A stretch of DNA of 64,000 bases from Brachyhypopomus gauderio (taxonomy: Eukaryota; Chordata; Actinopteri; Gymnotiformes; Hypopomidae): assembly GCF_052324685.1 (NCBI RefSeq), contig NW_027506974.1, forward strand, positions 62,501-126,500. The letters are read 5' to 3'. Position numbers and translations under genes: made by a program. This document shows positions 1 to 64,000 of the stretch, piece by piece. The notes below the pieces were generated by a model. It saw nothing but the letters and a program-made list of their open reading frames with translations, had not been told where the DNA came from and made no database searches. How positions within the stretch are numbered: position 1 is the stretch's first letter; each line of letters opens with the position of its first letter.

Positions 1-1729
1 GACTCCGACCTCCAAATATGAAGGAAAGAGAGTGAATGTGTGAAGGCAAATTCTGCATTTGAGTAGGAAAGGAAAACATCGTATTTCACCTCAGGTTTGC
101 GTGTACTATTGTTACACCAATTTTCTCTTTAAAGGGAACTTTGATAGCCAATGGGGACTTTCCTCAGAAGTGATATCAGAATCAGGAGTGATCTCACAGA
201 AGATGGCACACGTGCAGAGTACTATTTACTGCTTACCAAACCACTAAACCCAGCATAGGTCAGCATTAAAACCACACAACACAACTCAATACGATGCCAC
301 TAAAAATTTCATCTGGACGTCTATTTGTGTATGTGGGAAGGTACACATATAAACACAAACAAACCAGGGTTATTCTTTCTAAAAGACCCCTCCTGCTGGA
401 ATGTGCAGTATCGAAGAAGAATGTCTCTAATATTTAAAGGCTAACAGTGGCACAAAAACCCAGCTGAAGGACCACGCTCTCTACAAACAAACTATCCTGA
501 AAAAATATCCCCATCACACACTCCAGACAGTTCATGCAGATTTCTGCTGCAAAGCACTTCTTTGAGATACACAATTATCAAGCATCTAAAACCTCAAAGC
601 CATAAGCAAATATGACTTCCAATGGCATGTCTGCTTGCGCATCACGCACCTGAAGAAATATGGCTCCAAACTGCAGAACACATCTCTTATTGACCACCTG
701 GTCTAACCCAATCAATAACGCATTTGCCAGCTCTGAAATACAATCCACTTACAATAGACTCACTAACTGCAAGAAAACACAGACTTAAAACTTTTATTAA
801 TATCTCTTTCCTTTATGTTTGTACTCAGTAATCCTTGGCAGGTATGTCTGTCTAAACGTGTTACCGAACAAAACAAAAAAAAAAGCCCAACAAAACACAG
901 CAATGCACCAGGCTGACTTGAACAAATTGGAGCATGTTATCCAGTAGATGTCTGATTCAGGGCCAAACGCCTGTTCCCATCAATAGGAAACCCCACTCTC
1001 TTCTCTTCTTCAAAGGCAGGACCCGTCGAATCCTTCACGTGGCTCACCGATATTCAAGCACCACGGCAGAGGAGGGGATGAGGGGTAGAGGAGAGGAGAG
1101 GAGGAGGGGAGGGGTAGAGGAGAGGAGAGGAGAGGAGGAGGGGAGGAGGGTGAACAGAGTGCAAGTATGTGCAGGAATTACACGAAAAAGCAAAATGAGA
1201 GGTGACTCTGTATGGCTTTCCGTTAGACCGATTGGCACTGAATTGACAGTTTGCAAGGACACGCCTCATGACTTCATAACTCCATCTGATACATTTGGAT
1301 AAGACTTTGCACTCAAGTTCTGCCTGATCCATTTTCCCTTTTCTCTCTCTCTCTCACTCTTTCTCTCTCTCTATCTCCTTTTTTTCCCTTGTCAGACAAG
1401 CAGTCCAAAGGAACTGAGGGACACAGGGTGCTGAGATTGAAGCATCCGGCTGATGGTGCAGCTCCAGCTCAGTAGTGTAGTCTCAAAGCCAAAGAATCCT
1501 CAACAGAGATGCACACTTCTCCACATACGCGTGCTCTTGCCATTCACAAACCTCTCTCAATCTGCCCAAATCGACATGTAGACAAAGACGAGCCAAACAG
1601 TTCCGTGCCACTGGGCACACAGTGAGTAATGCATGACAGATACTTAATAGTTACAAGAAGACAAGCTATGCTCACTAGGAGTGGAGGTATGAGAGATCTA
1701 TTTAAAGACTCTCTGCATAACTAAAAAAG

Positions 1730-1731
<2 letters not shown>

Positions 1732-1788
<57 letters not shown>

Positions 1789-1890
1789 TGTGTGTCTGTG
1801 TGTGTGTACTGAGATGTGGAAGGACAATCTTGCTGAGATGTATCCAGACCCACTTCAGGACATCAGTGTAGTGCATCCCAGCTAGATGAC

Positions 1891-1948
<58 letters not shown>

Positions 1949-2067
1949 ATCATTCAGGATTATAATCCATATCACCACATTTTGGTATACAAACTTCTGA
2001 AAAGTCTGTATACGTTTGTGGGTATTTGTTTGTGTGAAAATGTGTAAATGTGTGTGTGTGGGTGTGT

Positions 2068-2130
<63 letters not shown>
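1732..2130. repeat. three TG/CA microsatellite blocks in opposite orientations
   Basis: A (TG)n block at about 1732-1806, a (CA)n block at about 1893-1947 and a (TG)n block at about 2049-2130 lie within 400 bp. The first two, and the last two, are mutually complementary, so the tract could fold into hairpins. The apparent Thr-His and Cys-Val open frames here come from the dinucleotide repeat and are not genes. Confidence 0.9.
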
Positions 2131-2132
<2 letters not shown>

Positions 2133-2699
2133 CGCAACTGAACTGGCTGAATTCCCAGGTCTCAACAATGGCGACAGAGTGGACCTACTGCAGCTCCTGT
2201 TTGGATCTCTGGGTAGAGCGGCAGGGGAGCATCACCAGTGTTTTCTGAATGGCCCACAGATCCTGCGGTGATCCTGCTGTAGGACTGCTAGGCACCCACA
2301 AATGCACAGGCTATACTGCACAGATGACTTCAGCTCTACTGATGGTGCTAAAAACTCTGCGGCCCAAACATTCAGAAACTATTTCACCCCTGTTAGAGGA
2401 GAGCAGAGCATGCAGAGAAATTCCTCCAAGCACAACAACAAACTCCAGTTCTGTTGAGTCTGTTTCAGCACACACAGGCCACAGCATAGCCTGGAAGTTG
2501 CCCCAAGGAGAGTCTTAATCACAAAGGGCTTGGTCTCAGTTCAAGTGATGGGTAGTCTTGGGCCGGTGGAGATACTCATCCACTTCCACAGAGTTCCTGG
2601 GAGGATGCAGAGATGACACAATGGATTCAAAAGAGTTTACCTACAACAGGCATTTAAGGAATCGTTCCATTTTGTAATAGTAATTAGGATGGAGATATT

Positions 2700-2758
2700 T
2701 GTGTGTGTGTGTGTGTATGTGTGTGTGTGCGTGCGTGCGTGCGTGCGTGCGTGCGTGA
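2700..2758. repeat. (TG)n followed by (TGCG)n microsatellite
   Basis: A TG run passes into seven or so TGCG tetranucleotide units. The compound repeat has no coding meaning. Confidence 0.85.
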
Positions 2759-5700
2759 GCTAGATGAAGGTCAAGGCCATCAATCACACCCCACGTGTGT
2801 TTGCATGTGCTTCAGTGTGTAATCTCAGTGCAGGAGGTTGGGGCAGTGGGGTGTGAGAAAGGTGATACTCTGTGTACACATCACATTTTATTCATTTTGG
2901 TTGCATTAATAGTACTAAAACATTTTTGTTGTTGTTGATGTTCTTAGCAATTTGATGATAAGCTAATAAACTGTGATTGGTTTCTTTTCTGTCCTCTCTG
3001 CTATAAGCCACAGAGGCCTTCTCACAATAACACACTGCGATACCAAAAACAAAAAGCAATTTCAGGTTACAACAAGTTCTCATCTCTATACTTAGATGAG
3101 GTATGAACAAAGCATTACAAAAGCATTTCATTTTTTTAATATGCAACACAATACATAAAAAAAAATCTCAGAAAATAGTATTAATGTACTTTCTAAATGT
3201 ACGCTCAATTCACAAACAAATCTAACGACTAACACGATGCATATTGCCAAGGGCAGCGTGCATTTAGAGGAGCGCGTACTGAACGGAGCGGAACTCAACA
3301 ACACACCGTCCTTCATTTCAGGGATCCTGAGCGTGTTCCCAGCACCAAGCTGGCGTGCGCAGCCCCCCTGGAACATTACAGGAGGATAATGGCATGTTGA
3401 GTCTCCACTCCATGTCATTCCAGGAGCGGTGCCACCGCGGCTCTAGAGCAGGACGCCATTATTACGCTATTAGTAGCATTATCCGTCATCACCATGCGGA
3501 CGAGCCTCGCATGCTAATATCTACTCACAGCCTGTCACTGGATGGGTCGCAAGCGTGCACGGAGTGGGCGTTCGTGCGGTGCCACTCTGGACCCAGGAGT
3601 TCAATGACAACAGAGCTGCTAGACATTAGCCCCAAGGAGAAATATACAGTCTAGTCGGTTTTATTTAACAGGGACTCAGCAAGCATGTGGATGAAGCACT
3701 GTGTCTTTTTATTATGTTCAACTGCCTTGACATTTTGGAAACACTGGAGTTTTCATTCCATGACTGGATGATCCACGGTGGCACAACATCAAAATGACCA
3801 GTGTGATGGCGGAGACTTCAGTTCCCCGCGTGCTGCCTCTAAGAGAGTCTCAAACCGCCGTCTCTCATTAGTCTATTCCGGTTAAAACGCTAGGTTCATG
3901 GCCAGTTCAGATTCATGTAGACATTACAAAGCAAAACAGCTCACTAGATTTTGTGAAGAGAATCATTATGTATGCTCACTGCCCTCACACTGTCATCTCC
4001 TGTCCAGGTCCAGGTCCTGCTCACTACACATACAGATAATAGCCGGTTGTCCAGGAGAGATGTACAAAGTTAACTGTTACAGAGTTTGGACCAAACTGAG
4101 AGACCTTATTCTGACTGACTGCTGGCTTTGTTCTGAGTAACACAGATCCACTCATGTTTCTGAGCACAGAGGAAAACTGCATTAGGTTTAAAACTACATT
4201 AGGTGTTGGGCTGAGTGCCTACCCTCTGGTGAACTGTTTTTCTCTGTGGATTCTCTCTCTCTCTCTCTCTGACAGTTCCATGTGTTTAAAATTCATGACA
4301 GTAAGATAGCTGCTCTTCTGGCTGAAGCAAACTTGTAGTCTGTGAAACTATTCAGCTGACACAGGGTTTCTGACAGATTACTCACCAAAAAACTTTGTGG
4401 AAATTTGTTTTATATATAATTACCAAGAGGTGAGTTTTGAAATTTATTAACTGCATACTATTAGCAATGTTGACCCATAAACATGGCTGGCACTTTTCCC
4501 ACAACCCTGCAGCTCATTTGGTTACAGGAGCATTCACCTTAACCGCACATTCTGTGTGGAATAACTCACATCACCAATCCCACCATACATTCAGAGTTGT
4601 TTTTTAGCTGGAATGCACTTATTGCCGAAACGTCAAAAAGATCTAGAATTGTTGCATTTCTCCATTTTTGGGAGGGAGGTGTTCACAGCAAACTTAAAGC
4701 CTCACAAAAACTGTTGAGAAAGGAGGAGAGAAACACGGAGGAGCTTCATTTGAGCACAGCAAACAGAGGAGGTTCCTTCACAGTGTGTGGAGCAGGCTGG
4801 CTGGTGGCTAGAGGACAGGGCTGTGCTGGGAGGCATACCGCACGTCCCCTGAACGGAGGAGACCAGTACAAGGTGACCTCAACCTCCAAGCACAGGGCCT
4901 GCTACTCCTCAACCTCTATCTCCTTTGTTCGCTCTGGAGAGCCTCTACTCTCATTCCCTTCATCCCTCCTTTCTTCTTCTTCTTCTTCTTCTTCTTCTTC
5001 TTCTTCATTTCCTCTCACTCCATTTCCTTCTCGTTTTGTTTAAAATCTTTCTCTCCCCCCCCCCTCCCTGGTTCTGTACAGTGAACGTCAGACAGATAAA
5101 AAATGAAATAAAATGTATTGTTTTTCTGACCAAAAAACAAACAAACAAACAAACAACAACAAAAAACAGGCATTATAGATATGAGGTTAAAAAAGAACAA
5201 AGCAGTGAAACTCTTACCCAAAACTGAAACTCCTGCCGTTCTGACTCACCCTCTGTGAGGAAAGGATCTATACAGCTTCTTTCACAGCTGTTAGCTTAGC
5301 GAGGAACGCTATTGTGTCCCTATCAGACAGCCTCCAATAGCTGAGACACTTTTAGAACTCCCATGTCAGATGCAGTGGTCAGCAAGAGGTCTCGTCTCCT
5401 CACAAATAACTGTAATCGGCCTTATCCACAGGCCAGCATGGCTCTACAACGCTATCTTATCACATCCATAATACTTCGCCAAAGACTATCTCCAGGGACA
5501 CATGGAAGAAAAACTGCCACTAAACCAGCAACAGCCAGTGACATAAATCACGGGGAGAGTGCTGAATTGATAAGGCCTATCTCCCTTAAACTTAAAACCA
5601 CCAAACACTTTTTAGGTGAGGAGAGCTACCCTAATTTCAAATTCAAACCGTCATTATGCTTTGGAGATAACACAGAAATCTTTGGGTAATCATAACAGTC

Positions 5701-6824
5701 TTCACGTTAAAATCACAGGACTAAGAGCCTTGGCTTCTTTTTTCTACAGCTGCATGTTTTAAATAAGAAATAAACACTTGGACAAAACTGAAATCCACAT
5801 CTGAAACTGAAACTTCTCAAACTATTTGATCTTGCACCAGCAACATCTATACAGAAACTGTATAGAAAGTATTTAATCCAAACTGTAGTGATTAGATTCC
5901 TTTTATAATCTTCTATAGCAATCCAGGTCTTTATCTCATGTCCAGTCCTCCAACACCAGCAATGGGAGACCATGCAACATGGGCTCTGAAAAAGAGAGTC
6001 TGATTCTTCTGTCACAGTTTAACATTTTCCTTAGGAAAGGGGGAAAAAGAAAGCCAATGCTGTAGAGTGGATAAATCTCCCATTTTAAGAGCTCCTAACT
6101 ACATGTGGCCTGGATGAAACAGGTCTTTTTACTGTACTCATACACACCCCATAATAACCTTGCTTTCCAAAGTCGGGGGTCAAAATTATGACCGAATGGA
6201 AAGAACATTCCTACATTTACCTGAACCTTCTAAACTTGACAGGAACCGTAGAGCTAAGTGACTAGCCGGCATCAGTTCCCTCCTCTTTTTTGGTAGCTCT
6301 CTGGAGCCAGTCACCTCGCCTAATGCTTTGCATTAAAAGGAACAAATGGATGTCATCCACTCTTCTCATGTCCAGTTCCTCAGTGGTGGAACGGTCTTCC
6401 CAACTCTATCTGCTCTGCGGTGTCCCTCACAATCACCAGCAGACTCCTGAAGATTCTGAGCGTACCTGGATGTCTGATCACTCTTTGAGCTCAAGACCCC
6501 AGGCCTTCACCGACAGCCCAGTTCTCCTGGGTCTTGTTTCAAAGATGTCTGTACTGTGTTTACACTGTCCTGTCCGCTGTATTATCTAGCACTCTTTAGA
6601 TATTCTAGATATTGGGTGATAATTTCAAACCGGGTATTATATTTTGACTGTGTGACTGTATATCTTGGTTGTAATACAGACTGTATCCTAACTGCTAACT
6701 TTGATGTAGAACCTTCCCCACTGCCAGCACTAACAGTCCTGCTCATGATTAACGTTTTGGGGTTGTTGTTTTTTTTTGCATCTTCAATGTGTCTTGCACT
6801 TTTTGTCTGTTAAATCACTGGAAG

Positions 6825-6955
6825 CATAGCTCAGTAGGGCTGGTGCTAAGCTTCTTTCTCTGATGGCCATATATTTTGTCTCAGCTGAATGTTCTTTCTT
6901 TTTTTTTTAGATAAAAGCATCTGGCAAATGAATAAATGCAAATATAAATGTACAT
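6825..6955. repeat. teleost interspersed repeat with 'gcatctggcaaatgaa' tail
   Basis: The segment begins with a tRNA-like run (agcatagctcagtaggg, similar to a pol III A box). It ends in the 'aaaagcatctggcaaatga' tail followed by A-rich short repeats, which I recognise as common to many teleost short interspersed elements. The family is not resolved. Confidence 0.4.
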
Positions 6956-9900
6956 TCAAGGCTGTTCCATACTATTGACACATTTTTGCTTATTTCCTGT
7001 TCAGACATAAACTCAACGATATTTAGAAGCTAATGCACTACATTAGATGTTCTCTGCATCAAGTCACTGGAACATTTGAAAAGGTTCAACTCAGTACAGC
7101 TGTGCTCAACACTACATAAATCTGGCAACAAACTAAGCAAACAAAACGAGTTTGCAAGCTTTGGTAGCGTGCCCCATCATGATAGAACTTCTGATACTCT
7201 GATCCAGGTCATTGCATGAGGTTTTATACTCCAAGAACCTGGCAACGAGTCCAGACTTTCATTCCTCATTCTTCTTATTGACAGAATAATTCACAGTAGT
7301 TACAGTAGTACACCTTAGGATTAATGTAAAATTATAAGGCTGGGACTGAAGAGATTAACCACAGCTTCACCAGGTACACAGATTAACCCAGCCAAGCACT
7401 TGCTCGTGTTCCGTACATGTTTTTTAGTGCACCTCTGGGTCTCAAACACGGCAGGAAATGATGGAAACAGGTTTGTGTGCATGCACCGTTCAAACACTGC
7501 ATGATCTGCAACTCGGGTCGCTCATGGTCCTGCCTTCATCTGAGCTGGTGGTGGCCACGCAGCGAGAGGTTAGCCGTATGTGGCCTTCTCATTGGAGAGG
7601 ACCGATATGAGCCAAGCAGCCGCATACATGGGACTCTCACCTTACTTATTTGTTTGAGATATGAGAAAAGCAGAGATATGGGGAGGGGTAGAGACAGAGA
7701 TGGACAGAAAGAGAGAGAGAGAGTGAGATGGAAAGACAGAGAGTAATCCTTTAACTCCCTCTCCTGATGTCAGGGGTTGGATCTCCATCTCAGCAGCTGG
7801 TTCTGAGGTTTTGGCGTTGGCTGCCAAAAAGACTTGAGTCTTGACAAAACGCCCCTCAAAACACAGATTATAACTATCATAACTCAGTTTAAATGAGACT
7901 CTAAAAGCCAAAGTGAATGTGGGTCATCAAAGCTGAGGACATTTTTTTGAACCCAAGACAAGTGTGTGCAAATCTAGTTATTCTGCACGAACACCCAGAG
8001 TTAGATTGTATATGATTTTGCTATGTTGGCAAAGTACAAAGCGCTGTGGAAAACACATTCCCCCCCCAGCTGATAACTGTTACTTCTCGTAAAAAGTTTG
8101 CACTAACATTTGGTTCCATGTAGGATGAAGGTCCACTGGCTACACCCTACAAGGGAGCAACCACTGGAAACAAACCAGAAGGGGAGAAAAGAAACCTTCA
8201 TCAGAGTCTTCTTCAGAGCTTTGTAAAGGGAGAAACGGCAGGGCTAGTGGTGCAGTATTGTTCTAGCAGCAGCTGTGTCTAAAACGTGACTCAAACGCCA
8301 ACCACGGGCATGGCGGAAAACAAAGCCCACCGAGCCAGGCTGGAATGGGCTGGAACCGAAATCACGCTCTATGAGAGGCCCAGTGCTGTGAAAGTCAATG
8401 AGTTTATTCGTTCAGCTTGGGGACAAATTATCTGTTCCAGATGTTTGCATTTTCTGTTCTTGGGGTGGACCGAGGAGACCGAGGCCGAACATCCAGAAGG
8501 CAGCAGCCGGCCTCCACCTGTCCCGGGCTGGAGTTCGCTTTCACGCGCGAGCTCGGCCCCCCCCCCCCCCCCCACCCTCCTCTGATGGAAGACTTGCCAC
8601 CACAGCTGTCGTAGGCTCAATAGCTCTCCTTTAATGAAGCCTGGCTGTCTTCCCCAAGCATAACGAAGATTTTCCAATGTAGTGGGTCAGACAGTTACTG
8701 CTGTTGTTATTCCCACAATACAGGGAGCTGCCGCTTTTATTCATGTCTGTGTTGCGTTTGTGTTTTGGTTTTTTACAGCATAACACAAGCAAAATTCAAG
8801 TGAAAAAGCAATCTTCAAGTGAGTGGATATTTCAATCTTTCAGTTATCCAAAAAAAAAAGAAATGTGTTTTTTTTTCCCCAGGTGGGTGTCTGATGAAAC
8901 TCACCTGTCTGACCATGAAAAAGTGATGGATAAGATGCAGATGTCCAATTAAAATGCAAAGTGCGAGAACAAAATGTTTAATCACACATGTACACTATGC
9001 ACAGGCATCTTCACAAGTTAAGCAAAATAAGCCATGGGATAGCCACAATGCTCATCAAAGGAAGTAATAATTATTTAATGGTGACATCTTAAGACAACAC
9101 TGCAACCCAGAGATGGCAATAAGCATTTACCCATAAACCCATAAATGAAAATATGAAAATAATATTTTTTTAGGAAATTAATGGAAGGACGTACACATTG
9201 CTCAACGAAATAACTTATTTTAAAATGCTATTGATTTAAAGTCAACACAATGCATATGAGTGAATAAATATCAACACTGAAAAAAGTGATGGTTAAACAC
9301 AACACTGCAAAACGTGCGCTTTAATCGCTAACTCCCAAAGGCAATATGTCACCATAACAAAAGTTTGAACTATATCACTGGTCTAGATCCTTTATTCTGA
9401 TAATAAAGCATCTCTCTAGCATTCGTACCTCAGATACGGATCCCCAGAGCTATATAAACGGCCCAGCCCAGAAAAACTCGGCCAATGAGTAAACACGATC
9501 AGGACTAAACATTCCACAGGATGTACACATTAGAGATGTAATGCAGGATAACGGAGTGCTCCAGAGACAGGAGGGAATGAAACAAACCAGTTGGTGTAAA
9601 GTAAACTCATCAGTGGAAAGGAGTTAATGAGAAGATGGATGGCTAAAGGGGGTGAGCTGGTGTGGGTGGGGCATTATGCCAGTCTTCTCCTGCCTTTTAT
9701 GGTTTCCACTGCCACATTTTCACTCATCTTGCATCAGTGGCCGCAAACGAACTCACACGGCTGAGCAGAACAAGGAGGGGAGCTGTAGGCCTTCAAGGCC
9801 GTGAACATGGAGGAACTTCAGAAGAACTTCACCAGCCCAACAACCTGGTGGACTGGTACTCAATGTGTGAGTATGGACTGATTTGTTATCATAGTGCACA

Positions 9901-10448
9901 CATTCGTGATACGATTCTGAGAAGCCACCTACAAACTGCTAGAATAACGAGCAATGAAACAATATAAACAAACCACGGACCAATCAGGTTCTCCCTTAGA
10001 ACCGAGTGCATTTTTGAGTTCTAGTCAGCATACACAATACAAGCCACCAGTGTGGCAGGCAGTATTGAATGAGAAAAGTAGGTTAAACAGCTTTTCCAGG
10101 TCCTCTGAGCATCTCAGATAGCTACAATAAGAGAATTGTCGGAAAGGGGAAAGACACCTAGAATGGAAAGTGTTGAAGAGGGACATGGCATGGATTCATA
10201 ATGGAAAATAAATATACCAGATACAACAAAAACAGTGGAGAAAAGTGCAGACAGAGCAGACTGCACATGTCGTCTTCCTTCAGAAAACAAGGCAAATGTC
10301 TTCTGCTTTGGCTCATGCATCAAGGGTTCTTTCCTGATCCCGTTACCACGGCTGCCTGGCCGAGGGGATGCAGGGTGGGGCCAAACGCTTCCTGCCCCCA
10401 GCACTGGCACACAGGAAGGCTCTCACGGGAACAGGGCACAAGAGCAGG

Positions 10449-10450
<2 letters not shown>

Positions 10451-10534
<84 letters not shown>
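10451..10534. repeat. (GT)42 microsatellite
   Basis: Uninterrupted GT dinucleotides over 84 bp. Several long frames crossing it (Cys-Val or His-Thr runs) are artefacts. Confidence 0.95.
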
Positions 10535-10536
<2 letters not shown>

Positions 10537-11239
10537 CTGTGCCAGGCAAGCACAGTTGGAACCCACTCCCCATAGTCCTGGATGGGGAAATCTGGCTTTA
10601 TGGAAGGAACAGATGTAAAAACATGCAAGAACACACACACGATTACACATACACACACACCACATAAATTCACAAAAACAAACACACATGGTAAACACAC
10701 ATGAGTGATCCATGGCACGGGATCAAATGTAAGATCATCAGATGACCTATTCAGCAGATGAATAGACTTTAAAGGAAGGCTGTGGAAAGACAGCATGGGG
10801 CAACCGACACAGACAAACTCCTCACACACACACACACACACTTCCCTTTATCTTATAAAAATATCATGATGTCATCTACAATGAACTGGTGATGATCTTC
10901 CTCAGTATGTTAACCCTTTCAGGCCTTGGGGGGGCACATTAGACATGCACACAGAGATTAAGTTCATATGCTCTCCTTTCTGCGTAATCTCACCTAGCTC
11001 CCAGTTACGCTAGTGCAGTTGTGTCTGATAATGCTCTTTCCACATGGCGGAAAAGGTCCCCCGTACATCAGTACACGGACAACGCGTCTCGGTGGGGACG
11101 TGAAGCCGTCTCCCTCCCTCAGTCCTTCAGACACGGTGGATCCTGCTTCCTTCTCCCTCAGCACGTACGCTCACACTGACGGACTGCGGTCGGCACCGGG
11201 GTAGCCCACATATCCAGACACTGAGCTGGGAAAGTAAAT

Positions 11240-11535
11240 GTGTGTGCCATATTTTGTCAATTGTGATTTTTACACCGCAATCGAAATTTGTCCTCCGCTT
11301 TTAACCCATCTGTGCAGTCAGAACACACACACACACACACACTAGTGATTACTAGGGGGCTGTGGATCACACGTGCCTAGAGCGGTGGGCAGCCCTAGCC
11401 CGGCGCCCGGGAGCAGTTGGGGTTAGGTGCCTTGCTCAAGGGCACCTCAGTCATGGCCTCAGGTCTGGGAATCGAACCCACGACCCTCCAGTCACAAGAC
11501 CAGTTCCCTACCACAGGACCATGACTGCCCCAGAA
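11240..11535 (-). mobile_element. tRNA-derived SINE (minus orientation)
   Basis: Read on the minus strand, the element starts with a tRNA-like head (gggcagtcatggtcctgtgg), then a pol III B box (gggttcgattccc). The body contains the 'gaggtgcccttgagcaaggc' block, then a TG microsatellite near the tail and an AT-rich end. I recognise this arrangement as a very common teleost SINE. End positions are approximate and target-site duplications were not resolved. Confidence 0.7.
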
Positions 11536-11960
11536 TGAGAATGAGACGGGTGAAAAGAAAAGACAACGAGGAGCAGCGAGTGGCCAGGCAAGCAGGCAGA
11601 TGCACAGAGATGAATGGAGAGAAGAGACTAGCCCAACCCCGTCCACACGGGCCTCTCCGCACGCTTCCTCTGCTACGTACGGTCTACAGTCTCTGGCTCA
11701 CTCACCAAGGTTAGGATAAGACTTCTCTGGGACAGGTTAAACAGCCAGGCTGCCTAGGTCTGAGGCCATTGTACACAGAGCCTCACTGTAGTAGCTTTCT
11801 GTAGCCATTTGTATCTGATGGGACAGAGGTGGGACACCCAAAGAGAAGTTCATTCGGTTATTGTGTTTGGGTATTGTGTATCTAATTCAATTTAGTTTAT
11901 ACGTTTTCTGGAAACATCTTTGACAAGGCATTACAGGGTTCTTGGCTCTAAACGCATGGC

Positions 11961-11968
11961 ATAAAGAA
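11961..11968. repeat. 8-bp target-site duplication, left copy
   Basis: ATAAAGAA directly precedes the hAT left end. The identical octamer follows the right end at 12949-12956. An 8-bp duplication is the hAT superfamily hallmark. Confidence 0.85.
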
Positions 11969-12948
11969 CAGTGATGCCGGTAACGCGTTACTTAGTAACG
12001 CGTTACTGTAGTCGGACTACTTTTTTCAGTAACGAGTAGTCTAACGCAACTACTATTTAAAAACTAGTAGTCAGATTAAAGTTACTTATCTAAAACATCG
12101 TGCGTTACTATTTCTGCATTTCGGGGGAACGTAGGTTATATTTATTCATTCTTATTTTTTGGCTACACGTTTCTTACGCGGTTACGTCATCTCTGCTCTG
12201 CGGCGCCAAAGTCAGATGGAAGGAGAGGTTCGCCTTTAGCAGCTGGAAATACAGGCATTATTTTGATTTTATTTCGGCTAAGGAAGACAACATTAATGTC
12301 CGTTGTACACTCTGTCCTGGCGACAGAGTGCTGTCTACTTTCAAAAACACAACGTCAAACCTGAAAAAATAACCGGGGCTTGGCGGCGAACGTAAATTGT
12401 TACCGGGCGGGGTGTAAAATGGACTAAATTCAGTATTATATCGCGATCGATCGATCACCGGTGGTTGGCACCAGATCGAACTAGTAACTCACTGAATCAT
12501 AGATGTGGATCAGAGGTAAATAAACTGGATTTTTTTTTCGGCGTGAGATATCGGAAGTGTGGCGTAAGCGTGTGAAGACAGTCAAATGCGTGTGTCTCAA
12601 TGCGTGACAGTTGGCAACCCTGTAAGTGGGCGGAGTTGAACAGAAAGACTGTCTTATTTATTTATTTAAAAAACATGTAAGCCTATTTCAAGAAAAAGTT
12701 TACAAATGCCAGTGTCATTTTTGATGTTCCGGTTAAAATACATGTCAATAAAGTGAGTATTGGCAGAACTGGTAGTCATTTTCATGTTATAGGGGCGGGG
12801 GATCAGCCTCTGCTGAAAGTAACTAAAAGTAATCTAACTTAGTTACTTTTAAAAGCAAGTAGTCAGTAACTTAACTGAGTTACTTTTTAAAGAAGTAGTC
12901 AGTAGTCAGTAGTCGGATTACTGTTTCAAAGTAACTATGGCAACACTG
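11969..12948. mobile_element. non-autonomous hAT transposon with BED-finger remnant
   Basis: Both ends start with the hAT-type terminus CAGTG (CAGTGATGCCGGTAACGC at the left; CAGTGTTGCCATAGTTAC at the right when reversed). The element is bracketed by a perfect 8-bp target-site duplication, ATAAAGAA, at 11961-11968 and 12949-12956. An open frame at about 12190-12372 on the plus strand encodes a BED zinc-finger-like stretch (KYRHYFDFISAKEDNINVRC followed by TLCPGD). The Cys-x-x-Cys pair is visible and the frame then stops. No catalytic transposase domain remains, so this is a deletion derivative. An internal segment (12411-12622) is shared with another element at the end of the window. Confidence 0.85.
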
Positions 12949-12956
12949 ATAAAGAA

Positions 12957-13739
12957 GAATACTCACTTCCCAGCACCATCAGTTGTCTGAATACATTTAA
13001 AAAAACCTGTTATTGTAAAAAGTGTAAAATGCTCTATGGCGGCGTGGCTTGGGATTCCTCCGGCTTTCACAGCATTTCATAGCAAGTAGTTTTCGAGAGT
13101 GAAAATTGTTAGTGTACCGAATGATGACGACACTTTCGTGAGAAAGAAAAAAAAACCTGCCTTTTGCACTTTTCATCATCTTTCGTCATCGCGGTAAACA
13201 TTTGAAGCTAATTCTGCACACCTCCGGGTGGCTACACAAAAGTCTCCCCAGGCCCCTAAGTGCATTACTTACACCTAATGTGCCATCAACCTCTTACCCA
13301 GAGCAATCAATAGCAGGTAGATGGGCCACCTCATGAGGCCGGAGCGCTACTGCCCACCTGCTTACTGAAAGGAGCCCTGCATGAGGCTGTGTGTAACAAC
13401 GGCCCTCGGACAGAACCACAGAAGAAGCCTTGCGTGGACTAATGCTCAGACCTACAGTGGCGTGTCCCGTCAGCGCCAGAGCTCAGCGGCCTGCTTCTGA
13501 TCCTCTTTGGTGCTCCGGTCTGACACAGCCTGGGACAAAAACAAAGCCCACAGACAGGAACCCCGGGTTGCATGAGGGAAAGCCAAAGAGGCACCTAGGA
13601 GAAAAGACGCCTCTCAGGTCAGTGAGGGAAACTCACACAGTCACAACAGAAAAAAGATGAGAATAGACATGGCACTGTCACCAGGGACACGGAAGACACT
13701 AAACTGTTCCTGCACAAGAGAGCCTTAAGATCCTGTGTG

Positions 13740-13799
<60 letters not shown>

Positions 13800-14696
13800 C
13801 ACACACACACACACACACACACTCACTCTCTCACACACTCCATCTCCCTCTCTATTTCACACTTTCATCATCTATCCCACTCTTGGTTTCTGTCCCCTTC
13901 TTTCTCTCTGTCTCCCTCTCATTCTCTCTCCATCTCTTTCTCCCCACATCCCTGACTCACAGGGATGTTTACTGATACCAGTAAAGTAAAAAATGTCAAA
14001 GGGCAAAAATAGACCTTCGTTTTTGTTAGACATGAAGTACATTAACAATGTGATGCTTGTCAGTGGGTTCACTTTGATTTGGTTTCCAAAATACCAAAAT
14101 AGTGACAGAATGTATTGAACAATGAGTCCTCAGTCAGTGGTGAGTATAAAGCCAGGATGGTTGCCACAGTAAGGTGTAGTGCACAGGCAGTGCAAACAGC
14201 ACATCTCCTGCTAATTCTGATTAGCTGACTCTCATGTCTCAATAAATGTTAGGCCATGCTGGTTTCTCGTGGGGATTTTTATGTAAGTAATCATTCAAAG
14301 GAGAAGAAGAAGGAGAAACCTGCAGTTGTATATTTGTTTGCCAGGAAGTACAGTATCAGGATTACAGAATGCAAATCTTGAAACTCCATGAAAGAGTGAT
14401 AGACTGCCCTCAACTGGATGAATTACAGACTACAGTTGTCTTGCAATTGTGCGTTTCATACTCGCGTAAAGGAGAACCACATGAAATATGGGAATGTCCA
14501 ATAAATTAGTATAAAGTTTGATGATCATAATATCCTGTCCAAAGGCTTGCTACTGATTCAGGTGGGATATATCCATGTAACAAAGCCTCCAATACACTTT
14601 CAACAAGACAAGCATCTATTATGAATAAACACTCCATTGTCATGTATGATTCTCAAAGGAAGTTTTGCAAAGAAAAAAGACCGTAGTGCTACTCAC
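12957..14696. other. no gene seen
   Basis: Ordinary non-coding sequence apart from a compound TG/GA/AC microsatellite. No spliced exon chain is recognised on either strand. Confidence 0.5.
13741..13824. repeat. compound (TG)n(GA)n(CA)n microsatellite
   Basis: A TG run is followed by a short GA run and then a CA run. The outer blocks are complementary, so the tract is an inverted repeat with a purine-rich loop. Confidence 0.9.
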
Positions 14697-14816
14697 GTCT
14701 TGAAAGCTCCGATGGCATGGCTGACAAGCGTCTCCCGCATCTGCTTCCCAGGAGACTGCCTGCCTCGTCCTGGGGGACGCCGGCCCTCGGACACCCTCAG
14801 GCTCCGTGGGGCATGA
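14697..14816 (-). other. orphan candidate coding exon, gene unknown
   Basis: Minus-strand segment of exactly 120 nt. It is preceded by a good polypyrimidine tract and TAG acceptor (tgttttcccctctgtag) and followed by a strong donor (AAGAC|GTGAGT). One frame is open throughout and gives a basic peptide containing RSLRVSEGRRPPGRGRQSPG and then KQMRETLVSHAIGAFK. A second frame is also open. I do not recognise the protein and find no partner exons nearby. It may be an internal exon of a gene extending left of the window, or a chance open segment. Confidence 0.35.
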
Positions 14817-15691
14817 CTACAGAGGGGAAAACACAGCAGGCAAGCTCACTACTCCAGATCATATCATCATCACAGAACAACAAGAGTTGCAGAACACGAA
14901 CCCATCACAAAGCATCAAATACAACACCATAACTAAACACAGTCCTTGTAAATTGATGATTAAAAAAAACAAAATCTAAAATAACTGTCAGACTGCCATA
15001 TTGTTAGCAGCTGTATGCAACTAAGGCCCCTGCTGTCAAAATTACCTAAGTGGAGTTTGTGACATTGTTTTAGTGGTAATTGTTCCACTTGGCATTTAAA
15101 CCAGCCCATGAATAACTCCTTGGTGAGCTCTTTACAAGATGCCCCAGCTCCTACTGCGAGTGGATCCATATTCAAGCCAATTAAAGGCATGACTCATATG
15201 GCACTACCCACAAGAACATTCGTTCTTTTCCGCGGGCCTTTCAGGCCGTTGATGTACTGTAAACATTACTCAGTCTATATGAGTGGGCTCGTTACAGGGC
15301 AGCTTTTGACTGACAGGCAACTCTCTGTGTCACGCCGCCCCGGGGGGAGCGGCGCGTTTACGGCCCACGCCTTTTGTCTGTGACATCCTGTTTGTGACTT
15401 TCTTTTTAGGTACCCAATTCCAAACAATGCAGACCAATTCTCGGAACAAAGAGACACGTCTCCCGTTCAAAAATCTTCTTTTTCGTATTGTGAAAACGTC
15501 AAATGTTCCGGAAGCCACATGACACAAATATAGCTTGCCAATGAGTTTTGACTTTATCGCATGTGATGTAATATCAAACAATATCTGAGCAAGTTTTCCA
15601 CTGATGGGCCTGATGTAGTCAAGAGACCATGTTAATGATGAAAAGACTACATGGGCATCCATCCATTGGATAGATCAAATCCAGAACCAGT

Positions 15692-16016
15692 TCCAGGTCA
15701 CAGGGGCAGTAACCTAAGCAGAGAGGCCCAGGTTTCCCTCTCCTCAGCCTCCTCTTCTAGCTCTCCTGGGGGGATACCGAGGTGTTCCCAGGACAGCAGA
15801 GCGATATAATCTCTCTAGCGTGTCCTGGGTCTTGCCCGGGGTCTCCTCCCAGTTGGACATGCCCGGAGAGCCTCACCAGGGAGGAGTCCAGGTGGCATCC
15901 GGACCAGATACCTGAACCACCTTAACTGGCTCCTCTCTACATAGAGGAGCAGTGACTCTACTCCGAGTCTCTCCCGGATGACTGTACTCCACACCTTATC
16001 TCTAAGGGAGACCCCT
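15692..16016 (-). mobile_element. non-LTR retrotransposon fragment (RTE/Rex3-like 3' end)
   Basis: Minus-strand translation gives the familiar C-terminal end of teleost RTE-type reverse transcriptases, with motifs like RWFRYLVRMPPG, RPRTRWRDYI and WEHLGIPPGELEEV. The copy is 5' truncated and carries frame breaks. Assignment to Rex3 rather than another RTE clade is from memory. Confidence 0.65.
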
Positions 16017-17574
16017 GCAGTAATACTCTTTATTTAGGAGTTCATGAACTCTTTATGAGCCTCGTCTGAAGACGAGAGACGTCACTGTAAACAACAAAAC
16101 AAACATTATGCCAGATAAATAATACTAGAGGAAAATATATTTAGATATGGAATTCACTCACGATAAACCACTCAGGTTTAGTTTCACTACTATCATTATC
16201 CAACTGTAAAACCAACACCGCCATGCCAGTCTCTTTCGGACCCATCCCTCTCAGGCCACTGGTTCTACACAAGGCTCTCAACTGGGTGTAGTTAATGCCG
16301 ACGATTCTCTGTCCATCTGTGACAAACTTACATTAAATTTCCTATCGTCACCGGAGCCAATTCTTTGTCCATTTCTCCCAATATGAGAAGTTTTATACTT
16401 GTCTTTAAGTAAAGAAAGTCGCCTAACATGGCCTCATAAGCAAACGGTTAACTACGCCAGGAAGCTAGCGAGTTAGTTTAATTGCACTGAATAACATACA
16501 CACATAAATTCGTTTAACATGCCAATTTCTAGATGGGAATTTGGCGGTTTTTTTGACATGACATGCTAGTAAACGTGAGGATGCAAATGGAAAGGTAGAA
16601 AATGAGAGAAGGATAAATATTCCAGGGAGTGCCCTGATCTCTGCGCCCAGGTCTGTACCTGAAGACCTTTAACTCACTACAGTCACACAGATTAACTCAT
16701 CGCAGCTAACTCACATTACACACATATATACGTCAAATGTCCAAATTCTGACTCAAGGTTTAGCTAGATTGAACTGGGGTGTGTATTCAAGCCTTGTTCA
16801 TAACCAGTTATTAAAATGAGGTCTGGCTTTGTCTGGTCTTATTTTTGTTTGCACTAATCCAAATGTAAAATGTAAGATGTAACAAATTAAGATTTTATTA
16901 TTGTCCAAGTTATTATCCAAGTAAGATAGTTACATTGAAAATGTAAGCAAAAAAAATCCTCGGGTTTTATGTGTGTTAGGCTGACAGAATGTTGATTATA
17001 TAATCAATTTATTTTTGATCATTTTCACTTCCCCCTGCTCTAATGTATCTTCTGCATGTTCTGTGTTTGTAGGCCCTCTCCGTGATTCACGTGTCTATAC
17101 TAGGCCATCAGCTTACCATGACCAGATACTATTTCAGCTATGAGAGCTTGTAGGCTCTGCCTATACCCGATGAGACTACACCATAGTAATCCCTTCAACT
17201 GAACAGGCTTAGAAGCTTTAATTAAGTAAGTGGTTCTTGGCTTCATTTGAGCACCACAAATCAAACAAAACAACGTAGCTCTCATGCACTTTAAATTATC
17301 TACAGCTTTTTTTTTTACTAATGTGTGAATGCTCCCTGGAATAGCATTATATTCTAGAAAAAAATTTATTCCTTATTTTACACAAAAGTTAACTGTATTA
17401 GTGTGTTATGAGCATGTGCAGTATGCGTGATATATTTAGCTCACACTGTGCCAGTAGTGATACAAGCGGGTATTAGTGGTCTAAAAGCACTAATTCCATC
17501 AGGAGAGCTGGAGGATAAGGACTGAAAAGATCTTGTGTCTTTGCAAAGCTGCAGAACCAGAGTCTGCCTCCGGT

Positions 17575-18226
17575 ATGTTCCACACTCTTAAGATGTTTAG
17601 CAGAGGCTCTGTGGGTCCATCCCCAGCCCCAAGCCCGGTCCAAGTACTGGTTCTGGATCCAGCTACAGGACAGACTCCTACATCAACTCCTCCATCAGCT
17701 CCTGCATCAGCTGCACCATCTCACACTGCTATGGTAGGACGCAAACATTTTCATCACAAGTTTCCCTTTAGTGCTCGTCGACTACCCATAGCTGAAGAAC
17801 GTATTTGTTTATTTTATTCCTGATTGTGGACACCATTGGAATGAATCTAGTGCTGTTTAGTGCTTCTGTTTTACGTTTTGTATTCTGAGATTTGTATTGT
17901 AATAATTTTACAAAGTTGTCCCAATTCAATTTACAGGCAGAAGAACCCGTCACTAATGAAGAAAAGCCCAAAGAAGTGGCAAAAGCTCATAGTAAGCGAA
18001 TGGCTATGAAATCTTCCCCCACCGCCACCACAAACAAGCCGAACAGAAGCTCATGTAGGTCTGAAAGCTCTGCGTTTGGTTTTGGTCTGGGTTCAGGTAA
18101 TGAAGAGTAACCATAGTGCCATAGTGTATGCTTCCAGTTGAGAGTTACAGGCCTGTCTCTTTGTAAACTTCTGTACCAGTGGGAGCACTGCCAATACAAG
18201 CATAGCAGAGAAAGTCCTTTTTGAAC

Positions 18227-18287
<61 letters not shown>

Positions 18288-21200
18288 CCCCTCCAGCACC
18301 AATATCCAGCCCTACATGTGTCCCTGCTCCCAGCTCAAAGCCAGCAGACAAGCCAGGTCACCCTGCCGATGGACAGACACCTGAACAGTAAGACTGGAGT
18401 AGTTCAACAGTTTCATCTTTGCACGTCTGCTCAGCCCTACATGACTGCAGCTCTTTTATTACATATCGACCATGTTTCTTCTGTACTAGTTATGCCACCA
18501 AACCCACTTTGCAAACCAGATCAGTTACTAATTCAGTTACCGAGTCGCTGATTAATGTGAACGGACTCACTGGCCAGAACTTGCATTTGATTAATAAGGC
18601 GATTACACAAAATATCGAGCCTAATTAATTAGGGAATCAGCTGGAACACAAAAGAATGGGGCATTTGGACTCATACGCAGCAGTCACAAACATTACCCAC
18701 AGGATGTGTTTCTGCCAGAGAGCAGGATTACTGAGGTGAAGAGCTGAGAAGAGATTATGAGGTTTGGAGCTCTTGTGATTAAAGGAGCTCTTGAGAGCTA
18801 CTTACACTGAAGCGACAACACTAAGAAACAGAAAAACAAGGCCTGCATCAAATCAGTAGTTATACTGTAATGAAAGACACATCCCCGTGCATTTAGCCTT
18901 CAGTGGCACAGGGAGTTTAATTTGGCAGAAGGATAAGAGCCTCTTGGCACTGTTTCCAATGGACAGTTTATTTTGTATGCAGAGTGCAGAATCTGAACTC
19001 AAATGTGTTCACGGGTATGAACTCAAATGTGTGCACTGATATGAACTCAAATGGGTGCACTGATATGAACTCAGATGTGTTCACGGGTATGAACTCCAAT
19101 GGGTGCACTGATATGATCTCAAATGTGTGCACTCATATGAACTCAAATGGGTGCACTCATATGAACTCAAATGGGTGCACTCATATGAACTCAAATGGGT
19201 GCACTCATATGAACTCAAATGGGTGCACTCATATGAACTCAAATGGGTGCACTGATATGAACTCAAATGGGTGCACTCATATGAACTCAAATGTGTGCAT
19301 TGATATGCTGTATATGATGCTATAGAGCCTAGGAAACATTGCGCCCACGTTCCACAACTCAATGTGTGTACAACGTTTTCTGAATTCAAATTAGGTGTGG
19401 TAATATTGTCAAGATGATTACAATATGCAATTTACAGTTATGCTATTGGTTGTGTTGAATTAGACAGGAAAAATTACCCTGTCTGCCGCCTGACACTGTA
19501 ATTAACAAATACTCGGACGTCCAACTTCGAGAGATCCTCAAGCAGATGCGTGAACGAACAGAACTGTACAAGGAGAAAATCCTGGATCCATACGCCTCGT
19601 CGCCCGAGCACAGCCCTCCAGTCAGTGAGTACAGAGTCACCTCAGTTCGGGTCACTACACTTTAGTTCAGTGCAATTGCTTTAATTGTCCCCACAGGGGA
19701 GGTGTGTGTTGCAGCCTGATATACTAAAGCTGTAACACAGGAATAAAAACACTCAATACAGCTCATATAGAAAATCCAGTGATCTAAAGATAACATATAT
19801 CACATATGGAATAATCGTGAAGCCTTAGACATGACAGAGTTCTTCCATCTGTTGCTTTTCATCAATGAGAGCCTAATTCTGCATTCTGGAGGAAAAAGCT
19901 GTAACTCATTTAAGTGTCTGGGTAGCTCAGACGCAGTCTTGCTTTAAGGCAGATGAATGTTAGTCAATGGAATTTGGACAATGGTATTTTTTCCACCTTA
20001 ACAATGTGATTGGGGCAATTCGCACTGTGAAATGTAAGTCTGTAAACCAAACAGCCACAGAAAAAAAGTTAAACTAATTTAATAACTCACCTAAAAAAAA
20101 AAAGGCTGACAATCGTCCTTCCCACAATAAACATATTGAACTTCCTTCCTCAGATTGAAGAAATACAATCTCTGCCTGACTTTTTTTTTTACACATTCAG
20201 TATTCACATCAAAGGCCAGCTTATCATCAATAACTGTCCAAAAGTATTTATAACTGTCTACAAAGTCAAGTGCTGTGCTGTTAATCAATACAGGTGATGA
20301 AAACTGGGGCACTTTACAGAAATCGATTGTTTTTGTAATGTTTCATTTCAAATCCATATCTGTGGAACATTGCACAAAGTCCTATAGAGACGGTTTAATA
20401 TTCTTTGAAAGGACACCACACACCACCATATCCAGGAGCATCCACTGACTCTTTATTTATTTATTACTCATCACTATTTCATTTGCCCATTTTTTTTCTC
20501 ACATAGCACCTGTTTTGAGAAAAAAAGATTTCATAAAAAGGCAAGAGGAGGAGAGAAAGAGAAAAGAGGAGGAGGCTAAGAAAGCAGAAAAGGGAGCTGA
20601 GGAACAGAAGGAAAAGGAGACAGAAGAAAAGGAAGAGGAGAAGAAAGAGGAGAGGACGAAAGATGGAGCTGCATCAGCCAAGCAGAAGAACTCTCTCTGT
20701 CCAAATCTCACATGTACCTTCATAGACACTGTGTTGAAGGCCATAGATGACAGAATGGACGATGTCCTTGGCACGTCCTTGGAGCCATTCACAGGTTACA
20801 AACACATCAGAACAAAACACACACTTACTTGCATAGAAACTAGAGTACTGACCACAAACCAGCCAAAATATCTTCAAAAGCTCTCATGCAATATACTGCA
20901 CCTGTTTCAGATTTTTTAAACATTTAAACATCTTGTTCATTCAAATCATCACCTCTAGATCGCCGGTACATCATCTGGCTTAGCATGGTCACTATTGCCT
21001 TGAACTACAACCTTTGGTTCATACCAGTGCGCATGGCCTTTCCCTACCACACTCCGGGGACAATTCCTCTGTGGGTCACCTTAGATGTTCTAGCAGACCT
21101 GATCTACATCATCGACATGCTCGTTTTCCAGCCACGGTTGCAGTTCTGCATAGCCGGAGACATCATCGTATGCAAAAAACTAAGTAGACTATTACCATAA

Positions 21201-24200
21201 TTTCAATAACTTGTTCAAAACTGGATTTGGATTATCAAAAATACATTGTTCTCTTCTATCTTGTCAGTACGACAGAACTGTAATCAGGAAGAACTACAGA
21301 GACTCGGCAAAATTTCAGGTAGTGAAAAAGTAGGACCTAAAAAATGAAAAATTCTTCACACTGAAACTCAGCAGTAACATTTTTCAACTTTCTTCCTGCT
21401 AAGTATGATCTGATATCAGCCTTGCCCCTGGACGTGCTGTGTGTTCCCTTTGGATTCCGGTCTGTCTTCAGGATCAATCGTGTCATGAAAGTATGTCGTT
21501 GTGTCTGTTTTTGATTTGTTTTTGTTACTCAATACTCTAATACACAGTTGTAAAATCTCCAATTGTGACTCCTTTTTGTAAGCTTGGAGCATTTTATGAG
21601 TTCAGTGATCGACTTGAGGGCATAATGACTAAAGCTTATATCTGGAGGTATGTAATCACAATGACTGGTTATATACAACTTCAGCAATGTTATCATTATT
21701 AACACTTGATTCATGTATTTTCCCAACTAAATATGTGATTATTTTCTCTTGTCAGCACTTTAGTGTACCTGACCTTTCACGATCACCCATGTCAGTTGCT
21801 TTCGTCCTTCCATTAGGGTTATTCGTACCATTGGATATCTCCTGTTTGTTCTTCATATCAACTCCTGTCTTTTCTACGTGGCCTCTGAATATCAAGGCAT
21901 TGGCTCCACTAAGTGGGTGTACAGCGGTGAAGGCAGCGCGTGCGTATCTCCACCATTTGTTCACAAGTTACAATGAGTACGTGCAATGTCTCCTAAATTG
22001 ACTATTTTTGAAAATATGTTTACTCTTCCAGAAGAATTGTTGATAGAGTAATTGCAAAGTTTTTTCTGTAATTTTGATTATATAGAAAATGAAGTCTACA
22101 AACTGGTTTCTTCGGCATGAATTATAGCGAGAGTCAGGGGAAACTCTGCTTAATCTTTGCCAAAAAAATCCATTTGATACTTATATACATTTTAAATATA
22201 ATTTTTTTAACATATATTTTTTTGTGGCCCATGAACTATTGTGAGAGCATTAGCCTGTCTGGGTTTTTATATTCTCATAGCTACCTGAGGTGTTTCTTCT
22301 ACTCAGAGAAATCCCTGTTGGTGATCTCAGAGCTACCTTTCCCAGACACCTTATTTGCTCAGATCTTTCAGATGACCAACTATTTCTTTGGGTCGTTTTT
22401 TTTGTCCATCGTTCTTGGCCAGGTAGACATTTTTGTCTCTACACCTTTTTTTTCCTCCCGCTTATTCGTTTCTGATTTTTCCAGTGGCTTTGCCATTTCT
22501 ATTCCTTATATCGACCGAGATTCATATTGTTTAAGTTTGCTGAATGTTGAATGTAAGAGGTCATAAAAGTTTCAAAGTCGCTTTCTGCTCAACAGGTACT
22601 TGCGCTGTTATTATTTTGCTGTGCGGACCCTGATCAACATTGGTGGACTTCCTGAACCTCACACAGTTTTTGAGATCATGTTTCAGTTGGCAAATTTTTT
22701 TGTTGGTGTCTTTGTCTTCTCAAGTTTAATTGGACAGGTAAAAGACACAAGGTGCAGAATTTCCCAGGATTATCCAACCACACCCATTTTTTGGCTCCAC
22801 CCTTTATAAAAATAAAAATAAACTCATTTGATTGATGTTTTGATTTGAAAGTGACAGAATCAATAGTTTTAAGTGGGATTAATGTATCTGGTGCTTCAGT
22901 GTGTGATGTGTTACAGATGCGAGACGTCATTGGTGCAGCCACTGCTGGTGAAACGTACTTTCGCACATCTATGGATACTTGTGTGGCTTACATGGTGGCA
23001 AACCGCATACCCAAAGTGGTACAACATAGAGTGCGTACATGGTACAACTACACCTGGGCCTCCCAGGGCATGCTGGGTAAATATTCCTAGTGGAATTAAA
23101 TGGAACGGAGAATGGAATACGACAAAATATGAAGACTGTAGGACGCAGTATGTGAAGCGTGATAAGACCACTTTCTCCTCAGATGAATCTGAACTAATGG
23201 ACCAGATGCCTCTGGTGATGAGAACAACCATTGCTGTGGACATTAACCTCGCCACGTTCCAAAAGATTGACCTGTTTAAGGTTGGACTCATTGACTCATT
23301 ATCTGGCTCCAATTCATGGCATATTAAAATAATCTATGGTCACTAATAAATAACACATGGATCACTGGCCATACGGTGCTACAGGGGTGTGAGAACCAGA
23401 TGCTGGTAGACATGTTGCTGAGGCTGAAGTCTATAGTGTATCTGCCTGGAGACTTTGTCTGCAAGAAGGTCAGTTCTTCAGTGTTAACAAGTGTGCTCAC
23501 ATTTACCAAAGACTAACAGAATATTAAGGCAATTTATTTCAGCTGTTTTGTCCTACAGGGGGACATTGGTAAGGAGATGTACATCATCAAAGCCGGTGAG
23601 GTGCAGGTTATTGGTGGGCCTGACAACAAGACCGTCTTTGTGACACTGAAGGCAGGCTGTGTATTTGGTGAGATCAGGTAAGGCCGTCTCTGCTTAATCC
23701 ATCGTACAGTGTGTTAATGCATAGAGTCCATGTAAAGACAGAGAGCACGGCTGATGGAATGGACTCCTTCCTAGTCTTCTACAGTCTTCAGCTAATGGAG
23801 GCAACAGAAGAACTGCTAATGTAGCAGCTCATGGATTTGCCAACCTCTTTGTGCTGGATAAGAAAGACCTCAATGACATACTGATTCATTACCCAGAATC
23901 CCAGAAGGTTCTAGCCAGAAAGGGGAGGTCAGCCTAACGGTTAAAAACACGTGCATATTATGATACTGAAATCTGATTTATTACTGAAAAAGACTGACAA
24001 TACTGACTGCTTGCCCTGGTTTGGTAGGAAACTGATGAAGACCAAAGGCTCAGCAGGGGTCAGGACAGAAGAAGAGCGTAAGAAAGGCCTGGAGCTGTTT
24101 GGAGCCAAGCCTCCCACTCCCAAAATGCTTCGTGCTTTTGAAAGATTCAACAAAAAGGGTTTTTTGGAAAAACTTAAGGTAAGAAACTTAAATGAAGTTA

Positions 24201-24310
24201 AACGCATGTTAAATATACAAACAAGAAATGCAACAAAATGCTTGTAGTGTCCTTACTAATTATTTTTTTCTTACCTTTTTGTTTTTTCCTAGAGTGCTAA
24301 AGATCAATAA
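17575..24310 (+). CDS. cngb3: cyclic-nucleotide-gated channel beta-3 (cone CNG beta subunit)
   Basis: This is the modulatory subunit of the cone photoreceptor cGMP-gated cation channel of the outer-segment membrane. Eighteen coding exons join in phase: 17575-17733, 17937-18096, 18297-18387, 19464-19624, 20507-20794, 20959-21167, 21268-21318, 21404-21490, 21583-21647, 21817-21939, 22596-22737, 22917-23076, 23183-23280, 23385-23468, 23559-23677, 23775-23927, 24028-24178, 24293-24310. The product is about 772 aa (human 809). Residues about 198-245 are Lys/Glu-rich, S1-S5 about 287-465, pore and S6 465-512 (filter NIGGLPEP), C-linker to about 598, and cyclic-nucleotide-binding domain 599-717 with FGEIS and NRRTANV, including the Arg-Thr that contacts cGMP. 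The tail is short. The start ATG gives MFHTLKMF, resembling human MFKSL. The second exon could instead end at 18054, which is also in phase. An extra pore exon lies at 22281-22422. cngb3 rather than cngb1 is supported by the sequence and by cpne3 next door. Confidence 0.93.
18228..18285. repeat. (TG)n tract ending 11 nt before a cngb3 exon
   Basis: The TG repeat occupies the 3' end of the intron. Only 'aacccctccag' separates it from the exon starting at 18297, so it sits where the branch point and polypyrimidine tract would be. Confidence 0.9.
18996..19310. repeat. 24-bp minisatellite in a cngb3 intron
   Basis: About 13 copies of a 24-bp unit beginning ATGAACTCAAATGGGTGCAC, with single-base variants. 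Because the unit is a multiple of three it stays open on both strands (Met-Asn-Ser-Asn-Gly-Cys-Thr-His on plus). It lies between exons 18297-18387 and 19464-19624 and is not part of the reading frame. Confidence 0.9.
20097..20312 (-). mobile_element. LINE reverse-transcriptase fragment in a cngb3 intron
   Basis: The minus-strand frame reads like the C-terminal part of a non-LTR reverse transcriptase ([17 protein letters not shown], then [15 protein letters not shown]), matching the usual 'FKYLGV...QQRLYFLRRLRK' pattern. It is short and truncated, antisense to cngb3. Confidence 0.6.
22281..22422 (+). CDS. cngb3: extra, alternative pore exon of cngb3
   Basis: This open segment is a second copy of the pore/S6 exon, 173 nt upstream of the canonical one. 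It has a pyrimidine-rich acceptor ending in 'tattctcatag', a CCAG|GTAGAC donor and exactly the same length (142 nt) and phase. It joins the upstream exon (ending ...GC at 21939) to give Ala-Tyr-Leu-Arg-Cys. The 47 residues align to the canonical 47 without gaps, with 20 identities. Pore positions 14-21 read VISELPFP instead of NIGGLPEP. S6 residues such as Asn33, Gly37 and the final Gly-Gln are kept. Using both exons in one mRNA would insert 142 nt and shift the frame, so mutually exclusive use is expected. It could also be a decaying duplicate, but there is no stop or indel. Confidence 0.72.
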
Positions 24311-24466
24311 TTACCACAGAAGAACATTTATGCCACTTCCCTTAGGTGTAGCACGTTCTCAGTTTTTGCTAATTATCTGGAGACGTTTTTAATATGTTAA
24401 CCATTTGAGTTGATAAAGCTTTGTTGGAAACCTTTGTTGGTTTATCAAGGTCTTTTTTATTTTAAA

Positions 24467-24472
24467 AATAAA
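24467..24472 (+). terminator. candidate polyadenylation signal of cngb3
   Basis: AATAAA about 157 nt after the cngb3 stop codon, in A/T-rich sequence. It is the first canonical hexamer downstream of the stop that fits a short 3' UTR. Confidence 0.5.
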
Positions 24473-24479
24473 AAAGAAA

Positions 24480-27400
24480 TTACGTATAAAGACTGTAATC
24501 TTCAGACGATTTGGCTGGTGTTCACTTTATCCTCCACCACATACAGTATAAACACATAGGATTCTAATTTCATGACTGCACTTGGGCTTTTGTGTCTATG
24601 TATATAAATAATAGATAGAGCCCATAGCTAGTGTGCTGACTGTTCATTCGCTAACGGGGCTAGTAGGTCCTGAAAATAGCTACTGGTGAAACCCACCTAG
24701 ATAATCCCCTTATCCTGCAGACAGCACTGTGAGCTTTCATTAACTGGTATCTCTACATTTACCAGCTATTTTATTAGAAGTGTAACTACCTTGTACCAAG
24801 ACTTCCTGGCCACTTTACTACATACATCTATCTTATAGGTGCAGTTAATCAGCTTACAATTACAGTGTGTAGCCCATCTATTGGAATGCATTAACCAGTC
24901 AAACCAGTGAGGTTAAGGAGAGCTGAGGCTCACACCTAGATGTGGTTCTGAGTTTGCTACAGGTAGCCATGTTCAGCCATGTCCCGCGAACCCTGGGACT
25001 CCATCCTGCTCCCGCCATCGTCCCTGCGTGAAGGTAGCAACACCTGCACACGTGGCAAAGTGCTTGTTTTTTTTATTGTGGTTGCTGTTGTACAGTTCTA
25101 TACATAAAACAAATATGCTAGTTGAAACATAAAATTTAATTGCACATTGCTGTGAGATCATTTGCTCGGTCTACATAAATCAAATAAAAACAAGTATGAA
25201 ATAAGTGCCATGCACAGTTTAGTAAATATTGACTGCTACCCGAGTTTAAAGTCATTCCACGTCTTATATTAAATAACCTGTATAGTCCTGCACGGTCATG
25301 TGAAATGTCCTGTGAATTTGCACGTTCCAAACCATACAGCATGGCAGCCTATGGTCGCTATAGCAACACACAAGCAACACTGCTCCCTCCTGAGTGTCTC
25401 GTAATGTGTGCAAAGCATGGTCAGAAACATTACGCTTATAGCTGGACATAGTATGCATGACGTTTAGTGCATATCCATTCATATATATTTCCAGATTGGA
25501 CCAGAACATTTTGCATTGTAAATATGAATGATTTCCATGCAAGAGCAGATTATTGTAAAATGTTATTTAATATTCACAGAAAGCCAGAGAAGACAGAAAG
25601 CACAAAGACAAAGTTCAGCTGTGTATTTTCACAGCTTAAACTCACCTGTAGGCATCATTAGTTTGGGTTTTCTCTGTCATGGATGTCTGCTGTGTTCTCT
25701 GTGTGTCTGTTGGTGCCATCACTTGTGAATATGTAAATATACGAGATGTCCTAAAGCAGGCGAACGTAACACTCGTGACGGAGTGTTTTTTCAATAGCCC
25801 TGAAATAAATGCTACGGTTTTGTTTTGGTCCGTATCCAGTTAATCAGGAATGAGATTGGGTCCGGACAGGACTGCGTTCGGGTCCGGATCCGGACCGCGG
25901 TCCGCCAGTTGAGTACCCCTGTCCTAAAGAATTCCACGGGACATTTTTACATCAGCTTGGCCATACATGAAACTAAACATTACAGTGATCTTTCACAGGC
26001 AATATGAAATGAAGTACATTCCCAAATGTAAAAACAGATGAACATCACAGGCCTTACTGGGACATCAGAGAAGTGTTTTTGTTTAACCATGATTTAACAA
26101 ACTCACAGCTCCAGACCAGGAGCGTGGCCTTCCTGTGACAGCTGGACAACACTGTGGTATGGCAGGTGTACCCAGCACACTGCGTGGTCCTGGATGAAGC
26201 CCTGTACCACCAAACGTGCTCTTAGCATGAAAAGGCTGACCTCTGACCTCTCGGCCTCTCAGTGGGTTTAGTTTTAAAGGACGCTTGAGTAACTTACAAT
26301 GTGTGCTGAAATGCCATTGGGAGATTTGACATGCATGGCTAGCATGGCTGCATAGAGAGCAATATGATCAAATAGTAAGCGTCTTCAACATTACTGAGCC
26401 CATAAACTACAGGCTAAGCCAGACAACAACAAAAGAGAAGTTATGAAATATGAGAGTTTATGACTTTATTTGATTTTTAATATGGGTAGTGCAGGCCCTC
26501 GCCTGGGACACCCTTTTATGTTTTGAGGTTGTTCGCAGTGCCACTGTTGTCTGGTCTTGTTTTCTATGCGAGGCTACATGACAGGAGTTGGGCTGCTATC
26601 ATTTCCTCATGCGAACACCAGTGAGAGGACGTGTTCTCGTGCTCTCGTGCACGGCAGAAACAGGATTTCCACGTGGCACTACAGCTTAAAGCAGCCCTGA
26701 AATAAATTCCTTTTTTGTAACTTCAAAGGCAGCGAGGGGAAAAAAAACATAATATACTGCTAGTATTCCAGTTGATAAGTGTGACGTGAATGCAAAAGAT
26801 GTCAAATGCATAAACCCTAAAGCAGCAGAACCCTCCGGTGTGGACCATCCAGCCCTTGAACTACTGCAGCGTCTGGACCCAGAAGCAGTCGAGAGCTCAC
26901 CGTGTGTGGTAATTGTGATTTAAGAAGGTCCTGGTTAGCATTTACTTCCAAAGGAAAGTTTGTGTTTCCTTTCCGGAGACTGGATTTTAGAAGTCTGCTT
27001 TTAACAGCCACACATGTTCAAGCTGGAAGATATTAAAACCAGCCCTTAATAACTCCCTCTCCAAGAAATATGGACTAAAAAAGGAGAGGATAAGAATAAA
27101 CAAGATCACCTCAAGCAGTACTGAAACAACAAACAAAACAGCAAAAATAATGTGAAGAAACATGGAAAATCTGCAATTTGCAATGAGCACATACTCACAA
27201 ATCAAATACAATACTCCTGAAAAGAAGACAGCTGAAGAAACATTCCAGATACAAATGCTGTCAGCTTTTGAAACAGAAAGCTCTTGATCTTCTGTTAAAT
27301 GTGATCAGTATTGACTCACTCCATGTTTCATGATGAACTATGACTTTGGGAAGCAAAAACGGATGGGATAGATACTGTTTCCTGTTGTGTATCATTCCCT

Positions 27401-28690
27401 CCTGATTCCTCATAATACATCATGTCTGTGTTCTCAGTTCAGGCTGTTCCATGATCCACTTGAAAGCGAAACAGAAAAGGCTTACCCTTCTAGGCATTAA
27501 CAAAAGAGAGTTTTGTTCATTGCAAAGTCAAAATCTTATCTAAAGCTTTTCTCTGAATATTCAACAGATGTATTCTTGAACAATGTACCAGAATATTTGA
27601 ATGATTCTGCTGAATTGAGTCCAGGCTCTTTTTGTTTACCACTACAGTTGCATTTCTAAAGAGCAGAGATAATGACAGGCACAGGGAGCAGGGATGTTTA
27701 AATCTATTTTAATATTTCCAATAGCAGGAATTTTTTTTTTTCTAAAGAAAATTAACTATAATGTGAGTGAGTATCTACCTGGTACAAAGACAAGACATAT
27801 ATAGACACAGACAACCGTCAGGTGAATGGGGATCATAGGCCCCGCCCACCTGGGGGACGCATACGACGTAACGACGTAACAACTGCTGCTGTGGACGGGG
27901 GTGACCAGTAGGGGGTGCAACCCCGTACCGTCACAAAATATATCCAAAGCTCAGATTACATTTTACAGTACGTGCCTAATACCTCAGATATTTTATGATA
28001 TTGACACTACTCAGCAGCACTGTGTAGTGTTGTTAAAATAAGGTCCAATCAGATTGAAGACAAATAATCAATTTTCAGGATGTAATAACTCAATGCTCAT
28101 TGCTCATTTCTCTCAGTTGCCCGCACCACTGGTCGCCTCATGTAATACCTGCAGCGTAACTCATTCCTATATGAAGGACTTGGCATCACCAAATGAATTT
28201 GGTACATTTTATGAGCTCTTTTATTCAATCTTGGCCCCATATCTTTGTACATATTCCACCAAAGCCGTATTCTCCCCGCTTCCACCACAGATAGTTAGGC
28301 AGTTCAAACACTGATCACAAATGAAAGGCCTGATAAAGCCATAAACGTTCTTTGGATTTGCTTCTGTGTCCTATGTCCACAAACACACTCACACACACTG
28401 CCAGAGTCAACATATTTTAAGATTAAAAATAAGATGATAGTTTACCTAGTAATAAAGTAATTTAATAACATACTGACTTGCTAAAAACACGTGAATCGGC
28501 ACTGCTGGATGAACGTCTCTGAGGAGAACAGACATTGCTGTAGGCATCGGACTTGTTTTGCAGAACACCATATTAAAAATGACAAAAGCACACAAACATT
28601 ATGCAGTTGAAAACAAACCCACATTCATATAAATGTTGGCAGTCTAAAGCTGCCCTACCAGAACTTGATCACTCCGTTTTGCATTACCTG
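24480..28690. other. intergenic spacer, no gene seen
   Basis: No coding exons are recognised. Apart from a small hAT MITE at 25.8 kb, the sequence is ordinary A/T-rich non-coding DNA lying between the 3' ends of cngb3 and cpne3. Confidence 0.55.
25757..25921. mobile_element. small hAT-type MITE with 8-bp duplication
   Basis: A 165-bp element starting CAGGCGAAC and ending GAGTACCCCTG (reverse CAGGGGTACTC). It is flanked on both sides by TCCTAAAG (25749-25756 and 25922-25929). The interior is GC-rich with repeated GGTCCGGA-like motifs. It has no coding capacity. Confidence 0.75.
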
Positions 28691-28698
28691 ATGATCTG

Positions 28699-28712
28699 CT
28701 GCCATCTGGTGG
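28699..28712 (-). promoter_or_regulatory. CTCF-like binding motif
   Basis: On the minus strand the site reads CCACCAGATGGCAG, matching the vertebrate CTCF core at every position. It sits in the spacer between the converging cngb3 and cpne3 genes. Motif match only; occupancy is unknown. Confidence 0.5.
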
Positions 28713-29108
28713 TGGCCAATGCGTACAATTAATGAATTGAAACCACAAGCTACTTGACGAGTCACTTCAGGCTGGAACACCATCTTGGGGCAGCGGTGTG
28801 TACATTTAGATACATCTCCTCACAGCACCATGATGACCAGGTTCTTACGGACATGTTCCTGCTGTTAAGCCAGTCGTGTACTCAGAGCCTTTGTTTTTTT
28901 TAACCTGTATAATCAGATTCTCTTTACAATTACAGAGAACATGGTCAATATGAACACACTGAAATAAATCTAATTCACTTCAAACTTTTTAGATTGCAAA
29001 TAGATTTTTTTGAAAGGTAAACGCTCCCTTCCAAATTGCATTTTTGAATATAATGGTAAATGACCAAGCAAAGCAACTGTGCATTAAAGTGTAAACAGTG
29101 ATTACACC

Positions 29109-29504
29109 TGTAAGAAATGCCGTCTGATTCTGATATGTCCCTCCTAGCTACACCTGCTACTAATCACCACGCCCCCTTTTCAGTCACATATATACACCTT
29201 CCCACCACTTCCTCGTCGCGAAGTATCGCCGTTGCCATGCAGCATACCAAGCGTTTCCATTGCCTGTTCGATCGCCTGTGCTCTGACCCTTGCTTTCTCT
29301 CCAGACCTCGCCTCCTGCCTAGCCCCCCCCCCCCCCCCCCCGTTATGCCCCTGGACCGTCCTGACTATCCCAAGAAAACGCTATTGTTGTTACTACACCT
29401 AGCGCTAGTGATACTCGTGCCGTTTTCTGTAAACGTGACTCATTTGAATAAAAGCGGTATACTTCCGCAGTTGGATCCCTCTCTTGTCTGGTCAATACGT
29501 TACA
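29109..29504 (+). mobile_element. solo LTR
   Basis: A 396-bp segment starts TGTAAGAAATGCC, ends CAATACGTTACA, contains an AATAAA signal near 29449 and is flanked by the 5-bp direct repeat ACACC on both sides (29104-29108 and 29505-29509). TG...CA ends and a 5-bp duplication are typical of LTR retroelements. No internal coding region is attached. The open frame through it (29117-29566) is fortuitous. Confidence 0.75.
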
Positions 29505-29569
29505 ACACCCAAAATAGAGGCACCCAAAACAAAATAAAACAGCACAAGAGACCATGGTTCTCTTGAATA

Positions 29570-31913
29570 TTTATTGAAGCTTATTGTTAACTCAATTAAT
29601 ATAAGCTGACAGTGATATCAGTTCTTGAATGAGGATCACAACAAGATTTACTGAAAGCATATTTTATCTACAAGTGAATTACAGAGAACATAGCTTTTTA
29701 CAGTCATCTTTATAATTAAATGCATTACATTTTTGAGATAGTACCTTGTTAACGTACGTTGGGACAGACGTGTGACAAACTATAATGGCACAGCATCAGA
29801 CAAAAACTAATCACACCACGGTCAATAAGCATTCTAGTAACGAACGTTTACCAAGACACAGAAATATGATGGTAATCAAACCCAATATTAGGTTGTTGTT
29901 ACTAGGCACATAAGAGCAATTACGTTTAATCTGTCCATAGGATTAAGACACATGGTATACAACTGGGCACTTAAACATGTTTCTTTAAACTAAACTTATT
30001 CCAAAACCTTGAACCCAAAAACCTCAATTTGGGAAAAAGAGTATCAAGATTGCACAATTATTTCTGAAATTACATTGGTATAATCTAAAATGTATTTTAC
30101 AAAAAAAAAACATACATTTATGTTTAATGATATGTTAACCCAAGTTCTAACTTGCAAAACATTTCTCTGAAGCTGTATTAGAGAAAAGACTTCAATGTTA
30201 GTTCAGTAATACTGAAATATAGTGGAGAAACAACAGTTTGTCACACTCAGTATGGCACCACATGGCATCTACTGTCTAATCTTTCATGGTGATTGTGTCT
30301 GTGTGGCTGAACTTAAACGTTAAAGGCAATACAAATACGCACACTTGCTTAAAAACAAGATTGGTGTAGAAAATATGGAATAAAGTTTCAAATATCTTCG
30401 CTTTATACTATCAAAAGTAGATTTTACATTATACAAATGACAAACAAGACAGTAAATTACAGATAAAAAAAAACCAATTTCAAACATTTAAATGGGTCAC
30501 TTATAATCTTATAACTGGCCTGTTAGCTAAAGTGGACAGCAACTTTTTATTTACTGAAAAAAAAATTTTGATAGAATGATTTAAAACACAAGACTTGAAT
30601 ATGCAAATACATACATTTACATAATTATATTTACATGCCAGGCAGCATAGGCTAGATTAGCTGGACCTCATAGCATGCTGTTGTAGAAGAGACAACATTT
30701 GCACTCACGTGAGATGTGTACATGTGAAGAATGCTGCTTGCCACATTTCAGCTTAGCTCAGGCTAGCGAACCCACACTTGCGATACTAGGCAGGACGTGT
30801 CAGGACGTGGCAGGACGTGGCAAACCAGCCCACCGCCATCACTTCGGGACAGCTGAAGAGACAAGACTACGCTTGTCTAGTTGTGTTGGTTTTAAAGGCT
30901 ACATTTTCTTAACTTTCAATCCTTTTCAACTGTTCATTTACAATCAGTTTCATCCGTGTTAAAATTGCATATGTAACATATACAATATTTTGTATGTAAT
31001 CTAATGTTTTCATTATTCTAAGTAAACCAAAGATGAAGATTCTGTAAAAGCAAACGTTACTGTTCTGTGGCACAGTTAACTGAAGAAGAATCTTCTCAGC
31101 TGTTTTGTACATCTGTACAAAGGAACACATTTTGTTTGTCAACATTAATATTTAAATGCGAAAAAGTCTCAATGTTATTCAAAATAACCCTGATATGCAA
31201 GATGCAGTTAACATTATGTGCTTACTTATGTGCTTAGGGGATTTCTGTCTGTCTGATAAAGGCCATTAATAAATGAATAGATTGACTGAGGCAACATTAC
31301 TACCAGTCAAGTGGCAACTACTGCAGGACTCCTGATGCTTCAAATCAGGAGTACGTCATCTGCTTTCAGTACTCGGGATTGACTCAGGACTGTGTGTTCT
31401 TTAAATAACGGAGCAGAATGGAACTGCATGACCAAAGCATGATTCTGTGGAAACTCTAAAACAGTCAAAACCAATAGGAAACAGCCCTCAATTTTTTAGC
31501 CCCCATCAACACACGATGTCTGTGCAGAAACTGAACAACATTTAAGTGTATTTTCATTATTGTAAACTGTGACAAAAAAAAAATGCTGTTAGTATTTAAA
31601 ACAATACAAAATGTTTAAGAAAAATATATCCAGCTTAAAAAAAAAAAGACTGGCACTACTGGAAATCTGAAACATAATTAACAGTAATCAAGAAATGTTC
31701 AAAAACAGACAGGGTACAATATACAATACAGGGTATAATATATACTTTAGAGGAGATACATGCAGACATGCTTTAAAGGCTAAAATGGTTGTCTAAACTG
31801 AGATGGTCCTTCTGTGCTCCTGATGTACTCATGCACATGCTTTTTTGCATTGTGTTGAGGCCCTGGAGTGGCCCAGAGGGAAGACGTGCAGGCCTGATCT
31901 CTCTGTAGCAGCA
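29570..31913 (-). other. cpne3: probable 3' UTR of cpne3
   Basis: The A/T-rich stretch follows the distal cpne3 stop codon (31914-31916) without any other gene. A minus-strand AATAAA at 29570-29575 (TTTATT on plus) is a candidate end. The extent is an inference from the absence of other features. Confidence 0.4.
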
Positions 31914-32057
31914 CTAGCCGTCTGCCTTTGGCGGCCCGTCCTGAACAGCTACAGGTGTGCTGGAGTTGAGAGGGCTGAGGTTCAGCATGTTGAAGAAAGT
32001 GACAACCTGACCAGGAATCTCTGCCAGCACACTCTGTGCCAGGGCTTCTTGGGGAGC
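31914..32057 (-). CDS. cpne3: distal alternative last coding exon of cpne3
   Basis: Phase-0 exon of 48 codons including stop. The peptide begins APQEALAQSVLAEIPGQVVT, homologous to the conserved end of the copine domain, then diverges into a Ser/Pro-rich tail ending PPKADG. The acceptor is preceded directly by a TG repeat (gtgtgtgtgtgtttag). It competes with the exon at 32352-32462, so a transcript skipping the proximal exon would encode about 543 aa. It might instead be a leftover of a tandem copine duplicate, but no other extra copine exon is present nearby. Confidence 0.75.
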   Translation of the reverse strand, partial: APQEALAQSVLAEIPGQVVTFFNMLNLSPLNSSTPVAVQDGPPKADG

Positions 32058-32351
32058 CTAAACACACACACACACGATCACACAGAAAAATGAGAGAAAA
32101 GAAAGATTATTAAAGGGGCTGTTATCATCTGAGGAGGAGAAATTGTAAATTGATCATTGATCACTTACAAATAAACTACTATATATAACCATGAGTTAAA
32201 AATGTTAAATTCATTGTTCTTTGCATCTTAATCATGTCTTCCACAGGCTGTGCAAAAATGGCACAGTGAAGGTAAGTCAGTAGAGTGTTCTGTGGGAGAC
32301 AGCAGGGTTTATGGGGTGGTATTATGGGATGAATGGAGTCGCCCTACATGT

Positions 32352-42086
<9,735 letters not shown>

Positions 42087-42383
42087 GGTTGGAAGCTTAA
42101 AAAAAAGTCACACATTAAATGATTACACGCCAGATGTAAAACAAATATACCTGGAAAAACTAGAAAGCAAGGTTTGTGAACACACCTTGAGTTAGCTTGC
42201 CAGAGCATGTTGTAACAGCATGAAAACCATGGCTGTGCTAACTGAAAATCAGTATGAAGCCTACATAATTGTGAATGGCAGATATGGAAAATGTATCACA
42301 AAGTAAACGTTTATGTCAGGTTTCATGTGTTGAGTTTTAACATTTGAGTTTTAAATTAAAATATCAAGTTTTAACATAAATTA

Positions 42384-43537
42384 CATTGGTTTGCAGAAGT
42401 ATTCATACCCCTTGAACTTTTCCATATTTTGTCAAATTACAACCACAAACTTAAATATATTTCATTGGAATTGAATGTGAAAGATCAACACAAAGTGGTG
42501 TACAGTTGTGAAGTGCAAAGAAAATTATACATGATTCAAAACATTTTTTACAAATAAAAAACTGAAAAGTGCGATGAGCAAAAGTATTCAGTCCCCCTGA
42601 ATCAATACTTTGTGGAACCACCTCTTGCTGCAATTACAGCTGCAAGTCTTAGTCTCCACCAGCTTTGGACTGAAATTTTGCCCATTCTTCTTTACAAAAC
42701 AGCTCAAGCTCTGTCAGATTAGATGGAGGGCGTTTGTGAACAGCGGTTTTCAGATCTTGACACAAGGTTAGCCAACATGGCTTCTGGCAAACTGCAAATG
42801 GGACTTGTGTTTTTTTCTTTTAACAATGTCTTTGTTTCTGCCACTCCTCCATGAAGACCACATTTGTGCAGTGCATGACTAATAGTTGTTCTGTGAACAG
42901 ATTCCCTCACCTGAGCTGTAGATCTCTGCATTTCGTCCAGAGTCACCATGAATGTCAACTGCATCTCTGATCAGTGCTCTCCTTGTTCGGCCTGTAAGTT
43001 TAGGTGGACGGCCTTGTCTTGGTAGGTCTATAATTGTGCCATACTCTTTCCATTTCCAGATAATGGATTTTATAATGCTCCGTGAGATGTTAAAAACTTG
43101 GAAAATCTTTTTATAGCCTAAGCCTGCTTTAAACTTCTCCACAACCTTATTACTGACCTGTCTGGTGTGTTCTTTGGACTTCATGATACTTGACTCACCA
43201 ATATTCTGTTAACCAACATCTGAGGCCATCACAGAGCAGCTGTATCTGTGCTGAGATTAGATCACACACAGGTCTACTCTTTTTAGTCATTAGCAGTCAT
43301 CGGGCAACGTTTGAATGCAATTGGTTGCACTTAGAGAAAAGAGGGCTGAATACTTTTGCACACCACACCACACAGTTTATTTGTAAAAAATGTTTTGAAT
43401 CATGTATAATTTTCTTTCCACTTCACAACTGTACACCACTTTGTTTTGATCTTTCACATTAAATTCCAAGGAAATATATTTTATGTTTGTGGTTGTAATG
43501 TGACAAAATATGGAAAAGTTCATGGGGTATGAATCAC
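42384..43537 (-). mobile_element. degenerate Tc1/mariner transposon with long inverted ends
   Basis: The left (42384-42600) and right (43335-43537) ends are inverted copies of about 200 bp, for example gaacttttccatattttgtc and its complement. On the minus strand, 43184-42879 encodes the N-terminal paired-type DNA-binding region (MKSKEHTRQVSNKVVEKFKA, GRPPKLTGRTRRALIR). The overlapping frame 42964-42719 continues it (STAQVRESVHRTTISHALHK), showing a frameshift. The DDE catalytic domain is deleted. The right terminus lacks the outermost bases. Confidence 0.85.
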
Positions 43538-44494
43538 TAAAACCACAAGCACAGGACAAAAGTTTCTAGAAAAGTTGCGGTCTGTAAAAAAATTAATTAA
43601 AAGTGCTTCGTTATGGTAAAATGTTCACGTTCGTGTACACACCCACTAACACAATGCTGCTTTGTTGTGCTGTTGTGTCTATATAAGTTTTTTTGGTCGC
43701 TCCCTGCTGTGTTTTGTTGCTGGTGTGGAAAATAAAACCTCCAAATCTCATCACGCCCATTTTTACGACCAGAATGTCAACTTAAAACACTTTAAAACTT
43801 AAAAAAAAACTTAAGACAGTAAGTTCTCCTCTCCCTTATACTGCAGGCCCAGGTGTCAGATCCACCCCACCCCATTTATGGGGCAAAACAAACTCGACAG
43901 GGTCCCTCAGTGTGTGTTTGAACATCACTTTACTATGAACATCACTTTATTATGAATATAACTTTATCATGAACATCACTTTATTAAGTTAAAATAACGT
44001 GTTTTACGTGTAGCCCACCGCGTAGCTGCCAGTCTGGAGGAAGCAGAGCAGCTGAACTAAGTTAGCTCTCGTTAGCTCTGTCGCTAACCGAGCAGCTATA
44101 CCAGTTATTCCACACCGGTATTTATGATTATCTGAACTATTTCATTACTAATAATAATAAAGGTGGCTAGCTGTGCCGACTAAGTCGACTTTACTAACGT
44201 TAAGCTCGTGTGGGCGAACTTTTCGAGGTTAGCTACGCTGCTAACATCAGCCACCATCAGCCGTAAGTTCAGTGTTATTATCACACACTACACTACAGTT
44301 TTAATGATACATCTCTCACTACTCACTCTATTACCCGCGAGTGCTTCAGCTGTGTTTCCCCCTCCAGTCGTTCACATGAACCAGTGTTGGGTAAGTTCAC
44401 TCCGAGACACCGTGTGCGGTTGTCCTCACGTCTCTTCCTGCACACTCAGCCCTCAACATCGCTCCATTCCCCCTGAGAGGCGGTGGGGCGGGCC

Positions 44495-45234
44495 GCCTCA
44501 CTCACACACAACCGGCACGCCTCACCCACACACAGAACCGGCCCGCCTCACCCACACACAGAACCGGCCCGCCTCACCCACACACAGAACCGGCCCGCCT
44601 CACCCACACACAACCGGCCCGCCTCACCCACACACAACCGGCCAGCCTCACCCACACACAACCGGCCCGCCTCACCCACACACAACCGGCCCGCCTCACT
44701 CACACACAGAACCGGCCCGCCTCACCCACACACAACCGGCCCGCCTCACTCACACACAACCGGCCCGCCTCACTCACACACAGAACCGGCCCGCCTCACC
44801 CACACACAACCGGCCCGCCTCACTCACACACAACCGGCCCGCCTCACCCACACAGAACCGGCCCGCCTCACTCACACACAGAACCGGCCCGCCTCACTCA
44901 CACACAGAACCGGCCCGCCTCACCCACACACAACCGGCCCGCCTCACCCACACACAACCGGCCCGCCTCACTCACACACAACCGGCCAGCCTCACCCACA
45001 CACAACCGGCCCGCCTCACCCACACACAACCGGCCCGCCTCACTCACACACAACCGGCCCGCCTCACCCACACACAACCGGCCCGCCTCACCCACACACA
45101 ACCGGCCCGCCTCACCCACACACAACCGGCCCGCCTCACCCACACACAACCGGCCCGCCTCACTCACACACAACCGGCCCGCCTCACTCACACACAACCG
45201 GCCCGCCTCACCCACACACAACCGGCCCGCCTCT
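44495..45234. repeat. 24/26-bp GC-rich VNTR
   Basis: About 30 tandem copies of a unit like CCGGCCCGCCTCACCCACAC plus 'acaa' (24 bp) or 'acagaa' (26 bp), with CCC/CTC variation. The open frames of up to 343 codons (Pro-Ala-Ser-Pro-Thr-His-Asn-Arg) are repeat artefacts. It lies about 2.4 kb upstream of the cpne3 start codon. Confidence 0.95.
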
Positions 45235-46280
45235 GTTAGGGTCAGTTACAGGCTTTAAAGCAATAAAGAAATGCATAAATAAATAATAAACTTATATTTA
45301 AATAAATAAATAAATAGAAATATATAAATATCTGTATCTCTCTCTCCCCAGCCCCCTGCATATTTAATTTTCACTCAATAAATTATTAAAATTATTAATC
45401 AAAATAGGCCTGAAACCTGTTTCGCCTAACAATTTATTAAACCCAACACTTTCATTTTTTTTAAGGAAAAAAAAAACTGTTTAATGATACTCATGCTAGT
45501 CATAACAAGAGTGGGAATTACTCACAACTGACATTTTAAGGTTGAATTATCATTACAGATGTGTGTGGTCGTCACTATGTGTGGTAGAGGTGTGTGTCGA
45601 CGTCAGACTCCCTTCGCACATGGACCAAGAGTAAATTCAGCTTTTCTGCTCTATTTATGTATATGTACGTGTTAAACACCAGAACGTGTTGCCAAGAATA
45701 CCATATAAGACCTGATGATGAGTTTTCTGAGAATGTTACGAACAGGGACTACAGAGCTGTTTTGACACCTGGCTTAATTTCTCTACAGATATCTCCGGAA
45801 CATGCAAAAGCATTTTGGTAACATGGAGTCTGGGTTATACCAAAGTATTTAATGTTTATATAAATGTTTTTCATTATATCTTGTAATGACTGGAAGAAAT
45901 AATACTTCCAAATTAGGTTAGTGTACCTGTCTGCAGTGGTTGTGCCACTCGGGAATGAAAGATTAAAGCTGTAGTTCTCACAATACTCCTCGTCAGATCT
46001 TATACACTCAATTCACCGAGGACTTTCCAGGCCACCGGTATATTCCTTGATATGTTCGGGTGTTTACAGAGACTCACAAAATGTTAAGGATATTTGGCTT
46101 TCGGGTGCAATTTATTTAGGATGAACCTACACTGCCCTCTAAACTCTACACGTGATCATAATGTGACCTTCTCTAAACCTTTGAATGCACATGTCCAACT
46201 GTACGGTGTTTCAGTACGTTTTGCATAACTTGCTGTTCTCTACTAAGGAGTTTAAAAGCAAAATCCTCAGCAGGTGTTTG
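45235..46280. other. no gene seen
   Basis: A/T-rich sequence with AAAT-type simple repeats near 45.27-45.32 kb. No exon or mobile element was identified. Confidence 0.5.
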
Positions 46281-46319
46281 ATCCATGAATCGACAACAAT
46301 TCCTGGTTCAATTGGGATT

Positions 46320-47010
46320 GCTATTTAAACAGTCCTCGTGCTGTTCACATTGTGACATCATGAGGCCAAGGTGACACCTAACAATTGATCAACAGTGCTT
46401 GGCCATTGCGAAGTTTCAAACAGGATGTTCTCAGACGGAAGTGGCCACTGAGCTTAAGTGTCATCAGTAGGTTGCAACAGAAATACAGAGAGACTGGACT
46501 AATCACAGAAAGTGGACGCCCTTTTAGCCACATGCCACACCGATGACTGCTTCATTGTGAACAGTGCAACCGCAGAAACAGATGATGAATGCCACAACTC
46601 CAGGCACATTTAAAGCAGGTGAGAGGCACCCGAGAGGCACCGAACCATTCGAAACATCAGAGTGGACTGCATGCTAGATGACCCTTCAAGGGTACCTGAC
46701 CACACCACCAAGCACTGGCGACATCATCTTGCATGGGTTGGGGAGCATTTACACTGGACGATAGACCATGGGGCCTCAGTGCTGTTCACTGGTGAAGGTC
46801 AATGCACGCTGAGCAGAAATTATGGTCACCAATAATGTTGGAGACATCAAGGAGAGCACTACACTTCAGCCACTGTTGTCACCAGACGAGCCTTTGGTGG
46901 TGGTGGTGGTGGTAGTGTTAGTGTGGCCAGGTGTGTCTAGTCAACACAGACAAGCCCATATTACAGGAACAACATCATTAATCCAGTCATTGTGCCTCTG
47001 CACAGACAAC
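46320..47010 (+). pseudogene. decayed Tc1-type transposase pseudogene
   Basis: Fragments in several plus-strand frames match a Tc1-like transposase: CLAIAKFQTGCSQTEVAT near 46400-46445, then a region like SRLQQRYRETG, then the 'LFTDESRF...GGGGVMVWAGVSSQHR' block near 46780-46950, visible as VLVWPGVSSQHRQAH. Stops and frameshifts separate the fragments. This copy belongs to a different Tc1 lineage from the element at 42.4 kb. Confidence 0.7.
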
Positions 47011-47039
47011 ACAGGCCTAATTTCATCTTCATACATGAT

Positions 47040-48170
47040 GTTTGCTATAAATTTCATCCAAAAGCTAAATATCCCTAAGTTTTAGTGTATTTAAGTACAG
47101 CAAAAAACCTGCATAAAGTACATGCACATGTAGAGTGTAGAATTTTGCTGGGTAGTCAAAAGTTCAAAACATCTATGTAATGAAAAGTTGGACTAACCAA
47201 GAAGATTCTAACTGCAATGTGCAATGTTCTTCTTGTGATGCAAAGTTAAAGCAACAGTTTAATCTTTAACTGTGCACTGCTCATTTAGTTGTTGGTGACA
47301 CATTAAATAAAAGCCCCTACAGTCACATAATGTAAATGACCTAAATTATTCACATGGTCAGATCAAGGTCCAAGATGAAATTGGCCATCACTCAGTATAA
47401 TGTTATTGCATAGTTGTATTACACTTTGCTCTCTGTCCTGTAACTCCACAATCACTGTTATTTTATGCATTCAACACAACACAAAAATATTATACAAATG
47501 TATTACATAAAATATTTTTAAAATATTAAATAAATTATAAAATAATAATTTTTATATTATATCAATAATATATCAATTATTTAATATATACAATTATTAC
47601 ATATTTTACAAATGTTATACATAAATATTGTCTTTGCATCACTGAGCCATTGATACCTTGTACAATTTATGGGACATCTCTAGTGAAATATAAACAACCA
47701 GTCCCAACTATCATAAAGGGAAGAAAGACTATGCAACAAAGTGGTTCAGAGTTGCAGTATTCAGCCAAAGAGAGAGCGAGAGAGAGAGAGAAAATCCAAA
47801 TTAACTGTCAAAAATATATTTACTCAGTTTAAATTCACTACATAGATGGAGATACACTCACATTTTTGTTCAATTTCCATTCACTTGAAATATACTTAGA
47901 TCTAAGTAGGCAGACTCAAATGTCATAAAATCTTTAAAAAGATTTTTTTTAACATTAAACACTGAAAGTAGCTTTCACAATTTAAACAGTTATAATCCAA
48001 AAACAATTCAAATACATTTTTTTTTCAAAAAACATTTTTTTGATTACCATTCTTGTGCTAGTCTAAATTAATTTCTCACAAAATAACCATAAACCTCCTT
48101 CAGCTTTTGCTGTTAGGATGAAAGTAGTGGAGGTAAGGTCATGAGATGTGCTGAGATGTGGTGTCCCACA
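47040..48170. other. A/T-rich spacer, probably includes the crem 3' UTR
   Basis: No coding exon is seen. The stretch next to 48171 must contain 3' UTR of crem transcripts ending in the distal bZIP exon. No confident polyadenylation site was chosen. Confidence 0.4.
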
Positions 48171-48171
48171 C

Positions 48172-48316
48172 CTAACTGGACTTTCCAGCATAGATTTCTT
48201 TCAGGTACTGTAGCTCATCGAAGAGCTTCTTGTTTTGCACCTCCAGCATTGTAAGGCGTGTCTCTAGGCAGCGTATATACTCTCTCTTCCTACGGCGACA
48301 CTCTTTAGCCGCCTCC
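48172..48316 (-). CDS. crem: second bZIP (DBD II) terminal exon of crem
   Basis: Alternative last exon spliced after ...MKNR. It encodes EAAKECRRRKREYIRCLETR, then a leucine zipper ending in EIYAGKSS and stop. The acceptor is 'gtgcttttgcag'. The EAAKECRRRK and EVQNKKL signatures match the DBD II exon of mammalian CREM, which chooses between two bZIP exons. Using it gives a 242-aa protein, or a 110-aa ICER. Confidence 0.9.
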
Positions 48317-48580
48317 CTGCAAAAGCACAAGCGACAAATGCAACATACCACATTCACTGACTCCAGAACAGTGCAGGAGACATGCTTTCTAACACCACCA
48401 ACAGATGCAGGCACAAAAGGTCTTCAACACACAGAATTACACACATGAGGCAACCATGGCCTTTTCTGGCTGTTGCGAACAGTAGTTAAACAAGAAGTAT
48501 AAAGCACCTTTGCCCAGATGCTTGCAGTAGCCTGCAACGAGGAGTCTCTTTAATGTCTGGCCTAAAATGGCCTTTCACTA

Positions 48581-48722
48581 TTAAATTTTGTGACAGTAAA
48601 GGTCCTTTAGGGCCTTAAGTTCTTCGATGAGCATCTTGTTTTGATTTTCAAGCACAGCAACCCGATTTTCGAGACATTTGACATACTCTTTCTTCTTCCG
48701 ACGGCACTCCCGGGCAGCTTCC
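48581..48722 (-). CDS. crem: first bZIP (DBD I) terminal exon of crem
   Basis: Encodes EAARECRRKKKEYVKCLENR, then the zipper AVLENQNKMLIEELKALKDL, ending YCHKI and stop. The acceptor is 'tgtcgcttccag'. It lies 264 bp before the DBD II exon in transcription order and carries its own stop codon, as in mammals. Confidence 0.93.
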
Positions 48723-51700
48723 CTGGAAGCGACAACAAAGACGCCCTGTGAGCATTTCCATGTCTGTTTTGACTTCCAGAGTCAAGGCAGAAAATAAACT
48801 AGCCATTCAGCAAGCCAATCAAGTGCATGTGGAGCAAAATGTGTCAAAGGGAATGTGAGGGTCAGAATTGTCATAACTTATGTACATGTATTAATCAAAT
48901 GTTAATAATAAATGTACTTTTTTCTCTGTCTACTTTTAATATACAACTATATTATTAAATTTTCTGAACAAAGGTACAGTCAAACTGGCAAATTTATCTG
49001 GTTTGGTAAAGAGCAACTGTATTATGCACCTCTCTAGCTGGAAACCTGTGTACTAGGTTTGCTTAATCTACACCAGATTTAAATGTGTGCTATTCTTCAC
49101 CTACCGAAGGAAACTTATTTATGTTTTATTAAAGACTGCCGTTCCGTTTTAGCAAAGCACTCTGAAACCATACTGGGACTCTGAGTATTCTCAGTTGAGC
49201 AAGATTTAACCTTAATGGTTCTGACCAGCATTGTTATCCAAGAGCACTAGACAGTACAGTACTAATATCCATCAGCCTGTTTAGATCTGGATCCTGCCAA
49301 CACAAATCAAACACTGATTCTGTAAGAAATGAAAAGCAAAGAACTTTCCAGCTCATTACATGATATTCTGACATTAGGACACTGAAGCTAACACAACTCA
49401 AATCATTTTTTTGCAGCTTTCTTGATTGAACACTATTTCCATTCTGTGTGTCAAAAACAGATACCTTGGGATCTGTAACTAACAGTTATTTGTTGTTTGA
49501 ATGTCCCTTCCTTTGACATTTTATTAACATGCAAAATAAAAACTGCCACATTGCAGGGAAGTGAATAGGCTGTTTCATCAAATTCTAATTTGCAATTTTC
49601 CCACACACAGATTAGGCAGACAGACAGACAGACAAACAGAAAGATCTTAAATCAATAACAAATGTAAATTGTGCTACAAATGACTGCACACTCTATAGGT
49701 AATTCTTAAGATATTTGCATTTGTTTTATCTAAAATAAAAGATCTCTCATAGTTCCACCCATCCCCCAAGTCTAGCCTTTTTGTATCTCAAGAGATGAGA
49801 TAGACGAAATAAAGGAATAAGTAGTTATGGGAATTGGCATGTTCTAAAAAAAAAAAAAATCTCTTCTCATACAAAGAAATACAGATATAAAGAGATACAA
49901 CAATAGTAAAGTCATTTCTGTTTACATGTTTACAATTATTTAAATCTCTTGTTTCATTACTATCTGAAATTAAGCTACAACAATATTTCATAAAGATGAC
50001 TTAAAATGATAAATGCACAACATGACCGCACAATAGTTTTTAAAAGTTTGGTTTCTCTAGTTCAGGAAAAACTGGAACAAAGAAGAAAAAACAACAAAAA
50101 TAGAGTGCATTGGCTTTTTTTTAAACATCATGAAATAAAACTTTTGACTTATAGCAGTACAGACATCTTTAAAAAGTGACGAGTAAGTCCACATAGATGG
50201 AGAGGAGACAGAAACCGTAGAGAGTTTATGTTAGTGAAATACATGCAGGATGTGTTAAAGATAATTTGAGTACACAACCTGCTTTAAATATTATGCAAAT
50301 AGATGATTAGGTACAAGCTGACAGTTGCAATGGGCTAAAATCTTTATATTGCAGTGGGTGGGGGTGTGTATATACATACACACACTCACACACACACACA
50401 CACACTTCTCAGGAGGTTAAGTATAGGAATGGAGCAAATATGGTACCTGTTCTTCATCAGCCGGAGCTCCCTCTTCCTCGAGGCGTCCTCAGCTAGTTGC
50501 TGAGGGCTGTGCAGGGATCCTGGAGAGCTGGTCATCACTACACCCTGTGGGAGACTGGAGGTGGGTGAACACATCTGATACGCAGACATATCGCCTGTAG
50601 CAGCTGGAGTAACACGCACACACACACGCACACACACACACACAGATACACAAAAACATAAACAATTTGCATTTTAGTTCATTTGCACAATTCAAATGAT
50701 CTTCAAGTCAATTTATTTTTATATCTGAGTGCCTATCCTGATATGTATCTAATAATAGAATTACAAATAGCCTACATTTAGTGTTTTAATGGGGAGGCCT
50801 TTCCTTCGATCATACCAACGCGATATTTGTAAATTAAGGTTAGCTTACTGGAAATAGCATAGAACTGGGATATATCTGTCAAAAATAACAATAAAACTAT
50901 CCAAAGTCACAGTGCGAAATGTTATGGCTTTGATGGTCTTTAGGTTATATTACATTTTATATAGTAATTTTAATCTTGTCAGTTCCATTATTCCTATCTT
51001 ATTCACTGTGTAGTGAAGCATCACCAAAACAATCAATGATGTCATTTAAACCACGTCAGTGCTATTTCTGGGTCCCTATAAATTGATGCAGAGCAATAAG
51101 GCCATCTGAGGTCAAGAGGTTGTTTCTTACACAGAAACATCTCTCTATTGCATATTATGTTACACATACTTAAAGATGTTCTAGTATTCTATCTTTATCA
51201 AGCAAGTATAGATGACCATAAATAATGAAACACAAGCATGCTTATAAAAATGGTAAGACTTAAGCCTTCTTGTGAATAAAACCCTAAATACCTGGAAGGA
51301 TAAGAGATTACACTGAGCTGCTCTCAACTAGTAGGCTGACATTTTATTATGCATATTAGATATTTTAGTTGTGGATTTAGTCAAATGCAGATATAGTCAA
51401 ATGGATTAAATGGATTACACACTACTGAAAACTATGTGGTTTTCCAGGACTAAAGAAGCATAGCAACATTCCTACCTCGAGAACAGTTATAGCAGCCACA
51501 AACTTTGCTATTCAGTATCAAATATGCAAAACAAAGACACAACACAAGAGTACACAACTGATTCAAATCCTTAAGTCCCATCATTTTTATTTTCTGATGA
51601 TATCATTAAACCTTCAGAATGCTCTCTCCCTCTGTCTCACTGAGGTAGCAACAGTATATTATCTAACACATGATTAATCTGGCAGTGTCTTTCTCCCACA

Positions 51701-51894
51701 AAAGCAATTGCCTGTAATCACAGTATGACTCTGGACTGACGTCAGTGTACATCTTATTTGCTGTTCAGCATTTACATTTCCCTGCTGGTGTCCAATTCCA
51801 GGAAAGACAGTGACGTCAGCCAGCAGAGTGGGCAGAGCACTCAAGCATTGCACAGAGAGAGAGATAGAGAGAGATGGGGTTGGAGAGAGAGAGA

Positions 51895-51937
<43 letters not shown>

Positions 51938-54442
51938 GGGTGGAGAGAGAGAGGGAGAGAGAGAGAGAGATGGGGTGGAGAGAAAGATGAGGGTGGGGAG
52001 AGAGAGAGAGCGAGATGAGGGTGGAGAGAGAGGCAGTGAACAGAGAACAGAGCTAAAGAGGCAAGTGAGCAGGCATGAAACCACTGCTGTCAAAATATTT
52101 AATGCATTTAACTTGTGCAATTTTAAAATACTGGCAACAGATACATAGTGTAGATATGAAACTACACAACTATTCACTGCCTCTAAACAGAAATCAAAGG
52201 CTATTCACATTTTCAAATCAATTCTTCTACCCAAGCTGGAAACTTATCAAGTTGATACATGACTAGGTTCTGTGAGCACCTGGTAAGTTCTTATTTAATA
52301 ATAGAAAGCCCTCATTGTGTCTATTTAAAAATTAGGTCATTAGATAAAGAAGCCTACATTACACTCTAGGCTTTTGGGTTAAAATATTTTTCCTGATGCA
52401 TTATTCACACCTTAATATTTAAAGCAGAAAAGCAAAAAAACAAAACATACCTGACTCTGTTTCCTCTCCAATCACAGCCATGTGTAGAGAGAAACTGTTT
52501 CTCCCTCTGCCTTCAATATGTAATGCTGTCCAAACCACTAGCTATGTGTGCAATTACAATTAAAGCTATTGACATCACTATGACATCACTTGCCTCCTGA
52601 TGTAAATAACACAGGGGACATCGGAGTCATCCCTGCCGCTTCCTCTTTTCTCAGTCTTAATGCATTTGAACAGGCCATTCGACCAATCAAGCAGCATTGT
52701 AGGTGCCAATGCAAATACCACACTGTAACAAAAATCCTCCCTACACGCTGTAGAAATGTAACACTGGAATGATAGCTTTGGAGTTTTGAAATGGAAAAGG
52801 TATTTTACCCTAAACCTTTTACTAGAATGATATGTACATTTTTGGGTTTTGTGTACAACATTTACAAATATTTAAAATGTTAATATACTGTTGCTCAATA
52901 AGATAATAAAATTCCTTTATAGGGTCTCCAAGGGCATAACAAGAAAATAAATATAGAATTTAGTCTATATTTTTAACTCAAAATTTATATACAATTCCAA
53001 ATATATTCCAACCATAAATTACTGCTTGATGTGATCAAATTAAGCTTTTACCTTGGACAACCACCTTGTTGGCAGGCACGTAGTACTGCTGCGTACCACC
53101 TCCAGATTGAGCAGAGTATTGAACAATGGTAGGACCAGACTGTGGTGGGGCTCTTGAGGCCGACATGCTAAACGTTGGAAGCCCCTGCTGATTGCTGCCG
53201 ATATGTACGCCACCTTCATGTTTGAAGGCAACATGAGACCAACAAACACATTCAGAATCTTTACAAATACGTATTGTTTGCTATGTCAGAACCAGCAGAA
53301 TCAATCAATTAAGTAGTGTTTAAGATGTAAGAACTAAGAGAATTATACAATATGCTCACAGGATTATATAAAAGAACATTTTATCTGGTAGATTTTCTGA
53401 AAGACTTACGAAGTCGACTTGCATTAGCATTGAATAAGTTGGATATTGAGACACTAGCAGGAGCATCCTCTGCATCCTTTTCTCCCCTCAAAACTGCTGG
53501 TGTATCTGAAGCAAGCTCATTCAAATTTCTCCTTGAGAAAACAATACATTGTAACTTTTTCCTATCAACAATGTACATGTATGCAAGCTTTGAAAAGTCA
53601 TTCTCACCTGTAGGAGCTTCTAACATAAACCTCCCTTTTCTGCTGTGAGCCAATTTCATCCCCTCTACAAAGTTCATTTCTCAACTCAAAGGATGCTGCC
53701 TGAAAAGACATGCAATTCCTTGGCTTTTTTTACTATAAACATTAAATACTGTGGTGATCCATCAAAGAGTCTGCTTTTAATGACAGTTATATGCCATTTT
53801 ATCTTCAATAGTAGTTTCATTGTGGTTAATCTAGCTATGTTACCCTGTCACAACAGCTACAAACGTCCTAGTACAGCTGAATGCGCTTGGGGAAATGGCT
53901 CAACTGCCCTTTAGAGCATCGACGTCAGAACAGCGACGTCTGCTGGTATGCAGAAATTTTATAAGTCATAGGTTCAAAACGGTGTGGCACTGCAATCTAT
54001 ATAATTCTACAGATTTAATAGTTCGTTAAAAAGATTTTAGTCATTAAGTTGTAAATTGCTCTCTGTTGCTTCCACATTTTAATTTACAATTTTAGTTTAC
54101 AGGATGTTTTACCCCCTCTTAACAGAGCTGTGTCTGTACCTGTGTGCAAGCACTTTTCGTAATTCTGTATTAGCCTATTATATTTAATTTATTGGTATTG
54201 CATATTGGAACTAACTGCATATTTGGTATAAAATTAAGGTACAGTGCAGGAAAAAGTCAGATGTAGCCAAAAGAATATTAGCTGGTAACGAAGACACTTC
54301 CCAACATGTAAGAAAATAATTTATGTCTGACTAATTTAATTTAGATTATTTGGCTAACTAGTTATCCACCTAACTAACGTTAACCAGCTACCTGTCGACG
54401 TTTTTGGTTTTGAACCTGTCGAAAAGCACCGTCTGAATCCAT
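48581..54442 (-). CDS. crem: cAMP-responsive element modulator, bZIP transcription factor
   Basis: CREM proteins bind cAMP response elements as bZIP dimers. Exons in transcript order: 54442-54392, 53699-53608, 53531-53410, 53213-53052, 50603-50447, then 48722-48581 (DBD I, 241 aa) or 48316-48172 (DBD II). Phases close throughout. Diagnostic stretches are QSGPTIVQYSAQSGGGTQQ, LPQGVVMTSSPGSLHSPQQL and RKRELRLMKNR|EAARECRRKKKEY; the SPGSLHSPQQL block and the twin bZIP exons separate crem from creb1 and atf1. Two things are odd. The N-terminus before the kinase-inducible region is only about 30 residues, with no Q1 domain. The region itself reads REVYVRSSYRRNLNELASD where the family has RRPSYRKILNEL, so the PKA site is degenerate. 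The acceptor of exon 53213-53052 has a weak pyrimidine tract. The ATG sits in a good context (cgccATGG). Confidence 0.9.
50613..50645. repeat. TG-type tract 10 nt before a crem exon
   Basis: On the transcribed strand a TG/CG dinucleotide tract ends about 10 nt before the acceptor (ttactccag) of exon 50603-50447, which is shared by CREM and ICER mRNAs. Confidence 0.8.
51737..51744. promoter_or_regulatory. perfect CRE palindrome
   Basis: TGACGTCA, the full palindromic cAMP response element, lies in the intron after the ICER exon. A second copy is at 51811-51818. Confidence 0.45.
51811..51818. promoter_or_regulatory. second perfect CRE palindrome
   Basis: TGACGTCA lies 66 bp after the first copy and beside a long GA repeat. 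Confidence 0.45.
51856..52034. repeat. (GA)n repeat with TGGGG interruptions
   Basis: Purine-only GA dinucleotides are interrupted by 'tggggtgga'-type blocks. Open frames rich in Arg-Glu or Ser-Leu across it are artefacts. Confidence 0.9.
52451..52481 (-). CDS. crem: ICER-specific first coding exon of crem
   Basis: The minus strand has ATG followed by AVIGEETES and one base, then a CAG|GTATGT donor. Phase 1 joins exactly to exon 50603-50447, giving MAVIGEETES-AATGDMSAYQ. The mammalian inducible cAMP early repressor starts MAVTGDETD, so the match is close. ICER proteins contain little besides the bZIP and repress cAMP-induced genes, including crem itself. Predicted lengths are 109 aa (DBD I) or 110 aa (DBD II), in the normal ICER range. 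Confidence 0.82.
52482..52600 (-). promoter_or_regulatory. crem: internal ICER (P2-type) promoter with tandem CREs
   Basis: Upstream of the ICER ATG in transcription order are two TGATGTCA elements (52588-52581 and 52577-52570) three bp apart, about 90-105 bp from the ATG. A half-match (TTTACATCA) follows further upstream. Clustered cAMP autoregulatory elements at this position are the hallmark of the mammalian P2 promoter. No clear TATA box is visible. Confidence 0.65.
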
Positions 54443-54850
54443 GGCGGGGTTTGTTTCTTACTAAAAAGTAAAATGGAGTTAAACAAAAAATGTATTAGAC
54501 CGTCACAAATATCTTGTTTAAAATAAAAGTTACAGTCGTGCACTCAGCCAACCTTGCTAGCTAATTAATGGCTAGCTAGCTAAATAAGTTGGAATTATCA
54601 ATCGGCTATTTTAGCCAGCTGATTACCTAGCTAGGTTGGTTATATTAGATGCTAATCACATCTTGGTTTTTTAGTCTCCATAACAGTAGTTCTGCTAATG
54701 TGTTATATTATCATTAATTAGCTCGTTGTGTTGCTGGGCTAACGCTGCTAATTAGCCAGCTACTTCTGACGTACCTATGAGATACGTCAGGTCCTCTGTG
54801 GTGCTACGTCGTTTAACTTTAACCGTTAGTTTTCAAGACAGAGACATCAT
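54443..54850 (-). promoter_or_regulatory. crem: probable crem main promoter region
   Basis: The sequence just upstream of the first coding exon contains TGACG and CGTCA half-CREs (54768-54790). Its extent is inferred from position. Confidence 0.3.
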
Positions 54851-55258
54851 AACCTACGTAACATAAGCAAAATATTACACTTTTTTAAAAATAAAACAAT
54901 TCAAACTATAACTGGATACTTAAAAAAGATTTTAACCGTCATTTACGCAACGGTTTTAGAACGTTGTGTAATTTGATTTAAACTTGGAGTTCCAACCTTG
55001 GAATGGATAGTTGGTGAAACCACAACGAATTGGAGGGACTGGTTGGTATTCGTGGGATTGTTCATGTCTTTTAACAGTTAGTCCTCTGGCTCTGGTTCTA
55101 CTCTTAGAAGATTTTTCACCGCTTACTGCCCTCCATGCCATTCCTCCTACAAGCATACTTATTGTGTTTGAGTCCAAAAGCCACCCAAGTAACTATAAGC
55201 TTCCCCAAATTCTTGCTTTTGTGCATAATAAACACTAAGGACAATGTTCATTATTATG

Positions 55259-56625
55259 TTTATTTTTTGGTATTTCCTGAAAATACAAAACAAAACCCCA
55301 AAACATTACAAAACATTATTTAACTGAGGTGACATAGGCAGTATATATGAATAAGTAAAAAGACAATGAAAATTCGGTCAGTGATGATGCAATCTTGAGG
55401 TAACAAGCAATAAAGGTTTTTTTTTCTTAACCAAATGATTCAAATAAGTTACTGTGTCCTTGGTAGTGTTATCAAATGTTTGCATTATAAATTGCCAACA
55501 TACTCAATTTTATAATTTGCAGGTTTATATTTCAAAATGTTGTTAGCAACGATTCCTCTGTCACTCCTTCAGTTATGTTTTTAACTTAAACCTAAAAAAA
55601 ACAACACTGAAATAAGTAGGCATGCTCTCAGCACCGGTACAAAGGGTTGTTCAGCAGATCACCTAACCAATCTATATACACACAAATATGTGCATCAATT
55701 ACCTCCAGTGAGAGCATGAGAAATGATGACCCAATCAGAAGAGAAATGGATATCTGTCTTTTGAGGTGCTAAATAAAAAAATATCTGACTCCTCCTTCAA
55801 ATACGTAGTGGCAAAAGCGCAATGTGTGTGTTCCCCAGATTAAAACATATCAGGTATACTTTCAAAAATTGAAATCCTAGTTAAAACAAAAAAAGAAGAA
55901 TTTGAAAACACCTTTTTAAAAATGGGGGAAAAAAAATGCCATTAAATTTTTCTATGAAATAACAATATAGACACACTGCATTTGAGATGTCAAGTTGCTG
56001 TTTTTTTTTAACCATAATCCTTTGGATTTTTCTTCTGATAACCTTATGATTTTGTATCAACCACAGCAGGTAGATTCAGCTAGCATTGTTATTTTCAATA
56101 TATACATGCATTCAATATAGATTCCAAATACAAATCAATTCCAACTGCCTTAACTTCTTTTCACCACTTTTATGCTTCAATGCTATAAAAACTGCAAGAC
56201 AGACCACAAAACACAAGTCTGCATGAAGAGCTAGTCTTCTGATGTAAGAGATGCCGTTGAACACATATGTAATGCTAATTTAGTTGCAATGGAATGGTTC
56301 TTGTTCTCATTCCAAAGCGCACTTTCCTATGCCAACTCTCTTCAGATTCACATTATGCTTGGAAGGAAGAACCACTGGCTGGAAACACACGTGGCATCAG
56401 CCCCAACTGTAACTGTAAAATACTGGACTGTGCGGATGCATATCTACCATCTTCTGACCTGGGGAAGACAATCACACAACTGACAATGTCTCATCAAGGA
56501 CATTAACACATTTTGTGTCTCAAACACAGTGCTAGTGTATTCTAAAACACCTTATTGATATTGATATACTTGGTACTCTGAATTTGTGTTGTCAACAAAC
56601 ATGTTGTACTTACAGTGCCATCTGT
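55259..56625 (-). other. fam168b: probable 3' UTR of fam168b
   Basis: A/T-rich, gene-free sequence follows the fam168b stop. A minus-strand AATAAA at 55264-55259 is a plausible polyadenylation signal. Extent inferred. Confidence 0.45.
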
Positions 56626-59600
56626 TCACCACTGGGGGGGCACATAGCTGTAAGTGGGAGTTCCGGGGGGTCGATAGGTGGGCACAGTGACAGGGTGAGG
56701 AGCTACTGGAGTTGGGGAGTGAGTTGTTAATAAAGTTCCTGTGGTTTAAAGGAAACATAATGTGTAATGTAATCACGTAGGTGAGAGACATCTTTGTCAA
56801 ACACTATTAGCTCTTTCTTCAATATCCTTCATTATCCAAAACGATTACGAAGGAAAATAATATTTTATGCCCTCATTCTGAGGTTTCAGATTCATTTATT
56901 GTATGAGGTGCTATTAGAATAGCTAAAAAACATCAACAACGATAACCTTCTCACATACCAGCTGACATTGCCATTGTAGTGCCTGCTACCATTCCCATAG
57001 CAACGCCATTAGGACGAGGAGGTGGGATAGGCGGAGCATAAATAGCCGCTGGCATGCCATTGGGCTGAACCACTGTAGTGTGATGAATTACATGGGGCGG
57101 GGCGGCGTACAATGGTTGTGTGTAGTAAGTGCCTTGCTGCTGTGGAAAAGAAGATACATTTTGGAGAAACAAACTTACGGAGCCCGTAAGGTGACATCAT
57201 GTAAAAAATATAATAACGCATGGCCACGACTTACTAATGAGTGCGAACGCCTTACTAACGCGTGGCCACGACTTACTAACGCGTGCGAACGAGATATTTA
57301 AGGCGTGGGAACGAGATAATTAAGGCGTGGGAACGAGATACTAATGTCGCCTTTTACGCGTGGCAACAAAGTTTATTTTTTCACAGCAAAGCAAGCAGAT
57401 CCCAGGGTTGTTCGTGAACTGACTGCCAAGGAGGGGATGTACACTAACTGCCTGCCCAAGGAAGGTAAACCTGGCTTTATATAAAGTAATACTTAATTAT
57501 CTCGTTCGCACGCGTTAATTATCTCGTTCGCACGCGTTAGTAAGTTGTGGCCACGCGTTAGTAAGGCGTTCGCGCGCGTTAGTAAGTCGTGGCCACGCGT
57601 TAGTAAGGCGTTCGCACGCGTTAGTAAGTCGTGGCCACGCGTTATTATTTTTTTACATGATGTCACCTTACGGGCTCTGTACAAACTAACATATGTGCAC
57701 TGAAGAAACAATTAAGTATAGGAATTCCTTCCACCAGGGGGAGGGAGATATAGTGCCATACAAAGTTTAGCTCCAATACACACATTCAGATGTTACTGAT
57801 GGCCTTAATGGGCACACTTATTTAACCACTCACCTGAGCGTAAGGATTTTGCTGAGGATAGGAAGTCCTCACAGGGTAGACTGCAGCAGGGTAGGGGTTA
57901 GGTGATGTGGAGTAGGGGGGGACAGCACCTGTTGTTGGGGAGCAGGACATTTTGAAAGGTGTCCCTGGGGCATAACCTAGAAGGTGATTTAAAAAAAGAG
58001 ATTTCAATACATAACCTTTGTAACATTCCTATTTAAAGGTGTTACACTCATATAAGGACAAAATACTGTTTGCTTAAGAAGCTTTTAGGTTGTGTTCATT
58101 ATGCTGAAGTAATACTCTTAGGGAAATCTTAAAAGAAACATTGAGAGGTGTGTCATTTTGAGTCATGTTATATTGTCCCATGAATGCCTCCATTTTGGAA
58201 CTGAAATAAAAAGAACTCTAGATGCTGGAAGGCTGTGAAAAGCCAAATCTTGAACATCTGAGTAAGGAAGACCAGAACTCAGCACTAAAAACAGATCCTA
58301 TATGTCCAATACATTTGCCTGGTTAACACCATTATCTCATTTATTTTGTTTGCTTGTTTGTGTTTTTTAACATAAGTGTAATTTGGAATGCAAGTCACAT
58401 CTTTAACCATTTCTTATGGTACGCACATTATGGTAACACATTTACATCATTGTTTAAGTAAGTGAATGTTAAAAAGTACATCATGTTAAAATAAATCATA
58501 AAACTTACAGCATATCAATATTATAACTACTACATTACAAGATTATAGCAGGCACATCACATAATAGAAAGTGTAATACATATTAGTTTTGATCTGAAAA
58601 ACAAATTTATAATACATTTAAATACATTAAATGAAAGTCAATAAATTAAGACTATTTAGAATACATAAGGTATTTTAGGACTCTGAAAAGCCAAATTAAT
58701 TCTAAATCATTTTGGTGATGGAAACAGCAAACCTGACAACCTGTCAGTCTCAAATAGTGGGCAAAGCCTCAATATATGGTACCCAATTTAACTGTCCTTC
58801 CAGTTAATGTGGGATTAACTGCCTTGTTTAATCACAATGCTAACATCTATAATTTCACGTATTTAACATATTTTAATTTTATCTGGTTTGTTCATGTTTA
58901 GCCACTTTGTTATAGTTTAAGCTTTCTTAATTTATCTGACTTGTAATTCTTTTAACATCATTTCAATTTAATGTTTTTAAATACATCATCTAATTAATTC
59001 AAAATCTGTTCCCATAGTGGACACATCTCGATTCAAAACACAATATTAAAAACATATTCTGACAAACATAAAAACACAATCCTAAATTCTTAAAGTTCAA
59101 GTAAACCGATCATTTATATTATCTGACTGTTCCTAATGAACATTTGTGTGTCAACAATTTTTCGAAAAGCACTTGAATCATATATTAACCTGTGGTTCTA
59201 GTAACCCTGTGGTTCTAGATGGATGACACTAAAGCATCCATTTACTGAGAAGAAATGGAATGACTCAATCAGCTATTCTGTGACTTAAGCTCGTCATTGT
59301 GACAATGACCATCTTAGATGTAAAGAGAGGAATACAAAAGTGAATTGGAATGAACCATAAAAAGTACTCTTTGTTTTCTACAACTCCCCTTGTTCCCTGG
59401 GCAATAAAAACTGGAAAACAGTCAGATGATGAAACCATAGTGTACAGGCCTCAGTGAGAAGGATATGATCCACACGTGGCTTCTAACCTTTAAGAAGCTG
59501 GAGCTAAGAAGCACTGTGTGTGTTGAGAGTTTACCTGTGGGGAATGCGGGGTTGGCTCCAGGGTACATGTTTGGAGAATAGGCCGGAGCAGCTGCGGCAT

Positions 59601-59838
59601 AGCCAACAGGAAACCCAGCTGCAGGTCATAACAGAGGCACCGTTTCATTACAAAAGTAATAATCTAATAAAAGAATCCAATGTTCAATGACACAGGAACT
59701 TACAAAGCGTTGGTTCTAAAAAAGGAGAGACAATGTTGAACAAGATCTATTTGTGTATATTCATGTACCTGGGTAGCCTATTCCTTTAGGGTTGGCATAA
59801 GGAACCCCTGTTGATGCAGGGCTGTAGACAGGGTTCAT
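56626..59838 (-). CDS. fam168b: FAM168B (myelin-associated neurite-outgrowth inhibitor, MANI)
   Basis: A small Pro/Tyr-rich membrane-associated neuronal protein; the family is reported to restrain neurite outgrowth. Coding exons in transcript order: 59838-59769, 59618-59535, 57976-57834, 57136-56959 (or 57139-56959), 56738-56626. They give 195 aa, the same as human FAM168B. It starts [20 protein letters not shown], continues [20 protein letters not shown] and [20 protein letters not shown], has the conserved [17 protein letters not shown], and ends [11 protein letters not shown]. The GIGYPAGFP segment and [12 protein letters not shown] favour FAM168B over FAM168A. The start codon exon has a short 5' UTR part to about 59859; the promoter-proximal exon is non-coding and probably lies near 60.85-61.05 kb. 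The intron before exon 57136 carries a 504-bp MITE. Confidence 0.94.
57139..57834. other. fam168b intron occupied mostly by a MITE
   Basis: Between two fam168b coding exons. Nearly all of it is the 504-bp CpG-rich element at 57177-57680 plus short flanks holding the splice signals. Confidence 0.8.
57177..57680. mobile_element. CpG-rich MITE built of palindromic tandem units
   Basis: Inverted ends ACGGAGCCCGTAAGGTGACA and ACAGAGCCCGTAAGGTGACA continue for about 30 bp with the ATGTAAAAAA run. Flanking octamers ACAAACTT (57169-57176) and ACAAACTA (57681-57688) look like an 8-bp duplication with one mismatch. Inside each arm are repeated units around ACGCGTGGCCACGACTTAC and GCGTGCGAACGAGAT, inverted between arms. 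The centre (about 57365-57490) is unique. No coding capacity. The left end lies 38-41 nt from the next fam168b 3' splice site. Confidence 0.75.
57977..59534. other. fam168b intron, nothing recognised
   Basis: A/T-rich intron with no mobile element or alternative exon that I can support. Confidence 0.5.
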
Positions 59839-60395
59839 GATTTGATCTCTCCGCTCTCTCTGAAAACAATAACCACCCAATAAATGACAACTAAATTAAT
59901 TAAATCCACATTGGGGGGAAAAAACAGAACCTGGTAAGATAGTTTTTGATAGTGCAACATCATGCTCTCATCAGAATTAGCTGCTGAATAATTTCTTACT
60001 ATTTTTATTAAAAGTTTTGCATTACGTTAATAATACAGGTTTATTTATTGCCAAACATTGTAGGAAAACGTCTTGCTTCGAATCTACTAACAAAATAGTA
60101 GCATACAAGTTACTTTAGAAAACAATGACTATATGCTGATGTGCAGGACATTACTGTCAGATGTCAAATGTCTCTTAAGATAAATAGCTTTTGCTTCATG
60201 TCCAAGTTGTCTTTATGATAAGTTACCTAATAGCATGATACTTCAAAAACTGTTTTCGTGGTGTCACCTAATTGCACCCCAAAAGATCACTGACACAAAA
60301 GTGACAACTCTGATGAGTAAGCGTCCATACTTTTCCACTAACAAAAACCACATTGTGAAACACACCAGAGAGCCGCCCAAACTGCCCAGATGCCT

Positions 60396-60426
60396 CTCCT
60401 CTCTCTCTCTCTCTCTCTCTCCTCTC
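60396..60426. repeat. (CT)n microsatellite
   Basis: CT dinucleotides upstream of fam168b coding exon 1. Short simple repeat. Confidence 0.85.
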
Positions 60427-60839
60427 CTCTCTCTGCCTCCTCCTAAACGTGAGCACGGTGGGCAATCAGCTTGAAATCTCTATTTTAAAGACTAACGCCG
60501 CATGTCCGTGGATGTGATACCGAGAGAGGAGGAACGTGAACACTGTTGTCGCAGTACATCAACACCTGCGTGTCACTTTAACACCACTGTGTACAGTAAC
60601 ACCAGCGTGTGTGTGTGTGTGTGCGCAGCAGTGGCGGTGCAGGCCGCCCATGGCACTGCGCTGCACGGCTGCTGCATCACCTCGCATCCTCACCCCACCA
60701 GTTACCCCCCACCAGTTACCCCCACCAGTTACCCCACTCACGTCCACGCTCCATCATCTCCTGCTCCAACAGGTTTACACCGCACACATGAATGCCACCG
60801 GGACGGTGTGAGTGCTACTTACGCCTGTTTTACGTCTCT

Positions 60840-61070
60840 GTGGCGACTGTAATCCCTGCCTGCTATAAATCTATCGCAGTTGAATGACGTTAGTTGCCCC
60901 TGTTGCCCCTGTTGCCCCTGGACCGCCTGGCGTCGTCTCGCGCTCTGACGTTGGACCGATGCTGCGTAGCAAGTCTGGAGGCCACGTGCGTCACTTCCGC
61001 GGATGAGCGGAAGTAGGTTGGAGCACATGGTTCGCAGCACTGGTCCCACAAACAAAGGTGTTTTATAGCA
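60840..61070. promoter_or_regulatory. fam168b: probable fam168b promoter / 5' non-coding exon region
   Basis: Locally CpG-enriched sequence with paired ETS-like sites (cacttccgcgg and gagcggaagt), a CACGTG E-box and TGACG half-sites. It lies about 1 kb upstream of the first coding exon on the minus strand. Assignment is positional. Confidence 0.35.
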
Positions 61071-61289
61071 AACGTGATTTTGCCGCGGTGCTTATGTGGT
61101 GGATCTTCGATGTATAAAAAAATTAAAATAAAAACACGAAAATGTTTCACATAAAGCTGTACACAGATCCGAGCAATAATAGTACAGCACATCTATATTA
61201 TTCTAGCTAGCTAACGTAGTGGGTCTGTTGTGATCCAGCTGTCTACTTTGGCATAACTTAACGTTTACATGTTTCAGTGTAACAAAATA

Positions 61290-61372
61290 TTAATAATAAT
61301 AATCTTTATTTGTATAGCACCTTTCATACATACATGCAACTCAAAGTGCTTTACAGTATAAATAAAAAGAAA
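61290..61372. repeat. common teleost 3'-tail repeat
   Basis: The 'tttatttgtatagcacctt...caaagtgctttaca' block after an (AAT)n run is a very common retroelement tail in fish genomes. The parent family is not resolved. Confidence 0.55.
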
Positions 61373-61969
61373 CATTAAAAGGAGAAAAGAAAAAGAAAAT
61401 GTTAAAAGAAATTAAAGATAAAAATATTAAAATAACATAAAACGTAAAGTAAATAAGATAATAAAAAGTAAAGTAAATAAGATAAAACTATTTTTTCGCT
61501 ATACACAAGTGTACATTATTATTATACATATTAAATATGTGGGAAAGAGGGAAAAGTGAAGTTCAAATGAAGGCACTTTTAGAATGCCACAGAAATGGTA
61601 TATTTGCTACATTTGGCAAACGCCTTTGTCCAAAGAGGCTTACAGAGGTTCAATATCTCTATAAAACGTCCTCATTTGACAATCAGTCAAACGTCAGTGA
61701 TGTTCACCTTGGTGTTAAAGATGGTGTGAAAATGAAATGAAACATTTACAATTCGTCTTATATCTTATGATCACGGAAGCCAATACATTGAAGCAGCTTT
61801 TAAAACTGAGAATGTAAGCATGAGTTGCCATTTTTCAATCGCCAGTTGCAAAATAACCAATAAGCTAAACTCCACACTTTTGTAACCTTGTCACAGAGTA
61901 GGACAACCACTAGGGTGCTCCCCAGTATCCAGGTGTTACATCTCATTCTGGGACCGTCGAGTTTTGTGA

Positions 61970-61983
61970 CCACAGGGGGCGCT
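61970..61983 (+). promoter_or_regulatory. CTCF-like motif or repeat-derived site
   Basis: CCACAGGGGGCGCT matches the CTCF core well, but this string is also common in fish repeats, so function is doubtful. Confidence 0.3.
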
Positions 61984-62084
61984 ATTTCACAGCTTCTGTT
62001 CACAGGCACGACAGCTTTACGGACGCTGCATAAGCTGCGCCGACGCGCTTTCGTTTTTCGTTTTGCTACTATCTCCAAGCCAAA

Positions 62085-63690
62085 AATCAATCAATCAATC
62101 AATCAATCAAATTTTATTTATATAGCGCTTTTTACAACAGTTGTTGTCACAAAGCAGCTTTACAAGTGCCGAGTCCTAGCCCCATGGACGTAGTTTTGAT
62201 TTCATAAGTGGGGGGGACACAACCTGGGGTGGCGAACTGTTGAGCGGGGGGGGGGGGGTTGAATGAAAATTGTTGAGCGCTGTGAACAAAAATTGTTGAG
62301 CGGGGGGGGGGGGGGGGAGCTCGGAGCTGCATGATCCTAGTGCTAGATTTGTCGCTATTTGGATATTGTTTTTTTAACCGTTAAAAAGTGGGGGGGACAT
62401 GACTTCGTCGCTACTTAAATATTTGGTTTTAACTGTAAAAACTGGGGGGGACCAAAACCGGCTTTTGAAAAAGTGGGGGGGACATGTCCCCCCCGTCCCC
62501 CCCCAAAACTACGTCCGTGCCTAGCCCCCAGTGAGCAAGCCAAGGGCGACAGTGGCAAGGAAAAACTCCCTAGTTTTTTGCATGAGGAAGAAACCTTGAG
62601 AGGAACCAAGACTCGGGGGGGGGGACCCATCCTCCTCTGGCCGACACCGGTCACCATGACAACAACAACAATTTAGACAGAAAGAAATAAAGAAAAGGAA
62701 AAGATGTAGTATTGTCCATCATGGTGTAGGCTTATCCGGTCAGACAGTAGGTGGCTGGCACTGGATAACTCGCTTGCCTCTCCTCATCTCATTTTTCCTC
62801 GAGCAGGCGGGCAGCCATTTGGAGAAAATAAAACAGGGAAAATTAGCTCTGTATGAGGACATATACAGGACAGATGAAATTAAACACATTTCTGGAGTGT
62901 GGCAGCAACTCCGGCATTAAGTTAAACTATTACAGCCTAGCTAAAAAGGCAGAACCAGAAGGTAACATAGGCTTGGGGGCATTCTGAGACAATGGCATCC
63001 ATCCACTGCACTGTCAACAAACTTGAGTGACCACGAGCAGTGACAGGACGACAGCACCAGCGCCCCAGTCTACCATAAAACCCTTCGTCTATGAACCCCT
63101 GGATCTGTACCTTTATCTAAGGGGGGATGTTAATTATCAAATGCTAAACCAAATAGGTGGGTTTTCAACCTAGACTTAAAGATTGTGACTGTGTCAGAGT
63201 CCCGTACGCATTTTGGGAGGTTGTTCCAAAGCTGGGGGACATTATAAGAAAAGGCTCTTCCCCCTGCTGTTACCTTATTAATTTGTGGAACTACTAAAAG
63301 ACCAGCACCCTGTGATCTTAGTTGACGTGGGGGTTCATAGTAGGAAATAAGTTCCTGGAGGTATTCAGGAGCAAGCCCGTGTAGTGCTTTATATGTTAAT
63401 AATAGAATTTTAAAATCAATACGAAATTTAACTGGGAGCCAATGCAGTGCTGATAGGACTGGTCTAATATGCTGAAATTTTCTAGTTCTGGTCAGAACTC
63501 TGGCTGCGGCATTTTGAACTATTTGAAGTTTATTTAGATTCCTATTTGAACATCCTGACAGTAGTGAATTGCAGTAGTCTAATCTAGAGCTAACAAAGGC
63601 ATGCACCAATTTTTCTGCATCATCCTGTGATAATGCATTTCTTAATTTGGCAATGTTGCGGAGATGTAGAAATGCTATCCTAGTAGTATT
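62085..63690 (-). mobile_element. L2-like LINE, 5'-truncated copy
   Basis: Minus-strand frame 63609-63130 encodes the C-terminal part of a non-LTR reverse transcriptase: SSRLDYCNSLLSG, LSALHWLPVKFRIDFKI, LTYKALHGLAPEYLQELI, then PQLWNNLPKCVRD and FKSRLKTHLF. The 3' UTR follows and ends in an (ATTG)n tail at 62085-62110 (AATC repeats on plus), as L2-type elements do. The upstream reverse-transcriptase and endonuclease parts are missing. A hAT MITE interrupts the 3' UTR. Confidence 0.8.
62183..62519. mobile_element. hAT MITE nested in the LINE 3' UTR, rich in G-runs
   Basis: A 337-bp insert with inverted ends CATGGACGTAGTTTTG and CACGGACGTAGTTTTG, flanked by the perfect 8-bp duplication CCTAGCCC (62175-62182, 62520-62527). 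It carries repeated 'ttgttgagcggggggg' blocks, G-runs up to about 15 and the palindrome-like GGGGGACATGTCCCCCCC. No coding capacity. Confidence 0.85.
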
Positions 63691-63695
63691 ATCTA

Positions 63696-63986
63696 CAGGG
63701 TTGCCAACTTTTGACGTTCGCTTGGAGTGAGATTTTAACCTGGAGCCGGTGGCGAGTGTATTTTGTTGAGCGGGGGGGGGGACACAGATTCAGTGTTATA
63801 TCGCCGGTGGATGGCGCCAGAGCTAGCGAACTAGTAACGTAGGCTATTGAATCATATATGTGGATCTGAGGTAAATAAACTGGATATTTTTTTTCGGCGT
63901 GAGATATCGGAAGTGTGGCGTGAGAGCGTGTGAAAACGGTCAAATGCGTGTGTCTCACGCTCAGTGCGTGAGAGTTGGCAACCCTG
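63696..63986. mobile_element. MITE with CAGGGTTGCCAACT inverted ends
   Basis: The 14-bp terminal inverted repeat CAGGGTTGCCAACT is exact at both ends. TATCTA occurs directly outside each end, although an 8-bp duplication is not clear. About 200 bp of the right half is shared with 12411-12622 inside the 980-bp hAT element (aaataaactggatattttttt, then 'ttcggcgtgagatatcggaa'). Confidence 0.7.
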
Positions 63987-64000
63987 TATCTATGTATTTA

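Follow-up and report, generated by a model that had tools for sequence, protein, structure and literature searches.

Does the cngb3 gene at this locus have a second pore exon, and if so, could splicing between the two give one gene two different channel pores? In photoreceptors the light-controlled current flows through CNG channels, which also admit the Ca2+ that drives feedback. The gene lies on the + strand of the window, by which we mean the whole stretch of 64,000 nucleotides that was analysed, on a contig (C130) of a 796.5-Mb assembly. Our model starts at the exon 20507..20794, which encodes a lysine/glutamate-rich N-terminal region, and another exon lies upstream of it near 19465-19629. 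Next come the exons for the S1-S3 region (20959..21167), a short exon at 21268..21318, and the exons for the S4 region (21404..21490), the S4-S5 linker (21583..21647) and S5 (21817..21939), the last with the donor CGC/GTGCGT (slashes mark exon borders). On the other side of the pore, the exon 22917..23076 begins with QMR, which includes the arginine-gate residue, and starts the C-linker; it is followed by a further C-linker exon (23183..23280), three exons of the cyclic-nucleotide-binding domain (23385..23468, 23559..23677 and 23775..23927), an exon for the C-terminal region (24028..24178) and the last exon with the stop codon (24293..24310). Whichever pore exon is used, the modelled exons join into a single open frame of 581 residues that runs from 20507 to its stop codon at 24310, and within these limits the frame is intact through S1-S6, the C-linker and the ligand-binding domain. 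A spliced segment of 139 residues scored 225 bits against human CNGB3 versus 214 against human CNGB1; judged by its sequence, which is nearer to CNGB3 than to CNGB1, the gene is CNGB3, the beta subunit of the cone CNG channel.

The window has other features as well. A tandem repeat with a unit of about 24 nt (18990-19310, by eye) lies just 5' of the first located cngb3 exon. Pfam matches to Copine and C2 on the - strand (33222-33536 and 41572-41856) mark a copine-like gene, which agrees with CNGB3 and CPNE3 being neighbours in human. Also on the - strand are Pfam matches to bZIP (48175-48423; CREB/ATF-like by eye) and TCRP1 (56954-57196). Three open frames were characterised by eye: 44184-45236 holds a long repeat reading PARLTHTQ, 42882-43208 (-) resembles the start of a Tc1-type transposase, and 63133-63789 (-) resembles the end of a LINE reverse transcriptase and was not matched by any Pfam family at E up to 0.1. 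The window had no Rfam match at gathering thresholds and no tRNA.

Two consecutive open segments lie between the S5 exon and the exon that starts at 22917. The downstream one (22596..22737) is the canonical pore exon with the filter NIGG; 40 of its 47 residues are identical to human CNGB3 and 34 to human CNGB1. It is the equivalent of human CNGB3 exon 11, which has the same length of 142 bp, covers residues 394-440 with Tyr394 as the first, and whose skipping is written p.(Y394*) (PMC12146803). The canonical filter (22636-22647) is itself odd: it reads NIGG and not TIGG, with Asn where human CNGB3 has Thr407, and Thr also occupies this position in the four cngb1 pores that were compared. The upstream segment (22281..22422), hereafter ALT, encodes a pore helix, a filter reading VISE and S6, and is separated from the canonical exon by an intron of 173 nt (22423..22595). 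An earlier note on this DNA had described both as open segments of 142 nt and 47 residues with AG acceptors, GT donors and equal phases (2 in, 0 out), whose gapless alignment has 20 of 47 residues identical, and all of this was reproduced. The flanks are CTCATAG/C and CCAG/GTAGAC for ALT and CAACAG/G and ACAG/GTAAAA for the canonical exon, and 78 of 142 bases are identical between the two. Their BLOSUM62 score was 116 versus a maximum of 33 among 100,000 shuffles. When ALT was searched against PDB with phmmer (E up to 10), six CNGB1/CNGB3 sequences matched over residues 1-47 with E values of 2.2e-9 to 6.3e-8 and the remaining three matches had E values of 0.54 to 1, so that only CNGB stood above noise. 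CNGB-type pore homology is found across the pore helix, filter and S6 of ALT. Pfam Ion_trans matched the spliced segment at 26.8 bits when it contained the canonical exon, and at E up to 0.1 did not match the segment that contained ALT.

The reading frame dictates how the two exons could be used. Either exon alone keeps the frame between 21939 and 22917, and each isoform is then open to the stop codon. When both are joined a stop follows after 19 codons of the second, canonical exon, and skipping both shifts the frame. Because both together lead to a stop and neither to a frame shift, use of ALT and of the canonical exon must be mutually exclusive; they are adjacent homologous exons of equal phases that cannot be included together. 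In the expected transcripts the S5 exon, which ends at 21939, would be followed by one of the two pore exons, and this in turn by the exon that begins at 22917; a transcript with both pore exons or neither would lose the frame.

The splice sites of ALT are plausible and, by their sequence, weaker than the canonical ones. With a simple matrix, the ALT donor scored 4.98 versus 7.21 for the canonical donor and the ALT acceptor 3.72 versus 5.83, which places the ALT donor and acceptor at the 93rd and 95th percentile of the 289 GT and 317 AG sites between 20 and 25 kb. Neither the ALT donor (CAG/GTAGAC) nor the canonical donor (CAG/GTAAAA) has G at +5. Directly 3' of the ALT donor is a pyrimidine-rich tract at about 22429-22485, and only 3 of 4800 windows of 56 nt are richer. 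A U-rich tract after a weak donor is a trait of TIA1-dependent exons, and a splice factor of this kind is a candidate for the control of ALT. Counts of Musashi, Fox, Nova, PTB, TIA and MBNL motifs, which were made without a control, gave nothing decisive. The end of the tract is a strong-scoring acceptor (CAG at 22482-22484, AG at 22483-22484) that lies outside every modelled exon. Two other models of exclusion were rejected. For RNA pairing, the intron-intron duplex energies were unremarkable against block-shuffled sequence: for the three intron pairs 14-30 of 100 shuffles reached energies as low, and for ALT paired with the upstream intron 80 of 100 did. For a steric or distant-branch-point model, no convincing branch point was found in the 173-nt intron, because all four of its YTNAY motifs lie upstream of intervening AGs.

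The divergence between ALT and the canonical exon is greatest at third codon positions, which is a coding-type pattern: identities at the three positions are 28, 33 and 17 of 47 (position 2 versus 3, Fisher p 0.0018), with 11.9 expected at random for the third. Two codon models rejected neutrality of the ALT branch. The first compared two sequences and set their branch times equal (2dlnL 18.9-20.6 in six settings); the second, a four-sequence model, added the two cngb1 exons and left branch lengths free (2dlnL 7.7-9.6 over three topologies). In the latter an omega of 0.2 was rejected at 5% (4.55-4.87) and 0.1 was not (2.03-2.45). The fits of the codon models reach saturation bounds, so that the omega values say little more than that omega is well below 1. 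The divergence that needs explanation is about 0.5 substitutions per site (0.46-0.54 in the four-sequence model). In a neutral simulation to 0.5 per site, with an assumed 0.1 indels per substitution, of which an assumed 80% were frameshifting, none of 4000 exons stayed intact from each of two starting sequences; when only stops and splice sites were counted 3-4% did. Long-term coding constraint on ALT is therefore supported. The earlier note had claimed selection from an exon that is intact despite its divergence, and the codon models and the simulation bear this out; it had also proposed dN/dS for the extra exon, and by NG86 dN between ALT and the canonical exon is 0.475 with dS saturated.

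What would a channel with the ALT pore be like? Pore residues are numbered here as in human CNGB3. CNGA filters read TIGE and CNGB filters TIGG (PMC10761061), and among the seven CNGA-like loci that were retrieved for the same genome six have TIGE and one has TVGD. ALT departs from the CNGB filter, which has Gly where CNGA has Glu, and its VISE places a Glu where CNGA subunits carry theirs. The ALT residues are K403, V407, I408, S409, E410, G430, L434 and L438, and the canonical ones R403, N407, I408, G409, G410, G430, F434 and I438. In the alignment ALT keeps a basic residue at 403, the S6 hinge Gly430 and hydrophobic residues at 434 and 438; the functional roles of G430 and F434/I438 are described in PMC10761061, as is R442 as the arginine gate, which sits in the downstream exon common to both isoforms. 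Of 29 positions that are invariant in six CNGB pores ALT retains 17, and the 12 that are changed include G409 to S and G410 to E in the filter and both cavity-gate residues. Cone channels have three CNGA3 subunits and one CNGB3 subunit, and Ca2+ block is weaker with the beta subunit, in part through one filter position that has Gly for Glu; in heteromers weaker Ca2+ binding would result from loss of the filter Glu together with the basic R403/K841, and in a Gly-to-Glu mutant of CNGB1 Ca2+ block was much enhanced (PMC10761061). In the ALT isoform the voltage-sensor-like part, the C-linker, the ligand-binding part and the arginine gate of the common exon would be retained, and a channel of three CNGA3 and one ALT-CNGB3 would have four acidic residues at the filter mouth, not three. 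From such a ring of four Glu a stronger divalent block is predicted, so that cells using ALT would have stronger external Ca2+ and Mg2+ block and an altered Ca2+ flux. The changes from Thr/Asn to Val and from Gly to Ser in the filter could instead make ALT poorly conducting.

The most likely explanation for this locus is that ALT is an old exon with a function, used in place of the canonical cngb3 pore exon and never together with it, and on the sequence evidence we put the probability of this at about 0.68. An open stretch of 142 nt is weak evidence by itself, and 54 of the 488 AG-142-GT pairs in the window (11%; 29 of 228 on the + strand and 25 of 260 on the - strand) are open in that frame. 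In spite of this, the notion that ALT is a chance open stretch deserves practically no credence; it is refuted by the gapless CNGB homology across all 47 residues, with a shuffle z of 10, and this homology is the real signal. It is unlikely, yet deserves more weight than the other rivals, that ALT was functional for long as an alternative exon, recently went out of use and is a relic that is not yet broken. Neutral decay of less than about 0.05-0.1 substitutions per site would fit the simulation started from ALT, in which 35% of exons were intact after 0.05 and 13% after 0.1 substitutions per site, and a relic would also fit the loss of CNGB-invariant positions and the lower scores of the ALT splice sites. 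However, the frame, both splice sites and the length of ALT are intact, the gate residues have changed conservatively, from Phe and from Ile to Leu, and ALT still has the hinge Gly and a basic residue at 403. Less likely still, and by a clear step, is that ALT is a poison exon whose protein sequence is irrelevant and whose inclusion next to the canonical exon would put the transcript out of frame and lower cngb3 output. The stop that follows joint inclusion is what such an exon would produce, but it would need neither constraint at the protein level nor a kept frame, and both are seen in ALT.

Where ALT came from is a separate matter. When the same genome was searched with ALT (E up to 10), four places were among the matches listed: the two pore exons of this cngb3 gene, and one pore exon each on contigs C2 and C11. 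The genes on C2 and C11 are called cngb1 here because their pores have the residues common to human and bovine CNGB1 at the positions that tell CNGB1 and CNGB3 apart. The earlier note had taken ALT for a tandem duplicate of the canonical exon. The adjacent homologous exon upholds part of this; ALT may or may not be a plain copy of its neighbour, as it is equally near or slightly nearer to cngb1 pores, with 22-23 of 47 identities to four of them versus 20-21 to two cngb3 pores, and topologies mildly favour cngb1. Eight positions separate these cngb1 and cngb3 pores, and there ALT sides with cngb1 three times, with cngb3 once and with neither four times. IQ-TREE grouped ALT with the C2 cngb1 pore at 68% support (47 sites, long ALT branch), and among six topologies the three that join ALT to cngb1 scored best. 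Placing ALT with both cngb3 pores or basal to all CNGB was 4.1 log units below the best in each case (AU p 0.008 and 0.034), and placing it as sister to the canonical exon of the window was 4.5 units below (AU p 0.079). None of the six was rejected by the KH and SH tests; the alignment has no more than 47 sites, and the branch that leads to ALT is very long. These data would suit a pore exon copied from cngb1 or a duplication that predates the cngb1/cngb3 split, and we consider such an origin possible, if on the unlikely side. The position of ALT next to the canonical exon favours tandem duplication instead, neither cngb1 locus shows a second pore exon (over the 9.9 kb covered, no further tblastn match of either pore peptide had an E below 0.12), and the pre-split version is disfavoured by its AU value. 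Either origin is compatible with use of ALT as an alternative exon and does not compete with the functional explanation. Given 47 sites and a long branch, ALT may stem from tandem duplication, from ancient duplication or from a cngb1 copy.

Codons at shared residues are identical at 9 of 20 for ALT and the canonical exon, 14 of 34 and 12 of 32 for the canonical exon and the cngb1 pores, and 21 of 39 between the cngb1 pores. By these shares, which come from few sites, ALT looks about as old as these gene duplications. The second pore exon may be very old and may have been lost or overlooked elsewhere. A search of the same genome with the canonical query gave one cngb3-like locus among the matches listed. 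Zebrafish has cngb3.1 and cngb3.2, and the portions of PMC7912379 and PMC8370914 consulted mention no cngb3 splice alternative for them. Two other collections are not informative on fish: no pattern match to the ALT isoform segment was found in viral contigs, and in prokaryotic contigs the canonical segment had 11 pattern matches, none of which was a relative by tblastn.

The claim that one gene makes two channel pores holds as far as the second pore exon, the compatible phases and the intact cngb3 gene are concerned, while the two pores themselves are predicted from sequence. It is a tentative proposal, for which we would give somewhat less than even odds, that a vertebrate CNG beta-subunit gene switches its filter from the CNGB-type Gly to a CNGA-like Glu by mutually exclusive splicing, and that the channels would then differ in Ca2+ block and feedback between sensory cells. 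If it is true, one gene could give two channels that handle calcium differently, a CNG gene would be able to diversify its pore without gene duplication, and a natural splice switch would offer a test, within an animal, of the role of filter charge in photoreceptor adaptation.

The earlier note knew of no CNG gene with a duplicated pore exon, and this agrees with our search, as no duplicated or alternative CNG pore exon was among the matches listed from open-licence PubMed Central full texts. According to PMC12146803, no alternative exon splicing had previously been reported for human CNGB3 and none was seen in human macular RNA-seq. Filters swapped by splicing and tandem exons enriched in ion channels are already known, and a CNG-channel case would be new. 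Human tandem duplicated exon substitution events are mostly ancient, and ion channels are over-represented among them (PMC9741552, whose main text does not mention "CNGB"); like them, the two cngb3 exons are adjacent and homologous, and by the frame they would be mutually exclusive. OGDH exons 4a and 4b are likewise mutually exclusive with a short intron between them, a likeness that for cngb3 is drawn from sequence; OGDH has distant branch points (PMC7969005), whereas the YTNAY motifs of the cngb3 intron all precede other AGs. A further likeness is to NALCN, with its alternative selectivity-filter exons 15 and 31: in both, one channel gene has alternative pore exons that swap filter residues, in cngb3 by a presumed splicing choice. 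NALCN is a four-repeat channel that changes EEEE to EKEE or EEKE, and its alternatives run from flatworms to non-chordate deuterostomes, vertebrates having one pore (PMC3557258), whereas cngb3 encodes a single-repeat cyclic-nucleotide-gated beta subunit and the case is in a fish.
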